Source of the DNA: Maricaulis sp.
GTDB taxonomy: Bacteria; Pseudomonadota; Alphaproteobacteria; Caulobacterales; Maricaulaceae
NCBI RefSeq assembly: GCF_030149515.1
Contig: NZ_JASBRI010000015.1
Coordinates: 79,477 to 143,476 of the forward strand
DNA length: 64,000 nucleotides
Direction of reading: 5' to 3'
Shown: piece by piece, positions 1 to 64,000 of the stretch
Layout of the letters: each line of letters opens with the position of its first letter
Position numbering within the stretch: the first letter of the stretch is position 1
The notes under the pieces: generated by a model
What the model was told of the DNA's origin: nothing
Seen by the model: the letters and a program-made list of their open reading frames with translations, nothing else
Database searches by the model: none
Position numbers and translations under genes: made by a program

Positions 1-495
1 GTGGGCGGTGCAGCCCGCTGGTTCGCCCTGGGACTGGTCGTCGTGACGGCCGTGATCGTCATCCAGCGCTATGTCTTCGGCTATGCCTCGACCAAGCTGC
101 AGGAGAGCGTGATCTACATGCACGCCCTCCTCTTCCTGCTGGCGTCGGCCTCGGCGCTGCTGAATGGCGGTCATGTCCGTGTCGACGTGCTTTTCGCCAG
201 GGCCGGCGAGCGCGGCAAGGCCTGGACCGATCTTCTGGGCACCTATCTTGCCCTGATGCCGATGAGCCTTCTCATCCTGTGGTCCTCGACGGGCTATATG
301 AGTTCGACCTGGCGCATCCTGGAACGTTCGCGCGAAAGCGATGGCCTGCCCTTCGTCTTCCTGCTGAAAACCGCCATCCCGGTCTTTGCCGTGCTGATGA
401 TCCTGCAGGGCCTGTCGATGGCCGCCCGCGCCGCGATGACGATCGGCGGGCAAAAGGCGCCGGATGTACCCGACGCTTTCAAGGGCGAGGTCTGA
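1..495 (+). CDS. dctQ: TRAP transporter small permease (DctQ family), 5' truncated by window edge
   Basis: The visible 164 residues form the four-helix small membrane subunit of a TRAP transporter. It carries the family signature of an RYVFGYAS-type stretch after the first helix, followed by GGHVRVDVLF. The reading frame is open to base 1, and the first helix lacks the usual upstream cytoplasmic segment, so the real start probably lies outside the window; the GTG at base 1 should not be trusted. The stop is 3 bases before the large permease gene, the usual DctQ-DctM order. The periplasmic binding protein (DctP) is presumably upstream and not visible. The substrate cannot be told from the permease subunits. 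Confidence 0.9.
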   Translation: MGGAARWFALGLVVVTAVIVIQRYVFGYASTKLQESVIYMHALLFLLASASALLNGGHVRVDVLFARAGERGKAWTDLLGTYLALMPMSLLILWSSTGYMSSTWRILERSRESDGLPFVFLLKTAIPVFAVLMILQGLSMAARAAMTIGGQKAPDVPDAFKGEV

Positions 496-498
496 GCC

Positions 499-2094
499 AT
501 GCAGGTCTTCATCGAGTTTCTGCCCTTTTTGATGTTCATCGCCGCCTTCGCGGCGCTCCTGCGCGGCTATCCCGTCGCCTTCACCCTGGCCGGTGTGGCG
601 CTGGCCTTTGCCTTTGTCGGCATGGCGGTCGGCCTGTTCGATCCGATCCATTTCCGCGCCTTCCCGCAGCGCATCTACGGCAATCTGATGGAGATGGACC
701 GGTCCATCCTCGTCGCGGTGCCGCTCTTCGTCTTCATGGGCGTGATGCTGGAGAAATCCAAGATCGCCGAGGAATTGCTGGAGGCGATGGGCGCGCTGTT
801 CGGCACACTGCGCGGCGGGCTGGGGATTTCCGTCGTCGTGGTCGGCGCGCTGCTGGCCGCCTCGACAGGCATAGTCGGCGCCACTGTCGTGACCATGGGC
901 CTCCTCTCCCTGCCGACCATGCTCAAGCGCGGCTATGATCCGGGCCTGGCTGCCGGGTCCATCGCCGCGTCGGGCACACTGGGCCAGATCATCCCGCCTT
1001 CCATCGTGCTGGTATTGCTGGGCGACCAGATTTCCAACGCCTATCAGGAAGCCCAGCGCGCCCAGGGCATCTTTTCGCCGGACATCGTCTCGGTCGGGGA
1101 TCTCTTTGCCGGAGCGCTCATCCCCGGTCTGATGCTGGTCGGGCTCTACATCACCTACCAGATCGTCATGGCGGTGTGGAAACCGGACAGCGCGCCCGCC
1201 GCGCCGGCGGATGAAGCCAAAGCCGACTGGGGCGCCATCCTTCACGCCCTCGTCCCGCCGCTCGCCCTGATCGTCGCGGTACTCGGATCGATCCTGACCG
1301 GGCTGGCCACGCCGACCGAGGCCGCAGGCGTCGGCGCCGTCGGGGCCAGCTTCATTGCCGGCGCCCGCAATGCCGGAGCCGAGGGCAACCCGGTATTCGG
1401 CCAGCTGGCGGCCTATGCCGGCCTTCTGGCCCTGATCGGGCTGATCGGTCTGGTCGTTATCGGCAATATCGGCGCGGACGGCCGTATCTATGTCACCGAT
1501 ACGGGTACGTTCGGCGGCCTGCTCAGCGGCATCTTTGTCACCCTGACTGTGCTGGGCGCGGGCTGGAGCCTCTGGCGGCTCAAGCGCAACGGCGTCCTCG
1601 ACGACGTCATGACCTCCACGGCGACAATTTCCGCCATGGTCTTCGTCATCCTGATCGGCGCGTCGCTTTTCTCGCTGATCTTCCGTGAACTGGGCGGCGA
1701 TGAAACCGTTCAGGCGGCGCTGGAAGCAGTGCCCGGCGGCGTTTTCGGTGCGCTGGCAGTGGTCATGCTGGTCATGTTCATCCTGGGCTTCTTTCTCGAC
1801 TTCATCGAGATCACTTTCGTGGTCGTGCCCATCGTCGCGCCGATCCTGCTGATGATGGGGGTCGACCCGGTCTGGCTGGGCGTGCTGATGGCGATGAACC
1901 TGCAGACCAGCTTCCTGACCCCGCCATTCGGCTTCGCCCTCTTCTATCTGCGCGGCGTGGCCCCGGCGAGCGTGAAAACAACCGATATCTATCGCGGCGC
2001 CGTGCCCTTCGTGATCATCCAGCTGCTGGCGATCGTCGCAGTCGCGGCCCTGCCATGGCTGGCGACAGGCCTGCCGGAATGGCTGTATGACTAG
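499..2094 (+). CDS. dctM: TRAP transporter large permease (DctM family)
   Basis: This 531-residue polytopic protein is the ion-coupled translocation subunit of a TRAP system. Family features are the glycine-rich ASTGIVGATVVTMGLL segment (about residues 117-132), the SGTLGQIIPPSIVLVLLG segment (about 157-174), and a C-terminal copy with FLTPPFGFALFYLRG. It is about 100 residues longer than the classical 425-residue DctM. The extra part (about residues 290-395) adds two predicted helices around a charged loop, a variant I believe is common in marine TRAP permeases. It starts 3 bases after dctQ and is surely co-transcribed. Substrate is unknown; long DctM forms are often assigned to mannitol/chloroaromatic-type or dicarboxylate systems, which I cannot verify. 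Confidence 0.93.
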   Translation: MQVFIEFLPFLMFIAAFAALLRGYPVAFTLAGVALAFAFVGMAVGLFDPIHFRAFPQRIYGNLMEMDRSILVAVPLFVFMGVMLEKSKIAEELLEAMGALFGTLRGGLGISVVVVGALLAASTGIVGATVVTMGLLSLPTMLKRGYDPGLAAGSIAASGTLGQIIPPSIVLVLLGDQISNAYQEAQRAQGIFSPDIVSVGDLFAGALIPGLMLVGLYITYQIVMAVWKPDSAPAAPADEAKADWGAILHALVPPLALIVAVLGSILTGLATPTEAAGVGAVGASFIAGARNAGAEGNPVFGQLAAYAGLLALIGLIGLVVIGNIGADGRIYVTDTGTFGGLLSGIFVTLTVLGAGWSLWRLKRNGVLDDVMTSTATISAMVFVILIGASLFSLIFRELGGDETVQAALEAVPGGVFGALAVVMLVMFILGFFLDFIEITFVVVPIVAPILLMMGVDPVWLGVLMAMNLQTSFLTPPFGFALFYLRGVAPASVKTTDIYRGAVPFVIIQLLAIVAVAALPWLATGLPEWLYD

Positions 2095-2102
2095 GCACGC
2101 TC

Positions 2103-2370
2103 TCATCCTTCCCCTCGATGGGGATGGAGGTGCCAAAGGACAGTCCGGGGGACTATCCGGCGCGCCGACGGGATCGCCACGAAGTGGCGAGACGGAAGGG
2201 GTGAAAGCGCGAAGCGCTGCGAATCCCGGTGGGCGCGAGTTTGTAGAAACCTCGCCCCCACCCACTCCACCGCTGCTCGCGCAGCGGTCCCGTTCGTTGC
2301 TCATCCTTGTCCCCCGGACAAGGATGTCTGCTTCGCAGAACGCGCCTCACCCCATCGAGGGCGAGGATGA
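2103..2370. repeat. Intergenic repeat element R1 with inverted ends
   Basis: This roughly 270-base element fills the gap between dctM and the AI-2E permease gene. Its ends are inverted repeats: TCATCCTTCCCCTCGATGGG at 2103-2122 matches the reverse complement of 2350-2370 with few mismatches. Inside are several short hairpins: 2174-2190 (7-bp stem, loop GAA), an AGCGC/GCGCT stem just after it, a CCGCTGC/GCAGCGG stem near 2270, and a perfect 11-bp stem at 2302-2326. Three related elements occur at 9649-9801, 36841-37020 and 38297-38446. A short frame running through it (2087-2386) is judged non-coding. Confidence 0.75.
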
Positions 2371-2382
2371 AGGAGACAGGCC

Positions 2383-3492
2383 ATGACCCCGACCCGCAAG
2401 CTCGAACTCCAGCGGGCCTTTATTGCGGCCCTGGCCCTGATCGTCTCGGGCGTCTTTTTGTGGATGATCCGGGATTATCTCGCCGCGCTGTTCCTCGCCG
2501 CCGTACTGGCGCTGTTCCTGGCCAAACCGCATGACGGCCTGTCGCGGATACTGGGCGAGCGGCGCGGACTGGCGGCCGGCATCCTGGTGGCGGCCTCGGT
2601 GCTGGCCTTCGTGATCCCGTCGGCACTGCTGCTGGGCGTCGTCGCCGAACAGGCGATCGACGTCACCCAGATGGTCACGCCCTGGGTGCAGGAGCAGGTG
2701 ACCCTGATCCGGGAGGACGGGCTGACGGGCCTGCCCGACTGGCTGCCCTTCCGCGACGAGCTGATCGAATACCAGGCCACGATCACCGCCCAGCTGGGCA
2801 ATCTGGCAGCGACGCTGGGCCGGCTCCTGGTGTCCAGCCTGCGCGCCGGGACGGGCGGCTTCCTCATCGCCACGCTGAACTTTTTCATCCTGGTCTATGC
2901 GCTCTATTTCTTCCTGATGACCGGGCGTCAGCTCGCCGCATCCTCGGTATCCCTCCTGCCGATGACAACCGAGGGCCGCGAACTCCTGGCCGAACGGACG
3001 CTGTCCACCATCCGCGCCACGGTGAAGGGCTCCTTCCTGATCGCCCTCGTGCAGGGCACACTGACCGGCGCGGGCCTTTTCGTGGCGGGTGTTCCCGGCG
3101 CGATCTTCTGGGCGGCCGTGGCCGCCCTCCTCTCCATCATTCCGATGATCGGCCCGCCGCTGATCTGGATCCCGGCCGCCATCTGGCTGGCCGCGACCGG
3201 CCAGCCGGCCGCCGCGGCCGCACTGGCATTGTGGGGCGCGCTGGTAGTGGGCACGTCGGACAATATCCTGCGCCCGATCCTCGTCGGCCAGGACGCCAAG
3301 ATGTCCGACCTGATGGTGCTGATCTCCACCCTGGGCGGCCTGACCCTTTTCGGCGCCGTGGGCATCATCATCGGACCCGTGATCGCCGCCCTGTTCACGG
3401 CCGTGTGGTTCCTGTTCCGGGAGACCTATTCGGGGCTGCTGGATGAGGATGGGGAGGATGTCGGGCGGGACCAGGAGGGGGGCGACGCCTGA
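2383..3492 (+). CDS. AI-2E family transporter (PerM/YdiK-like permease)
   Basis: This 369-residue protein of about eight membrane segments belongs to the AI-2 exporter superfamily (PF01594). It has an N-terminal pair of helices, a large amphipathic middle region, then ALLSIIPMIGPPLIWIPAA and a C-terminal DNILRPILVG motif, where the family has its conserved D-N-x-L-R-P. Members include a quorum-signal exporter, a Na+/H+ antiporter and putative permeases; the real substrate here is unknown. The start at 2383 is supported by an AAGGAG ribosome site about 8 bases upstream. The last 15 residues are acidic and glycine-rich. The repeat element R1 separates it from the TRAP genes, so it probably has its own promoter. 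Confidence 0.88.
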   Translation: MTPTRKLELQRAFIAALALIVSGVFLWMIRDYLAALFLAAVLALFLAKPHDGLSRILGERRGLAAGILVAASVLAFVIPSALLLGVVAEQAIDVTQMVTPWVQEQVTLIREDGLTGLPDWLPFRDELIEYQATITAQLGNLAATLGRLLVSSLRAGTGGFLIATLNFFILVYALYFFLMTGRQLAASSVSLLPMTTEGRELLAERTLSTIRATVKGSFLIALVQGTLTGAGLFVAGVPGAIFWAAVAALLSIIPMIGPPLIWIPAAIWLAATGQPAAAAALALWGALVVGTSDNILRPILVGQDAKMSDLMVLISTLGGLTLFGAVGIIIGPVIAALFTAVWFLFRETYSGLLDEDGEDVGRDQEGGDA

Positions 3493-3584
3493 TCGCCCCT
3501 GCGCAAGATCCCGCGACACCATAACGCCAACAAGGGGAGCCGCGAGGGAAAGCACGACGCCTCGAAACGGCCAGGCGTGCCCGC

Positions 3585-4607
3585 CTACACCTCCGGCACG
3601 CTCCCGCGTCCCAGCCCCGGTGTGCCCCCCGCATACTGCACCAACATCTCGATCCGCTTGGGGATTGGCGGGTGGGTGGCGAAGAGGCCGGTGAACCCCG
3701 TCTTCGGATTCTCGATGAACATTTCGCGCATTTCGTCCGGTGCGTTCGCGATATCGGCATGGCCGGAAATCTTGCGCAGGGCCGCGATCATGGCGTCGGG
3801 ATTGCGGGTCAGTTCCACCGCGCCCGCATCGGCCATGTATTCGCGCCGCCGCGACAGGGAGAAGCGGATCAGGATCGCCAGCGCATAGGCGATGACAATG
3901 ATGGCCAGCGCGGCCACGATGATCAGCCCGCCGCTCCGGCCGCCGGAGCGCCGGTCGCCGCCGGCACGCATGCCGAACCAGAAGATCCGACGGAAGACGA
4001 TTTCGGCCACGAAGGAAATGATCCCCACGAAGATGATGGCGATCACCAGGAGGCGGACGTCATTGTGGCGGATATGGGAAAGCTCGTGCGCCAGCACGGC
4101 TTCCAGTTCCTGGTCGTCGAGCCGGTCCACCAGGCCGCGTGTTACGGTGACGGTGTACTGCCCCTCGCGCAGCCCCGAAGCATAGGCGTTGAGCGCGGAG
4201 GTTTCGATGACAGCCAGTTTCGGCATCGTCATTCCGTGGGAAATACACAGGTTTTCCAGGAGGTTCCAGACCCGCATCTCCTCCTTGCGGGTCACCGGCC
4301 GGGCTCCCGTGGCGGCATTGATCATCGACTGGTGGAAGAACCAGGCAATGACGAACCAGAGAGCCGCCAGGCCCAGCGACCAGGCCGCAATGGCGGGCAG
4401 GCGCGCCAGTTCGGCCCCGATCACCCCGCCATCGCGGACGATCCCGGCCCCGGTCTTGTGGACTGCCGGCTCCGCCACGCCCACCGTCAGCCAGGTCACG
4501 GCCAGGCCCAGAAGGATCAGCAGAACCGGGAAACCGGCCAGTAACAGGACGGATTTGAGATTATTGTTCCAGATATGGGAGCGCAGGCCCGTCGCGCTCA
4601 GGAACAT
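3585..4607 (-). CDS. M48 family zinc metalloprotease (HtpX-like)
   Basis: This 340-residue membrane protease has two N-terminal helices (about residues 20-40 and 75-95). The catalytic zinc motif HELSH lies near residue 173, after an LEAVLA lead-in, followed by two more helices and the downstream SRRREYMADAGAVELT segment that supplies the glutamate ligand. The FATHPPIPKRIEML motif near the C terminus is typical of HtpX/M48. It likely cleaves damaged membrane proteins at the inner membrane. It lies 3 bases downstream of the lemA-like gene, a pairing seen in many bacteria, so the two are probably one transcript and may act together. The general HtpX heat-shock role is family knowledge, not shown here. 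Confidence 0.92.
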   Translation of the reverse strand: MFLSATGLRSHIWNNNLKSVLLLAGFPVLLILLGLAVTWLTVGVAEPAVHKTGAGIVRDGGVIGAELARLPAIAAWSLGLAALWFVIAWFFHQSMINAATGARPVTRKEEMRVWNLLENLCISHGMTMPKLAVIETSALNAYASGLREGQYTVTVTRGLVDRLDDQELEAVLAHELSHIRHNDVRLLVIAIIFVGIISFVAEIVFRRIFWFGMRAGGDRRSGGRSGGLIIVAALAIIVIAYALAILIRFSLSRRREYMADAGAVELTRNPDAMIAALRKISGHADIANAPDEMREMFIENPKTGFTGLFATHPPIPKRIEMLVQYAGGTPGLGRGSVPEV

Positions 4608-4610
4608 GGC

Positions 4611-5162
4611 CTAGAACTTCACCTTCGGGGCGGCGCGTTCGCTCTCGCCGGCCTCGAAGTATTCGCGCGGCTTGAAGCCCATCGTATTGCCGATCACGAC
4701 GGCCGGGAATTGCTCCAGCGAGGTATTGTACTCGTTGACCGCATTGTTGAAGAAGCGGCGGGCCGCGGCGATCTTGTTCTCCAGATCGGCCAGTTCGGTC
4801 TGCAGCGACATGACATTCTGCTTCGCCTTGAGGACGGGATAGCTTTCCGACAGGGCGAAGAGCTGGCGCAGCGCACCAGAGAGCATGTTCTCGGCTTCCG
4901 CCAGGCCTTTCAGGGAATCCGCATCGATCGCCTGCTGGCGCGCCTTGGTGACGTTTTCCAGTGTCGTCTTTTCGTGGCTGGCATAGCCCTTCACCGTCTC
5001 GACCAGGTTGGGCACGAGATCGTGGCGCTGCTTCAGCTGGACATCGATATCGCCCCAGGCCTGGTTGCAGGTCTGCCGCAAGGCCACGAGCCGGTTGTAG
5101 ATGACAACCAGGACAACGCCGAGGCCGATGAGAAGGATCAGAACGATAAGACCGGCATCCAT
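4611..5162 (-). CDS. LemA family protein
   Basis: This 183-residue protein has one N-terminal membrane anchor (residues 4-22) and a long helical cytoplasmic or periplasmic domain. The LemA signature is present: YNRLVALRQTCNQAWGDIDV, then QLKQRHDLVPNLVETVKGY near residues 43-61, and FFNNAVNEYNT near 140. Molecular function is poorly known; the gene is usually next to an M48 protease or a TPM-domain protein. Here the M48 gene follows after 3 bases. It starts 51 bases downstream of the parC stop on the same strand. Confidence 0.92.
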   Translation of the reverse strand: MDAGLIVLILLIGLGVVLVVIYNRLVALRQTCNQAWGDIDVQLKQRHDLVPNLVETVKGYASHEKTTLENVTKARQQAIDADSLKGLAEAENMLSGALRQLFALSESYPVLKAKQNVMSLQTELADLENKIAAARRFFNNAVNEYNTSLEQFPAVVIGNTMGFKPREYFEAGESERAAPKVKF

Positions 5163-5213
5163 GGAACAACTCCTGTCGGCAAGGCCGTTTTCAACTTCAG
5201 CTACGAGACTTAC

Positions 5214-7490
<2,277 letters not shown>

Positions 7491-7583
7491 AGCCTACGCC
7501 TCTTGATTCGGAGAGGACCAGTATACCGGACGGCACCGGAGAGGCAGGGCTGGGGCGCAGGATTTACTGTGGGCAAGCCGGTA

Positions 7584-8273
7584 TCAAGCCGCCTCCACCT
7601 CCGCGCCCAGCAGGGTCGAGACATAACTCCCCCGCCCGATCAGGAATGCCCGCAGCCGCTCCGGATAATCCTCGCCCACGGCGTCGCGCACCGAGGGCTG
7701 TTCGGCCAGTGCGCTGCGCCAGCGGTTTACCTTGCCCAGCCCTGTGAAGATGCCGAAATCGCCGATCGCGTCGAAGGTGTCGAAATATCGGAAGACGGGT
7801 CCGTAGACGGCGTCGACGAGAGAGAAATCCTCGCCGGCGAAATAGGGCCCATCGCCCAGCACACCTTCCAGACGGGCGAATCCGAGGGAGAGTGCGGCGG
7901 CCTTCTCCTGGAAGCCGGCCCGGTCGGGAGCATTGTAGAGGCCGGCGACAAGATTGAGCTGGGCCGAGCCGAATTCGATCCACGAGCGGTGGCGGGCGCG
8001 TTCCAGCGTGTCGTCCGGGTGCAGCCGCGGCTCAAGCGTATCCTCCAGATACTCAAGAATCACGGCGGATTCGAAGATCGGATGGCCGTCGACCAGCAGA
8101 ACCGGCACCTTGCCCAGCGGGGAAATCTCCAGAAACCAGGCCGGTTTGTTCGATAAATCGATATCCACCCGCTCGAAGGGCACGCCCTTCTCGGCCAGCG
8201 CGATGGCGGCGCGCTGGGCGTAGGGGCAGAGCTTGTGGCTGATCAGGCGGAGCTGGGGCGTTGTAGCGGTCAT
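7584..8273 (-). CDS. Glutathione S-transferase family protein
   Basis: From the ATG at 8273 the protein has 229 residues. The N-terminal thioredoxin-like domain contains the CPYAQR motif (about residues 14-19) and the cis-proline segment GKVPVLLVDG, followed by FESAVILEYLED that binds the glutathione gamma-glutamyl part. A helical C-terminal domain follows. The CPYA active-site cysteine suggests an omega/beta-like or dehydroascorbate-type GST. The frame is open further upstream to 8357, but that extension crosses the divergent promoter and would put the start inside the neighbouring regulator, so 8273 is chosen. It is transcribed divergently from a MarR regulator 61 bases away and is probably its target. 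Confidence 0.9.
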   Translation of the reverse strand: MTATTPQLRLISHKLCPYAQRAAIALAEKGVPFERVDIDLSNKPAWFLEISPLGKVPVLLVDGHPIFESAVILEYLEDTLEPRLHPDDTLERARHRSWIEFGSAQLNLVAGLYNAPDRAGFQEKAAALSLGFARLEGVLGDGPYFAGEDFSLVDAVYGPVFRYFDTFDAIGDFGIFTGLGKVNRWRSALAEQPSVRDAVGEDYPERLRAFLIGRGSYVSTLLGAEVEAA

Positions 8274-8283
8274 CGGTCTTCCC

Positions 8284-8336
8284 TTTTCATGCAGATGCAT
8301 GGAAAATGGGGAGCGGCAAACTATATGCAAGTGCAT
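8284..8336. promoter_or_regulatory. Divergent GST/MarR operator region with two palindromes
   Basis: The 61-base gap holds two related inverted repeats. The first spans 8284-8306: arms TTTTCATGCA and TGCATGGAAAA around GA, with one extra base in the right arm. The second is ATGCAAGTGCAT at 8325-8336, whose last two bases are part of the regulator's start codon. MarR proteins usually bind palindromes of this size between divergent genes, so these are likely operators for autorepression and control of the GST gene. Binding is inferred. Confidence 0.6.
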
Positions 8337-8775
8337 GAACCAGAAAATTTCCACCACTTCAGCCAGGGCTCGGGCCTGGATTGCCCTCTACCGCGCCTGG
8401 ACCCGCGTCTCCGGCCTCGTGGAAACGCGCCTGAAACAGGCCGGCCATCCGCCGCTGGCCTGGTATGACGTGCTCTGGGAACTGGAGAAGATGTGCGACT
8501 GCTACCTGCGCCCGGTGGAACTGGAGGCGCGGCTCCTGATGCAGCAGCACAATCTCTCCCGTCTCCTCACCCGGATGGAAACCGCCGGCCTGATCGAAAA
8601 GCTCCGCTGTCCCGAAGACGGCCGCGGCCTGCGCGTCCGGCTGACGGAACAGGGGCGCCAGATGCGCAACGCGATGTGGGAGGTGTATCGTCCCGCGCTG
8701 GACGATGCGCTGGAGGCGTTGTCGCCGGCGGAGGCGGACGCGCTGGCGGAACGGCTGGACGGGCTGGGCGTGTAG
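8335..8775 (+). CDS. MarR family transcriptional regulator
   Basis: This 146-residue winged-helix protein has a helix-turn-helix around LLMQQHNLSRLLTRMETAGLIEK (about residues 60-82) and the wing segment CPEDGRGLRVRLTEQG. Both are standard MarR features. The ATG at 8335 overlaps a palindrome, and the only purine-rich stretch (GGGGAG) ends about 21 bases upstream, too far for a normal ribosome site, so the message may be leaderless or use an upstream start at 8299. A Cys-x-Cys pair (MCDCYL, about residues 45-47) could sense oxidants or electrophiles. It is divergent from a glutathione transferase, which points to a response to electrophilic or oxidative stress; the ligand is unknown. Confidence 0.9.
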   Translation: MNQKISTTSARARAWIALYRAWTRVSGLVETRLKQAGHPPLAWYDVLWELEKMCDCYLRPVELEARLLMQQHNLSRLLTRMETAGLIEKLRCPEDGRGLRVRLTEQGRQMRNAMWEVYRPALDDALEALSPAEADALAERLDGLGV

Positions 8776-8868
8776 GCTTTGGCGGTCGCGCCTTATCTCA
8801 AATCTACTCCTCTACCCCCCGGAACAAGGACCCGGGCGTGTGCCGGTGTGCAAGAAGGCCTCACCGCC

Positions 8869-9597
8869 CTACATCAGCCCCGCCCGCTCCAGTTCCTGGA
8901 TCAGCCGCACTCGCGCCTCGGGCAATTGCTTGTCCACCGGCCACAGCACGCGGCGTTCGAGGAAATAGCCGGTCAGTTCCAGCCCCTTCGCGATATCGCG
9001 CTCGGCGATCTCGCCGGAGCCGCGCATGAAGCCGGGCAGTTCCAGAAGCCTGGCGGCGTAGGGAGCAGCCTCCTCGCGGCAGACGGCGCGGCCGGTGCGC
9101 GGCGAGACGTGGCTCAGATCGTCGGCTGCGCCGGTGACGGCGCATTTGCGCAGATCCAGGCCATAGCCCAGATCGGACAGCAGTCCCGCCTCCCAGCGGA
9201 CATAGAGGGCGGGCCAGACCTCGGGGTTTTCGAACGCGGCGAGCAGGAGACAGAAGCCTTCATGCACCGCCGGGTGGGCCTCGCGTTCGGGCAGGGCCAT
9301 GATCGCCAGGGCGCAGGCGGCGTTGAGCCCCGCCAGGGCCGCCCGATCCTCCATCACCGCGCCGGCGCCCAGATCGTCGGCCTCGATCCGGAACAGGCCG
9401 AGATGCTCCGCCAGCCGTGCCCGCCAGCTGGCCGTGACCTTGTTGCCCGGCTGCAGGATCGGCCGCATGGCCCGCGACCGCGCGCCCTTGACCAGTCCGG
9501 CATGCCGGCCCTGCCCTTCGGTCAGGATTTCCACGATGGCACTGGTCTCCCCGTGCGGCCGCACCTGGAGAATGATGCCCTTGTCACGCCATTCCAT
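8869..9597 (-). CDS. recO: DNA repair protein RecO
   Basis: This 242-residue protein loads RecA at single-strand gaps together with RecF and RecR. The N-terminal OB fold begins MEWRDKGIILQVRPHGETSAIVEILTE-like, with the family's GxVKGARS segment (GLVKGARSRAMR). The helical middle follows, and the usual four-cysteine zinc knuckle is reduced to LRKCAVTG and GRAVCREEA, so only two cysteines remain. It is the last gene of the rnc-era-recO cluster, separated from era by repeat element R2 (208 bases), so it may be transcribed partly on its own. Confidence 0.92.
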   Translation of the reverse strand: MEWRDKGIILQVRPHGETSAIVEILTEGQGRHAGLVKGARSRAMRPILQPGNKVTASWRARLAEHLGLFRIEADDLGAGAVMEDRAALAGLNAACALAIMALPEREAHPAVHEGFCLLLAAFENPEVWPALYVRWEAGLLSDLGYGLDLRKCAVTGAADDLSHVSPRTGRAVCREEAAPYAARLLELPGFMRGSGEIAERDIAKGLELTGYFLERRVLWPVDKQLPEARVRLIQELERAGLM

Positions 9598-9648
9598 GGG
9601 AGGGTTTTAGGCGAGTCTCGAAGACCTGTCTTGAAAAGCGCAGGAAAA

Positions 9649-9801
9649 CATCCTTCACCTTGATGGGGAAGGTGGGCCGAGGCAAAGCCTCGGGCCGGAA
9701 AGGGTGAATCCCGATGGCGGATAGCTATCCGATACCTCGCCCCCAACTCCATCCACCCCCGGCTTCGCGGCGGTCCCCCTGCCCCATCAAGGGGCAGGAT
9801 G
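9649..9801. repeat. Intergenic repeat element R2 with inverted ends
   Basis: The gap between recO and era is filled by a 153-base element. The left end (9649-9672) contains CCTTGATGGGG, and the right end (9778-9801) contains the inverse, CCCCATCAAGG. The 24-base termini pair with only four mismatches. Internal short palindromes include GAGGCAAAGCCTC, GGATAGCTATCC and CCGGCTTCGCGG. The architecture matches element R1, including the ATCCT/AGGAT ends, so they belong to one family. Confidence 0.75.
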
Positions 9802-9805
9802 GCAC

Positions 9806-10753
9806 CTAAACGTCGAAATCCAGGCCAACATCCTTGTAGTGCGAACGGCGGGCCATCCACTTCGGATCGACCTTGACGTTGAGGAAGAGATGGACCTTGC
9901 AGCCCAGCGCCTCTTCCAGCTCCTTGCGGGCGGCTTCGCCGATCGCCTTGATGGCGGCCCCGCCCTTGCCCAGCACGATGGGTTTCTGGGTCTCGCGTTC
10001 GACGATGATGGACTGTTCCACCCTAATCGATCCGTCGCGCAGGCGTTTCCAAACCTCGGTCTCGACCATGGACGCGTAGGGCAGTTCCTCGTGCAGGCGC
10101 AGATAGACTTTCTCGCGGGTGATCTCGGCGGCGAGTATGCGCGTGGGCAGATCGGCGACCTGGTCCGGCGGATAGTGCCAGACACCCTCGGGCATCAGCC
10201 CGGCGAGGAAGCTCTTGAGCTGGTTGATACCGGACCCTGTCTTCGCAGAGATCATGAAGACATCGGAATAAACTCCGGTTTCGTATAACTCCTGCGACAT
10301 GGCCAGCAGATGGTCGCGCTCGATCAGATCGACCTTGTTCAGTGCCAGGATCGCCTTGCGTCCGGTTCGTTTGAGGCCCTCGACAACGCGCTCATCGTCC
10401 TGGACCATTCGCTTGTCGCCGCTCTTGGCGCCGCCGTGTTCCAGCCGCGCGCGGGCGCCGGCATCGATGACATGGACGATGGCGTCGGCATCGTCGGCCC
10501 CGGCCCAGGCGGCTGCCACCATGGACTTGTCCAGCCGGCGTTTCGGCGCGAAGACGCCCGGCGTATCCACCAGCACGATCTGGCCTTGACCCTCCAGGGC
10601 CACGCCGCGCACGGCGAAACGCGTGGTCTGCACCTTGTGGGTGACGATGGAGACTTTTTCGCCGACCAGCGCATTGGTCAGGGTCGACTTGCCGGCATTG
10701 GGCGAGCCGATGATGGCGGCAAAGCCGCAGCGGGTTTGTTCGGTCTCAGACAT
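9806..10753 (-). CDS. era: GTPase Era
   Basis: This 315-residue ribosome-assembly GTPase binds the 3' end of 16S rRNA. The G domain has G1 GSPNAGKS (about residues 16-23), G3 DTPG, G4 NKVD and G5 SAKTG. The C-terminal KH domain carries the QKPIVLGKGGAAIKAIG signature. The ATG at 10753 was chosen because the family motif begins about 10 residues later; longer frames run back into rnc. The start overlaps the end of rnc by 8 bases, indicating translational coupling. An extra loop with LEHGGAKSGDKR sits between G3 and G4, a lineage-specific feature. Confidence 0.96.
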   Translation of the reverse strand: MSETEQTRCGFAAIIGSPNAGKSTLTNALVGEKVSIVTHKVQTTRFAVRGVALEGQGQIVLVDTPGVFAPKRRLDKSMVAAAWAGADDADAIVHVIDAGARARLEHGGAKSGDKRMVQDDERVVEGLKRTGRKAILALNKVDLIERDHLLAMSQELYETGVYSDVFMISAKTGSGINQLKSFLAGLMPEGVWHYPPDQVADLPTRILAAEITREKVYLRLHEELPYASMVETEVWKRLRDGSIRVEQSIIVERETQKPIVLGKGGAAIKAIGEAARKELEEALGCKVHLFLNVKVDPKWMARRSHYKDVGLDFDV

Positions 10754-11432
10754 GCTGTCCTTCACGTTCGAGAAGCGCCGTGGCGGCGGCGCGTTCGGCG
10801 GCCTGCTTCGATCCGCCCTCGCCCACCGCCGGGTCGAGCGGCGCCACACTCACCTCGACGGTGAAGACCGGGCGGTGATCGGGCCCGGAACGTTCGGTGA
10901 GCTGGTAGCGCGGTGTGCCATGGCCCTTGCGGGCGGCCCATTCCTGCAACGCCGACTTGGCGTCCTTGGGCCTGGCCTTGAGCGCCTCGATATGGCTGCC
11001 CCAGAATCGGTCGTAAAAGGCCTGCACCGCAGGCCGGCCGCCATCGAGATAGATGGCCGCGATCAGCGCCTCGCAGGCATCGCCCAGGATGGAGACCTTT
11101 TCCCGGCCGCCGCCGCGGTCTTCCGACCGGCCCATTTTCAGCGCATCGCCCAGTCCGATCTCGCGCGCCACGGCAGCGCAGGTCTCCTTGCGCACCAACG
11201 TATTGAGGCGCGGCGCCAGGGCGCCTTCATTGGCGCTGTCGAAGAGTTTGAACAGGGCTTCCGCGGTCATCAGGCCCAGCACCCGGTCGCCGAGGAATTC
11301 CAGGCGCTCGTAGGAGCGCACGCCCTTGCGCCCGTCGCCATAGCTGGCATGGGTCAGGGCGCGGTCGAAAAGGCCTCTGTCCTTGAAGGTATAGCCGATG
11401 CGCGCTTCCAGCCTTGCCGCCGCATCAGCCAT
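10746..11432 (-). CDS. rnc: Ribonuclease III
   Basis: This 228-residue double-strand-specific endoribonuclease processes rRNA precursors and structured mRNAs. The catalytic signature [12 protein letters not shown] (about residues 42-53) and the second acidic cluster [13 protein letters not shown] supply the metal-binding Glu/Asp residues. A C-terminal double-stranded RNA-binding domain starts around residue 155 ([18 protein letters not shown]). It overlaps acpS upstream by 8 bases and era downstream by 8 bases. In most alphaproteobacteria the signal peptidase gene lepB lies between acpS and rnc; here it is absent. Confidence 0.96.
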
Positions 11433-11853
11433 GGGCCAGACCGTCCAGATGGTGGCCCAGCGGCCTTGCCTCGATCACCACGAAGGCCTGGGCCCAGGGG
11501 TGATCGTCGGTGATGGTGATATGGGCATGAGCCTCCATACCCTCAGGCGTCAAATGGCGCAGGCGTTCCAGCGCCCGGCCGGTAAAGGCGAGCGTCGGCT
11601 TGCCGCCGGGCAGGTTCACCACGCCGATCTCCTTCCAGGAGACGCCGCGCGCGATCCCCGTGCCCAACGCCTTGGCCCCCGCCTCCTTGGCCGCAAAGCG
11701 CTTGGCATAGCTCGCCGCGCGCATCCGCCGCCGGTCGGACTTGGCCTGCTCGATCTCGGTAAAGCAGCGCTGCACGAAACGGTCGCCGAACCGGTCGAGC
11801 GACTTCTCGATGCGCCGGATATCCATCAGGTCGGAGCCGAGGCCGATGATCAT
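11425..11853 (-). CDS. acpS: Holo-[acyl-carrier-protein] synthase
   Basis: This 142-residue enzyme transfers the 4'-phosphopantetheine arm of CoA to apo-ACP. The N-terminal [15 protein letters not shown] contains the catalytic Asp, and [21 protein letters not shown] is the second family motif with the metal-binding Glu. The ATG at 11853 gives the standard length; an open frame further upstream is the antisense-free extension through pdxJ and is not coding. It overlaps pdxJ by 4 bases and rnc by 8 bases, forming one translationally coupled unit. Confidence 0.95.
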
Positions 11854-12617
11854 GACGCCATCTCCGCCCGCGCCTCGGCGATCAGGCCGCGCATGGTCTC
11901 CACCGTCTCGCGCAGGCCGCGGAAGATCGCCTCGCCGATCAGGAAATGGCCGATATTGAGCTCTGCCACTTCGGCAATCGCGGCAACGGGTTTGACCGTA
12001 TCGTAGGTGAGACCGTGGCCGGCATGCACTTCCAGGCCGCGCGCATGGGCGACCGCCGCGGCCTCGCGAAGGCGTTCGAGCAGGCGTTGCTGCTCGGCCC
12101 TGTCCCCGGCCAGCGCGGCCTCGCAATAGGCGCCGGTGTGCAGCTCGACCACCGCCGCGCCCATGGCCTCGGCCACGGCGATCTGTACGGGATCGGGCTC
12201 GATAAAGAGCGAGACGCGAATGCCCGCCTCGCCCAATTGGCGCACGAAGGGCGCGATGTGATTGTGCCCGGCGGCCACGTCGAGCCCGCCCTCCGTGGTC
12301 CGCTCCTCGCGCTTTTCCGGCACCAGGCAAACCGCGTGCGGCTTGTGGCGCAGAGCGATGTCCAGCATTTCCTGGGTCGCCGCCATTTCCAGATTCAGCG
12401 GCAATTCAATCTCGGCCATCAACCGGTCGATATCGGCATCGGTGATGTGGCGCCGGTCCTCGCGCAGGTGCGCGGTGATGCCGTCCGCACCGCTTTCGGC
12501 CGCCTGGCGCGCCGCGCGCACGGGATCGGGATGCGCCCCGCCGCGGGCGTTCCTGATCGTTGCGACATGGTCGATATTGACGCCCAGGCGCACGGAGGAC
12601 GGCCTATTGTGTGTCAT
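11850..12617 (-). CDS. pdxJ: Pyridoxine 5'-phosphate synthase
   Basis: This 255-residue TIM-barrel enzyme condenses 1-deoxyxylulose 5-phosphate with 3-amino-2-oxopropyl phosphate, the last ring-forming step of DXP-dependent vitamin B6 synthesis. Diagnostic segments are [18 protein letters not shown] near the N terminus, [12 protein letters not shown], and the C-terminal [16 protein letters not shown] that holds the phosphate. The ATG at 12617 overlaps the end of pyrE by 4 bases, and its own stop overlaps acpS by 4 bases. The start is fixed by the family N terminus (MTHN..RLGVNID). Confidence 0.96.
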
Positions 12618-13198
12618 GCCAGGCCTCGGCTCCCCGGCTTGACCGCCGGAATGGCTTCCAGTTCCGGCGGCAACTGGTCGGCCGGATAGGCCGGCACCTT
12701 GTATTCGGTCAGTGCGATCAGCGGCACGCCGACATCGGCTTCGCCGCCGGACCGGTCGACCAGGCAGGCCTCGGCGACAACCGTCGCGCCCGTCGCCCTG
12801 ATGGCCTCGATGCATTCGCGCGAGGAAAGCCCGGTGGTGACGATATCCTCGACGACCAGAACCTTGTCGCCGGCAGAGAGTTCAAAGCCGCGGCGCAGGG
12901 TGAATTCCCCGTTCTCGCGTTCAACATAAAGCGCCTTGAGCCCCATCTGCCGCGCCGTTTCATAGCCCGGCACGATGCCGCCCACGGCCGGCGAGACGAT
13001 GACGGTCGGTTCGTCGTCCAGCTCGGCCTTCACCTTCCCGGCCAGCGCCCTGCACAGTTTTTCCGTACGAGCGGGATCGGCGAACACCTTGGCCTTTTGC
13101 AGGAAAACCGGGCTGCGCAGTCCCGAGGACAGGATGAAATGGCCTTCCAGAAGGGCTCCGGCGGCGCGGAATTCGGCCAGGACTTCGTCGCGTGTCAT
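12614..13198 (-). CDS. pyrE: Orotate phosphoribosyltransferase
   Basis: This 194-residue enzyme makes orotidine 5'-phosphate from orotate and PRPP in pyrimidine synthesis. The PRPP-binding loop is [21 protein letters not shown] (about residues 110-130), and the N-terminal [20 protein letters not shown] is the orotate-binding part typical of the short bacterial PyrE. It abuts the rsh stop codon with no gap and overlaps pdxJ by 4 bases, so it is co-expressed with the stringent-response enzyme. Confidence 0.95.
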
Positions 13199-15427
13199 CT
13201 ACTCTTTGATCTCCTCGATTTCAGCCCGCATGCGCTCGGCCGAGACGACCGAGGGACACATGCGCAGCGCCGCCAGGATATTGGCGAGATGGCGGGTGTC
13301 GAACACCTCGACATCGAATTCCATGTCGAAAAAGTCCTGGGAACGCCGGCGCGTCTTCACACTGGCGATATTGCCGCGATTCTCGGAGACGGTTTTGGCG
13401 ATCTCGGCCAGCACGCCCTGCCCGTTGTGCAGCACCGCCTCGATACGGGCCATGGATACGGCATTGGCTTCGGCTTCGGCCGTCCAGGCCAGGTCGAGCC
13501 ATTGATCCATGTCGGCATCCTCGTGCTCGGCCAGGGCCTCGCAGTCGATCGTGTGGATCTCGATCCCCTTTTCCGGGATCAGCAGGCCGACAATGCGGTC
13601 GCCGGGCAGTGGCGAACAGCAATCGGCAAAGTGCAGCGTAACCCCCGGCGTGAGCCCGCGGCCGCGCACGAAGAGGCGGGCCTTTTCGTCCTGGATGAGT
13701 TCCCGGCCGGTGACGTCGCCGCGCTCGTCCAGGCGCCCCGGGAAAGCGGCATTGAGAAGATCGTGGGTCGAGACCCGGCCGCGGCCGAGATTCTCGTAGA
13801 GTTCGTCGACATCCTTGATGTCCAGCCGCGCCAGCGCTTCCTTCAGATCGCCCTCGATCAGGGTGCGGCCTTCGCGGCGGAAAGCGTGTTCGGCCATGAT
13901 CTTGCCGATGCGGTGGAACTCGTCGCGCTCGCTTTCGCGGATCAGGCGGCGGATGGCGGCACGGGCCCGGCCGGTAATGGCCAGGTTTTCCCAGCCCTGG
14001 GGCGGCTGGCGGACCCCGCCCTTGACGATCTGCACCACATCGCCATTGCGCAATTGCGTACGCAGCGGCCGTTCGCGGCCATTGATCTTGGCCGCCACCG
14101 TGGTGTGGCCCAGCTCGGTATGCACGGCATAGGCGAAATCCAGCGGCGTTGCTCCCGCAGGAAGGGAAATCAGGTCGCCCTGGGGCGTGAAGCAATAGAC
14201 CTGGTCGGCGAACATCTCGAGCTTGGCGTGCTCGAGAAACTCGTCAGGATCGCCGCCCTGGTTGAGGATCTCCACGAAGGGACGCAGGCGCTCCAGCGGA
14301 TCGCCGCCGGCGGCCTGGGCCGCATCGGCATCATAGGTGTAGGTGGAATTCTTGTAGCGCCAGTGCGCGGCGACACCGCTTTCGGCCACCGCTTCCATCT
14401 CCTCGGTGCGGATCTGCAGCTCGACGCGCACATTGTGCGGGCCGATCACCGTGGTGTGCAGGGAGCGGTAATTGTTCGGCTTGGGCAGGGAAATGAAATC
14501 GCGGAACCGCTCGGGCATGCAGCGCCAGGCCTGGTGGATCACGCCGAGCGCACGATAGCATTCGTCCGGCGTCCCCACGATCAGGCGGAAGGCGTAGATG
14601 TCGGCGATCTCCTCGAAGGTCAGCCCCTTGCGCTCCAGCTTGCGCCAGATCGAATAGGGCCGCTTTTCGCGGCCGAAAATGCGCGCCTCGATACCGGCGC
14701 TGGCGAGATGGTCGGTGATCGCTTCGGATACGGCGGATACCTCGTGCGCATGCTGGTCGCGCAACAGTTTGAGACGCTTGGTGATCGATTCATGGGCGGC
14801 CGGATTGATGTGCTGGAAGGCCAGGTCCTCCAGCTCCACGCACACCCGGTTGATCCCGATGCGCCGCGCCAGCGGGGCATAGATTTCCAGCGTTTCCAAG
14901 GCGATACGCTCGCGCTTGTCCTGGCGCGAAATCGCATCCAGCGTCCGCATATTGTGCAGCCGGTCGCACAGTTTCACGATCAGAACGCGCACATCGGCCG
15001 AGATCGCCACGACCAGTTTCTGCAGGTTTTCGGCCTGTTTGGTGCGCTTGGAGCGCAGCTCCATCTGGCCCAGCTTGGTGACCCCGTCGACCAGGCTGGC
15101 CGTCTCCTCGCCGAATTCGCGGGTAATGTCTTCCAGCGTGGCCGGCGTGTCCTCGACGGTGTCGTGCAACAGGCCGGTGCAAACCGTGGCCACATCCATG
15201 CGCAGATCGGCCAGGATCATCGCGACCTGGGCAACATGGGCGAAATAGGGCTCGCCCGAGGCCCGGCGCTGCGGCCGGTGCGCTTCCTCGGCAAAGCCAT
15301 ACGCCCGCCGCACAAAGTCCGGATCGACTTTCGGGAAATACCGCTGGATACGGCCGATCAGCTCGTCCGCGCTGGGTATGGCGGGCGGCGGCGAGGCCAG
15401 GTCGGATGACGTCGCGCCGAGTGTCAC
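13199..15427 (-). CDS. rsh: Bifunctional (p)ppGpp synthetase/hydrolase (RelA/SpoT homologue)
   Basis: This 742-residue stringent-response enzyme is the single long RSH usual in alphaproteobacteria. The HD hydrolase domain (about residues 25-190) shows GLLHDTVEDT and KLCDRLHNMRT. The synthetase domain (about 240-390) has NYRSLHTTVIGP and EMEAVAESGVAAHWRYK. TGS (CFTPQGDLISLPAGATPLDFAY) and a C-terminal ACT domain (ARIEAVLHNGQGVLAEIAKTVSENRGNI) follow. Both catalytic halves look intact, so it should both make and degrade (p)ppGpp. It follows rpoZ by 6 bases and is directly followed by pyrE. Confidence 0.96.
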   Translation of the reverse strand: MTLGATSSDLASPPPAIPSADELIGRIQRYFPKVDPDFVRRAYGFAEEAHRPQRRASGEPYFAHVAQVAMILADLRMDVATVCTGLLHDTVEDTPATLEDITREFGEETASLVDGVTKLGQMELRSKRTKQAENLQKLVVAISADVRVLIVKLCDRLHNMRTLDAISRQDKRERIALETLEIYAPLARRIGINRVCVELEDLAFQHINPAAHESITKRLKLLRDQHAHEVSAVSEAITDHLASAGIEARIFGREKRPYSIWRKLERKGLTFEEIADIYAFRLIVGTPDECYRALGVIHQAWRCMPERFRDFISLPKPNNYRSLHTTVIGPHNVRVELQIRTEEMEAVAESGVAAHWRYKNSTYTYDADAAQAAGGDPLERLRPFVEILNQGGDPDEFLEHAKLEMFADQVYCFTPQGDLISLPAGATPLDFAYAVHTELGHTTVAAKINGRERPLRTQLRNGDVVQIVKGGVRQPPQGWENLAITGRARAAIRRLIRESERDEFHRIGKIMAEHAFRREGRTLIEGDLKEALARLDIKDVDELYENLGRGRVSTHDLLNAAFPGRLDERGDVTGRELIQDEKARLFVRGRGLTPGVTLHFADCCSPLPGDRIVGLLIPEKGIEIHTIDCEALAEHEDADMDQWLDLAWTAEAEANAVSMARIEAVLHNGQGVLAEIAKTVSENRGNIASVKTRRRSQDFFDMEFDVEVFDTRHLANILAALRMCPSVVSAERMRAEIEEIKE

Positions 15428-15433
15428 GGCAGT

Positions 15434-15805
15434 CTAGAGACGGCCGTCAGGCGCGCCATCCCTGTCATTTTGCAGAGCCTTGAGCATTTCGGCCTCGTCC
15501 ATCTCGACGGGCGGAGCCGGCAGGGCTTCCATCTCCGGTGGAGCGTCCTGCTTGGCAGCCTCTTCCTCGTCCTCGCTGGGAAGCACGCGCTGGAGACCGT
15601 TGACCAGGCTGTCCTTCAGCCCGTCCATGTCCAGCGTCTCGTCGGCGATCTCACGCAGGGCGACAACCGGATTCTTGTCGTTGTCCCGCTCGATCGTCAG
15701 CGCCGAGCCGGCCGAAATATTGCGGGCGCGATGCGCCGCCAGCAGGACGAGGCGGAAGCGATTGGGGACTTTTTCGATACAATCTTCGACGGTGACGCGA
15801 GCCAT
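15434..15805 (-). CDS. rpoZ: RNA polymerase omega subunit
   Basis: This 123-residue subunit helps beta' fold and, with beta', forms a ppGpp site. The conserved start is [28 protein letters not shown], followed by the [12 protein letters not shown]-type segment (here [17 protein letters not shown]). The C-terminal third is an acidic, proline-rich tail of about 45 residues, longer than in E. coli. The start at 15805 is set by the family N terminus although the frame is open further upstream. The rpoZ-rsh order is the classical arrangement. Confidence 0.95.
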
Positions 15806-15851
15806 GCGCGCGATCTCCTTGAACCAGCGCTGGAGTTTGGAACCGCGTTCC

Positions 15852-16424
15852 CTACCCCTCCCGCCCTGCAAAAGCAAGGCTTGCGGATGTGTGGGGATCG
15901 ACCGGTTGCAGCTTGCATGTGGCGTCGCGGTCGGTCTTTGACAAGGCCGCGATCAGGGCTGCGATTCCCTCACCGCTTTGCGGATGGGTCCAGTCCGGTG
16001 CGATTTCCGCCAGGGGCAGCAGGACGAAGGCGCGTTCGCGCGCCCGGGGGTGCGGGATTTCAAGGCCTTGCGCATCCGCATCCACACAGCCGCGAAAGTC
16101 GACGAGATCGAGATCCAGCGGCCGCGGCGCGTTGCGCACGGTGCGCTCGCGCCCGAAGGCGGCCTCGACGGCATGGAGCCGGTCCAGCAGCGCCCGCGGC
16201 GACAGCGCGGTTTCCAGTTGCGCAACCGCATTCACATAGGCCGGGTCCGCAGGATCCGGCCAGGCCGGGCTCGACCAGTCGGAGGAGCGTGCCGCCACCG
16301 CAATCTCCCCATCGTCTTCCAGCGCCGCCAGCGCGGCGGCCAGTGTCTGCCGCGGCGTGAGATCACCGGATGGAAGGTTGGCGCCAAGCGCGATATAGAT
16401 GGCGTCGGAATTCATTTCACGCAT
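15852..16424 (-). CDS. folK: 2-amino-4-hydroxy-6-hydroxymethyldihydropteridine pyrophosphokinase
   Basis: This folate-pathway kinase transfers pyrophosphate from ATP to hydroxymethyl-dihydropterin. Motifs are [13 protein letters not shown] at the N terminus, the pterin site around [21 protein letters not shown] (about residues 95-115), and [23 protein letters not shown]. The start is either 16424 (190 residues) or the ATG at 16415 (187 residues). Upstream on this strand is TATAAT-like sequence only about 10 bases before the start, so the message may have a very short leader. It ends 46 bases before rpoZ and is divergent from the NYN gene, with just 24 bases between starts. Confidence 0.94.
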
Positions 16425-16448
16425 GCTTTCATTATAGGATACAAGACG

Positions 16449-16988
16449 ATGGCCTTTTATCCCGACGAGCGGATCGGTCTCTTTATTGACGGTGCCAACC
16501 TGTTCTCCACCACCAAGGCGCTGGATTTCGACATCGATTTCAAACGCCTTCTCGACGAGTTTCGCAAGCGCGGCAAGCTGATCCGCGCCAACTACTACAC
16601 GGCCCTGCTGGAGCACGAGGACTACAATCCGCTGCGCCCGCTGGTCGACTGGCTGGACTATAACGGTTTCTCCGTCATCACGAAGCCGGCCAAGGAATAC
16701 ACCGACGAAGGCGGGCGCCGGCGAATCAAGGGCGACATGGATATCGAACTGACCGTCGACATGCTCGAGGCAGCCACCTATCTCGATCACATCATCCTGT
16801 TTTCCGGCGACGGAGATTTCAGCCGCGCCGTCCGGGCAGCCCAGTCCAAGGGCGCGCGGGTCAGCGTCGTCTCTTCGCTGAAGACCTCGCCCTCGATGAT
16901 CTCCGACGATCTGCGCCGCGCTGCCAACACCTTCATCGAACTGGCCGATCTGGAAGCCATGATCGGACGCGATGGAGGCGGCGCGTGA
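16449..16988 (+). CDS. NYN domain protein (LabA/DUF88-like putative RNase)
   Basis: This 179-residue PIN-like protein of the NYN family begins RIGLFIDGANLF with the first catalytic Asp. It has KGDMDIELTVDML (about residues 97-109) and ILFSGDGDFSRAVRAA (about 117-132), which supply the remaining acidic residues. RKRGKLIRANYYTAL follows the family pattern. Members are predicted metal-dependent RNases; LabA of cyanobacteria affects circadian output, and the role in alphaproteobacteria is unclear. AGGA sits 9 bases before the ATG at 16449. The last codons overlap the next gene by 4 bases (GTGA), so it is coupled to the DNA glycosylase. Confidence 0.93.
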   Translation: MAFYPDERIGLFIDGANLFSTTKALDFDIDFKRLLDEFRKRGKLIRANYYTALLEHEDYNPLRPLVDWLDYNGFSVITKPAKEYTDEGGRRRIKGDMDIELTVDMLEAATYLDHIILFSGDGDFSRAVRAAQSKGARVSVVSSLKTSPSMISDDLRRAANTFIELADLEAMIGRDGGGA

Positions 16989-17644
16989 ACGCACGCGTGC
17001 CTGCCGAAGCCCCGCTAGACTGCCCGCTCTGCCCGCGTCTGGTGGCCTTCCGCGAGGACACGGCCCGGGCCCATCCTGACTGGCACAATGCGCCGGTGGA
17101 ATCCTTTGGACCCGGGACTGCCCGCCTGCTGGTCGTCGGCCTGGCGCCGGGCCTGCGCGGCGCCAACCGTACCGGCCGGCCCTTTACCGGCGATTGGGCA
17201 GGCGATCTGCTGTACGCCACGCTGGGCAAGTTCGGCTTTACGCGCGGCACCTATGACGGCCGGCCGGACGACGGGCTGGAACTCGTCGATGCGATGATCA
17301 CGAATGCGGTGCGCTGCGTGCCGCCGGAGAACAAGCCGGTCGGGGCCGAGGCCAATGCCTGCCGTCCCTATCTGACGGCGCGCATTGCCGCCCTGCCCCG
17401 GTTGAAAGCGATTCTCTGCCTGGGCAAGATATCCCACGACAACACGCTGCGAGCCCTGGGTCACCGGATGAAGGACGCGGCCTTCGGCCATGGTGCGACG
17501 GCGCCCCTGCGTGGGCCGAACGGACCCGTCCGCCTCTTCGACAGCTATCACTGCTCGCGCTACAACACGAATACCGGCCGTCTCACCGAAGCCATGTTCG
17601 AAACCGTCTTCGCGGATATCCGTACCTATCTCGATGCCGGCTGA
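16985..17644 (+). CDS. Uracil-DNA glycosylase, family 5-like (iron-sulfur)
   Basis: This 219-residue glycosylase of the UDG superfamily removes deaminated bases from DNA. Two cysteines open the protein (CPLCPRL, about residues 13-19), and a further C in NAVRCVPPENK and another in ANACRPYL complete a likely 4Fe-4S site. Motif I is GLAPGLRGANRTGRPFTGD and motif II is SYHCSRYNTNTGRLT. The asparagine-poor motif I and the C-S-R-Y-N-T-N-T-G motif II resemble family 5 (UdgB) rather than family 4. The GTG start overlaps the NYN stop. Confidence 0.9.
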   Translation: MNARVPAEAPLDCPLCPRLVAFREDTARAHPDWHNAPVESFGPGTARLLVVGLAPGLRGANRTGRPFTGDWAGDLLYATLGKFGFTRGTYDGRPDDGLELVDAMITNAVRCVPPENKPVGAEANACRPYLTARIAALPRLKAILCLGKISHDNTLRALGHRMKDAAFGHGATAPLRGPNGPVRLFDSYHCSRYNTNTGRLTEAMFETVFADIRTYLDAG

Positions 17645-17851
17645 GCGGCATGGCGGCCCGCGGTCAGGCCCACGGGCCGCGCCAGCTCGATCCCTGCCAC
17701 ACGTGCCGCCGTCTCCCCGGCCGGCAAGGCCGGCGCGACACGCCTGTTAACAATGTCAGAATTTGCGCCCCGGAGCACATCGCGCGTGGCATCGAGGCTT
17801 CCTGCCGCAAGCCAGCCTGCAAAAGGGTTAACCGTCTGACCTTGCGGGTTA
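17645..17851. other. Gap with no confident gene
   Basis: These 207 bases lie between the DNA glycosylase and a small YHS-like gene. An 8-bp stem with GCGGCCCG at 17653-17660 and its inverse at 17673-17680 could weakly terminate the glycosylase transcript, but no T-run follows. A minus-strand frame of about 80 codons (start near 17868) crosses the gap; it has no recognisable family and is not called. Confidence 0.4.
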
Positions 17852-18076
17852 TCAACATCTGACAGCATTCTCGGCCCCCTTCCCGGCACCTGCCGCTTCA
17901 TCCGGCCCGATGGCCGTTTCGAAGGCCATAGCGGCCGCCTCGAACCTGTCCCGGCAACCAGGATTGCAGAAGCCGACGAGCCGTCCCCGGTATCGTGTCA
18001 GACTGTCGCTCCGAACCGGTTTTCCGGACCAGGAGCATGTTGCATTTGCGACCGTCTCGCTTTCTAGTGCGGGCAT
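17852..18076 (-). CDS. Small YHS/TRASH-like cysteine protein, function unknown
   Basis: This 74-residue protein is dominated by one treble-clef-like module: CSWSGKPVRSDSL, then RYRGRLVGFCNPGCRDRFEAA. The pattern of a first Cys, a GKPV turn and a later F-C-x3-C-x3-F resembles YHS and TRASH metal-binding domains, though the first half has one cysteine instead of two. I recall relatives in alphaproteobacteria loosely labelled as glutathione transferases, which this cannot be. GGTG about 6 bases upstream may act as ribosome site. It is divergent from the GlxA-type regulator 67 bases away. Confidence 0.6.
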   Translation of the reverse strand: MPALESETVANATCSWSGKPVRSDSLTRYRGRLVGFCNPGCRDRFEAAAMAFETAIGPDEAAGAGKGAENAVRC

Positions 18077-18143
18077 CGGTGTTCACCTCGCTGCGTGCTG
18101 ACTCCGCCTGTTAGGCCAGCCCCAAAATGGCGCAAATGACGCA

Positions 18144-19157
18144 ATGCCCGCTTTTTCTGCCAAACCCGATCTGATCGACCGCCACGTCGCCTTCTTGACC
18201 TATGACGGGGTCAAACTCCTCGATGTGACTGGGCCGTTGCAGGTCTTTTCCGACGCCAATGAACTGCTGGGCCGGCCGGCCTATGGCACGACGCTGGCCT
18301 CGCTCTATGGCGGACCGGTAACGACGGATACCGGTGTGCTGCTGAATACCCGCCGGCTGGCGGGTGTGGGCCTGGACACGGCCGACACGCTGATCGCGTG
18401 CGGTGGCAATGGCGTCTATACGGCCAGCCGCGACAACCGCCTTCTGGCCGCGATCCAGCGCGCCTCGGAAAAATGCGGCCGGGTGGCCTCGACCTGTACG
18501 GGCGCCTTCCTGCTGGGCGCGGCCGGCCTGCTGGACGGCCGCCGTGCGGTGACCCATTGGCAGCGCTGCAAGGACCTGGCCGAGGCCTGTCCGAAGGCCG
18601 AGATCGATCCCGACCCGATCTTCATCGAGGATGACGGTGTGTGGACCTCGGCCGGCGTCACCGCCGGCATCGATCTCGCCCTGGCCCTGGTGGAGACCGA
18701 CCAGGGACGGGATCTGGCACTGGAGCTGGCACGCAACATGCTGGTCTATGTGAAGCGGCCGGGCGGTCAGGCCCAGTTCTCCGAAGCCCTGAAACAGCAG
18801 ACACGCTCGGTCTCCGGCCGGTTCGACGCGCTGCATTTCTGGATGAGGGACAATCTCACCGCAGATCTGCGCGTGGACGCGCTGGCCGCTCGCTGCGGCA
18901 TGAGCCCGCGCAATTTCGCCCGGCTCTACACCGAAGAGACCGGCCACACCCCGGCCCGAGCCGTGGAGCAGATGCGGGTGGAAGCGGCCCGCGCCATGCT
19001 GGAAAACCCGGCGGTCAGCATCAAGACCGTGGCGGTGCAGACCGGTTTCGGGAACGACGAGCGCATGCGCCGCTCCTTTGCCCGGCAACTGGGCATCACG
19101 CCGCAAGCCTATCGCGAACGCTTTGCCGTCGAGGTGGCGGAGAGCGTGTCGGCCTAG
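18144..19157 (+). CDS. GlxA family transcriptional regulator (DJ-1/PfpI domain plus AraC HTH)
   Basis: This 337-residue regulator has an N-terminal class-I amidotransferase-like (DJ-1/PfpI) sensor, with the nucleophile-elbow cysteine C118 in ASTCTGAFLLGAAGLLDG. Its C-terminal AraC/XylS DNA-binding domain (about residues 225-330) carries two helix-turn-helix motifs: DALAARCGMSPRNFARLY and VSIKTVAVQTGFGNDERMRRSF. Known relatives control choline, carnitine, arginine or aldehyde responses. No obvious catabolic target lies beside it, so ligand and regulon are unknown. The ATG at 18144 is kept; the first 12 residues are poorly conserved. Confidence 0.9.
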   Translation: MPAFSAKPDLIDRHVAFLTYDGVKLLDVTGPLQVFSDANELLGRPAYGTTLASLYGGPVTTDTGVLLNTRRLAGVGLDTADTLIACGGNGVYTASRDNRLLAAIQRASEKCGRVASTCTGAFLLGAAGLLDGRRAVTHWQRCKDLAEACPKAEIDPDPIFIEDDGVWTSAGVTAGIDLALALVETDQGRDLALELARNMLVYVKRPGGQAQFSEALKQQTRSVSGRFDALHFWMRDNLTADLRVDALAARCGMSPRNFARLYTEETGHTPARAVEQMRVEAARAMLENPAVSIKTVAVQTGFGNDERMRRSFARQLGITPQAYRERFAVEVAESVSA

Positions 19158-19537
19158 AAATCGTCGGCGGTGCCGGCATGCCTGTGTGCGCCTGCGCTTG
19201 CTCCCCAAGCCAGGGCATGCGCCGCCGAAAGCGCCAAGGCGCCGATGACTGTGACCCAACGCTCGAACGTCTCGCCGATCTCCGCCAATGCCCCGTAGAA
19301 CAAGAGAGTGAGCCCCGTCAGTGCCAGCCCGCGCAGACCGGCACCCAGCCAACCGGACGGCCAGCGGCGCATGGCCGCCAGGGCCACCAGCAAGGCCGCC
19401 AGGGCGAGCGCCACATGGACCCATTCGGCTTCGGCCCAGGCCAGCACCGGGCTTGCGGACACAAGTACCGGCAGGGCCAAGCAATGGACAAGGCAGGCTC
19501 CGGAAAGGCTGATCCCCACAATGTCGCGTGTCCGCAT
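19154..19537 (-). CDS. MerC-like membrane protein of a probable zinc-starvation locus
   Basis: This 127-residue protein of four predicted membrane helices carries the CLVHC motif (about residues 15-19) in the first helix, a hallmark of the MerC family of metal-handling membrane proteins. The C terminus is histidine-containing (GAHRHAG). GGGAGA lies 8 bases before the ATG at 19537. The gene is divergent from zrgA across a region holding two Zur-box-like sites, so it is likely induced under zinc limitation. Its tail overlaps the GlxA-type gene by 4 bases. Classical MerC moves mercuric ion; mercury is unlikely here because no mer gene is present. Confidence 0.82.
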   Translation of the reverse strand: MRTRDIVGISLSGACLVHCLALPVLVSASPVLAWAEAEWVHVALALAALLVALAAMRRWPSGWLGAGLRGLALTGLTLLFYGALAEIGETFERWVTVIGALALSAAHALAWGASAGAHRHAGTADDF

Positions 19538-19624
19538 TAACCTGTCTCCCTGCAAGCAGACGCGCCCTCGCACGCCGGGTTTATGACGGAATTTCAATGA
19601 AAGCGCGCTTGAGCGCCCGGATAA

Positions 19625-19662
19625 GTTATATAATAACGTAGCGATAAACGTTACAACATAAC
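19625..19662. promoter_or_regulatory. Two putative Zur operators between merC-like and zrgA genes
   Basis: Two 13-base sites match the core of the zinc uptake regulator box (GTTATAnTATAAC). GTTATATAATAAC at 19625-19637 has one mismatch; GTTACAACATAAC at 19650-19662 has two. They are 25 bases apart, centre to centre, and sit in the only AT-rich patch of the divergent gap. The consensus used is the enterobacterial one recalled from memory; alphaproteobacterial Zur boxes are similar. No zur gene is in the window. Confidence 0.6.
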
Positions 19663-19690
19663 ACAGCAGAAGGGTGCAAATCCGGCCGTC

Positions 19691-20206
19691 ATGACTGTTC
19701 CAGCGCTTTTCTCCTTCCTCGCAGCCGTCGCCGCGTCCCAGCACGGGGGCCATGTTCACGGCACCGGCACAATCGGCATCGCCGCCAGTGCAGATGGTGA
19801 TGTCGTTGCCGAACTGGTCGTACCGGCCGACACAATCTACGGCTTCGAGCGCGCGCCCCGCGACGAGACCGAACGCGGGATCATCGCGGCCGCGCATCGC
19901 CACCTGCTCGATACGGGCCGCGCGCTCAGCTTCAATCGCGAGGCCGCGTGCGATCCGTCCGGCAGCGCGATACTTGCGGGCCCGTTCGGCCATGACGCAC
20001 ATGACGACGCGGCCGACGAGGCCCATCACGACGTGTCGGTGACCTATCGGTTCCGGTGCGCCCGTCCCGGCCGCATCGAACGCGTGGAGACCGGTCTTTT
20101 CGCCCGTTTCCGGCGCTTCGAGGACATAGATGGCGTGTTCGTCGCCCCGGACCGGCAGACCGGGTTCGAACTCTCCGCCACGGCCCCGGCAGCGCGTCTG
20201 CGATGA
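19691..20206 (+). CDS. zrgA: Periplasmic zinc-regulated protein ZrgA (DUF2796)
   Basis: This 171-residue protein begins with a signal-like segment (about residues 1-16) followed at once by the histidine cluster QHGGHVHG. A second cluster, HDAHDDAADEAHHD, lies near residues 101-114. ADTIYGFERAPRDETER and a conserved C near residue 89 match the DUF2796 family, whose Vibrio member ZrgA is a zinc-responsive uptake component. It probably captures zinc in the periplasm for the ABC genes that follow. Its stop overlaps the ATPase start (ATGA). Whether the cargo is zinc rests on the family and the Zur-like sites. Confidence 0.85.
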   Translation: MTVPALFSFLAAVAASQHGGHVHGTGTIGIAASADGDVVAELVVPADTIYGFERAPRDETERGIIAAAHRHLLDTGRALSFNREAACDPSGSAILAGPFGHDAHDDAADEAHHDVSVTYRFRCARPGRIERVETGLFARFRRFEDIDGVFVAPDRQTGFELSATAPAARLR

Positions 20207-20922
20207 TGCCTGGCAGACCCGCCCATCCTGCCGCCATCGATATCGGGGCCCTGCGCCACGCCTGGCCCGGCGAGGCGGATATCCTTCGGATCGACCGCTT
20301 TCACGTTGCGGCCGGCGAACGGGTCTTTCTGGCGGGACCCAGCGGCAGCGGCAAGAGCACGCTGCTCGGCCTGATCGCCGGGATCACGCCCTGCCAGCAG
20401 GGCCGTGTTGCGATACTCGGCGATCCGGTGGGCGGCATGAGCCCGGCCCGGCGCGATGCCCACCGCGCGGCCCATATCGGCGTCATCTTCCAGCTCTTCA
20501 ATCTGGTCCCCTACCTGTCGGCGCTGGAGAATACCCTGCTGCCGCTGCGTTTCTCGCCGCAGCGCGCCGAACGCGTGCGCCGCACCGGCCAGACACCGGT
20601 AACCGAAGCCCGGCGCCTGCTGGATGTTCTCGGCCTGGATGAAACCACACTCGGAAAGCCTGCGACCGCGCTGAGCATCGGCCAGCAGCAGCGTGTGGCC
20701 GCAGCCCGGGCCCTGATCGGCCATCCCGGCCTGATCATCGCCGATGAGCCCACATCCGCGCTCGATCGGGAGAGCCGCGACGGCTTCATCGATCTGCTGA
20801 ACAGCGAATGCGCCCGCACCGGCGCCGCCCTCCTCTTTGTCAGCCACGATACCGCGCTGGCGGCCGGCTTCGACCGCCATGTCGATCTGCGCGACATCAA
20901 TCGCATGGCGATCGCGGCATGA
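20203..20922 (+). CDS. ABC transporter ATP-binding protein of the zrg-like locus
   Basis: This 239-residue ATPase has Walker A GPSGSGKST (about residues 45-53), the Q-loop in GVIFQLFNLVPYLSALEN, Walker B LIIADEPTSALD and the switch His in FVSHD. The signature is LSIGQQQRVAAARAL, with isoleucine in place of the usual glycine of LSGGQ. Sequence type is LolD/MacB-like, which pairs with FtsX-fold permeases such as the next gene. The start at 20203 (or the next ATG at 20206) overlaps the zrgA stop. It overlaps the permease by 4 bases. Confidence 0.92.
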   Translation: MMPGRPAHPAAIDIGALRHAWPGEADILRIDRFHVAAGERVFLAGPSGSGKSTLLGLIAGITPCQQGRVAILGDPVGGMSPARRDAHRAAHIGVIFQLFNLVPYLSALENTLLPLRFSPQRAERVRRTGQTPVTEARRLLDVLGLDETTLGKPATALSIGQQQRVAAARALIGHPGLIIADEPTSALDRESRDGFIDLLNSECARTGAALLFVSHDTALAAGFDRHVDLRDINRMAIAA

Positions 20923-22175
20923 GTGCGCCCCTCACCCGGCTGGCCCGCAAAAGCCTTCTCAATCGCGGCGTCTCGGTCGGCCTGACCGTGCTCTCGGTGG
21001 CACTCAGCGTGATGCTCTTCCTCGGCGTGGAGAAAATCCGGACCGGCGCACGCGACGGTTTCCACGCCACGATTTCCGGCACGGATCTCGTGGTCGGTGC
21101 CCGGGGCGGCGCGGTCAATCTCCTGCTCTACTCGGTTTTTCACCTTGGCGATCCGACGGCGAATATCGGCTGGGACAGCTACGAACGTGTCGCCACGGCC
21201 CCCGGCGTCGCCTGGACCGTGCCGGTTTCACTGGGCGACTCGCATCGCGGCTATCGCGTCGTCGGCACGACGCCGGCCTATTTCGATCGCTATCGCTACG
21301 GCCGGCGGCAGGCCCTCCGCTTTGCCGACGGGCGGGGATTTGACGGCATCTATCAGGCTGTGATCGGCGCCGAGACGGCCCGGCGGCTGGGCTATGGCCT
21401 GGGCGACGAGATCACGCTTTCGCACGGGATCGGCGAGGTCAGCTTTGCCGAGCACACCGGACACCCCTTCCAGATCACAGGCATTCTCGCTGCCACCGGC
21501 ACGCCCGTCGACCGGTCGGTACTGGTTTCGCTGGAAAGTCTCGAAGCGATTCATGCGGGCTGGGACAGCGGGGTTGCGCGATCCGGCGCGCAGGCCGCAA
21601 CCGGCGGCTCCGGCCTTCAGCCCGACAGCGTCACGGCCATCCTCGTGGGCACGGACAGCCCGATCCGGGTGCTGAGCCTGCAACGCCAGATCAACACCTA
21701 TCGCGGCGAGGCGCTGAGCGCGGTGATGCCGGGCGTGGCCCTCAGCCAGCTCTGGCGGGTGATCGGGGCGGGGGAAACCGCACTCCGCGCGATCTCCGTC
21801 CTGATCGTTTTCGTCGGACTCTCCGGCATTCTCACCGCCCTTTCGGCCGGACTCAACGAACGCCGGCGGGAGATGGCGGTGCTGCGGGCGATCGGCGCCA
21901 GACCGCAGGAAATCTTCGCTCTGATGACGCTGGAAGCCGCCGCCATCGCCTTCGCCGGTGCGCTCGCGGGCATCCTGGCGGTCAATCTCGCCTTCCTTGC
22001 CGTTTCCGCCCGGGTAATGCGCCGCTACGGCCTAGATCTGGGACAGGCCGGTCCCGGCCTCACCGATCTCGGCGTGCTGGCCGCGGTCACCCTGGCCGCC
22101 GCGGTCCTGGGCAGCTGGCCGGCCTGGCGCGCCCAGCGCAACGCCCTCGCCGACGGATTGTCCATACGCCTGTGA
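20919..22175 (+). CDS. FtsX-type ABC transporter permease of the zrg-like locus
   Basis: This 418-residue permease has an N-terminal helix (about residues 17-37), a large periplasmic domain, and three C-terminal helices with the FtsX/MacB pattern: ISVLIVFVGLSGILTALSAGLNERRREMAVLRAIGARPQEIF. These mechanotransmission-type permeases usually do not move small ions through a channel, so the family's link to zinc uptake is mechanistically unclear. The ATG overlaps the ATPase stop, and its own TGA overlaps the GTG of the DUF3299 gene, so all four genes are coupled. Confidence 0.9.
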   Translation: MSAPLTRLARKSLLNRGVSVGLTVLSVALSVMLFLGVEKIRTGARDGFHATISGTDLVVGARGGAVNLLLYSVFHLGDPTANIGWDSYERVATAPGVAWTVPVSLGDSHRGYRVVGTTPAYFDRYRYGRRQALRFADGRGFDGIYQAVIGAETARRLGYGLGDEITLSHGIGEVSFAEHTGHPFQITGILAATGTPVDRSVLVSLESLEAIHAGWDSGVARSGAQAATGGSGLQPDSVTAILVGTDSPIRVLSLQRQINTYRGEALSAVMPGVALSQLWRVIGAGETALRAISVLIVFVGLSGILTALSAGLNERRREMAVLRAIGARPQEIFALMTLEAAAIAFAGALAGILAVNLAFLAVSARVMRRYGLDLGQAGPGLTDLGVLAAVTLAAAVLGSWPAWRAQRNALADGLSIRL

Positions 22176-22831
22176 GACCCACCATGCCCCGCCTCGCCCT
22201 CGCTCCGCTTTTCGCCCTTCTGCTCGCCGCCTGCGACGCCGATATATCCGGGACTTCCCCTCCTGGTCCCCCGGCCGGGGCGGCGGACCGGTCCCCGGCG
22301 GCCGATGACAATGCCCCTCTGCGCGCCCAGCCCCCGTCCGGGACGGCATCGCCGGAAACGGTACCGAAGGAACGGCCCGGCGATATGGCCCTGACGATCA
22401 ATTGGGACGATCTCCTGCCCGAAGGCGAGCTTGAACGGCTGGAGGAACTCTATGCCGCAGCCTATTCCATGTCCGAGCTGAACCATTTCGGCGGCCAGGC
22501 GCCGCAGATCGGCACGTTCAATGTGGAGGAGGCCCTGATCGGCCAGACGATACGCATGCCCGGCTATATCCTGCCGCTGGACTACGAGGCCCGCGACGAG
22601 CTTACGGAATTCCTTCTTGTGCCCTATTTCGGCGCCTGCGTTCACACGCCTCCTCCGCCACCCAACCAGATCGTCTACGTCACGACGGGCGAGCCGGTGG
22701 ATATCGCCGAAGTCTGGGCGCCGGTCTGGGTCACCGGCGTTCTCAGTGCCGACCGGCACGACAACGAGATGGGCGACGCGGCCTATACGCTGGACCTGAT
22801 CGCCCACGAACCCTATGAGCGCCGGCGCTAG
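22172..22831 (+). CDS. DUF3299 lipoprotein of the zrg-like locus
   Basis: This 219-residue protein has a signal peptide ending in LLLAAC, a good lipobox with the cysteine at about residue 21. A proline-rich linker follows, then the DUF3299 domain: [24 protein letters not shown] and [24 protein letters not shown]. The domain is regularly found beside DUF2796 and ABC genes in zinc-regulated loci. It is probably anchored in a membrane facing the periplasm. The start is a GTG overlapping the permease stop, or the ATG at 22184. Its end overlaps the convergent smpB by 4 bases. Confidence 0.85.
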
Positions 22832-23298
22832 CCGAAATTCTTCAGCAGACGGGATTTCTGCTTGTCCCATTCGCGCCGCTTGATGGTCTCGCGCTTGTCG
22901 ACCGTCTTCTTGCCCTTGGCCAGACCGATCTGGAGTTTGGCGATGCCGCGATGGTTGAAGAAGAGCCGCAGCGGGATAATGGTGCGGCCATCCCTGGTCA
23001 CGGCACCGGTGAGCTGGGCGATCTCCTTCTTCTTCAACAGGAGTTTGCGGTGCCGCCGCGGCTCGTGATTGAAGCGGTTGGCCGGGCCGTAGGGCGGGAT
23101 GTCGGCATTGATCAGCCAGATCTCGCCCTTTTCCGGCGAGACATAGCTTTCCGCGATGTTCGCACGGCCCTCGCGCAGGGATTTGACCTCCGAGCCCATC
23201 AGCATCAGGCCGGCTTCGAAAGTCTCCTCGATTTCATAATCGAACCGGGCGCGCCGGTTGACGGCGACGGCCCCGGTTTCCGTCTTCGGCTTGCTCAT
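22828..23298 (-). CDS. smpB: SsrA-binding protein SmpB
   Basis: This 156-residue partner of tmRNA rescues stalled ribosomes. The conserved core reads [37 protein letters not shown], followed by [20 protein letters not shown]. The basic C-terminal tail with [16 protein letters not shown] mimics mRNA in the A site. It starts 6 bases after dapA on the same strand, a frequent alphaproteobacterial pairing. The tmRNA gene is not seen in the window. Confidence 0.96.
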
Positions 23299-23304
23299 AG
23301 TGTC

Positions 23305-24192
23305 CTACACGTCCGCCGGCTCGAGAAGTCCGGCCATCGCCAGCGCCTCGCGCACAGCCTTTCTCGAAGCTTCGTCAGGCTCGGTCAGGGGCAGGCGCAG
23401 CTCGGTATTCATGACCCCCAGGAGCGACATGGCGTATTTGCTCGGTCCCGGGCTGGAGGAGGAAAACAGTGCGTGATGCAAAGGCAGAAGCCTGTCGTTC
23501 AGGGTCCGCGCCGTCTCCCAGTCGCCGTTCAGGGTCGCCTCCTGGAATTTCGCGCACAATCCGGGCGCCACGTTGGACGTCACCGAGATCGCACCCACAC
23601 CACCGGTAGCGTTGAAACCCAGCGCGGTCGGATCGTCACCGGACAGCTGTACGAAATCGGGACCGATCAGGCGCCGATGCTGGGCCACACGCGCCATGTC
23701 GCCGGTGGCGTCCTTGATGCCGACCACATTCGCGAGCGTCGCGATCCGCGCCACGGTTTCGGCGGCAATATCGACGACCGTACGCCCCGGCACATTGTAG
23801 ACGACGATCGGGAGATCGACGGCTTCGCTAATGGCCCGGAAATGCCGGTACAGGCCTTCCGCATTGGGTTTGTTGTAATAGGGTGCGACGACCAGGCCGG
23901 CATCGGCACCCAGTTCCTTCGCGCGGGCCTGGTTCTGGATCGCCACGGCGGTGTTGTTCGAGCCCGTGCCGGCAATGACGGGGACACGCCCCCCTGCCGT
24001 CTCGATCACGATCTCGACCACGCGCATGTGTTCCTCGAAGGTCAGCGTGGCGCTTTCCCCAGTCGTGCCGCAGGGAACCAGGCCGTGCGAGCCCGCCACG
24101 ATCTGGCGCTCGGCCAGCGCAGCAACGGCATCCTCGTCAACGGCCCCATTCTTGAAGGGGGTGACCAGCGCAGTGATGGACCCTTTGAACAT
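23305..24192 (-). CDS. dapA: 4-hydroxy-tetrahydrodipicolinate synthase
   Basis: This 295-residue TIM-barrel aldolase condenses pyruvate with aspartate semialdehyde in lysine and meso-diaminopimelate synthesis. The N-terminal GSITALVTPFKNGAVDEDA, the GTTGESATLTFEEH site, the tyrosine in VVYNVPGRTVVD and the Schiff-base lysine in VVGIKDATGDMARV are all present. It is followed by smpB after 6 bases and is divergent from slt; the 145-base gap between their starts holds both promoters. Confidence 0.96.
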   Translation of the reverse strand: MFKGSITALVTPFKNGAVDEDAVAALAERQIVAGSHGLVPCGTTGESATLTFEEHMRVVEIVIETAGGRVPVIAGTGSNNTAVAIQNQARAKELGADAGLVVAPYYNKPNAEGLYRHFRAISEAVDLPIVVYNVPGRTVVDIAAETVARIATLANVVGIKDATGDMARVAQHRRLIGPDFVQLSGDDPTALGFNATGGVGAISVTSNVAPGLCAKFQEATLNGDWETARTLNDRLLPLHHALFSSSSPGPSKYAMSLLGVMNTELRLPLTEPDEASRKAVREALAMAGLLEPADV

Positions 24193-24337
24193 GTTTCAAT
24201 CCCGGAAACCGCAAAACGAGCGCGCGACCATATCGGTGGCGGCGGACACGGCCAAGTCTTCTTGTCAAGTCTGGACAGTCGGCCGGATTTGGGCCGATGA
24301 TGGGCGGCCTACTCGGTCAGAAAGTGTTCCACGATCC

Positions 24338-26392
24338 ATGATCGCCCGTTGTCTCTCCGTCCTGGCGCTGCTCGCTGTCGCCGTGCCGGCCTTCGCCGAT
24401 GAAGTGCCCACGCCGCGCATCCGCCCCGAACCGGTGAATTTCTCGCAGTATCTTTCCGATGCCGACTTCACCCGCTTCCGCCGCGGCCTCGATGCGGCCG
24501 ACGACGAAGACTGGGATACGGTCCGCGACATCCGGCTGGACCTGACGGACACGTCGGCGCGCAATATCCTGTTGTGGCGCATCGCCCTTGGCGATCCGCG
24601 CTCCACCTTCCTCGAGCTCGATCTGGCCCTCAGCGAACTCGACAACTGGCCGCGCGACAGTTTCATCCGTTCGGAAGCCGAATCCAAGATCGACGATAGC
24701 GGGCTGACAGCCCCCTTCATCGTCAACTGGTTCCAGGCCAACCCTCCGGCCACCGGCCGCGGCAAGGTCAGCTATGCCGAAGCCCTGATCGAGGTCGGGC
24801 GCGTCGACGAAGGCGAGGCCCTGCTGCGCGAGGCCTGGAGCGGCGACTACCTGCCGCTCGATGCACAGCGCGACACCTATCAGACCCATCGCGACCGCCT
24901 TAGCGAAGCCGATCACATGGCCCGGATCGACTATCTGATCTGGTCCAATCAGCGCACAGCGGCCCGCCGCGTCCTGCCCCTGCTCAGCGGCACCAACCGC
25001 GATCTCGCCGATGCCCGCCTGCGCCTGGCCGGGCGGCAGAGCGGGGTGGATCGCGCGGTCGACCGCGTTCCCGCCTCCATGGTGGGCGACCCGGGCCTGG
25101 TCTTCGAACGCGCACGCTGGAGGCGCCGGGCCGGATTGCGCGACGATGTCCTGCCGCTGCTCCTGCAACTGCCCGACGCTTACGGCAATGTGAACGCGCT
25201 GGAACTGATGTGGACCGAACGCAAGCTGATGATCCTGACCCTGATCCGGGATCGGGACTACGACACCGCCTATCAGCTGGCCCGGGCCCATGGCCTGTCC
25301 TCGGGCGCGGACTTCGCGGATGCTGAATTCATGGCGGGCTGGCTGGCCCTGGTCCATCTCGACCGGCCGGAGGATGCCCTCGCCCACTTCACGCGGCTGC
25401 GCGACAATGTCACCACGCCGGTGTCGCAATCGCGCGGCTCCTACTGGATGGCCCGGGCCGCCGACGCGCTGGGCCGTCACGAGGAGGCGGCGGCCTATTA
25501 CGCCGAGGCGGGCGAACACTCCACTGCCTATTACGGCCAGCTGGGCGTTACCCAGCTGACCGGCGCCGACAGTATCCTGGCGCTCGAACGCGACCCGGAG
25601 CCGACCGAAGAGACACGCATCCGTTTCGAGGCCCGCCCGCTGGTCCGGGCCATGCGCCTGCTGGCCGAGCAGGACGAGGAATATTATTTCCGCCTCTTCT
25701 CATACCGGCTGGACGACCAGCTGACCGATCCGGCCGAATCCGTCCTGCTGGCACGCCTCGCCTCGAATTATCTCTATATCCGCCAGTCGGTCCGTGCGGC
25801 CAAGGCGGCGCGCCTGCGCGGCATTATCCTGCCGCAGAGCGCCTATCCCACGATCGAGCTGCCGCAAGTCGCCTCGCTGCGACCGGAAGATGCGCTGGTG
25901 CATTCGGTGATCCGCCAGGAAACCGAATTCGGCCAGCACGCCGTATCCGGCGCCGGTGCGCGCGGCATGATGCAGATGCTGCCCTCAACCGCCCGGGCCA
26001 CCGCCCGCCAGATCGGCGAGCCCTATCGTTTCAACTGGCTGACCGACGATCTCGACTACAATCTCACCCTGGGCATGCACCATCTTGCCGACGTGGTGAA
26101 CGAATTCGACGGTTCCTATGTGCTGGCCCTGGCCGCCTACAATGCCGGCGCCCACCGCGCCCGGCGATGGATCCAGGATTATGGCGATCCGCGCGATCCC
26201 GACGTCGACCCGATCGACTGGGTGGAGAGTATTCCGTTCTCGGAGACCCGCAATTACGTTCAGCGCGTCATGGAAAACCTGCAGGTTTACCGCTCACGCC
26301 TTAACGACGACGCGGCTGTCCCGCTGGAGATCGAAAGCGATCTGCGGCGGGGTTCGGCACCGGTCGTGGTTCTGGCGGAGGACGGGGAGTAA
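24338..26392 (+). CDS. slt: Soluble lytic murein transglycosylase
   Basis: This 684-residue periplasmic enzyme cleaves the MurNAc-GlcNAc bond of peptidoglycan with anhydro-muramic product. A signal peptide (residues 1-20, ending AFA) is followed by a superhelical TPR-like region of about 480 residues. The C-terminal SLT domain has catalytic E528 in VIRQETEFGQHAVSGAGARGMMQ-type sequence, the SGAGARGMMQMLP motif and the ALAAYNAGAHRARRW motif. Length and order match the Slt70 class. The ATG at 24338 is chosen because the signal peptide starts there; a longer frame upstream antisense to dapA is not coding. Confidence 0.93.
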   Translation: MIARCLSVLALLAVAVPAFADEVPTPRIRPEPVNFSQYLSDADFTRFRRGLDAADDEDWDTVRDIRLDLTDTSARNILLWRIALGDPRSTFLELDLALSELDNWPRDSFIRSEAESKIDDSGLTAPFIVNWFQANPPATGRGKVSYAEALIEVGRVDEGEALLREAWSGDYLPLDAQRDTYQTHRDRLSEADHMARIDYLIWSNQRTAARRVLPLLSGTNRDLADARLRLAGRQSGVDRAVDRVPASMVGDPGLVFERARWRRRAGLRDDVLPLLLQLPDAYGNVNALELMWTERKLMILTLIRDRDYDTAYQLARAHGLSSGADFADAEFMAGWLALVHLDRPEDALAHFTRLRDNVTTPVSQSRGSYWMARAADALGRHEEAAAYYAEAGEHSTAYYGQLGVTQLTGADSILALERDPEPTEETRIRFEARPLVRAMRLLAEQDEEYYFRLFSYRLDDQLTDPAESVLLARLASNYLYIRQSVRAAKAARLRGIILPQSAYPTIELPQVASLRPEDALVHSVIRQETEFGQHAVSGAGARGMMQMLPSTARATARQIGEPYRFNWLTDDLDYNLTLGMHHLADVVNEFDGSYVLALAAYNAGAHRARRWIQDYGDPRDPDVDPIDWVESIPFSETRNYVQRVMENLQVYRSRLNDDAAVPLEIESDLRRGSAPVVVLAEDGE

Positions 26393-26496
26393 GCGCCCAG
26401 CGGGGTTCGATGCGGCGAGCGCCAGGGATACGGACAATCAGCACATGCTTGTTGTCCGGCTGGCAGTAGATCGCGTGGCTTGAGTGTTCGTTGCGC

Positions 26497-27486
26497 CTAA
26501 GCGCGCTCCAGCGCCCGCGTGAACATTGCCCTGTCCACATTCCCGCCGGTGGCGAACACGCAGACCGTCCTTCCGGCTACGTCGAGCTTGCCCGAGAGGA
26601 CGGCGGCCAGCGCCACGATTCCGCCGGGTTCGGTGACGATTTTCAGATGCCGCCAGGCAAAGGCCATGGCGTCGAGGGCGTCCTCGTCGCTGACGGCGGC
26701 CGACCCGGCCAGTTGCTGCGCGTTCAACGACCAGGTCAGCTCTCCCGGTGTGGGCGTGATGATGGCGTCGCAGATCGAACCGGTCAGACGGTCGTTTGTC
26801 TCGCGCCGGCCGGAGGCCAGCGACCGGCCGTGATCGTCGAAGCCTTCCGGCTCGGCGACGAAGATCTGCGTGGCGGGGTGATGGTGCAGCATGGCCAGCC
26901 CCACACCGGCAATCAGCCCGCCGCCGCCGGCGCCGCAGATCACCATGTCCGCCCCTGCACCGTATTCCGCCAGCTGCTCGGCCGCCTCGAGGCCCGCCGT
27001 GCCCTGGCCGGCGATGATGAAAGGGTCCTCATAGGGCGGCACCAGGATACGCCCTTCGGCTTCGGCGATGGCCCGGCCCATCTCCTCCCGGCTCTGCGTG
27101 GCCCGGTCGAAAGAGATCACCTCCCCGCCCCAGAAGGTCACACCGTCGACCTTGGACCGGGGCGCATCGGTCGGCATCAGGATTTTCGCGCTGGTGCCGT
27201 TCAGCCGCGCCGCCGCCGCCACACCCTGGGCGTGATTGCCGGAGGAATAGGCGATGACGCCCCGCGCCTTTTCGGCGTCGGACAGGCGGGAAATGCGGTT
27301 GAAGGCGCCGCGGAACTTGAACGAGCCCGTCCGCTGCAGGCATTCGGCCTTCACGAAGATGCGGGCCCCGGTCAAGTCGTCCAGAAGGTCGTTGCGCAAA
27401 AGCGGCGTACGCACGGCATGGCCCGCCAGCCGGCGCGCGGCATCGGCGACATTCTCATAGGACGGAGGGGCGATCTGTTGCAGCAT
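26497..27486 (-). CDS. Threonine/serine dehydratase-like PLP enzyme
   Basis: This 329-residue fold-type II PLP enzyme has the cofactor lysine in TGSFKFRGAFNRI (about residues 44-56), AYSSGNHAQGVAAAARL for substrate binding, and GAGGGGLIAGVGLA for the PLP phosphate. It lacks the ACT regulatory domain of biosynthetic IlvA, so it is more like the catabolic threonine ammonia-lyase, serine racemase or hydroxyaspartate ammonia-lyase group. The exact substrate cannot be fixed by eye. The ATG at 27486 is preferred; an upstream GTG-type extension to 27513 is possible. It faces the long-chain acyl-CoA ligase gene across 169 bases. Confidence 0.85.
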   Translation of the reverse strand: MLQQIAPPSYENVADAARRLAGHAVRTPLLRNDLLDDLTGARIFVKAECLQRTGSFKFRGAFNRISRLSDAEKARGVIAYSSGNHAQGVAAAARLNGTSAKILMPTDAPRSKVDGVTFWGGEVISFDRATQSREEMGRAIAEAEGRILVPPYEDPFIIAGQGTAGLEAAEQLAEYGAGADMVICGAGGGGLIAGVGLAMLHHHPATQIFVAEPEGFDDHGRSLASGRRETNDRLTGSICDAIITPTPGELTWSLNAQQLAGSAAVSDEDALDAMAFAWRHLKIVTEPGGIVALAAVLSGKLDVAGRTVCVFATGGNVDRAMFTRALERA

Positions 27487-27655
27487 GTCGGGCGTTCCTT
27501 TCGTGCAAGCCATGCGAATCCGGCCCCCCGGCCGTCACGGAAACGCTTAGGCAATACAGCGCGATTGAGCAAAGGGATTGCGCCGTCGCCGCTTAGGCCG
27601 TTTGATTGGGCAAAACACCAAAACCTCGAACGGTCGATTGAATAAGGGGAGAAAC

Positions 27656-29308
27656 ATGACCTTGCGCGCACACATGATGGACTGTCCGTTGATGATTTCG
27701 GATATTCTTGTCCATGCTGCGAAGTGCCATGGCGATCAGGAAATCGTCACGCGCCTGCCGGAGAGCGGGCAGATCCACCGGCAGAACTACGCCCGGACGC
27801 ACGAGCGCACGAAACAGCTCGCCAATGCGCTCCAGAAGAAGCTGAAAATCCGCGAAGGCGACCGGGTTGCGACCATCGCCTGGAACTCCCACCGCCATTT
27901 CGAACTCTATTATGCCATCTCCGGCGTCGGCGCGGTGGTGCACACGGTCAATCCGCGCCTCGATCCCAAGCAGATCGTCTGGATGCTGGACCATGCCCAG
28001 GCCAAGGCGGTCTTCTTCGACAAGCAGTTCGCACCCCTGATCGACGGCATCGCCAAGGCCTGCAAGTCGGTGAAGAACTGGGTGCTGATGACCGACAAGT
28101 CGCATGCCGACGCAGTCCAGACCAGATCTAAGACCTATGAGGAACTCATCGGCGACCAGCCGGCCGATTTCGACTGGCCGGTCTTCGACGAGAATGCCGC
28201 GGCAGGCCTTTGCTATACGTCCGGCACGACGGGCGACCCCAAGGGCGTGCTCTATTCGCACCGCTCCAACGTGCTGCACGCCCTGGCCTGCAATGCCTCG
28301 GATGTCATCGGCGTGGGCGCGCGCGGCAATCTGATGCCGGTCGTGCCCATGTTCCACGTCAATGCCTGGGGTATTCCCTATGCCGCGCCGATGAGCGGGG
28401 CGAAACTGGTCATGCCCGGCGCCCAGCTGGACGGACCCAGCCTGCACGAGCTGATCGAGGGTGAGAAAGTGTCCTATGTCGCCGGCGTGCCGACGGTCTG
28501 GCTCGGCCTGCTGAACTATCTGGACAAGGAGCAAAAGCGCATCGACAGCGTCGAGCGCGTGCTGATCGGCGGTTCCGCCCTGCCCGAGGCGCTGCTGCGG
28601 GCCTATGAGGACCGCTATGGCGTAACCATGCAGCAAGGCTGGGGCATGACCGAGATGAGCCCGCTGGGCACGGTCAACGCCCTCCTGCCCAAGCATGACG
28701 GGCTCGACCGCGAGGAGATCGTCAAGATCAAGCTGAAACAGGGCCGGCTGGTCTTCGGCGTAGGCATGCGCATCGTCGACGACGAAGGCAGGGAACTGCC
28801 CTGGGACGGCCAGTCCTCCGGCCATGTCCAGGTGCGCGGCCCCTGGATCGCCTCCTCCTATTATCGCGGAGCGGGCGCGGAGAGTTTCACCGGAGATGGC
28901 TGGTTCTCCACCGGAGATGTGGCGCATATGGACGGAAATGGCTTCATGACCATCACCGACCGGTCCAAGGATGTGATCAAGACGGGCGGGGAGTGGATTT
29001 CCTCCATCGATCTGGAAAATGCCGCCATGGGCCATCCCGACGTCGCCATGGCCGCCGCCGTGGGCATGCCGCACCCGAAATGGCAGGAACGTCCGCTGCT
29101 CATCGTGCAGGTCAAGGACGGCATCGAACAGTCCGACGCCACCCGGGACTCGATCCTGGAATACCTGCGCGGCGAAGTGCCGAAATGGTGGCTGCCCGAT
29201 GCGATCGAATTCGTCGACGAAATGCCGATCGGCGCCACGGGCAAGATCCTCAAGACCAAGCTGCGGGAGATGTTCAAGGACTATGAGTTCCCGGGCGTCG
29301 AGGCCTAG
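27656..29308 (+). CDS. Medium/long-chain acyl-CoA synthetase (AMP-forming)
   Basis: This 550-residue adenylate-forming ligase activates fatty acids to acyl-CoA. The P-loop motif is CYTSGTTGDPKGVLYSHRS (about residues 183-201), followed by the A5 region QQGWGMTEMSPLG, A7/A8 GWFSTGDVAHMDGNGFMTITDRSKDVIKTGGEW and the C-terminal lysine region IGATGKILKTKLRE. Similarity is to the FadD-like AlkK type acting on medium to long chains. The start at 27656 has AAGGGGAG 6 bases upstream. A strong intrinsic terminator follows within 60 bases. Confidence 0.92.
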   Translation: MTLRAHMMDCPLMISDILVHAAKCHGDQEIVTRLPESGQIHRQNYARTHERTKQLANALQKKLKIREGDRVATIAWNSHRHFELYYAISGVGAVVHTVNPRLDPKQIVWMLDHAQAKAVFFDKQFAPLIDGIAKACKSVKNWVLMTDKSHADAVQTRSKTYEELIGDQPADFDWPVFDENAAAGLCYTSGTTGDPKGVLYSHRSNVLHALACNASDVIGVGARGNLMPVVPMFHVNAWGIPYAAPMSGAKLVMPGAQLDGPSLHELIEGEKVSYVAGVPTVWLGLLNYLDKEQKRIDSVERVLIGGSALPEALLRAYEDRYGVTMQQGWGMTEMSPLGTVNALLPKHDGLDREEIVKIKLKQGRLVFGVGMRIVDDEGRELPWDGQSSGHVQVRGPWIASSYYRGAGAESFTGDGWFSTGDVAHMDGNGFMTITDRSKDVIKTGGEWISSIDLENAAMGHPDVAMAAAVGMPHPKWQERPLLIVQVKDGIEQSDATRDSILEYLRGEVPKWWLPDAIEFVDEMPIGATGKILKTKLREMFKDYEFPGVEA

Positions 29309-29329
29309 ACCTCCGGGAATACTCCCAAC

Positions 29330-29364
29330 AACACCCCCCGGCATTCGCCGGGGGGTGTTTTTTT
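29330..29364 (+). terminator. Intrinsic terminator after the acyl-CoA ligase
   Basis: A 13-bp perfect stem (AACACCCCCCGGC paired with GCCGGGGGGTGTT) around the loop ATTC is followed by a run of seven T. It starts 21 bases after the stop codon. It also lies between the ligase and the convergent SDR gene and could work in both directions. Confidence 0.92.
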
Positions 29365-29417
29365 GTCCCGGACACGATCCACCCGCCCTGCAGGGCGAGA
29401 ATGCATGCCCGCCTGTC

Positions 29418-30185
29418 CTACAGGCTCTGGCCGCCGGACACCTCGATCCGCTGGGCCGTCGTCCACATGAAGTCACCCAGCAACAGGCTGGAGACGGCCC
29501 CGCCGATATCGTCGGGCTGACCGACCCGGCCCAGTGCCGTGGCCGCGGCGATTCCGGCATTCATGTCCGCGTTGTCGCGCACCATGCCGCCGCCGAAATC
29601 GGTCTCGATAGCGCCGGGGGCCAGCGTGTTCACGGTGATGCCGCGCCCGCCCAGCTCCTGGGCCTGGTAACGCGTCAGCACCTCGATCGCGCCTTTCATC
29701 GCGGCGTAGGCGGAAAAGCCGGGCACGGCGAAACGGGTCAGACCCGTGGACACATTCAGGATGCGCCCGCCATCGGCGATGACCGGCAGAAGGGCCTGGG
29801 TGAGAAAATAGACGCCCTTCACATGCACATTCATCAGGCTGTCGAATTCGGCCTCGCCGGTCTCGGTGAACGGCTTGTAGACGCCGTGGCCGGCATTGTT
29901 GACCAAGCCGTCGAACGTCCTGCGCTGCCAGCGCGTGTCGAGAACCGACTTCAACCGGGTGACAAACGCGCCGAAGCTGGCGGTATCGCCGGTGTCGAGC
30001 GGCAGGATCTCGGCCTTGCGGCCCAGCGCCTCGATATCCGTCCGGACCGCTTCGGCCGCGTCGCGCGCATTGCGATAGGTCAGTACGATATCGGCGCCCT
30101 TGCGCGCCAGGTGGAGCGCGGCATTGCGGCCCAGGCCGCGGCTGCCGCCAGTGATCAGAACGACGGGAGTGGTGTCTTGGCTCAT
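29418..30185 (-). CDS. SDR family NAD(P)-dependent oxidoreductase
   Basis: This 255-residue Rossmann enzyme has the nucleotide motif TGGSRGLGRNAA (about residues 13-24), NNAG near residue 94 and the catalytic triad with S in NVSTGLTRF and Y-x3-K in SAYAAMKGAIEV. LAPGAIETDF is the usual proline-glycine loop. The closest class is the 3-oxoacyl-ACP reductase-like classical SDRs; the substrate is unknown. An AraC regulator is divergent 160 bases away and probably controls it. The ATG at 30185 is taken; the open frame before it crosses the promoter and is ignored. Confidence 0.9.
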   Translation of the reverse strand: MSQDTTPVVLITGGSRGLGRNAALHLARKGADIVLTYRNARDAAEAVRTDIEALGRKAEILPLDTGDTASFGAFVTRLKSVLDTRWQRRTFDGLVNNAGHGVYKPFTETGEAEFDSLMNVHVKGVYFLTQALLPVIADGGRILNVSTGLTRFAVPGFSAYAAMKGAIEVLTRYQAQELGGRGITVNTLAPGAIETDFGGGMVRDNADMNAGIAAATALGRVGQPDDIGGAVSSLLLGDFMWTTAQRIEVSGGQSL

Positions 30186-30256
30186 GGAAATGCCTCCGGT
30201 TGGGGTGGGGCTCCGATCTAGCGCTGCCGCGTCGTCGGGGCCTGCCGCATTTTCCG

Positions 30257-30282
30257 CAAAACCTGCCCGATCCTCCAAAACC
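30257..30282. promoter_or_regulatory. Possible AraC-regulator binding repeats in the SDR/AraC divergent promoter
   Basis: CAAAACC occurs twice as a direct repeat at 30257-30263 and 30276-30282 (period 19) inside the gap between the divergent SDR and AraC genes, each flanked by a C/T-rich context. AraC-type proteins often bind two direct repeats about two helical turns apart, so this is a candidate operator. It is weak evidence by itself. Confidence 0.3.
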
Positions 30283-30344
30283 CGGCCGGCTGCAGCTTGC
30301 ATCGCCCGCGCCGGAGGCCTAGTCCATGACCAGGAGGATGTGTG

Positions 30345-31247
30345 ATGACAGACCTGTCGGCACTCAAACGCGATGCGATCGCCTATGCTGACGACATGGG
30401 CTTTGACGATCAGCCCAACCCAACCCCCATCCCCGGTCTCTCGCTGGTGCGTAGCCGTGGGCCGACCGAATTCGACGTTATCGACTATCAGCCAATTTTC
30501 TGCCTGGTCCTCCAAGGGGCGAAACAATGCGTGCTGGGCGACAAACCCCTGACTTTCAGCGAGGGCCAGTCACTGATCGTCAGTCTCGACCTGCCCGCAT
30601 CCGGGCGGGTGGTCACCGCGTCCCGCGGCACCCCGTATCTCGCCCTGGCCCTGGAACTGGACCTCGCCATCCTGCGCGACGTGGCCGCAGAACTGGACGC
30701 GAAGGCCATCCCGACCGAGCTGGAGGCCGATCATGTGTGCAGCGCCATGACCGTCACCCCGACCGATCCGGCGCTGGTCGCCGCGATGGGACGCCTGTTC
30801 GACCTGCACCGCAGCCCGGAGGACGCGCGCGCCCTGGCACCGCTTGTCATCCGGGAAATCCACTACCGGCTATTGCGCAGCCGGGACGGTGTCCTGCTGA
30901 AGGCCCAGCTGCGCCCGGATACGCATGCCCACCGCATCGCCCGCGCCATTGCCCGGATCCGGAGGGACTATTCCAGCGCCCTGCGTGTACCGGAGCTGGC
31001 GCGCGATGCGGGGATGAGCCATTCCGCCTTCCACGAACACTTCCGCGCACTGACGGGTACGACGCCGCTGCAATACCAGAAATCGATGCGGCTGATGGAA
31101 GCGCGGCGGCAATTGCAGGGCGGCGCCGGCAATGTCTCCAGCATTGCTTTCGCGGTCGGTTATGAAAGTCCGACCCAGTTCTCACGCGAGTACAGCCGCA
31201 AGTTCGGGGTTTCCCCGCGAACCGATCGCCTCTCGACCTCCTCCTGA
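30345..31247 (+). CDS. AraC family transcriptional regulator (AraC_N type)
   Basis: This 300-residue protein has an N-terminal cupin-like ligand domain of the AraC_N type (PF06719): GLSLVRSRGPTEFDVIDYQPIFCLVLQGAK, and SLIVSLDLPASGRVVTASRGTPYLAL. The C-terminal HTH pair shows VPELARDAGMSHSAFHEHF and AGNVSSIAFAVGYESPTQFSREYSRKFG. AGGAGG lies 7 bases before the ATG at 30345; a GTG one codon earlier is less likely. It is divergent from the SDR oxidoreductase, a very common arrangement in which the regulator activates the reductase in response to an aldehyde or ketone. Confidence 0.92.
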   Translation: MTDLSALKRDAIAYADDMGFDDQPNPTPIPGLSLVRSRGPTEFDVIDYQPIFCLVLQGAKQCVLGDKPLTFSEGQSLIVSLDLPASGRVVTASRGTPYLALALELDLAILRDVAAELDAKAIPTELEADHVCSAMTVTPTDPALVAAMGRLFDLHRSPEDARALAPLVIREIHYRLLRSRDGVLLKAQLRPDTHAHRIARAIARIRRDYSSALRVPELARDAGMSHSAFHEHFRALTGTTPLQYQKSMRLMEARRQLQGGAGNVSSIAFAVGYESPTQFSREYSRKFGVSPRTDRLSTSS

Positions 31248-31353
31248 CGCCGAGAGGGACGGTTTTCGTTCCAATCCCTCCTGCCGCTCCCTTGCGCCGG
31301 ACCCGGCCCGCCCGTACATTCATATCGAAATTCGATAATACGGAGCCAGGGAG

Positions 31354-31560
31354 ATGGAGAGCGTCATGATGGGTGGAATGGAAGTCGCGATCGCAGCGCT
31401 GATCCTGCACTTCATCCCGACGCTGGTCGCGATGCTGCGCGGGCACGACAACACGTTCGCGATCTTCCTGACCAACCTGCTCCTGGGCTGGACGGTGATC
31501 GGATGGATCGTCGCGCTGATCTGGTCCTTTACAGCCATCCGCCGGCGCGTGCGGGCCTAG
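31354..31560 (+). CDS. Small membrane protein, superinfection-immunity-like (PF14373)
   Basis: This 68-residue protein has two membrane helices. The pattern HFIPTLVAMLRGHDNTFAIF, then NLLLGWTVIGWIVALIWSF matches the superinfection-immunity family, named after phage T4 Imm. Chromosomal copies are widespread in bacteria and their role is not established; no other phage gene is nearby, so this is not evidence of a prophage. An AGGGAG ribosome site lies upstream of the ATG. Confidence 0.8.
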   Translation: MESVMMGGMEVAIAALILHFIPTLVAMLRGHDNTFAIFLTNLLLGWTVIGWIVALIWSFTAIRRRVRA

Positions 31561-31664
31561 GAGGGTCTACCCCACCCCGTGACAGCCGGACCGGTCCCTT
31601 GCCTCACTCCCGGTCCAGCACGGCAAACGCGCCCCGATCAGATAACGGTTGGTCGGCAAATCTG

Positions 31665-31693
31665 GCGCCCGGATCCTCCCCCGATCCGGGCGC
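31665..31693 (+). terminator. Hairpin after the small membrane protein
   Basis: An 11-bp perfect stem, GCGCCCGGATC with GATCCGGGCGC, encloses a 7-base loop, followed by TCTGTTGTGTGTTT, a poor T-run. It lies about 105 bases after the small gene's stop and probably acts as a weak terminator. Confidence 0.45.
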
Positions 31694-31741
31694 TCTGTTG
31701 TGTGTTTCGCCTTTTTCCTCCCCGCGCCGGCGGGGAGAGCA

Positions 31742-32416
31742 TCAAAGCCAGCTGGTGATGTCGCTCAGCGACTTCTTGATCAGGGCGTGTTCGGGCACCG
31801 TGGCATCGTCAGCCGGATAGCCGCCAACGATAAGCATATAAGGCTTCTCGTCCAGCGGGCGTTCGCAGACCTCGTTGAGGAAACGCATCGGATTGGGCGT
31901 GTGGGTGAGCGTCACCAGGCCCGCCTCGTGCAGCGCCGCCAGCAGGAAGCCGCAGGCAATGCCGACGCTTTCATTGATGTAGTAATTCTTCTTCGACTGG
32001 CCGGCCCGCTCCCCGCCCCGCTTCTGGGCGAAGACGGCGATCAGTACCGGAGCGTGTTCCAGGAAGGGCTTGTTGGCATCGGTGCCCAGCGGCGCCAGCG
32101 CTTCGAGCCATTCATCCGAAGCCTTGCCGGCATAGAAGGCCCGTTCCTCGGCCTCGGCCGCCTCGCGCAGACGTCTGCGGCGATCCGCGTCGGTGAGCAC
32201 GGCGAAATGCCAGGGCTGGTGATTGGCGCCGGACGGCGCCGAGCCGGCCGCCAGTATGGCCTGTTCGGCGATGGCGCGGTCGACCGGCCGGTCGGCGAAA
32301 TCGCGCACGGTGCGGCGGCGGCGCAGGTTTTCCGAAAAGGCCGTGACCCGCGCCTTCATGTCTTCCGGCGGGTATTCGACAAAACCCTGCAGCGGCACGC
32401 GCGGTTCGGCGCTCAT
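31742..32416 (-). CDS. Nitroreductase family protein
   Basis: This 224-residue FMN enzyme of the nitroreductase fold shows [15 protein letters not shown] for the FMN phosphate, [21 protein letters not shown] for the isoalloxazine, and a C-terminal [15 protein letters not shown]. The family reduces nitro groups, quinones or flavins, and some members dehalogenate iodotyrosine (IYD subgroup), which the [13 protein letters not shown] variant resembles. The start overlaps the tdh stop by 4 bases, so it is translated with threonine dehydrogenase; the metabolic link is unknown. Confidence 0.88.
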
Positions 32417-33447
32417 GACGACCCCCAGTCCAGCACGACCTTGCCCGACTTGCCCGAGCGCATCGCCTCGAACCCCTTGGCGAATTCGTCGGCGGAATAG
32501 CGGTGGGTGATGATGCGGGAAACATCCAGCCCGCTCTCGAGCATGGCGATCATCTTGTACCAGGTCTCGAACATTTCCCGGCCATAGATGCCTTTCAGCG
32601 TGATGGCCTTGAGGACCAGTTGTCCGAAATCCACCTCGATCGGCTTTGACGGCAGGCCCAGCATGGCGATCTTGCCGCCCATCACCATGTTGTTGAGCAT
32701 GGATCCGAAGGCCTGCGGGGCGCCGGACATTTCCAGGCCTACATCGAAGCCTTCCGTCATCTTCAGCTCGTCGCGCACATCCTTCAGATCTTCCTTCGAG
32801 ACGTCGACCGTCCGGATGTTCGGTGCCACCTGGCCGGCCAGGTGAAGGCGGTGAGTGTTGATGTCGGTCAGAACCACATGGCGCGCGCCGACATGACGGG
32901 CGATGGCCGCGGCCATGATGCCGATCGGGCCGGCGCCGGTGATCAGCACGTCCTCGCCGATCATGTCGAATTGCAATGCCGTGTGCACCGCATTGCCCAG
33001 CGGATCGAGGATGGCCCCCATCTCGTCGCTGACTTCTCCGGGCAGCGGCACCACGTTGAACGCGGGCAGTTTCATGTATTCGGCGAAGGCGCCCGGGATA
33101 TTCACCCCGACGCCGCGCGTATCGGGATCGAGGTGGAAACGCCCGGCCCGCGCCGCCCGCGAGGTCGCGCCCACGACATGACCCTCGCCGGAGACGCGCT
33201 GGCCCGCCTTCACGCGGGTGACATTGGCGCCGACATCGACGATCTCGCCGGAATATTCATGCCCGACGACCATCGGCGTGGGCACATTCTTGGCGGCCCA
33301 GTCGTCCCAGTTGAAGATATGGATATCGGTCCCGCAGATGGCGGTCTTGCGGATGCGGATCAGGACCTCGTCCGGGCCGATCTTCGGCTCGGGCACGTCC
33401 TCCATCCAGATCCCTTCCTCCGGCTTGGCCTTGACCAGCGCTTTCAT
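32413..33447 (-). CDS. tdh: L-threonine 3-dehydrogenase without structural zinc cysteines
   Basis: This 344-residue zinc alcohol dehydrogenase oxidises threonine to 2-amino-3-ketobutyrate, which Kbl then cleaves to glycine and acetyl-CoA; kbl lies 3.6 kb away. Catalytic zinc ligands C38, H63 and E64 are present ([20 protein letters not shown]), and the NAD fold has [11 protein letters not shown]. The structural-zinc lobe, where the E. coli enzyme has cysteines at 93, 96, 99 and 107, reads [15 protein letters not shown], giving G93, S96, A99 and D107: all four cysteines are gone while flanking residues (GEGH before, RGVGVN after) are conserved. It overlaps the upstream membrane-protein gene by 4 bases. 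Confidence 0.92.
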
Positions 33448-34301
33448 GGGTTTCCCTCGACCTGTGGCTTGCGGGCGCGCGTCTTGCGGCGGCCCTTGGG
33501 TGTGACGAGAAAATACATCACAGCCGCCACGGGAAAAGTGAGCATGAAGGGAATGAGCAGCAGCGCCATGATTTCCGCGGCCAAGCCGTTCGAACCGCTG
33601 ACCCGGAGCGCCAGCAGCGACAGGGTGGCCAGGGCCGGCGGGATGGCCAGGAAACGCCAGCGGCCGAACCACATCAACAGCGCCATCAGGCTCGCATAAC
33701 CCCCGATCAGCCCCCATTTGATCCAGGTGTCCTCGCGCAGGAATTCCACCTTCACCGGGATAAAACTGTCCAGCGCGTAGGAGGCGAGATCCAGTGCGGG
33801 CGAAGCATTGGCGAAGGCGCTCTCGGGCAGGCAGTCGCGCAGCACGACATCGCCGTCCTCCCGCGCCGGCCGGACATCCGCGGAGCAATAGGGCGTGTCC
33901 ATTTCCGCCAGGATCGCATTCATGGTCGTGTTTTCCTGCCAGTCCGCGAGGATCGTCCCGAGCGCAAGCGGAATACCGATCAGGGCAAGGAAATTTCCCC
34001 GCAGGGCAAGGCCCAGGAAAAACGCCACGGCCATGCCGGCATAGGCGGCGGGGAAGAACCAGTCGAGAAACTGGACATGGTGCATGTGCGCCCGCATCTC
34101 TGCGCCCGCCTCGCCCTCCAGGAAGGCGAGATGCTCGGCCCGGGTAGCGAATTCGAAGGCCAGGATGGGCGTGCGGAAACCGTCATGCAGCGGCGCCGCC
34201 GGTTCGGGCGGCTGACCGAACAGGGCCAGCGGGAAGGCCATGGTCACCAGGGCGAGAAGCACACTCAGGGCAAAGGCCCAGCGCGACGGTGTCATGGTCA
34301 T
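33444..34301 (-). CDS. Unknown membrane protein, coupled to tdh
   Basis: This 285-residue protein is not a family I recognise. It has an N-terminal signal-anchor helix (about residues 8-29), a soluble loop rich in His and Asp ([12 protein letters not shown] near 70-81), two helices (about 82-118) ending in [10 protein letters not shown], a second soluble part with two cysteines ([13 protein letters not shown]), and three C-terminal helices. The basic tail GRRKTRARK stays inside. The four-base overlap with tdh suggests one transcript. A permease or membrane enzyme are both possible. Confidence 0.65.
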
Positions 34302-34372
34302 GTCCGGCTCCCCGTACCGCGGCCCGATCCCCTGCCGGGATCAGGCCGCAAGCGGCAGGGCGCGTCAAGCCG

Positions 34373-35551
34373 TCAGCCGACCAGGCCGTTGGCCGGCGGG
34401 AAAATCCGTGCCAGCGGGCCGCCCGACGGCAGCGGCGCCAGCAGGATGCGCCGCACCGGGTTCCAGGCTGCGCCCAGCAAAACGACGGCCCCGCCCAGAA
34501 GCAGCAGGGTCAGGGCGATGACCGCGCCGGTATCCAGCCCCACGGAATTGACGATCACGCCGATCGAGATACCCGCCGTCAGCAGGCCCGACACGATCAG
34601 CGCCCGCCGGTTGATCAGCAGCGAGAGCAGGGCAAAGATCCCGATCACCACCAGTGCGGTGGCCGCCAGGCGCGTGGCATTGCCGTCATCCGCGCCCAGC
34701 GCCATCAGCAGATTGGTCTGTTCGGGATTGGCGAAATCCGCCTCGCTCAGCGTCCAGCCGATCTGGGTGACGTTGAGCACGGCGGTCAGCAGCACCGGGG
34801 CGGCAAAGAAATGCAGCCAGAACGCCGTGCCCGACAGCCGGGTCTGGCGCTCCGGATCGCGCATGTCGAAAACGATCCCCGCGAACAGAAGCGCCGCACC
34901 GGCCGCGACGCTCACCGACGGCATGTAGACGATCGTCGTATAGGGATCGAGCGTGAAGAGCGTGGCCACAGCCAGTCCGACAAGGCCCACACCGGCCAGC
35001 CCGCCGGCAAAGGGCAGGCGGAAATTGAGGTAATAGGCCGCCACGGGCAGAAGGCAGGCCAGCGCGAAGACCACCGGCAGGACGCGCACCGGCAGCGGCA
35101 GTCCGCCGGCCACCTGCATCACGGCATCGCGGCCGAATTCCATATTGTCTTCCAGCGCATCGAACGGTGTCTCGATCATGGTCTCGTCGACACCGATGCC
35201 GTGGATCAGGAATTGGGCATAGCCCCAGATCAGCACGACCGCCGCAGCCACAGCAAAGGCGCCGCTCAGCACGATGCCCGGCAGGATGCGCCTTTGCCGC
35301 CCGACCAGAAGGCTCGAGAGCAGCCAGACGATCACGGCGATCCCGCCGATCAGGCCCATCAGCACGGCCTGCCAGCCCTGCTCGCCCTCGGCGAGATCGA
35401 GCATGGCCATCACCTGCCCTGTTCCGACGGCCAGGCCGCCCAGCAGGATCAACACGCCGATCGTGGTGAAAATGTCGTGGAAGTTGTTGAGAAACGGCAG
35501 CATTTCGTCCTGTGGACGCGCTGCGCCAATGCTCTGGGATGTGTCCGTCAT
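34373..35551 (-). CDS. Unknown polytopic membrane protein
   Basis: This 392-residue protein has about ten predicted membrane helices. It begins with a soluble acidic stretch and LPFLNNFHDIFTTIGVLILLGGLA; the central region contains a loop with DETMIETPFDALEDNMEF. It resembles DUF2157/DUF4401-like integral membrane proteins in overall shape, but I cannot assign a family. No catalytic motif is visible. It lies 71 bases upstream of the tdh-associated membrane gene on the same strand and could head that operon. Confidence 0.65.
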   Translation of the reverse strand: MTDTSQSIGAARPQDEMLPFLNNFHDIFTTIGVLILLGGLAVGTGQVMAMLDLAEGEQGWQAVLMGLIGGIAVIVWLLSSLLVGRQRRILPGIVLSGAFAVAAAVVLIWGYAQFLIHGIGVDETMIETPFDALEDNMEFGRDAVMQVAGGLPLPVRVLPVVFALACLLPVAAYYLNFRLPFAGGLAGVGLVGLAVATLFTLDPYTTIVYMPSVSVAAGAALLFAGIVFDMRDPERQTRLSGTAFWLHFFAAPVLLTAVLNVTQIGWTLSEADFANPEQTNLLMALGADDGNATRLAATALVVIGIFALLSLLINRRALIVSGLLTAGISIGVIVNSVGLDTGAVIALTLLLLGGAVVLLGAAWNPVRRILLAPLPSGGPLARIFPPANGLVG

Positions 35552-35717
35552 AGCTCCCCTCCGCTCGGGTTACCGTTGTGATGCCCCCAAACGATCAAAC
35601 GGATGCAATTTCGCCCGGCAGACGAAACCCCTTCTCGTGAGAAGCGTACGGGATTCCGGCGCGAAGGTCACCGGAAAAGGCCCCGGCCGCGTCCCTCATC
35701 GGGCCGGCGGCGAGGCC

Positions 35718-36833
35718 TTACCGGCCGTCCGCCAGCATGCCGGCCACATGCTCGCCGATGGCCAGCGAGCCGGTCAGGCCGGGGCTTTCGATGCCGAAGA
35801 GGGTGACCAGGCCTTTCAGCCCGTGCCGGTCGGCACCGTCGATACGCCAGTCCGGGTGCGGCTCGCCGGGACCGTGCAGCTTGGGACGGATGCCGGCATA
35901 GTCCGGCACCAGCGCGCCGGCGGGCAGGTCCGGCCAGAAGCGGCGGATGGTGGCGTAGAAAGCCTCCCCTCGCGCCGGATCGACGCTGTAGTCCTCTGCA
36001 TCGACGAATTCCAGGTCCGGGCCGAAGCGGGCCTGCCCGCCCAGATCGCGGCGGTAATGCGTGCCCAGCGCGCCGGGAATGGGCAGCGGATAGACAAGGC
36101 GGGAAAACGGCGCCCGGCCCGTCATGGTGAAATAGACGCCCTTGCCCAGATGCAGAGGCGGGATCGCCTCGGCCGGATAGGTCCCGATCGTGCCGGCCAC
36201 TGCCTGCGCGCCCAGCCCTGCAGCGATCACCAGATGGCGCGCCGTCACCTCGGTGGCGTGGTCTCCGCCCGTTCGGATGGCGAACCCGCCGCCCTTGAGC
36301 GGCCTTGCTCCGGCGAACGGGGTGTTGACGGCAATCGCCCCGCCGTGCGCGGAAATCTCGCCGGCCAGCGCGTCCATATAGCCGTGGGCGTCCATCACCC
36401 CGCTTTCCGGCGAGAGCAGCGCCGCCTCGGCCCGCAGGCCCGGCTCCAGCGACCGCGCCTCGGCGCCGGAAAGGCGCTGCATGCCCTCCACGCCATTGGC
36501 CCGGGCCCGGTCGAGGATAGCGTCCAGCCGCTCGATCTCGTGCGGCTCGGTCGCCACGACCAGCTTGCCGCATTTGGCGTGCCCGATATTGCGGCGTTCC
36601 AGAAAGGCGTAGAGCTGGCGCCGCCCCTCCACGCACAGCCGGGCCTTCAGCGAGCCCGTGGGATAGTAGAGCCCGCCATGGATCACCTCGGAATTGCGCG
36701 AGGAGACGCCCTGCCCGATCGCTTTTTCCTTTTCCAGCACGATGGTCTCGAACCCGCGCTGGACGAGGGCAAAGGCGCAAGCGAGACCGACAGCGCCTGC
36801 GCCGATGACGATGGCGTCGGTGTCGTGGGTCAT
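35718..36833 (-). CDS. FAD-dependent oxidoreductase (L-2-hydroxyglutarate dehydrogenase-like, DAO family)
   Basis: This 371-residue flavoprotein opens with the dinucleotide motif AIVIGAGAVGLACAFALVQRG (GxGxxG near residues 11-16), then SSRNSEVIHGGLYYP, typical of LhgO/L2HGDH, and ends with FGIESPGLTGSLAIGEHVA. Members oxidise L-2-hydroxyglutarate or related hydroxy acids and pass electrons to quinone. The ATG at 36833 is chosen; an upstream frame goes into repeat R3. The gene follows kbl on the same strand with R3 between them. Confidence 0.86.
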   Translation of the reverse strand: MTHDTDAIVIGAGAVGLACAFALVQRGFETIVLEKEKAIGQGVSSRNSEVIHGGLYYPTGSLKARLCVEGRRQLYAFLERRNIGHAKCGKLVVATEPHEIERLDAILDRARANGVEGMQRLSGAEARSLEPGLRAEAALLSPESGVMDAHGYMDALAGEISAHGGAIAVNTPFAGARPLKGGGFAIRTGGDHATEVTARHLVIAAGLGAQAVAGTIGTYPAEAIPPLHLGKGVYFTMTGRAPFSRLVYPLPIPGALGTHYRRDLGGQARFGPDLEFVDAEDYSVDPARGEAFYATIRRFWPDLPAGALVPDYAGIRPKLHGPGEPHPDWRIDGADRHGLKGLVTLFGIESPGLTGSLAIGEHVAGMLADGR

Positions 36834-36840
36834 GTCACCG

Positions 36841-37020
36841 CGTCTCCTTTCTTCCCCGCGCAAGTGGGGAAGTGGGCCGATGCGCAGCAACGGGTCGAAG
36901 GGGCCTCCGGAGCCGAAGGCGGAGGAGGAAGGCGGCGGAGCCTGGCTCGGACATTCCGCCGCTGACTCGGCGGCCCCTCCCCGCTTCGCGGGTCCCCCTC
37001 CCCCCTATCGTGGGGAGGAA
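36841..37020. repeat. Intergenic repeat element R3 with hairpin ends
   Basis: The gap between kbl and the FAD oxidoreductase is filled by a 180-base GC-rich element. Both ends form hairpins: CTTCCCC with GGGGAAG on the left (36851-36872) and CCTCCCC with GGGGAGG on the right (36996-37018). Inner palindromes include a CCGC/GCGG stem with loop TTC. The layout is that of elements R1, R2 and R4. Confidence 0.65.
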
Positions 37021-37022
37021 AC

Positions 37023-38225
37023 TCACACCACGCCCATTTCCTTGCCCACCTTGGTGAAGGCCGCCACGGCGCGGTCGATCATGTCCGGCGTGTGGGCGGC
37101 GGACATCTGGGTGCGGATGCGCGCCTTGCCCTTGGGCACGACGGGATAGAAGAAGCCGATCACATAGACGCCCTCATCCATCAGTTTCGACGCCATTTCC
37201 TGGGCCAGTTTCGCATCGCCCAGCATGACCGGGATGATCGGATGCTCGCCGGGCAGAAGGTCGAACCCGGCCTCGCTCATGCCCTTGCGGAAGCGCCGCG
37301 CATTGTCGAACAGGCGGGCGCGCAGATCGTCGCCCGCGGCCACCATGTCCAGCGCCTTGAGCGAGGCGCCGACGATGGACGGCGCCAGCGAGTTGGAGAA
37401 GAGATAGGGCCGCGAACGCTGGCGCAGCATGTCGACGATTTCCCTGCGCGCGGCGGTGAACCCGCCCATCGCGCCGCCCAGCGCCTTGCCCAGCGTGCCG
37501 GTGATGATGTCGATCTCGCCGAGCACACCGCAATGCTCCGGTGTGCCGCGGCCTTTCGCGCCCATGAAGCCGTGGGCGTGGCAATCGTCCACCATGGTCA
37601 GCGCGTCATACTGTTTCGCCAGCCGCACGATCTCCGGCAGGTTGGCGATATAGCCGTCCATGGAGAAGACACCGTCGGTGACCACGATGATGTGGCGCGC
37701 GCCGTCGGCGCGGGCCTGTTTCAGCTGGGTCTCCAGATCGTCCATGTCCGAATTGGCGTAGCGATAGCGCTTCGCCTTGCACAATCGCACCCCGTCGATG
37801 ATGGAGGCATGGTTGAGCGCGTCGGAAACGATCGCATCCTTGGGCCCCAGCAGCGGTTCGAACACGCCGCCATTGGCGTCGAAGGCGGCGGCATAGAGGA
37901 TGGCATCCTCGCAGCCGGTGAAAGCCGCGATCTTCGCTTCCAGCGCTTTATGCAGGTCCTGGGTGCCGCAGATGAAACGCACCGAGGCGACGCCGAAACC
38001 GTGGCTGTCCAGTGTCTCCTTCGCCGCCTCGATCAGTTCGGGCCGGTTGGCCAGGCCGAGATAGTTGTTGGCGCAGAAATTGATGACGTGACCGGAATGC
38101 CCGTCCGTCTTCACGTCGATCTCGGAAAACTGCTGCGAGGTGATGATCCGCTCGCGCTTGTAGAGCCCGTCGGCCTCGATCTGGGCGAGCTCGGACTTGA
38201 GATCGGCGAAAAAGGCGTCGGACAT
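37023..38225 (-). CDS. kbl: Glycine C-acetyltransferase (2-amino-3-ketobutyrate CoA ligase)
   Basis: This 400-residue alpha-oxoamine synthase cleaves 2-amino-3-ketobutyrate with CoA to glycine and acetyl-CoA, the second step of threonine breakdown after Tdh. [19 protein letters not shown] and [16 protein letters not shown] near the N terminus, the [19 protein letters not shown] segment and the PLP lysine in [16 protein letters not shown] are diagnostic. In most proteobacteria kbl and tdh are adjacent; here they are 3.6 kb apart on the same strand with three unrelated genes between. It is upstream of the FAD oxidoreductase. Confidence 0.95.
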
Positions 38226-38296
38226 GGCGGGGGCTCCTGATGGGGATTCGTCCCGCCACTTCTATTAAGCCGGCAAGCGCTTGTCATCCCGGCCCC

Positions 38297-38446
38297 ACCT
38301 CTCCCCGGCCGGGGAGAGGTCCGAGCGCAGCGAGGGGTGAGGGGCGCGTCCGGCACGGACGCCAGCAAAGACACTTTGCCTGGCCGCTGACGCGGCCGCC
38401 CCTCATCCGGCCCTACGGGCCACCTTCTCCCCGGTCGGGGAGAAGG
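38297..38446. repeat. Intergenic repeat element R4 with hairpin ends
   Basis: The gap between hutU and kbl holds a 150-base element. The left end is a perfect 24-bp palindrome (38297-38320, centre CCCCGGCCGGGG); the right end (38423-38446) has 11-bp arms CCTTCTCCCCG and CGGGGAGAAGG around two bases. Between them are GAGGGGTGAGGGG, a GCGGCC/GGCCGC pair and a CCGGCCCTACGGGCC hairpin. This type of GCGGCCGCCCCTCATCCGGC stretch is very common between genes in alphaproteobacteria. Confidence 0.7.
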
Positions 38447-38448
38447 AG

Positions 38449-40116
38449 TTACACGCTTGGCAGATCCAGGCCCTGCTCGCGCGCGCAGTCCTTGGCGATC
38501 TCGTACCCCGCGTCGGCATGACGCATCACGCCGGTGCCCGGATCGTTCCAGAGCACACGCTCCACGCGCCGGGCCGCCTCCGGCGTGCCGTCAGCCATCA
38601 CCACCTGACCGGAATGCATGGAATAGCCCATGCCCACGCCACCGCCATGGTGCAGGGACACCCAGGTGGCGCCGGAGGCGGTGTTCAGCAAGGCGTTCAA
38701 AAGCGGCCAGTCGGCGACGGCGTCGGATCCGTCCATCATACCCTCGGTCTCGCGGTTGGGGCTGGCGACGGAGCCTGAGTCGAGGTGATCGCGGCCGATC
38801 ACGACGGGGGCTTTCAGCTCGCCCTTCGCCACCATCTCGTTGAAGGCCAGGCCCAGCCTGTGGCGTTCGCCCAGGCCGACCCAGCAGATGCGTGCGGGCA
38901 GGCCCTGGAACTGTATCCGCTCGCGCGCCATGTCGAGCCAGCGGTGCAGGTGCGGATTGTCCGGGATGAGTTCCTTCACCTTGGCGTCGGTCCTGTAGAT
39001 ATCCTCCGGATCGCCCGACAGCGCCGCCCAGCGGAAGGGGCCGATGCCCTTGCAGAACAAGGGACGGATATAGGCCGGCACGAAGCCGGGGAAGTCGAAG
39101 GCGTTCTCCACACCCTCGTCGAAGGCGACCTGGCGGATATTGTTGCCGTAGTCGACCGTGGGAATGCCCTGCGCATGGAAGTCGAGCATGGCCTTCACAT
39201 GCACCGCCATGGATTTTTTCGCGGCGGCGGCGACGGCGTCGGGATCGCTTTCGCGCCGGGTTTCCCAGTCCTCCAGGGACCAGCCGGCGGGCAGATAGCC
39301 ATTGACCGGATCGTGCGCCGAGGTCTGGTCGGTGACGAGATCGGGCTTCACGCCACGGCGCACCAGTTCGGGCAGCACTTCCGCCGCATTGCCCAGCAAG
39401 CCGACAGAGACCGCCTCGCCCCTGGCGCAGGCCTCCCCGATAACCGCCAGCGCCTCGTCGAGATCGCCGGCCTGCCGGTCGAGATAGCCCGTGCGCAAAC
39501 GCATCTCGATGCGGCTGGGCTGGCATTCCACGGCGAGCATCGAGGCGCCGGCCATCGTCGCGGCCAGCGGCTGGGCCCCGCCCATGCCGCCCAGTCCGGC
39601 GGTGAGGATCCACCTGCCGGAAAGGTCGCCGCCGAAATGCTGGCGGCCCGCCTCGACAAAGGTCTCGTACGTGCCCTGCACGATGCCCTGGGAGCCGATA
39701 TAGATCCACGAGCCGGCCGTCATCTGGCCGTACATCATCAGCCCCTTCTTATCGAGCTCGCGGAAATGCTCCCAGGTGGCCCAATGGGGCACGAGATTGG
39801 AATTGGCGATCAGCACGCGCGGGGCGTCGGCATGGGTGCGGAACACCCCGACCGGCTTGCCGGACTGGACCAGCAGGGTCTCGTCCTCATTCAGGCGTTT
39901 CAGGGTCGCCACGATGCGGTCGAAACTCTCCCAGTCGCGCGCGGCCCGGCCGATCCCGCCATAGACGACCAGCTCTTCCGGTTTTTCGGCAACTTCGGGA
40001 TCGAGATTGTTCATCAGCATGCGCAGCGGTGCCTCGGCGGCCCAGTGGGTGGCATCGAGTTCGCTGCCGTGCCTGGCGCGGATGGTGCGGGAATTGTCGC
40101 GGCGGGTCTGGGTCAC
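38449..40116 (-). CDS. hutU: Urocanate hydratase
   Basis: This 555-residue NAD-dependent enzyme, step 2 of histidine use, adds water to urocanate to give imidazolone propionate. Strong signatures are [65 protein letters not shown] and [24 protein letters not shown]; the cysteine in the last is the catalytic one. The start is GTG, directly after the hutG stop. Last gene of the hutIHGU operon. Confidence 0.96.
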
Positions 40117-40929
40117 TTACTTCACCTCTCCGGAATATAGCATGGCGGCGGCATCCAGCGCTGCCTTGATCGTGTCCTTCAGGGCGGCGCGCAGGGCCTC
40201 CGCCCGGGTCTCGTCGAAGGCCCAGGGCGGGCCTTCATGCATGTAGGCGGACTGGGCGAGTTCCATCTGCAGGGCGTGGACATTCTGGCCGGGCCGGCCA
40301 TAGGCGCGGGTGATCCAGCCACCCCTGAACCGGCCATTGACGATGGCGGCGTAGTCATCGTGGTCCATCATCGCCTTCACCGCCCAGCGCTCGATCGAGC
40401 GGTCGCAGCTCTCCCCGCCATTCGTGCCCAGATTGAGGTCGGGCAGCGTGCCCTCGAACAGGCGCGGGACCTGGCTGGCGATGGAATGGGCATCCCACAA
40501 CAGGGCATAGCCGTGCTCCATGCGTGTCTGCACGATCAGCTCGGTGAGCGCACGGTGATAGGGATCGTAATACTCGGTGCGGCGCTGTTCGGTCTCCTCG
40601 TCGTCCGGCGCCTCGCCCTCGCGATAGATCGGCGTGCCGTCGAACAGCGTGGTCGGAACCAGCTCCGTGGTCGCCTGCCCGGGATAGAGCGAGGTGCCGG
40701 TGGGATCGCGATTGAGGTCGATTACATAGCGCGAGTAGTTCGCCCTGATGATCGAGGCCTTGAACCCGCCCAGGAAATCGTAGAGCTGCGGCACGTGCCA
40801 GTCCGTATCCGGCAGGCCGCGCGCCGGATCGCTCAGCCGCGTTTCCAGGCCCGGGCTCAGCGCCGTGCCCGAATGCGGCATGGAGACAATCAGCGGCGAT
40901 GTACCGCGATGCAGCTGGTAGATATCCAT
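40117..40929 (-). CDS. hutG: N-formylglutamate deformylase
   Basis: This 270-residue zinc hydrolase, final step of the five-step Hut pathway, releases formate and glutamate. Motifs are SPLIVSMPHSGTALSPGLE, DWHVPQLYDFLGG, ANYSRYVIDLNRDPTG and ALLWDAHSIASQVPRLFEG. Its presence with hutF fits the pathway that goes through formimino- and formylglutamate, instead of the four-step formimidoylglutamase route. The start shares one base with the hutH stop (TGATG). Confidence 0.95.
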   Translation of the reverse strand: MDIYQLHRGTSPLIVSMPHSGTALSPGLETRLSDPARGLPDTDWHVPQLYDFLGGFKASIIRANYSRYVIDLNRDPTGTSLYPGQATTELVPTTLFDGTPIYREGEAPDDEETEQRRTEYYDPYHRALTELIVQTRMEHGYALLWDAHSIASQVPRLFEGTLPDLNLGTNGGESCDRSIERWAVKAMMDHDDYAAIVNGRFRGGWITRAYGRPGQNVHALQMELAQSAYMHEGPPWAFDETRAEALRAALKDTIKAALDAAAMLYSGEVK

Positions 40930-42458
40930 CAGGCGATTCCCGGCAGATCACCCGCCGCCACGGCCAGCGCCCCGCCCGCGACCAGGCGGCGGGCCTGGTC
41001 GATATCGGCAGCAAAATAGCGGTCGTCGGACAGGGCGGGAACCTTGTCGCGCAGGGTTTTCCGTGCCCGTTCCAGGCGCACCGACGAGGTCAGCCCGTCA
41101 TGGAAATCCATGCCCTGCACCGCACTCATCGCCTCGATCCCGACCACGCAATGCAGGTTCTCCGCCATTTTCAGCAGCCGGAAGGCGCCGTGCGTGGCCA
41201 TGGAGACATGGTCTTCCTGGTTGGCACTGGTGGGGATGCTGTCGACCGAGGCGGGCCAGGCCTTCTGCTTGTTCTCCGAGACCAGGGCCGCAGCGGTGAC
41301 ATGGGCGATCATGAAGCCGGAATTGATGCCGGGATTGGGAGTCAGGAAGGCCGGAAGGCCGGAGACAGCCGGATCCGTCAGCAACGCCACCCGGCGCTCG
41401 CAGATCGAGCCGATCTCGCAGGCCGCCATGGCGATCTGGTCGGCGGCGAAGGCGACCGGTTCGGCGTGGAAATTGCCGCCGGAGATCGCCTCGCCCGTAT
41501 CGGTGAAGACCAGCGGATTGTCGGTGACGGCGTTGGCCTCGCGTTCCAGCACCGTGCCGGCCTGGTCCAGAAGGTCCATCACCGCGCCCATCACCTGGGG
41601 CTGGCAGCGCAGGCAGTAGGGATCCTGGATCTTTTCGCAATCGGCATGACTGGCCAGGATGGCCGAACCGTCCAGCAGGTCGCGCAGCGCGGCGGCCACG
41701 GCAATCTGGCCGGGATGGCCGCGCAGGGCGTGGATGCGCTTGTCGAAGGGCGCCACGGAGCCCTTGGCCGCTTCCACCGAGAAGGCGCCGGAGACCAGCG
41801 CCGTCTTGAACCCGGCCTCGACTTCGAACAGGCCGGCCAGCGCCAGCGCGGTGGAGGTCTGCGTGCCGTTAAGAAGGGCCAGACCTTCCTTGGGACCCAG
41901 CCGGACCGGCTCCAGGCCGGCCTTTGCCAGCGCATCGGCGGCCGGCATGCGCTCGCCCTTCCATGTCGCCTCGCCGGCCCCGATCAGGGCGGCGGACATG
42001 TGGGCCAGCGGCGCGAGATCGCCGGAGGCACCGACCGAGCCCTGCGACGGGATCACCGGCAGGACATCCCCGTCCAGCATCGCCTGGATCGCCTCGATCG
42101 TGGTCCAGCGTACGCCGGAGGCGCCGCGCCCGAGCGACGCCATTTTCAGCGCCAGGATCAGCCGCACGATCCGTTCGGGCAGCGCCTCGCCGACGCCGGC
42201 GGCATGGGAGAGCACCAGACGCTCCTGAAGCGTCGCCAGTTCGTCGTCGGCGATGCGCGTCTGGGCCAGCTTGCCGAACCCGGTATTGAGCCCGTAGACC
42301 GCCCGGCCCGAGGCGATGAGATCGTCCACCGTCTGTGCGGCGGCATCGACCGCCGCCTTCGCCCCGGCCCCGATCTTCGGCGCACCGCCGCGATAGATCG
42401 CGGCCCAGTCGGCCAGGCGCATGGCGCCGGGTGTCACGGTGATGGCACTCACAACCAT
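40929..42458 (-). CDS. hutH: Histidine ammonia-lyase
   Basis: This 509-residue enzyme, first step of the Hut pathway, removes ammonia from histidine to form urocanate. The self-made MIO cofactor comes from A144-S145-G146 in [30 protein letters not shown] (about residues 55-69) holds the active-site tyrosine, and the C-terminal [21 protein letters not shown] is typical. The ATG at 42458 overlaps the hutI end by 10 bases; the longer open frame upstream runs through hutI in another frame and is not coding. Confidence 0.96.
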
Positions 42459-43657
42459 TCTCCTCCCAGGACGCGGCCATGCAGGGGCCGCCGTCCGATC
42501 CACTGAACCAGTTCCGCGGGACGTTCGATGTCCCAGATCGCCAGATCCGCCCTCTTGCCCGCCTCCAGCGTGCCGATCTCGCCGCTCAGGCCCAGGGCGC
42601 GGGCGCCCTCCCGGGTGATACCGGCAAAGGCCTCCTCGACGGTGAGATGAAAGAGGGTGCAGGCCATGTTCGCCGCGGTCAGCAGCGAGACCAGGGGCGA
42701 CGTGCCCGGATTGGCATCGGTCGCCACGGCCATGGGAACGCCCGCATCGCGCATCAACCCGATCGGCGGCAGGCGTTTTTCGCGCAGTGCATAGAAGGCG
42801 CCGGGCAGGAGCACGCCGACCGTGCCCGCCTTCGCCATCGCCGCCACGCCGTCGGCACGGGTGTACTCGATATGGTCCGCCGAGAGTCCGCCGAATTCCG
42901 CCACCAGTTTCGCACCGCCCGTATCGGACAACTGGTCGGCATGCAGCTTCACCGGCAGGCCTGCCGCCTTGGCAGCAATAAAGAGACGCCGCGTCTCCTC
43001 GGGCGAAAAGGCGATGGTCTCGCAATAGGCGTCCACGGCCTCGGCCAGGCCCGATTTCGCCACCTCCCGGACCAGCGGGATGCAGACTTCATCGATATAG
43101 GCGCCCGAACGCCCCTCATACTCCACCGGTATGGTGTGCGCGGCCAGCAGGGTGGGCACGATGCGCATGCCCGAGGCGAGGCCGACGCCGCGCGCCGCCT
43201 TGAGCTGGGTCAGCTCGCTCTCACGGGTCAGGCCATAGCCCGACTTGATCTCGATCGTGCCCACACCCTCGCTGGCAAAGGCATCCAGGCGGGAGAGCGC
43301 TCCGGCAGCCAGTTCCGCCGCCCCCGCCTTGCGGGTGGCCTCGACGGTCTTGCGGATGCCGCCGCCTTCCTTCGCGATGGCCTGATAGCTCTCGCCAGCC
43401 AGCTTGCGCTCATACTCGTCCGACCGGTCCCCGGCGAAGACGAGATGGGTATGGCAATCGACCAGCGCCGGCGTGACCCAGCGGCCTTCCAGGTTGTCGG
43501 TGATATCGGCCTCGCCCGGCAGGTCGGCCGCCGGCCCGACCCAGGCGATGCGCTCACCGGAAATCCCGATCGCCCCTGCCTCGATCGTACCGTAGGGCGT
43601 CTCGCCCGGCACCATCGTGGCCAGGCGGGCATCTGTCAGCACTCGGTCGAAACGCAT
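42449..43657 (-). CDS. hutI: Imidazolonepropionase
   Basis: This 402-residue zinc amidohydrolase, third step, opens imidazolone propionate to formimino-glutamate. Zinc ligands appear in [21 protein letters not shown] and in [14 protein letters not shown], with the third H in SADHIEY and the Asp in [12 protein letters not shown]. The Hut-specific [14 protein letters not shown] segment is present. It is divergent from hutF, with a HutC-type operator in the 79-base gap, and is the first gene of the hutIHGU transcript. Confidence 0.96.
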
Positions 43658-43681
43658 CGGTGGGCCCTTTGCAAGCGGCTA

Positions 43682-43695
43682 ATTGTCTATACAAT
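43682..43695. promoter_or_regulatory. HutC operator between divergent hutI and hutF
   Basis: ATTGTCTATACAAT is a 14-base palindrome with arms ATTGT and ACAAT, and its core differs at one position from the classical HutC box TTGTATATACAA. It lies in the middle of the divergent gap and could repress both operons until urocanate appears. hutC is the second gene of the plus-strand unit, so the repressor is likely autoregulated. Confidence 0.75.
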
Positions 43696-43736
43696 AAAAG
43701 CGCGATTTTGAGTCTGTCCAGACGGGACGCGCCGCG

Positions 43737-45101
43737 ATGACTGAATTTCATGCCGAGACCTGCCTTCTGCCAGCCGGATGGGCCAGCCGGGTCTCGATCC
43801 GTGTGGATGAGACCGGCAGCCTAGCGCAGATAACACCGGACAGCGATCCGGCACCCGGCGCGATCCGGCTGGGTACGGTGGTGCCGGGCATGGCCAATCT
43901 CCACTCGCACAGCTTCCAGCGCGCCATGGCCGGGCTGACGGAAGTCCGCGGCGCCGGAGAGGACAGTTTCTGGTCCTGGCGCCAGCTGATGTACGCCTTC
44001 AACGAGCGTCTCAGCCCCGACCATGTCGAGGTGATCGCCTCCATGGTGCAGATCGAGATGCTGGAGGCGGGCTTCACCAGTGTCGGCGAGTTCCACTATC
44101 TCCACCACGCGCCTGACGGTTCGGCCTATGACGATCCGGCGGAAATGGCCGGACGCATCTGCGCCGCCGCCGGCCGGACGGGGATCGCCCTCACCCTCCT
44201 GCCCGTCTTCTACCGCTGGTCCGGCTTCGGCCGGCAACAGCCCGGCGACGGCCAGCGCCGCTTTCTCAACGATCCCGACAGCTATGCCCGTCTGCTCGAG
44301 GCCGCGCTTGGGCACACGCGGCGGCTGCGGCATGCCCGGACCGGCATCGCCCCGCATTCGCTTCGCGCAGCGGACATGGACGACATCGCCGCGATTTTGC
44401 CGCTTGCCGACGGCGGGCCGGTCCATATTCACATCGCCGAACAGACCGCGGAAGTGGATGACTGCCTCGCCGCGACGGGCGTGCGGCCGGTGCGCCATCT
44501 CTTCAACCATCAGCCCGTGGACGATCGCTGGTGCCTGATCCACGCCACCCACATGGATGCCGGCGAGACACGCGATCTGGCCGTGTCAGGCGCCGTGGCC
44601 GGCCTGTGCCCCCTGACCGAAGCCAATCTGGGCGACGGCCTGTTTCCGGCCGCCGACTATCTCGCGGCGGGCGGACGGATCGGCATCGGCTCGGACAGTC
44701 ATATCCGCATCGACCTGGCCGAAGAGCTGCGGCTTCTGGAATACGGCGCCCGTCTCACCGCACGCCGGCGCAATGTCCTTGCAGCACCCCGTGCCAGCAC
44801 CGGACGCACCCTGTTCGACGCGGCCCTGGCCGGCGGCGCCCGGGCGCTGGGGCAGGCTTCCGGCGCGATTGCTCCCGGACAGCGCGCCGACCTTGTCGAG
44901 CTGGACACCGATCATCCCGTCCTGTCCGGGCGCAGGGGCGACAAGCTGCTGGACAGCTGGCTGTTCAGCGGCGACAGCCGCCTGGTGCGCTCGGTCCATG
45001 TCGGCGGCCGGGCCTGTGTGCACGGGGGACGTGCTCTTGCGCGCGACCCTGTGGTATCGGCCTGGCATCGCGTCCTGGCAGACATTCTGGAGCCGGCCTG
45101 A
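43737..45101 (+). CDS. hutF: Formimidoylglutamate deiminase
   Basis: This 454-residue amidohydrolase turns formimino-glutamate into formylglutamate plus ammonia, the step that feeds HutG. It carries GMANLHSHSFQRAMAGLTEVRG for the metal site, GEFHYLHHAPDGSAYDDP, IHIAEQTAEVDDC and the GIGSDSHIRIDLAEELRLLEYGARL segment. The ATG at 43737 is 79 bases from hutI on the opposite strand. Its stop shares one base with the hutC start (TGATG). Confidence 0.95.
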   Translation: MTEFHAETCLLPAGWASRVSIRVDETGSLAQITPDSDPAPGAIRLGTVVPGMANLHSHSFQRAMAGLTEVRGAGEDSFWSWRQLMYAFNERLSPDHVEVIASMVQIEMLEAGFTSVGEFHYLHHAPDGSAYDDPAEMAGRICAAAGRTGIALTLLPVFYRWSGFGRQQPGDGQRRFLNDPDSYARLLEAALGHTRRLRHARTGIAPHSLRAADMDDIAAILPLADGGPVHIHIAEQTAEVDDCLAATGVRPVRHLFNHQPVDDRWCLIHATHMDAGETRDLAVSGAVAGLCPLTEANLGDGLFPAADYLAAGGRIGIGSDSHIRIDLAEELRLLEYGARLTARRRNVLAAPRASTGRTLFDAALAGGARALGQASGAIAPGQRADLVELDTDHPVLSGRRGDKLLDSWLFSGDSRLVRSVHVGGRACVHGGRALARDPVVSAWHRVLADILEPA

Positions 45102-45838
45102 TGAACCGCCAATGTGACGATATCCGGCTGGACGGACAGGGTCCGGTCTATGACCAGATCAAGCGCGCGATTTCGGGCCTGATCCGGTCGGGCAGCTGGA
45201 AGCCCGGCGACCGGCTGCCGTCGGAAGCCCAGCTGAGCGACTATCTTGAAACGGCCCGCATGACGATCAACCGCGCACTCAAGGAACTCACCGAAGAGGG
45301 TCTGCTGGTGCGCAAACGCCGGGCCGGCACATTCGTGGCGCAACCCGAGTCGCCCTCGGCCATTCTCAAGATCGTCGACATGGCCAGCGCCATCCCGGCC
45401 CGCGGCCAGGTCTATGGCTATCGCTGCGAGGTCAACGAGACCGTGCCGGCGCCCGACACCATCGCCAAGCGCATGCGCCTGGCACACGGGGCGCGACTGC
45501 AGCACGTACAGTGCCTGCACACGGCCGACGGCGAGATCGTCGAATACGAGGAACGCTGGATCAACCTGGCCCTGTTGCCGCAAGCCGGCAGGGCCGACTT
45601 TTCCGGGCAGAGCCCGAGCGGCTGGCTGCAGCGCGCCACACCCTGGACCGAGGCCGAACACACAGTCTCGGCCGTCAACGCCACACCCGAACAGGCCCGG
45701 CGCCTGGGCGTCGCACCGGGCGCGGCGCTCCTGGTGCTGGAAAGGCGCACCTTCCACAATGAAGACGTCGTCACCTATGCCCGTCTCACCCATCCCGGCA
45801 CCCGCCATTCCATGACGGAACGCTTCGGGCCCGGTTAG
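45101..45838 (+). CDS. hutC: Histidine utilisation repressor HutC (GntR/HutC family)
   Basis: This 245-residue repressor has a GntR winged helix-turn-helix (about residues 15-85: PVYDQIKRAISGLIRSGSWKPGDRLPSEAQLSDYL, with TARMTINRALKELTEEGLL) and a UTRA ligand domain (about 100-245) with IVEYEERWINLALLP and VLERRTFHNEDVVTYARLTHPG. Family members bind urocanate and release the hut promoters. It is co-translated with hutF and presumably binds the palindrome upstream of it. Confidence 0.94.
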   Translation: MNRQCDDIRLDGQGPVYDQIKRAISGLIRSGSWKPGDRLPSEAQLSDYLETARMTINRALKELTEEGLLVRKRRAGTFVAQPESPSAILKIVDMASAIPARGQVYGYRCEVNETVPAPDTIAKRMRLAHGARLQHVQCLHTADGEIVEYEERWINLALLPQAGRADFSGQSPSGWLQRATPWTEAEHTVSAVNATPEQARRLGVAPGAALLVLERRTFHNEDVVTYARLTHPGTRHSMTERFGPG

Positions 45839-45874
45839 CGCTGCCGCGCGTCCGGAGAACCGGGAAAATCTCCC

Positions 45875-47062
45875 TTATTCCACGGCCGCCATCAGGCGCC
45901 GGATGAATTCGCCGCGCTGGCCCGACTCGATCCAGCGGACCACGGCGACGATGCGGTTTTCGCGGTCGACATAGATCATGTTCGCCCCCGCACCCAGCCA
46001 GGCGAAACTGCCCGCCGGTGCCTCGTCCACGGAGATCGCGGCGCGTTCATCGCCCGGCGTGTTGAGGAAGAAATTCATGTAGCCGTAGGAGGGCATCACG
46101 CCGGTCGGTGTCTCGGCCGCGTCGTAGAAGCTTTCCGGCACCAATTGCTCGCCGCCCCAATCGCCGCGGCGCAGGCCCAGAAGGCCGAAACGTGCCTGGT
46201 CGTAGGCGGAAATCATCATCCCGCCACCCCAATGCCCGCCACCCGAGACCGACCACATATCCTCACCGCCGATCCGCACACGGCTGTTTTCATAGCCATG
46301 CCATTCCCACGTGCCGGACGACCCGATCGGATCCATGATGCGTTCGGCCAGCACGTCGGGCAGTTCCCGCTGCCAGACATGCAGCCCCGCCAGGGCCAGC
46401 GCATTCACGCGGACATCATTGTATTCCCAGGCCGACCCCGGTGCGGGCGGGCCGGCCACAAGGTCCCGCGCCGGATTGTCGCGCGCGGGCCGGTCGGCCC
46501 AGGCCGGCTTTCCGAACAGCGTGCCCCACCAGCCCGAGGTCTGGCGCAGCATCTGGTCCCAGGTGATCGGCGCATTGTGACCGGTGTGGAAGAGCGGATC
46601 GGCGACATCGCCGGACACGGTGTCGTGCACATCGCCGATCAGCCCGTCGGCGACGGCGAGGCCGATCGTGTGCGACAGGAATGTCTTGGAGATGGAGAAC
46701 GTCATGTCGACCCGCTCCAGATCGCCCCATTCGGCCACGATATAACCGTCGCGCAGGATGATGCCGGCCGGGGCTCCGCGCGGGCGCAGCTCGCCCAACG
46801 GGCTGGAATGCGGTTCGAAGGCCCAGGTCAGCGGCACCATGAGCGAAAGATCGCGCGCATCGACCCCCTCCCAGCCCTCGGGCGGAGCGGTCTCATTGGC
46901 GATGGCGAAATCGACGGCATCCTGCAGGGCGGCCGGGTCCAGCCCCAGCTCGGCCGGATCGCGGCGTTCCCAGGCCGCATCGCCGCGCGGCGGGACATAA
47001 TCCTGGGCGCAGGCCGCCGAGGCCAGCGCCACGGCAGCCATGGCCGTCAAGAACCGTGTCAT
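45875..47062 (-). CDS. Serine hydrolase (class C beta-lactamase/penicillin-binding protein fold)
   Basis: This 395-residue exported protein has a signal peptide (about residues 1-19). The catalytic motif S-x-x-K is SISK (S123-K126) in MTFSISKTFLSHTIGLAV, and the second motif is YND in SAWEYNDVRVNAL. The third motif is not a clear KTG but GGGHWGGGMM and SYGYMNFFLN lie at the expected places. The family includes esterases, peptidases and lactamases; the class cannot be told. It begins 45 bases downstream of a TonB-dependent receptor gene, so it may act on the imported compound. An alternative start is 47077. Confidence 0.85.
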   Translation of the reverse strand: MTRFLTAMAAVALASAACAQDYVPPRGDAAWERRDPAELGLDPAALQDAVDFAIANETAPPEGWEGVDARDLSLMVPLTWAFEPHSSPLGELRPRGAPAGIILRDGYIVAEWGDLERVDMTFSISKTFLSHTIGLAVADGLIGDVHDTVSGDVADPLFHTGHNAPITWDQMLRQTSGWWGTLFGKPAWADRPARDNPARDLVAGPPAPGSAWEYNDVRVNALALAGLHVWQRELPDVLAERIMDPIGSSGTWEWHGYENSRVRIGGEDMWSVSGGGHWGGGMMISAYDQARFGLLGLRRGDWGGEQLVPESFYDAAETPTGVMPSYGYMNFFLNTPGDERAAISVDEAPAGSFAWLGAGANMIYVDRENRIVAVVRWIESGQRGEFIRRLMAAVE

Positions 47063-47107
47063 GATCTGTCTCCCCAATTCAATCGCGCCAGCCTAGCAGG
47101 CCCGCGC

Positions 47108-49096
47108 TCACCGCGTCACGCGCACACCCAGCGACACGCCGCGCGGCTCGCCGGGGAAGTAGCGCGCATTGCCGAAAGCGTAATCGGCGCGTTCGGCATA
47201 GGTCTCGTCCGTCAGATTGCGTACAATCACATAGGCCTGCGCATTGTCGCCCAGGCGATAGCGGGCGCGCAGGTGCAGGAGATCATGGCCCTCATAGGCG
47301 TGATCGTTCGCCGCGTCGGTATAGTAGTCACCGACATGCTGCCATTCCAGATCCAGCGCGGCACGGCCGGCCGGAGTCCAGCCCAGACGCCCCGACCACA
47401 GCCAGCGCGGCGCCGTGTCGATGTCGTCGCCATCGGCAATACCCTCCGAGGCCGTGCCCACCGGCCGGTCGAAATCATAGGTGTGACGGGCATGCGTTCC
47501 GGTCAGGCCCAGTTCCAGCGTTTCGGTGACGGGCCAGGCGAAGTCGAACTCGATCCCGGCATGGCGGGTGGCGCCGTCGGTGACGTTGAAACCGTCGGCA
47601 TCGCGAAAGAAGACATGGCGCTTGCGCATCGCGTAGGCGACAAGCTCGAGGCTGGCCCCGCCGACCGCGCGGCGCCAGCCCAGCTCGGCGCTGTCGAGGG
47701 TTTCCGGCTGGATGCCGGCGATCGTCTGACCGGGCTGGAGACGATAGAGTTCGGCGGTTTGCGGGGCCCTTGCCCCGCGTGCGATACGACCGAAAACATC
47801 CGCATTTTCTGCAACTTGCCAGACAAATCCGATGTTCGGCGTGAAGGTCTCGAAATCGTCGGACCGGTCGGGCAGGCGCAAATACCGCCCCGCCACACCG
47901 TCCGGCAGGCGGTTGTCGTAGTCGAACCGGGTCTGTTCCCAGCGCGCGCCAGCCTGCAGGTTCAGCACCGGAAGCAGCTGCCAGCGCGCCTGGGCGTAAA
48001 GCGCCGCCACCGCGGCATCGACCGTGTAGTCGTAGTGGTCGCCCTGGACGAAGGAGAATACCGTTGGCGCCTCCTGGGTCTCGCGCAGCCAGCCCTGTGT
48101 CGCTTCGGCATCCGCGCCGAGGGTCACGCGCACCGCTCCGGTGTCGCGCACCAGCGCGGCGTTCAGCCCGGCCGAGGAGTGCCCGCTTTCCTCCAGTGGA
48201 TCGCCGGGGAAGAAATGCATGCGGAAATCCATTGCGTTGGATCGCCAATAGGGCGTCAGCGACCATGACCAGTGCGCCGCCGCCTCGCCTTCCAGGCGCA
48301 GGCTCATGCGGGCAGCAACGGCATCGCGGAAGGCTTCCGGATCGCCATTGGCGCGCGCCACGGCACGATCGCGATAGTCCGGGACATAGCCGGCGGTTTC
48401 CTGGCCAAGCTGAACCAGGCTGGCCGTGAAACGCCAGTCCACGCCCGCTGACGCCCCGTCGGCGCGCACCAGCGCCCGGACATGGTCGAGCCCGGCATCC
48501 TCGCGCCAGCCATCCTCGTGGCGGCCGGACAGGGCCATCAGGGCCGCAACATCCTCGCCGGCCCGCGCGTGCAGGATCTCGCCGCGATAGCGTCCGAAAC
48601 TGCCGGCCTCGGCGACCAGGCGCGACGGCGTTGCGGCCGGATCGGGCGTGCGCGTATTGACCAGCCCGTGCAGGGCGTTCGATCCGTAGAGCGCCGGTCC
48701 GGGACCGCGCAGCACTTCCACCGCGCCGGCCAGCGGGCCGATATCCTCGAACAGTCCGTTCACATTGGCAAAGCCGGCCGCACGCAGCGGAATACCGTCC
48801 TCCAGATAGAGGAAGGAGCCGGCGCCCGCCCCGCCGGTGAGGACCGGCGAGCGAATGGCCGTGAGGTGTTCCGCGCCATTGCCGCGATTGAGGAAGACGC
48901 CGGGTTCGCGATTGAGGAGTTCGGCGGGATGCTGGGGTGCGACGGCTGCGATTTCCGCGGCATCGATGACGGAGACCGGCAGGGCGGTCCCGGCCCGCGC
49001 CTCGCCCGCCCGGTCGCCGGTGATCACGATCACATCCTGGGCTGCGGCACCTGCGGCCGACAGGACCACACCAAGCACTGCCCACGGAAACCGCAT
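47108..49096 (-). CDS. TonB-dependent outer-membrane receptor
   Basis: This protein of about 662 residues has a signal peptide (about residues 1-20, AAGAAAQ end) and a plug domain with PVSVIDAAEIAAV, PAELLNREPGVFLNRGNGAEHL and VEVLRGPGPALYGSNALHGLVNTRT, the standard vitamin B12/siderophore-type plug. A 22-strand barrel follows, ending with EPRGVSLGVRVTR. It lacks an extra N-terminal signalling domain. The plug resembles receptors for iron complexes, but no siderophore or heme gene is near. The start may be 8 codons earlier (49120). Confidence 0.9.
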   Translation of the reverse strand: MRFPWAVLGVVLSAAGAAAQDVIVITGDRAGEARAGTALPVSVIDAAEIAAVAPQHPAELLNREPGVFLNRGNGAEHLTAIRSPVLTGGAGAGSFLYLEDGIPLRAAGFANVNGLFEDIGPLAGAVEVLRGPGPALYGSNALHGLVNTRTPDPAATPSRLVAEAGSFGRYRGEILHARAGEDVAALMALSGRHEDGWREDAGLDHVRALVRADGASAGVDWRFTASLVQLGQETAGYVPDYRDRAVARANGDPEAFRDAVAARMSLRLEGEAAAHWSWSLTPYWRSNAMDFRMHFFPGDPLEESGHSSAGLNAALVRDTGAVRVTLGADAEATQGWLRETQEAPTVFSFVQGDHYDYTVDAAVAALYAQARWQLLPVLNLQAGARWEQTRFDYDNRLPDGVAGRYLRLPDRSDDFETFTPNIGFVWQVAENADVFGRIARGARAPQTAELYRLQPGQTIAGIQPETLDSAELGWRRAVGGASLELVAYAMRKRHVFFRDADGFNVTDGATRHAGIEFDFAWPVTETLELGLTGTHARHTYDFDRPVGTASEGIADGDDIDTAPRWLWSGRLGWTPAGRAALDLEWQHVGDYYTDAANDHAYEGHDLLHLRARYRLGDNAQAYVIVRNLTDETYAERADYAFGNARYFPGEPRGVSLGVRVTR

Positions 49097-49164
49097 AGAC
49101 CTTCCCCTAAACGCCTTCACTCCAAGTCCTGTCCCTGCGCGGAGAGGCGGCCCGTCCGGAACCG

Positions 49165-49797
49165 TCAGCTCCGCGCGCTCTTGGCCGCGCGCACCGCATG
49201 GCGCCGGCGCAGAACCGTGACGACATCGTCCAGGCTCAAATCACGCGATTCCAGAAGCACCATCAGATGGAAGAGCAGATCGGCCGCCTCTGTCTTCAGC
49301 GCCGCCTTCGATTCGGAGACGGCGGCCATGGCAACCTCGACCCCCTCCTCGCCAACCTTCTGGGCCGGACGCTTCGGTGCCCGCGCCATCAGTCCGCCGA
49401 CATAGGACCCCTTGGGCTTGTCCTTCTTGCGCTTGCGGATAATCGTGCGCAGATGCGCCAGAAAGCCGAGGCCGGGGCCCGGATCGTCGCCGAAACAGCT
49501 CACCGTCTCCTTGTGGCAGGCCGGCCCCTTCGGCTTGACCTCCACCAGAAGCGCATCGCTGTCACAGTCGGCCGCAATATTCACCAGCTTGAAGGTGTTG
49601 CCCGACGTCTCGCCCTTCTTCCACAGCGCCTGTTTCGAGCGCGAGTAGAAATGCACCTTGCCGGTGCCGACCGTCCGGGCCAGCGCCTCTTCATTCATGT
49701 AGCCCAGCATCAGTACCTGACGCGTGGCATGGTCCTGGACAATGGCCGGAATGAGCCCGTCGGACTTGTTCCAGTCCAGGCTTGTCGCATCGATCAT
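49165..49797 (-). CDS. hisIE: Bifunctional phosphoribosyl-AMP cyclohydrolase / phosphoribosyl-ATP pyrophosphatase
   Basis: This 210-residue fusion performs steps 2 and 3 of histidine synthesis. The HisI half (about 1-110) shows [39 protein letters not shown] and the zinc cysteines in [11 protein letters not shown] with [12 protein letters not shown]. The HisE half (about 115-210) has [16 protein letters not shown] and [23 protein letters not shown]. In many alphaproteobacteria hisI and hisE are separate, so the fused form is a lineage choice. The start overlaps hisF by 4 bases; last gene of the his operon. Confidence 0.95.
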
Positions 49798-50561
49798 GAT
49801 CTGACCCTGATCCCCTCGGCACCAAGATAGGCCTTTAACTCGCCTATCTCCATGACCCTCTTGTGAAATACACTGGCCGCCAGCGCACCGTCGACATTGG
49901 CCAATTCGAAGGCGGATTTGAAGTGCTCTTTCCGCCCGGCCCCGCCCGAAGCGATCAAAGGCGTTGAACAGGCCGCCCGCGCCGCGGCCAGTTGCTCGAT
50001 ATCGTATCCGTCGCGCACCCCGTCCATGTCCATGCAGTTCAGCACGACCTCGCCCGCGCCGCGATCGATGCCCTCGGCGATCCAGTCCAGCGTGCGGCGT
50101 TCGACCGTGCGCGTCTTGTCGGGGTCGCCGGTGAACTGGTGCACCCGCCATTGGCCGGCTATGAGCCGGCTATCGACGCCGAGGACCACACACTGACACC
50201 CGAATTCACGCGCCAGGGCGTCGATCAGGCCCGGATTTTCCAGCGCCGGGGAGTTCACCGAAATCTTGTCCGCCCCCGCAAACAGCCGCGCCCGGGCATC
50301 GTCGACGGAGCGGATACCGCCGGCCACGCAGAAGGGAATATCGATCTCCCGGGCCACCGCACTGACCCATTCCGGCTCCACCGTGGCACCGCGTGCCGAC
50401 GCCGTTATGTCATAGAAAACAAGCTCATCCGCGCCCTCACGGGCGTAGCGCCGGGCCAGTTCCACAATGCCGCCGACATCCTCGTGATTGCGGAATTTCA
50501 CACCCTTCACCACGCGGCCGTCGCGCACGTCGAGGCAGGGAATTATGCGTCTTGCGAGCAT
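49794..50561 (-). CDS. hisF: Imidazole glycerol phosphate synthase subunit HisF
   Basis: This 255-residue barrel subunit uses ammonia from HisH to form imidazole glycerol phosphate and [32 protein letters not shown] holds the catalytic Asp; [41 protein letters not shown] and [18 protein letters not shown] follow in family order. The start overlaps the hisA end by 19 bases, and the end overlaps hisIE by 4 bases. Confidence 0.96.
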
Positions 50562-51277
50562 TCCAGCGCCTCCTCCAGCGTGAAACGGCCCTCATAGAGC
50601 GCCTTGCCCGAAATCGCCCCCGCCACCCCGGTTCCACGCACCGCCTCGATATCCTCCAGCGAGGCAATACCGCCGGAGGCCTGCCAGGCCACATCCGGGA
50701 ACCGTTCGGTCAAACCCTTGTAAAGCAAGAGGTTGGGACCCGAGAGATCGCCATCGCGGCCGATATCTGTGACCAGGGCATGGGCCAGACCCGAACCGTC
50801 ATAGGCTTTCATGACATCGTCCAGCGTGGTCATCATCAGATCGGTCCAGCCCGACAGGGCCGGCCGGTACTGCCCCGCAACCCGGCGCACATCCAGCGCC
50901 AGCGTGATACGGTCGGCCCCGTAGCGGCCGATCCATTCGCCGACGCGTTCCGGATCCGTCACGGCAAGCGAGCCGACGATCACCCGTTCGACATCCATCG
51001 CCAGCAGGCTCTCGACATCCTCGGCCGAGCGGACGCCGCCCCCGGTCTGCACGCGCAGCCCCGTCCGGCACAGGGCCCGGATGGTGTCGCTCTGCCTGCG
51101 CTGGCCGTCGCGGGCGCCGGACAGGTCGACGACATGGATCCAGCTCGCCCCAGCCTCGCCGAAACGTTCAGCCACGGCGACCGGGTCGTCGCCATAATCG
51201 GTGACGGCATCGAACTCGCCCTTGTGCAGGCGCACGACACGGCCGTCCAGAAGATCGATTGCCGGGTATAGTATCAC
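50543..51277 (-). CDS. hisA: ProFAR isomerase HisA
   Basis: This 244-residue barrel isomerase carries out step 4. [31 protein letters not shown] has the catalytic Asp; [30 protein letters not shown] and [16 protein letters not shown] follow. The start is GTG at 51277, one base after the hisH stop; no ATG in frame gives the family N terminus. The end overlaps hisF by 19 bases. Confidence 0.95.
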
Positions 51278-51278
51278 G

Positions 51279-51872
51279 CTAAATGCTCGCAAAATTTGAG
51301 AGAATTCTCGCCCCGGCCAAGCCGGAGCGCTCCGGGTGAAACTGGCAGCCGGACACGTGCTCCCGGCGCACAATGGCCGAAATGGCGGCACCGTAATCGC
51401 ACTGCGCCCGGGTCACCGCTCCTGCCGGCACATAGAATCCGTGGACGAAATAGACATGTGTGCCGGCGGGAATGCCCCGCAGCAGCGGCTCGTCGGCGGC
51501 CGGCGCCTCCAGCGTATTCCAGCCCATGTGCGGCCAGACCAGACCGTCCGTCCGCGGCAATTGCCGCACCTGGCCCGGCAGCAGTTCGAGACAGGCCGCA
51601 TTGCCCTCGTCCGAGGTTTCAAACAATAATTGCATGCCCAAACAGATGCCCAGCAGCGGCCGGCCGTCGATGCGCAGCGAAACGTCCCATCCCCGCGCGC
51701 GCAGACGGTCCATGGCCGGACCGGCCGCCCCGACGCCCGGCAGTATCAGCCGGTCGCAATCGCCGGTCTCGTCGGCATCGCGCACGACAACATGGTTGAG
51801 TCCGGCCCGCTCCAGCGCGAACCGCACGGACGCAATATTGGCGCAGCCCGTATCGATCAGACCGATGGTCAT
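51279..51872 (-). CDS. hisH: Imidazole glycerol phosphate synthase glutaminase subunit HisH
   Basis: This 197-residue class-I glutamine amidotransferase supplies ammonia to HisF. The nucleophile is the cysteine in PLLGICLGMQLLFETSDEG, and the His/Glu partners lie in GCQFHPERSGLAG. The start ATGA overlaps the stop of the hisDB fusion by 4 bases. HisG, HisD-HisB, HisH, HisA, HisF and HisIE are encoded in this operon; HisC and HisN are not. Confidence 0.95.
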   Translation of the reverse strand: MTIGLIDTGCANIASVRFALERAGLNHVVVRDADETGDCDRLILPGVGAAGPAMDRLRARGWDVSLRIDGRPLLGICLGMQLLFETSDEGNAACLELLPGQVRQLPRTDGLVWPHMGWNTLEAPAADEPLLRGIPAGTHVYFVHGFYVPAGAVTRAQCDYGAAISAIVRREHVSGCQFHPERSGLAGARILSNFASI

Positions 51873-53767
51873 GCCAGGACACCCTTGGTGGACGGCAAGG
51901 CCTCGCCCTCGATCCGCACGGCCGAACGCAACGCCCGTCCGAAAGCCTTGAAGCAGCTTTCCACCATGTGATGAGCATTCTCGCCCTCCACCTTCACGTG
52001 AATGGCCGCGCCCAGGCTCTCCGCGATGGAGCGGAAGGCATGGCCTGTCATCTCGACCGGAAATTCACCGACGCTGTCGCCCGGGATCTCGCCCTCGAAA
52101 CGGGCGAAGGGCCGTCCGGACAAATCGATCCACACCGCCGCCCGGCTTTCGTCCATGGGCAGTTCGAAACCGAAACGGGCAATCCCGCGCTTGTCGCCCA
52201 GCGCCTCGCGCAAGGCTTCGCCGAAGGTCAGGCAGACATCCTCGATCGTATGGTGGGCGTCGATGTGGAGATCGCCCTCCACCGCAACGTCCAGCGCGAT
52301 CCCGCCGTGCCTGGCCACCTGTTCGAGCATGTGGTTGAAATAACCCACGCCCGTTGCAATACGGTTCGGGCCGTCCCGGTCGAGATTGACGGTCACGGTG
52401 ACATCGGTCTCGGCGGTCTTGCGGCGCTTCGTGCCGGCGCGGGGGCGGCCGTCAGCCGTATCCGGTTTGAGGGCTTCGGCCCGTTCGCGGCGCAGGCGCA
52501 TGGCGGTCGCGTGCGCGTCCAGGCCTTCCAGCGCCGCCAGCCGCTCGACCGCCGGTGCCATCGCGGCCGCGCCCTGAGGACTGGCACGCAGGATGGTGGT
52601 CGTCTTCTGGAACGCTTCGACCGTGACCCCGCCATAGGCCCGGCCCGCCCCGCCGGTGGGCAGGGTGTGGTTGGGACCGGCGGCGTAATCGCCGGCTGCT
52701 TCGGGCGTCCAGGACCCGACGAAAATCGAGCCGGCATGACGCACCAGCCCGACCAGGCGTTCGGCATTGTCGGTCTGCAGGATCAGGTGTTCCGGAGCGT
52801 AGGTATTGGCTACCTCAGCCGCGTCTTCGGGCGTGTCGCACACGACCGCGCGCGACTGTGCCAGCGCTGCGCGCGCGATGCCGGCGCGGGGCAGTCGCCC
52901 GAGCTGAGCCTCGACCGCGGCGATGACACGCTCGCGGGTCAGCTCTTCGTAGCAGACCAGGATCACCTGGGCGGCCGGGTCGTGCTCGGCCTGACTCAAC
53001 AGATCGCTGGCGACGAGCTCCGGATCGGCCCCGTTATCCGCGATCACCATAACCTCGCTGGGACCGGCCGGCAGATCGATGGCGGGACCGCCCGGCAAAC
53101 CGGCCACATAGGCCTTGGCTGCGGCTACATAGGCATTGCCGGGACCGAATATCTTGTCGGCGCGCGGCAGGCCGGCCGAACCCGTGGCCAGCGCGGCAAT
53201 CGCCTGGGCGCCGCCAATGGCATAGACCTCGTCGATACCCAGCAGGCCGGCCGTCGCGAGGAGCGCCGGATTCACGCCACCCTCGCCGGCAGGCGGCGCG
53301 ACGACGACGATGCGCGGTACACCGGCCAGCTGGGCCGGGACTGCCAGCATCACAAGTGTGGACACCAGCGGCGCGCTGCCGGCCGGAACGTAGAGTGCCG
53401 CAACATCGACAGGCGTGGTACGCCGGGACGCCGTGACACCTGGCCAAGTCTCGACCGAATAGCCGGAATAGCCCTGTTTGACGTGGAAACGCCGCACCGC
53501 ATCCGCAGCCGCCTTTATGGCCTCGGCATCGGCGGGTTCCATCGCTGCACGCGCCGTTGCGATTGCTTCAACCGACACACGAAAGTCTTCCGGCGCATAG
53601 CCGTCCAATCGTGCGGCATAAGCCCGTACCGCCTCGTCGCCACGCCCGCGCACGGCGTCGACGATCTCACGCGCCGCCGCATCGGCCGTACCTGTCTCCG
53701 CCGGACGGGCCAGTGCCCGGCGCCGCGCCTGCGGGGTCGCTTCGTTCCAGATCACTTTGTCCAGCAT
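51869..53767 (-). CDS. hisDB: HisD-HisB fusion: histidinol dehydrogenase + imidazoleglycerol-phosphate dehydratase
   Basis: This single 632-residue frame fuses two histidine enzymes. Residues 1 to about 425 are histidinol dehydrogenase: zinc ligands Q259, H262, D360 and H419 and the catalytic pair E326-H327 (APEH) match the E. coli numbering exactly. After a linker of about 23 residues (EALKPDTADGRPRAGTKR) residues 449-632 are HisB, with all metal-binding histidines and acidic residues (H479 in NHMLEQ; H501, H505, H506, E509 in the HIDAHHTIED segment; H576 in EMTGHAF; H599, H600, E603 in ENAHHMVES). No stop or plausible start separates the parts. Histidine steps 6 and 9-10 are thus on one chain. 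It starts 7 bases after hisG and overlaps hisH by 4. Confidence 0.93.
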   Translation of the reverse strand: MLDKVIWNEATPQARRRALARPAETGTADAAAREIVDAVRGRGDEAVRAYAARLDGYAPEDFRVSVEAIATARAAMEPADAEAIKAAADAVRRFHVKQGYSGYSVETWPGVTASRRTTPVDVAALYVPAGSAPLVSTLVMLAVPAQLAGVPRIVVVAPPAGEGGVNPALLATAGLLGIDEVYAIGGAQAIAALATGSAGLPRADKIFGPGNAYVAAAKAYVAGLPGGPAIDLPAGPSEVMVIADNGADPELVASDLLSQAEHDPAAQVILVCYEELTRERVIAAVEAQLGRLPRAGIARAALAQSRAVVCDTPEDAAEVANTYAPEHLILQTDNAERLVGLVRHAGSIFVGSWTPEAAGDYAAGPNHTLPTGGAGRAYGGVTVEAFQKTTTILRASPQGAAAMAPAVERLAALEGLDAHATAMRLRRERAEALKPDTADGRPRAGTKRRKTAETDVTVTVNLDRDGPNRIATGVGYFNHMLEQVARHGGIALDVAVEGDLHIDAHHTIEDVCLTFGEALREALGDKRGIARFGFELPMDESRAAVWIDLSGRPFARFEGEIPGDSVGEFPVEMTGHAFRSIAESLGAAIHVKVEGENAHHMVESCFKAFGRALRSAVRIEGEALPSTKGVLA

Positions 53768-53774
53768 AACAGCC

Positions 53775-54659
53775 TCAGGCGAGCATTTTCTCGATCGGAA
53801 GGACGAGGATGGCGCGTGCGCCCTCCTTTTCCAGAGCTTCGAGCGTTTCCCAGAAAACCCGTTCGCGGCAGACGGCGTGCATCGCCACCACGTCGTCGCG
53901 GCCGGCGACCCGGGCAATTGTGGGCGCGTCGGCGCCCGGTAGGAGACCGCGGATCGCATCGAGCCGGTCCGTCGGCGCGTTCAGCATGATGTACTTGGTC
54001 TGGGCACAGGCGATCACGCCTTCGGCCCGGCGCATCAACACATCGGCGACGGCATCGGTCTCGGCGTCGCGGCCCGAGCTGCGCCGGATCAGCACCGCCT
54101 CGCTTTCAAGCACGGTCTCGAAGGCTTCCAGCCCATTGGCCTGAAGCGTCGCACCCGAAGACACAAGGTCACAGATCGCGTCCGCGATCCGCAGGCGCGG
54201 CGCAACCTCCACCGATCCCCGCATTTCCACGATCTCGGCATCGATACCACGCTCTGCCAGATATCGCGCCGTCAGCGCCGGATAGGATGTCGCGATGGCC
54301 TTGCCAGCGAGATCGGCGACCGATTGTACAGGCCCGCCGTGAGGCGCGGCCAGTTTGAGCGTGCAGCCGGCAAACCCGAGGCGCAACGCCACGTCCAGCT
54401 CCCGCGCACGCCCGCCGGATGCCTGTTCCTCGCGCAGCACATTCTCGCCGACAATGCCGTAGTCGCAGGCTCCGGAGCCGACAAAATTCGGAATATCGTC
54501 ATCCCGCACCAGCATCAGGTCGACCGCCATGTTCTCGGCGCGCTGATGCAGCTTGTCGCGGCCATAGGCAAAGCGAAGCCCGCAGCGCTTCAACAGGTCC
54601 ATTCCGCCTTCGGCGAGGCGGCCCTTGCTCTGGACGGCAATTCTGAGACGCTTACTCAC
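53775..54659 (-). CDS. hisG: ATP phosphoribosyltransferase, long form HisG
   Basis: This 294-residue enzyme makes the committed step of histidine synthesis from ATP and PRPP. IAVQSKGRLAEGGMDLLKRCGL starts the family core; the PRPP region reads ADAICDLVSSGATLQANGLEAFETV. The C-terminal about 75 residues form the regulatory domain that binds histidine for feedback control, so this is the long form that does not need HisZ. It overlaps the upstream regulator gene by 8 bases. Confidence 0.95.
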   Translation of the reverse strand: MSKRLRIAVQSKGRLAEGGMDLLKRCGLRFAYGRDKLHQRAENMAVDLMLVRDDDIPNFVGSGACDYGIVGENVLREEQASGGRARELDVALRLGFAGCTLKLAAPHGGPVQSVADLAGKAIATSYPALTARYLAERGIDAEIVEMRGSVEVAPRLRIADAICDLVSSGATLQANGLEAFETVLESEAVLIRRSSGRDAETDAVADVLMRRAEGVIACAQTKYIMLNAPTDRLDAIRGLLPGADAPTIARVAGRDDVVAMHAVCRERVFWETLEALEKEGARAILVLPIEKMLA

Positions 54660-54972
54660 TGGCCTGCTCCTTCAGCCGGTCGAGGATGATGCGATAGCCC
54701 TGCCAGGGCTCTTGGGAGAGGAAGCGGGAGACACGGGTGACCGTTGTGGTCGATGCGCCGGTCATCTCGGCGATCTCACGATAGGAAAACCCGCCCTTGT
54801 CCAGAAGCCTGGCGACACGCCAGCGTTCGACAAGCGTGCGTACTTCCCCGGGCGTCAGCAGGTCGCGCAGAAAGCGCTCGGCCTCGCGGGCATCACGCAG
54901 CGCCAGCAGCGCCTCGCACAGGGGCTGAATGTCCGGCGCCGGCGTACGCGCATCTTCCACTTGATCGTCCAT
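54652..54972 (-). CDS. TrpR-like (YerC/YecD) regulator heading the histidine operon
   Basis: This 106-residue protein has the TrpR/YerC-YecD fold: LCEALLALRDAREAERFLRDLLTPGEVRTLVERWRVARLLDKG, with a helix-turn-helix in GFSYREIAEMTGASTTTVTRVSRFL (about residues 65-90). TrpR-like proteins of this group have been proposed as histidine-operon repressors (HisR) in other phyla. AAGGAG lies 8 bases before the ATG at 54972; an in-frame GTG at 54981 overlaps that site and is unlikely. It is the first gene of the transcript and overlaps hisG by 8 bases, so histidine levels could set its expression and that of all his genes. Confidence 0.88.
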   Translation of the reverse strand: MDDQVEDARTPAPDIQPLCEALLALRDAREAERFLRDLLTPGEVRTLVERWRVARLLDKGGFSYREIAEMTGASTTTVTRVSRFLSQEPWQGYRIILDRLKEQASE

Positions 54973-54993
54973 GCATGTCACTCCTTGTGCGCC

Positions 54994-55021
54994 GATATAG
55001 CGTATTAGCGCGCTAATACAA
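54994..55021 (-). promoter_or_regulatory. Histidine operon promoter with an 18-bp palindromic operator
   Basis: GTATTAGCGCGCTAATAC (55002-55019) is a perfect palindrome. Read on the minus strand it lies between a TTGTAT -35 (55016-55021) and a TATATC -10 (54994-54999), overlapping the -35 and spacing them 16 bases. Its half-site GTATTAG is close to the TrpR half-site GTACTAG. It begins about 30 bases upstream of the start codon of the TrpR-like gene, so autorepression of the operon is the simplest reading. Confidence 0.7.
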
Positions 55022-55144
55022 TAGGCGATGTCAGGAAGAACGCATCTCCGTCCTCCTGACTGCAGTCGGGCGATACCCCGCTTGTTCCGACTGCAATCCC
55101 CTTTATCTTGTTAATTGCGAATCTACGGATGTATTGGATGCGCT

Positions 55145-55447
55145 ATGCCCCTGGAGGACATGAAGCCGCTGGCCGACGATATGGCAGAGCTGATGAAGAC
55201 CCTCGCCCATGCCAACCGCCTGCTCGCCCTTTGTGCGATCATGGACAATGAACGTTCGGTCGGTAAGCTGGCCGAGGACCTCGGCATGCGCACTCAGGCG
55301 ATGTCGCAGCAATTGGCCATCCTTCGCAACAAGGGCCTGGTGAAGACGCGCCGCGATGGCCAGACCATCTACTACAGCCTCGCTGACGACCGGCTGCACC
55401 GTCTGATATCCACCCTCTACGACACCTATTGCCGTCCGGCCGCTTGA
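55145..55447 (+). CDS. ArsR family regulator, BigR/SqrR-like sulfide sensor
   Basis: From the ATG at 55145 this is a 100-residue ArsR winged-helix protein (MKTLAHANRLLALCAIMDNERSVGKLAEDLGMRTQAMSQQLAILRNKGLVKTRRDGQ). Two cysteines, C30 in the first long helix and C96 near the end, are 66 residues apart, the same spacing as the persulfide-sensing pair of BigR and SqrR. Upstream in-frame ATG at 55115 would extend it by 10 residues with two more cysteines but lacks a better ribosome site. It precedes a persulfide-dioxygenase-like gene by 110 bases. Confidence 0.85.
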   Translation: MPLEDMKPLADDMAELMKTLAHANRLLALCAIMDNERSVGKLAEDLGMRTQAMSQQLAILRNKGLVKTRRDGQTIYYSLADDRLHRLISTLYDTYCRPAA

Positions 55448-55493
55448 GCTACACAGACCCGGCCTGCGACCGCCCGCCGCACAACCTCATATT

Positions 55494-55507
55494 TGCATGA
55501 CTATGCA
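55494..55507. promoter_or_regulatory. Palindrome upstream of the persulfide-dioxygenase gene
   Basis: TGCAT and ATGCA arms separated by GACT lie in the short AT-rich gap between the ArsR regulator and the metallo-hydrolase gene. It is a plausible operator for the regulator, but it does not match the SqrR consensus I remember, so the link is tentative. Confidence 0.35.
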
Positions 55508-55557
55508 CATAAACTATATCCAGGGTCGAGAAACGCATTCGGAGTAGCCTTCAGATC

Positions 55558-56424
55558 ATGTCCAAGCCTGCCGTTCAGTCCTTCTTCGACCCCGACACGT
55601 TCACCGTGAGCTACATCGTTTCCGATCCGGAAACGGCGCGCGCGGCGATCGTGGACTCCGTGCTCGATTTCGACCAGGCGTCCGGCCGGACCTCGACCCG
55701 ATCCGCAGACCGGATCGTCGACCAGGTCCGCAAATCCGGTTTCACCGTCGAGTGGATTCTGGAGACACATGTCCATGCCGACCATCTGTCCGCCGCGCCC
55801 TTCCTGCAGAAGGAACTGGGTGGCACGATCGGGATCGGCGGCCACGTGACCGATGTGCAGAAGGTTTTCGGCGACCTGTTCGACGCCGGCCCGGGGTTCG
55901 CCCGCGACGGCTCACAGTTCGGCCATCTCTTCCAGGACGGAGAGACGTTCAGGATCGGCAATATCGAGGCCGAGGCAATCTGGACCCCGGGGCACACGCC
56001 GGCCTGCATGGTCTATCATATCGGCGACGCAGCCTTTGTCGGTGACACGCTCTTCATGCCGGACTTCGGGACCGCCCGCTGCGACTTCCCCGGCGGCGAT
56101 GCGCGGGAGCTGTATCGCTCGGTGCAGAAAATCTATGCCCTGCCCGACGAGACGCGCCTCTTCATGTGCCACGACTACAAGGCGCCCGGGCGGGACTATT
56201 TCGCCTGGGAAACAACGGTCGCGGAGGAGAAGGCACACAATATCCATCTCGATGCCGAGACGACCGAGGAGGCCTTTGTGAAGATGCGCACGGAGCGGGA
56301 CGCAACGCTGGACATGCCGCGCCTGATCCTGCCCTCGGTGCAGATCAACATGCGCGCGGGAAACCTGCCGGACCCGGCGGACAACGGGCTGCGCTATCTC
56401 AAACTTCCGATCGATGCGGTCTGA
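55558..56424 (+). CDS. MBL-fold persulfide dioxygenase-like enzyme (ETHE1/Blh family)
   Basis: This 288-residue metallo-beta-lactamase-fold protein has THVHADHLSAAPFLQKELGG (HxHxDH near residues 70-75), TPGHTPACMVYHIGD and FVGDTLFMPDFGTARCDFPGGDA with FMCHDYKAPGRDY at the C-terminal ligand. This pattern is that of ETHE1-like persulfide dioxygenases and Blh of Agrobacterium/Xylella; it lacks a fused rhodanese domain. It would convert glutathione persulfide to sulfite. It overlaps the SulP permease by 11 bases and follows the BigR/SqrR-like regulator. Confidence 0.88.
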   Translation: MSKPAVQSFFDPDTFTVSYIVSDPETARAAIVDSVLDFDQASGRTSTRSADRIVDQVRKSGFTVEWILETHVHADHLSAAPFLQKELGGTIGIGGHVTDVQKVFGDLFDAGPGFARDGSQFGHLFQDGETFRIGNIEAEAIWTPGHTPACMVYHIGDAAFVGDTLFMPDFGTARCDFPGGDARELYRSVQKIYALPDETRLFMCHDYKAPGRDYFAWETTVAEEKAHNIHLDAETTEEAFVKMRTERDATLDMPRLILPSVQINMRAGNLPDPADNGLRYLKLPIDAV

Positions 56425-58180
56425 AGCGCCGCTCGACCGCGCAGCCCGCCTCCTGCCGGGACTCGGCTGGCTGAAAGGGTATGACCGCGCCTCGCTCGGC
56501 GCGGATGCCCTGGCAAGCCTGGTCACCGCCATCCTGCTGGTGCCGCAGAGCCTGGCCTATGCCCTCCTTGCGGGCCTGCCGGCCCAGGCCGGACTTTATG
56601 CCTCCATCGCCCCGCTGTTCGCCTACGCCCTGTTCGGGTCCAGCCGTGTTCTGGCGGTCGGACCGGTTGCCGTGATCTCGCTGATGACCGCCGCTGCCAT
56701 CGGCTCCCTGGAGCTGACCGACCCGGGCGAAAAAATGGCCGCGGCGGGCGCACTGGCACTGCTCTCCAGCGCCTTCCTGCTCCTGTTCGGCCTGTTCCGG
56801 CTGGGCAGTGTGGCCAACTTTCTCAGCCGGCCGGTAGTTCACGCCTTCATCACCGCCTCGACCGTGCTGATCATCGCCAGCCAGCTGCGCCATGTCCTCG
56901 GCATCGACATGCATGGCGCCACCCTGCCGGAGCTGACCCTGTCCTTTCTGACAGGCATGCCCGGCGTGCAGCTGACCGCAATCGTGGTGGGGCTGGCCAG
57001 TCTCGGCTTTCTGCTGGCGGCCCGCTCCGCCCTGCCCGGCCTGCTGGCCCGCGCCGGCACACCGGCCGCCCTGGCCGACGGTCTCGTCCGCGCCGCGCCG
57101 GCCATACTCGTGGCGGTGGTCACGCTCATCGCGTGGCGCTTCGATCTCAACGCTGCAACCGGCCTCTCCATCGTCGGCGAACTCCCCTCCGGCCTGCCGC
57201 CTTTCGCCGTCCCGGTCGTCGAGCTGGAAACATGGCGGGCCCTGATCGGGCCCGCCGCGCTGATTTCCCTGATCGGTTTCGTCGAGAGCGTGTCGGTCGG
57301 CCAGTCACTGGCCGCCAAACACCGCGAACACATCCTGCCCAATCGCGAACTCGTCGGCCTGGGTGCGGCGAATGCCGCGGCCGCACTCACCGGCGGCTAT
57401 CCCGTCACCGGCGGTTTTGCACGCTCTGTCGTCAACGATACCGCCGGAGCGCGAACGCCCATTGCCGGCGTCTTTACCGCGATCCTGATCCTGGGCGTCG
57501 CCGCCTTTCTTACCCCCGCCTTCTACCACCTGCCCAAGGCCACGCTGGCCGCGACCATCCTGGCCGCGATCTGGAAGCTCGCCGACATCAAGGAAACCTG
57601 GGCCGCCTGGCGCTATGCAAGGTCGGACGGGGCCGCCGCATTTCTTACCCTTTTCGGCGTTCTCTTCCTGGGGGTAGAACTCGGCCTGACACTGGGCGTT
57701 GCCGTTTCGGTGGGAATGATCCTGCAGCGCACGATGCAACCGCACTGGGCCCGGCTGGGACAGGTGCCGGGCACGCATCATTTCCGCAATATCGACCGGC
57801 ATGACGTGATCGTGTCCCCACACGTCTACTCCCTGCGCGTGGACAGTGCGCTCTATTTCGCCAATGCGCGGTTCCTCGAAGATCTGGTTTCACGCATCGC
57901 CGCGCAGCATCCCGAGACCACGGACATTGTGCTCATGTTCCCGGCCGTGAATTTTGTAGATGCCAGCGCTCTGGGCTCGCTGCGCGAGATCAATGCGCGG
58001 CTGGCTGAGGCCGGTATTCGGCTTCACCTGTCCGAGGTGAAGGGACCGGTTGCCGACGGGCTGATCCAGGCTGGTCTGTTCGACGAATTGTCCGGCAATG
58101 TCTTCCTCTCGCACTACGCGGCCCTGCGCACGCTCGACCCCAAAACGACGCTTCGGGCCGAGGGTGTAGCGTCCAGCTAG
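56414..58180 (+). CDS. SulP family anion permease with STAS domain
   Basis: This 588-residue transporter has 12-14 membrane segments starting about residue 30, with the SulP signature around [46 protein letters not shown] and the second repeat [25 protein letters not shown]-terminal STAS domain (about 480-570: [38 protein letters not shown]) is intact. Sulfate, bicarbonate or sulfite are possible substrates. The 11-base overlap with the persulfide dioxygenase suggests it exports the sulfite or sulfate formed. Confidence 0.9.
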
Positions 58181-58298
58181 ACACCGTCCCGGACGCTCGA
58201 CGCCCTGCCCCGGCCGATGGCAGAATTGGTCCTGTTCCCCAGGGGCGAAACTGTCGCTAACGTGCGCAACCGATTTTCAAATTTCGGAGCCATCCCCG

Positions 58299-60254
58299 AT
58301 GCCGCATCACGACCCGAACGAGATTTTTCCCGTCCACGCGGATCGCGCCGCCTCCGCCCTTGTCGACAAGGCGGGGTATGAGGAAAAATACCGGCAGTCG
58401 ATCGAGGACCCGGATACGTTCTGGCGCGAGGAAGCCAAGCGGATCGACTGGATCACGCCCTTCACCGAGATCTCGGACGTCAGCTGGGACAAGGACGATC
58501 TGCATATCCGCTGGTTCGGCGATGGCCGCCTGAACGCCTCGGCGAACTGTATCGACCGGCACCTGCCCGGCCGGGCCAATAACACGGCGATCATCTGGGA
58601 AGGCGACAATCCGGATGTTTCAAGAACCATCACCTATGGCGACTTGCACGAACAGGTCTGCCGCCTCGCCAACGGCCTGAAATCACTGGGCGTTCAGAAG
58701 GGTGACCGGGTCACGATCTACATGCCGATGATCCCCGAGGCGGCCTATGCCATGCTGGCCTGTGCCCGCATCGGAGCAATCCACTCCGTGGTCTTCGGTG
58801 GTTTCTCGCCGGACGCGCTGGCCGGACGTATTGCCGATTGTGAAAGCCGCTTCGTGATCACGGCGGACGAGGGTGTGCGCGGCGGCAAATCGGTTCCCCT
58901 GAAGGCCAATGTCGACAAGGCGCTGGAACATGCCGGCGACGTCGATCGTGTCGTTGTGGTCAAGCGCACGGGCAATGAGGTGCCCTGGACCGATACACGG
59001 GACGTCGACTACGCGGACCTCGTTGCGGAGCAGGCAGCCGACTGTCCGCCCGAACCGATGAATGCGGAAGACCCGCTCTTCATCCTCTACACCTCCGGCT
59101 CGACCGGGAAGCCCAAGGGCGTCCTTCACACGACCGGCGGCTATATGGTCTGGGCGTCGATGACACACGAATACGTCTTCGACTACAGGCCCGGCGATAT
59201 CTACTGGTGCACGGCCGATGTCGGCTGGGTCACCGGCCACACCTATATCGTCTACGGACCGCTGGCGAACGGCGCGACGACGCTGATGTTCGAGGGCGTG
59301 CCGACCTGGCCGGGGCCGGACCGTTTCTGGCAGGTTGTCGACAAGCACAAGGTCAACACGTTCTACACTGCCCCGACCGCCATCCGCGCGCTCATGCGCG
59401 AAGGGGACGGCCCGGTGAGGAAGCATTCACGCGCGTCGCTGCGCCTGCTCGGGACGGTCGGGGAGCCGATCAATCCGGAGGCCTGGACCTGGTACTACAA
59501 GACCGTCGGCGACGAACGCTGCCCCATTGTCGATACCTGGTGGCAGACGGAGACAGGCGGTGCCCTGATCACCCCCCTGCCCGGCGCAACGGACATGAAG
59601 CCGGGCTCGGCTACCAAACCCTTCTTCGGCGTTGCACCGGCCCTGGTCGATGCGGAAGGGCACCGGCTGCCGGACGCCGGAGCAGCAGAGGGCAATCTGA
59701 TCATCACACGGTCATGGCCGGGCCAGATGCGCACCGTCTATGGCGATCACCAGCGCTTTTTCGAGACCTATTTCTCGACCTATCCGGGCCATTACTTCAC
59801 CGGCGACGGCGCCCGGCGCGATGCGGACGGATACTGGTGGATCACAGGCCGGGTCGACGATGTGCTCAACGTGTCCGGCCACCGGCTGGGCACGGCGGAA
59901 ATCGAGAGCGCACTCGTTGCCCACGACGATGTCGCCGAGGCTGCGGTGGTGGGCTATCCCCACGATGTGAAGGGCCAGGGCATCTATTGCTATGTCACCC
60001 TGATGGGCGGACGCGATCCGGCCGAGGAGGACGTCGATGCGCTGAAAAAATGGGTGCGTCAGGAGATTGGCCCGGTCGCCACGCCGGACCTGATCCAGTT
60101 TGCCCCCAGCCTGCCCAAGACGCGTTCCGGCAAGATCATGCGGCGAATTCTGCGCAAGATCGCGGAAAACGATTTCGGCAATCTGGGCGATACATCGACA
60201 CTGGCCGATCCGGGCGTGGTCGACGACCTGATCGCGAACCGGAAAAACCGTTGA
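58299..60254 (+). CDS. acs: Acetyl-CoA synthetase
   Basis: This 651-residue AMP-forming enzyme activates acetate. The N-terminal [25 protein letters not shown], the P-loop [21 protein letters not shown], the [19 protein letters not shown] segment, [19 protein letters not shown] and the C-terminal [20 protein letters not shown] (with the acetylatable lysine) all match Acs. The stop abuts the stop of the next, convergent gene with no space. Together with malate synthase 2.2 kb on it points to growth on acetate or fatty acids via the glyoxylate shunt. Confidence 0.95.
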
Positions 60255-61742
60255 TCAGTCCGCGGCGGACCCGATCCAGATCACCGCATCCCCGGCACTG
60301 AACCCGAAGCCTCGCACAGCAAGATAGCCTGGCACTGCCGTGCCGGAGGTCACGCGATAGCTGGGGTTCAGACTGAAAATACCGTTTTGCTGCTCGCTGT
60401 CGTCGATCGTGTCGATGACCCCACCATTGGCATCGTAAAGACGCATCACCGGATCGAAGTCGTCGCCGCCGCGCACCTCGATCCGCACACCTTCGCCCAT
60501 CCCGTCCAGCTCGACCAGGAACCACTCTCCGGCCTGAATGCTGATCGGGGATCGGGTCTGTCCGCTTCCGGCATGGTCAACAGTCCGGCGGGGTCGTCCC
60601 AATGCATCCAGGGAGGGGGCCCAGTCGTCTTCCGAGTAGCTCAGCGCTGTGCCGTAATAGGCTTGCAGGTCCGGCTGCAGATGGCCCGACGCCCGCGCCG
60701 CTGAAAGTCCGTCGTCAATGCAGCGGCGCTGCTGAGCCTCCTGATCCGCCCGGTCCGCTTGCGCAACTGGTAGTGTGTGGGCTGCGGCAAGTTGCGGATC
60801 CTTGCTGAGATTCAGTTCGGCCTGACAGGGCAGCTCCTCGCCGCTTCTCAGGCGGCGGCGATATTCAAGCCGCAGGGATTCAAATTCCCACATCACGGCG
60901 CACCCTAGCCGGGTCACGGCAAATTCACCGCGTTGCTGCTCGGGATAGTCCAGCACACCCAAGGCCTTGAGGTCGTCCAGATTGCCGTCGATATCATCAC
61001 GGTCCGGCGCCCGGAAATCGATTTCGTGAAATTCCTCCAGCAGGATGGTGCGATAGGTCTGGTAGAGCTCGGACGACCGCATCGACGACGCCACGCTGCG
61101 GGCCACGGCATCGTCCAGCACGCAGCCGATGAAGCCACGCAGGATGCTGTCCTCTATGGTGGCGATATTGCCGAACTTGCCGAGCCCCGCCGGACCGGCG
61201 GGAGTCCGTCCCTGCACCGTCAGCTCGCGATCGAATTCCTCGAGCATGGCATGCAGATCGAGCGCCACAGTGCGGGTATCGAACACGTTGAACCGATGAA
61301 CATCGGCCTCGATATTCGACTCGTTCCTGGCCTCCTCCTGATTCTGCAGGCTGCGCGCCAGGCGCAGGATATCGTCCGGCGAGATGATCAGGGCCGCTAT
61401 CAGCATCATGCCGAGGAAGCGCATCACCCCGTCGTTCGACTTCAGCGCAAAGGCAAATATCAGCGCGGCACCGGCCAGAGCTATGACGGTTTCAAAAACC
61501 CGGTTGAAGGGAAACCCATTGGCGGCATAGACAAACGCAAACACCAGGATGACGCCGAAAGCGACCCAGAAGGCGCGCATGGCCAGACGCTCCAGCAGCG
61601 CTTCCCACTCTTCGCTTTCCCAGAACCGCCAGCGCATCAGCCCGCGCCGGCGCCGGGCAGGCCGGCTGCTCTCATTGTCCCGATCGGCGCCCGCCACATC
61701 CTGCCCGGACACTTCGTCGCCGGCATCTTCGGCGTCGCTCAT
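60255..61742 (-). CDS. Unknown membrane protein with C-terminal PPC-like domain
   Basis: This protein of about 495 residues has an acidic N terminus, an arginine-rich patch (RPARRRRGLMRWRFW), three helices (about residues 55-125, AFWVAFGVILVFAFVYA, VIALAGAALIFAFAL, FLGMMLIAALIIS), a helical middle of 230 residues with a few cysteines, then a C-terminal beta-sandwich from about 395 (RSPISIQAGEWFLVELDG, IEVRGGDDFDPVMRLYDANGGVIDTIDD, YLAVRGFG) that resembles bacterial pre-peptidase C-terminal domains. The family is unknown to me. A start at 61760 is also possible. The C-terminal domain is probably outside the cytoplasm. Confidence 0.7.
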   Translation of the reverse strand: MSDAEDAGDEVSGQDVAGADRDNESSRPARRRRGLMRWRFWESEEWEALLERLAMRAFWVAFGVILVFAFVYAANGFPFNRVFETVIALAGAALIFAFALKSNDGVMRFLGMMLIAALIISPDDILRLARSLQNQEEARNESNIEADVHRFNVFDTRTVALDLHAMLEEFDRELTVQGRTPAGPAGLGKFGNIATIEDSILRGFIGCVLDDAVARSVASSMRSSELYQTYRTILLEEFHEIDFRAPDRDDIDGNLDDLKALGVLDYPEQQRGEFAVTRLGCAVMWEFESLRLEYRRRLRSGEELPCQAELNLSKDPQLAAAHTLPVAQADRADQEAQQRRCIDDGLSAARASGHLQPDLQAYYGTALSYSEDDWAPSLDALGRPRRTVDHAGSGQTRSPISIQAGEWFLVELDGMGEGVRIEVRGGDDFDPVMRLYDANGGVIDTIDDSEQQNGIFSLNPSYRVTSGTAVPGYLAVRGFGFSAGDAVIWIGSAAD

Positions 61743-61890
61743 CACCCCCTCCGTACGCAACCCGCACGCACACTACACCGCAATCCCACTGTAGCGCGAA
61801 TCGAACCGCGCGGCCCTGCCACGCCAAGCCCTCGACCCGCCGCACGAAAGCCGCTATCGCTTTTCCCGCAACGGTTCACGGAGTTCCTTC

Positions 61891-62412
61891 ATGCGCAAGA
61901 TCGCGACCGGATTGATCGCCACCCTTACCCTGTCGGCCTGCGCCACCGAGACCGTACCGGTTTGCCGCGCACCCGCAGCCCATGAAATGGCGGCTTTCTC
62001 CGCGATCGTCAGCCACAACCAGGCCGCTCTCGCCGACGCCACGGCGGCCGGTCCACTTCGCAATGCGCTGACCAGCGGCGACCCGGCCGTACGCAGCCAT
62101 CTCTGGGGCTCACAAGGCATCACCCAGGGCACGGTCATCGGCATGCTCTCGCGTCCGCCCTTGTGCATCCTGGACGACCCGGCCGCCGAGGCGAACGATG
62201 CCACGCGTCAAGTCCTGGTCTATCCGCAGCACAATTTCGACAGGGTCGCGCCGGCGCCAGGAACCCCGCTGGCCGAGGCTCCACCGCCATACGGCGTTTC
62301 CCGGCGCGACTACATGACCTGCCGCTTCGAACAGACCGCCGCGGGATGGAAGCTGTCGGATCTGTGCGGCTATACGCGTCCGGTCACGTCACCGGCAACG
62401 GGGGCCCGCTGA
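61891..62412 (+). CDS. Unknown lipoprotein
   Basis: This 173-residue protein has a signal peptide with the lipobox LTLSAC (cysteine near residue 17). The rest contains four further cysteines, a proline-rich segment and no family I recognise. It is followed by a strong terminator, so it ends its transcript. The ATG at 61891 has GGAG 9 bases upstream. Confidence 0.7.
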   Translation: MRKIATGLIATLTLSACATETVPVCRAPAAHEMAAFSAIVSHNQAALADATAAGPLRNALTSGDPAVRSHLWGSQGITQGTVIGMLSRPPLCILDDPAAEANDATRQVLVYPQHNFDRVAPAPGTPLAEAPPPYGVSRRDYMTCRFEQTAAGWKLSDLCGYTRPVTSPATGAR

Positions 62413-62419
62413 GACAACA

Positions 62420-62446
62420 AAAACGGGGCCCTGACGGCCCCGTTTT
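62420..62446. terminator. Bidirectional intrinsic terminator
   Basis: AAAACGGGGCC pairs perfectly with GGCCCCGTTTT around the loop CTGAC. The A-run on one side and T-run on the other let it end both the plus-strand lipoprotein gene and the minus-strand malate synthase gene, which converge here. Confidence 0.9.
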
Positions 62447-62476
62447 CCTCTGCGGCACCAGATGTTTCCGCACGTC

Positions 62477-64000
62477 TCAGTCCTCGAACTCCATCAGCTT
62501 CATCGGAGCCTTGAGCTCCCGGGTGATGCGGTCATACGCCGGCAGGGTCAGGAATTCGGCGAAGCCGTTCTTCAGGACAAGATCCGCCAGAATGTCCGCG
62601 GCCGCCTGGATGCGTTCCGTGAGCTCCGTCTGACCGGGCACCTCGTCCTGGATCGCAGCGCAGATATCGGCAATCTTGTTTTCCAAGAAGGGCGCTGTTA
62701 TCGCAGTGCCTTCAACCGTCGATTTCCCGAAACTCCGCCATTGCCACAACTGTGCCCGGGCGATTTCGGCAGTCGCGGCGTCCTCCATCAGATTGCGGAT
62801 CGGCACGGCCCCGCGCCCGCCCAGCCAGGCGGCGATATAGCGGATGGCAACATCGATATTGTCGGCAACACCGTGATCGGTGATATCGCCCTGAAGCGGC
62901 TCCAGTAAATGTCTGGCGGCCACCGGCAATTCGTGCGGATCGGCCGGCCGGTCGATCTGGTTCGGCCCCGGCATGTGCTCGTCGAACACGGCCTTGGCAA
63001 CCGGGACGAGATCCGGGTGAGCCACCCAGGTTCCGTCATGCCCGTTGGTAACCTCGCGCAACTTGTCCTGGCGCACCTGTTCGGTGGCTGCGGCATTGGC
63101 AGCCTCGTCCCCCTTCACCGGGATGAAGGCCGACATGCCACCCATGGCGTGGGCGCCGCGGCGGTGACAGACCGCGATCACGCGCCGGGAATATGCCGCC
63201 ATGAAGGGCACGGTCATGGTCACCGCCGAACGGTCCGGCAGGACGTGGTCCGGGCGTGATTTCAGCCGTTTGATATAACTGAAGATATAGTCCCAGCGGC
63301 CGCAATTGAGGCCGACGATATGATCCTTCAGCTCGTAGAGTATCTCGTCCAGTTCGAAGGCCGCCGGCAGGGTCTCGATCAGCACCGTGGCGCGCAGCGT
63401 GCCGCGTGCCAGGCCGAGCTCGTCCTCGGCGTGCTGGAAAACCAGACTCCACAGGCGGGCTTCCAGCCGGCTCTCGATCTTGGGCAGGTAGAAATACGGC
63501 GCCGTACCGCGCTCCCCGAGCGCTGCGTGATTGTGGAAGACATAGAGACCGAAATCGAACAGCGAGCCGGACATGGCCTGGCCGTTGATATGAATGTGGC
63601 GCTCGTCCAAATGCCAGCCGCGCGGACGGACGATCAGCACTGCAGCGTCCTCATTGACCTGATAGCGCTTGCCGGACTTCTCGTCGGTGAAATCGATCTC
63701 GCGGCGGATCGCGTCGCGCAGATTGATCTGGCCGTCAATCAGGTTCGCCCACAGCGGCGAGGTCGCGTCCTCGAAATCGGCCATAAAGCATTTGGCGCCG
63801 GAATTGAGCGCGTTGACCACCATCTTGCGGTCGACCGGACCGGTGATCTCGACACGGCGGTCCTGCAGGTCGGCCGGCGCAGGACGGACCGTCCACTCGC
63901 CTGCGCGGATGTCGGCGGTTTCGTGCGGGAAGGTCAGCAGCGCGCCCTGGTCGAGTTCGGCCTGGCGTTCCTTGCGATAGCGCAGCAGCGACTGGCGGCG
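62477..64000 (-). CDS. aceB: Malate synthase A, 5' end beyond the window
   Basis: This glyoxylate-shunt enzyme condenses acetyl-CoA and glyoxylate to malate. The frame is open to base 64000 and shows about 507 codons, so only the N-terminal tens of residues are missing. Family segments are ADLQDRRVEITGPVDRKMVVNALNSGAK, FMADFEDATSPLW, VLIVRPRGWHLDERH, LIETLPAAFELDEILYEL and NCGRWDYIFSYIKRL; NGHDGTWVAHPDLVPVAKAVFD is the C-terminal part. Isocitrate lyase is probably outside the window. Confidence 0.95.
   Translation of the reverse strand, partial: RRQSLLRYRKERQAELDQGALLTFPHETADIRAGEWTVRPAPADLQDRRVEITGPVDRKMVVNALNSGAKCFMADFEDATSPLWANLIDGQINLRDAIRREIDFTDEKSGKRYQVNEDAAVLIVRPRGWHLDERHIHINGQAMSGSLFDFGLYVFHNHAALGERGTAPYFYLPKIESRLEARLWSLVFQHAEDELGLARGTLRATVLIETLPAAFELDEILYELKDHIVGLNCGRWDYIFSYIKRLKSRPDHVLPDRSAVTMTVPFMAAYSRRVIAVCHRRGAHAMGGMSAFIPVKGDEAANAAATEQVRQDKLREVTNGHDGTWVAHPDLVPVAKAVFDEHMPGPNQIDRPADPHELPVAARHLLEPLQGDITDHGVADNIDVAIRYIAAWLGGRGAVPIRNLMEDAATAEIARAQLWQWRSFGKSTVEGTAITAPFLENKIADICAAIQDEVPGQTELTERIQAAADILADLVLKNGFAEFLTLPAYDRITRELKAPMKLMEFED

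Follow-up and report, generated by a model that had tools for sequence, protein, structure and literature searches.

A HisD–HisB fusion in Maricaulis and its probable origin by loss of an intervening HisC domain

In the genus Maricaulis, histidinol dehydrogenase (HisD) and imidazoleglycerol-phosphate dehydratase (HisB) are joined in a single open frame, which very probably encodes a real bifunctional enzyme that arose by subtraction of a HisC domain from between the two. The first-pass annotation of this DNA had recognized the fused frame; missing from it was the history, in which, as we suggest, the Maricaulis HisB descends from a HisC–HisB fusion with an eroded HisC half. The histidine pathway serves as a standard model for the origin of gene fusions, and living relatives preserve what appear to be successive stages of this one, with the middle enzyme intact, reduced to an inactive remnant, or gone and the outer enzymes joined. 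Because these stages are preserved, fusion by loss of a gene in between becomes directly testable.

The fused gene and its protein

The gene lies at 51869 to 53767 on the minus strand of the window (the whole 64,000-nucleotide stretch of DNA analyzed here), with its ATG at 53767 and its stop at 51869 to 51871, and encodes 632 amino acids. An alternative in-frame upstream start (696 amino acids) would fall within hisG, whose stop is 7 nt from the ATG at 53767. Profile matches and an alignment of fused proteins placed the HisD domain at residues 1 to 426 (52490 to 53767) and the HisB domain at residues 448 to 632 (51872 to 52426), with a linker at residues 427 to 447 (52427 to 52489) delimited by the alignment and by a model pLDDT of <50 at residues 435 to 440 (all minus strand). 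Pfam Histidinol_dh (PF00815) matched residues 26 to 426 over nearly the full length of the model (475.8 bits; cut-off, 27), and at 475.3 bits against TIGR00069 (cut-off, 243.8) this half classes as a full-length HisD. Pfam IGPD (PF00475) matched residues 472 to 613 over model positions 1 to 144 of 144 (188.2 bits; cut-off, 27). These near-full-length matches bear out the first-pass reading of one 632-residue frame with a complete HisD and a complete HisB.

The HisD half was aligned with E. coli HisD (1k75); Q259, H262, E326, H327, D360, H367, and H419, which we take to be the zinc and acid–base residues from the roles of their E. coli counterparts, are unchanged in 19/19 aligned fused proteins (18 from Maricaulis plus L116, described below, with the partial copy L020 left out). 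In the HisB half, H479, H505, H506, E509, H576, H599, H600, and E603 are likewise unchanged in all 19; they were matched by motif, spacing, and alignments to the eight His/Glu manganese ligands named for plant HISN5 in the available part of that study (PMC10978614). The conservation of catalytic and metal ligands noted at first pass thus extends to every aligned copy, and both halves are probably active. Residue 478 of the window copy (52334 to 52336, minus strand), which adjoins the ligand His479 and is not among the eight ligands named in the part of the plant study available (PMC10978614), is Asn, with Asp in 18/19 fused HisB domains. An AlphaFold monomer model built with 14 sequences (mean pLDDT, 79.4; pTM, 0.64) predicted the greater part of each domain with good confidence and, as a monomer, has no bearing on assembly. 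Confidence was low at residues 435 to 440 and in the intradomain stretches 118 to 132, 367 to 388, and 620 to 632.

The fusion sits in a compact minus-strand run in the order yerC/TrpR-like, hisG, hisD–hisB, hisH, hisA, hisF, hisIE. Upstream are a yerC/yecD TrpR-family regulator gene (54652 to 54981; TIGR02531, 66.6 bits; cut-off, 42.2) and hisG, of the long form with HisG_C (53775 to 54659; profile match). Downstream are hisH (51279 to 51872; TIGR01855), which overlaps the end of hisD–hisB by 4 nt; hisA (50543 to 51391 as listed; TIGR00007), with a match from residue 41 and a real start probably further downstream; hisF (49794 to 50561; TIGR00735); and hisIE (49165 to 49797; NF002747), for which the frame as listed is longer and a 4-nt overlap with hisF was used to place the start. 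A single HisD match and a single HisD–HisB place were found in the genome, while hisC (G000:C23:45681–46736) and a hisN-type phosphatase gene (G000:C23:174778–175533) lie on a different contig. The description of a complete-looking his operon therefore holds for the compact run and fails for these two unlinked genes. About 3 kb beyond the 3' end of the operon, hutF and hutC for histidine degradation are on the plus strand (43737 to 45838), with a TonB receptor gene and a beta-lactamase-family gene in between. Upstream of the operon, the plus strand at 55115 to 58180 encodes a SulP permease together with two products that score below the cut-offs of their models, a BigR-like ArsR-family regulator and a Blh-like dioxygenase domain on its own.

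In 19/19 Maricaulis genomes, at identities of 63 to 87% to the window, a single frame spans the junction. Named records found to carry this protein belong to Maricaulis and include M. maris, M. salignorans, M. parjimensis, and M. alexandrii. The 18 genomes of the genus other than that of the window all read across the junction without a stop, 17 of them along the full or almost full length of the protein; the match in G013 covers residues 266 to 632 at a contig end, junction included. Adjacent hisD and hisB in one frame do occur as separate genes, as in G552, where a TAA and then a GTG split them, and a lost stop or a frameshift in assembly or sequencing could in principle join two such normal genes. 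However, with the junction open in every assembly of the genus at this range of identities, the chance of such an artefact is negligible, and it was ruled out. The relatives also settle the question of a frameshift at 52390 to 52480, where the first-pass annotation had advised a check, and the hidden stop and restart between the domains that it had named as fatal to a real fusion is absent from all 19 genomes of the genus. The HisD–HisB frame is confirmed as a real fused gene and not a sequencing error.

A fused gene need not yield a fused protein: cleavage of the product, or an additional internal start for HisB, would leave separate enzymes in the cell. The linker (~20 amino acids), which contains the junction of the old HisD C terminus with the old HisB start, evolves fast, and model confidence is low there. 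Mean pairwise identity among 18 Maricaulis rows is 0.40 in the linker, 0.74 in HisD, and 0.83 in HisB, and dN/dS in eight close pairs is 0.046 to 0.534, 0.048 to 0.104, and 0.009 to 0.055, respectively (rough values, with dS of >1 in several pairs). An in-frame ATG also recurs 25 to 27 codons ahead of the HisB motif in 17/18 Maricaulis rows, TTG stands at −23 in three rows, and a few rows have a single GTG, TTG, or ATG closer to the motif. But the recurrent ATG encodes a residue of the C-terminal part of HisD itself, and Met is found at this position in most sister genera with separate genes. The GTG and TTG codons located 7 to 11 codons into the HisB motif (12/19 rows) would, as starts, cut the first HisB strand. 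In the window copy, there is no in-frame ATG, GTG, or TTG from Met423 to the first HisB strand. We consider separate enzymes improbable and a single two-domain polypeptide the better reading.

HisC in relatives and the origin of the join

Fourteen genomes from other genera within the family and order have hisB as the 3' portion of a HisC–HisB fusion gene (L023:6064-7701, L025:3631-5280, L026, L027, L029, L129, and L148 to L155) encoding 545 to 555 amino acids in the six that were measured. Intact HisC was called with a wider lysine motif; a narrower one missed L131, L148, and L149. In the nearest genera, Oceanicaulis and Hyphobacterium, the HisC half has ~190 to 215 amino acids and is without the PLP lysine. 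Eroded HisC was found at L022, L024, L046, L047, L049 to L051, L093, L117 to L128, L130, and L133 to L147. Despite loss of the lysine, the eroded piece continues to evolve mostly under constraint, as judged from the pairs tested, and it may be an enzyme on the way to becoming a structural appendage. Erosion likely occurred separately in G021 (L024) and in L028/L030.

The identity of this N-terminal piece matters, as an unrelated domain in front of HisB in the sister genera would imply another route to the fusion. The piece gave no HisC or aminotransferase family match in L022, L024, L046, L047, and L093, and a smaller profile comparison with seven sequences a side returned a probability of 25.7% over 40 columns. 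Against an unrelated domain, profile comparison of the piece with HisC using alignments of 28 and 14 sequences (without L024 and L140) was clear-cut, far exceeding the shuffled, reversed, and decoy controls. Structure comparison likewise gave the piece an aminotransferase fold, with HisC chains ranked at the top. The piece also occupies the same operon place as HisC, and intermediate copies at L028 and L030 have Leu in place of the HisC Lys. An unrelated domain is thus very unlikely, and we treat the piece as eroded HisC. HisN, which the gap size in the nearest genera had suggested as the middle piece, was rejected; no phosphatase model matched, and the piece is HisC-like.

A stand-alone hisC scored over the model cut-off in 38/41 genomes that have an eroded operon HisC or none; the exceptions are G125, just below the cut-off, and G007 and G008, with incomplete assemblies. 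For 10 of the 14 genomes that retain an intact HisC–HisB, the fused copy is the sole hisC; the other 4 have a further hisC that passes the cut-off. Both conditions occur within one genus, where G422 combines intact HisC–HisB with a stand-alone hisC and G021 combines the eroded piece with one. The stand-alone HisC of the window genome shares 29% identity over 266 columns with the operon HisC of L025, so the two are either old paralogues or separate arrivals. The operon HisD scores higher with many phylum members of other classes than with several order mates. Together with a HisB half nearest to the HisNB model (see below), these scores suggest that the his operon may have been acquired.

We propose that a gene for a HisC–HisB fusion stood behind hisD in an ancestral operon, the two genes usually overlapping slightly. 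In a genome that also had a separate hisC, the HisC half would have lost its PLP site and shrunk, redundancy being the presumed driver. In the ancestor of Maricaulis, loss by deletion of everything between the end of hisD and the end of the eroded HisC would then have put hisD in frame with hisB. In sister genera, HisD typically ends in …LEGLDAH..AM.LRRE.A.. and HisB starts at …R.A..RRTTKETD; in Maricaulis, the HisD-end motif is followed by a short variable stretch and then by …PRAGTKRRKT.ETD or a close variant. This junction sequence would be explained by a deletion that began at the hisD stop and took out nearly all of the eroded HisC piece. In phylogenetic trees, the fused Maricaulis rows fall among the eroded rows of near genera, the divergent L019 being unstable (L020, L027, L032, L131, and L132 were left out of the trees, as were L024 and L128, with long branches, from the concatenated tree).

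A second fusion and occurrence beyond Maricaulis

The fusion was found in the 19 Maricaulis genomes and in one other (G447) among 137 family genomes, 127 of which had a match. G447 is a MAG-like assembly of the Hyphobacterium genus (88% completeness; 270 contigs), and the linker of its HisD–HisB frame (L116) is unlike that of Maricaulis. Considering that both the HisD tree (support of 97 and 95) and the concatenated tree (96) nest L116 with Hyphobacterium, two independent origins of the fusion are favoured. The hisG of L116 is also nearest to Hyphobacterium, with 63 to 66% identity to three loci of that genus, compared with 60 to 61% to three of Maricaulis and 58% to one of Oceanicaulis. In addition, the eroded HisC piece is still present in 6/6 genus mates examined, and a re-split of a fused gene could not restore it. 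One origin shared by both genera, or transfer from one to the other, is the less probable account, though one to be taken seriously: the HisB tree gives L116 no supported placement, flanking genes apart from hisG favour neither side, and a topology uniting all 19 fused rows, L116 included, in one clade was not rejected by an AU test (P = 0.339). Another genome of the Hyphobacterium genus, G448 (99% complete), had no hisD or hisB match and may represent a histidine auxotroph.

Across the class (385 genomes, 292 with a match), a match spanning both domains appeared among the matches listed in the window genome only, and across the phylum (398 genomes, 374 with a match), it appeared among the matches listed only in the window genome and G552. 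Each listing covers the first ~150 matches, where spanning matches are expected at the top by summed score and where a long linker could make a fusion escape as two matches. Eleven listed class genomes with HisD frames of >600 amino acids had no HisB in the same place; in G030, HisB is near a long HisD frame yet in its own frame. Other phyla were covered by a pattern scan alone (best 80 of 217 places), in which 14/79 loci were fused, namely 13 from Maricaulis and L048, whose HisD and HisB identities equal those of Maricaulis G004. Legionella matches extending past HisD (L081 and L083) were set aside, as an ordinary hisD stop is followed by a frame that is HisC-like by eye. At the G552 locus (L156, G552:C59), hisD and hisB share a frame that is one stop short of a fusion.

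Known his fusions, predicted function, and assembly

The HisD–HisB protein resembles HisNB, the histidinol-phosphatase/IGP dehydratase encoded by E. coli hisB, in having HisB at the C terminus behind another his enzyme, and among NCBIfam models, the HisB half best matches NF003937, the model for HisNB (274.1, below the cut-off of 443, and over model positions 165 to 355 only). However, the front half in Maricaulis is HisD (residues 26 to 426), with no HAD/DDDD histidinol-phosphatase, so the protein is not a HisNB. In fungal HIS4 (HisIED), HisD is also fused with another his enzyme, but there it is C-terminal and joined to HisIE, whereas Maricaulis HisIE has a separate frame (49165 to 49797). 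The HisC–HisB fusion of family and order relatives, the probable direct ancestor of the HisB half, shares its operon place and differs in having an aminotransferase as its front half.

In available excerpts from Fani et al. 2007 (PMC1963479), five his fusions are named (hisA/hisF, hisIE, hisHF, hisNB, and hisIED), HisIED is reported as peculiar to eukaryotes, and one alphaproteobacterial HisNB is counted; HisD–HisB, HisC–HisB, Maricaulis, and Oceanicaulis are absent from those excerpts. Neither fusion is mentioned in the available parts of an archaeal survey (PMC11237513), a Bacteroidota study (PMC8305728), or a 2023 review (PMC10138114). More broadly, no description of either was found in the accessible portions of the open-licence literature on his genes and fusions, in agreement with the first-pass statement that HisD–HisB was not known as a described type. 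There was no dedicated NCBIfam model for either among the matches listed. HisD–HisB is another his gene fusion added to the known kind.

The N-terminal half would oxidize histidinol to histidine in the two reactions that end the pathway. The C-terminal half would act earlier, at a non-adjacent step, dehydrating imidazoleglycerol phosphate. HisD is a homodimer that oxidizes histidinol with NAD. The HisC and HisN steps separate those of HisB and HisD, so two independent activities are expected rather than channelling, which is not an obvious reason for fusing non-adjacent steps. The two activities may be tied for dosage and assembly. In the available part of the plant HISN5 study, HisB forms a 24-mer with 432 (octahedral) symmetry that is conserved between kingdoms, and its N-terminal sheet faces outwards (PMC10978614), so an N-terminal partner could sit outside. 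We infer a HisD-decorated HisB 24-mer without metabolite channelling, in which HisB would keep its 24-mer core and HisD would lie outside on the flexible linker.

More tentatively, and with less than even confidence, we raise the possibility that the HisB 24-mer is a standing scaffold whose outer N-terminal slot has been refitted, occupied first by active HisC, next by an inactive remnant of it that selection preserved for some structural or regulatory purpose, and finally by HisD. Fusion would have come about by erosion of the middle domain, perhaps twice, and the Maricaulis product would be a closed particle of ~1.6 MDa with 12 HisD dimers. By calculation, 24 chains of 65.9 kDa amount to 1.58 MDa and offer 12 two-fold positions.
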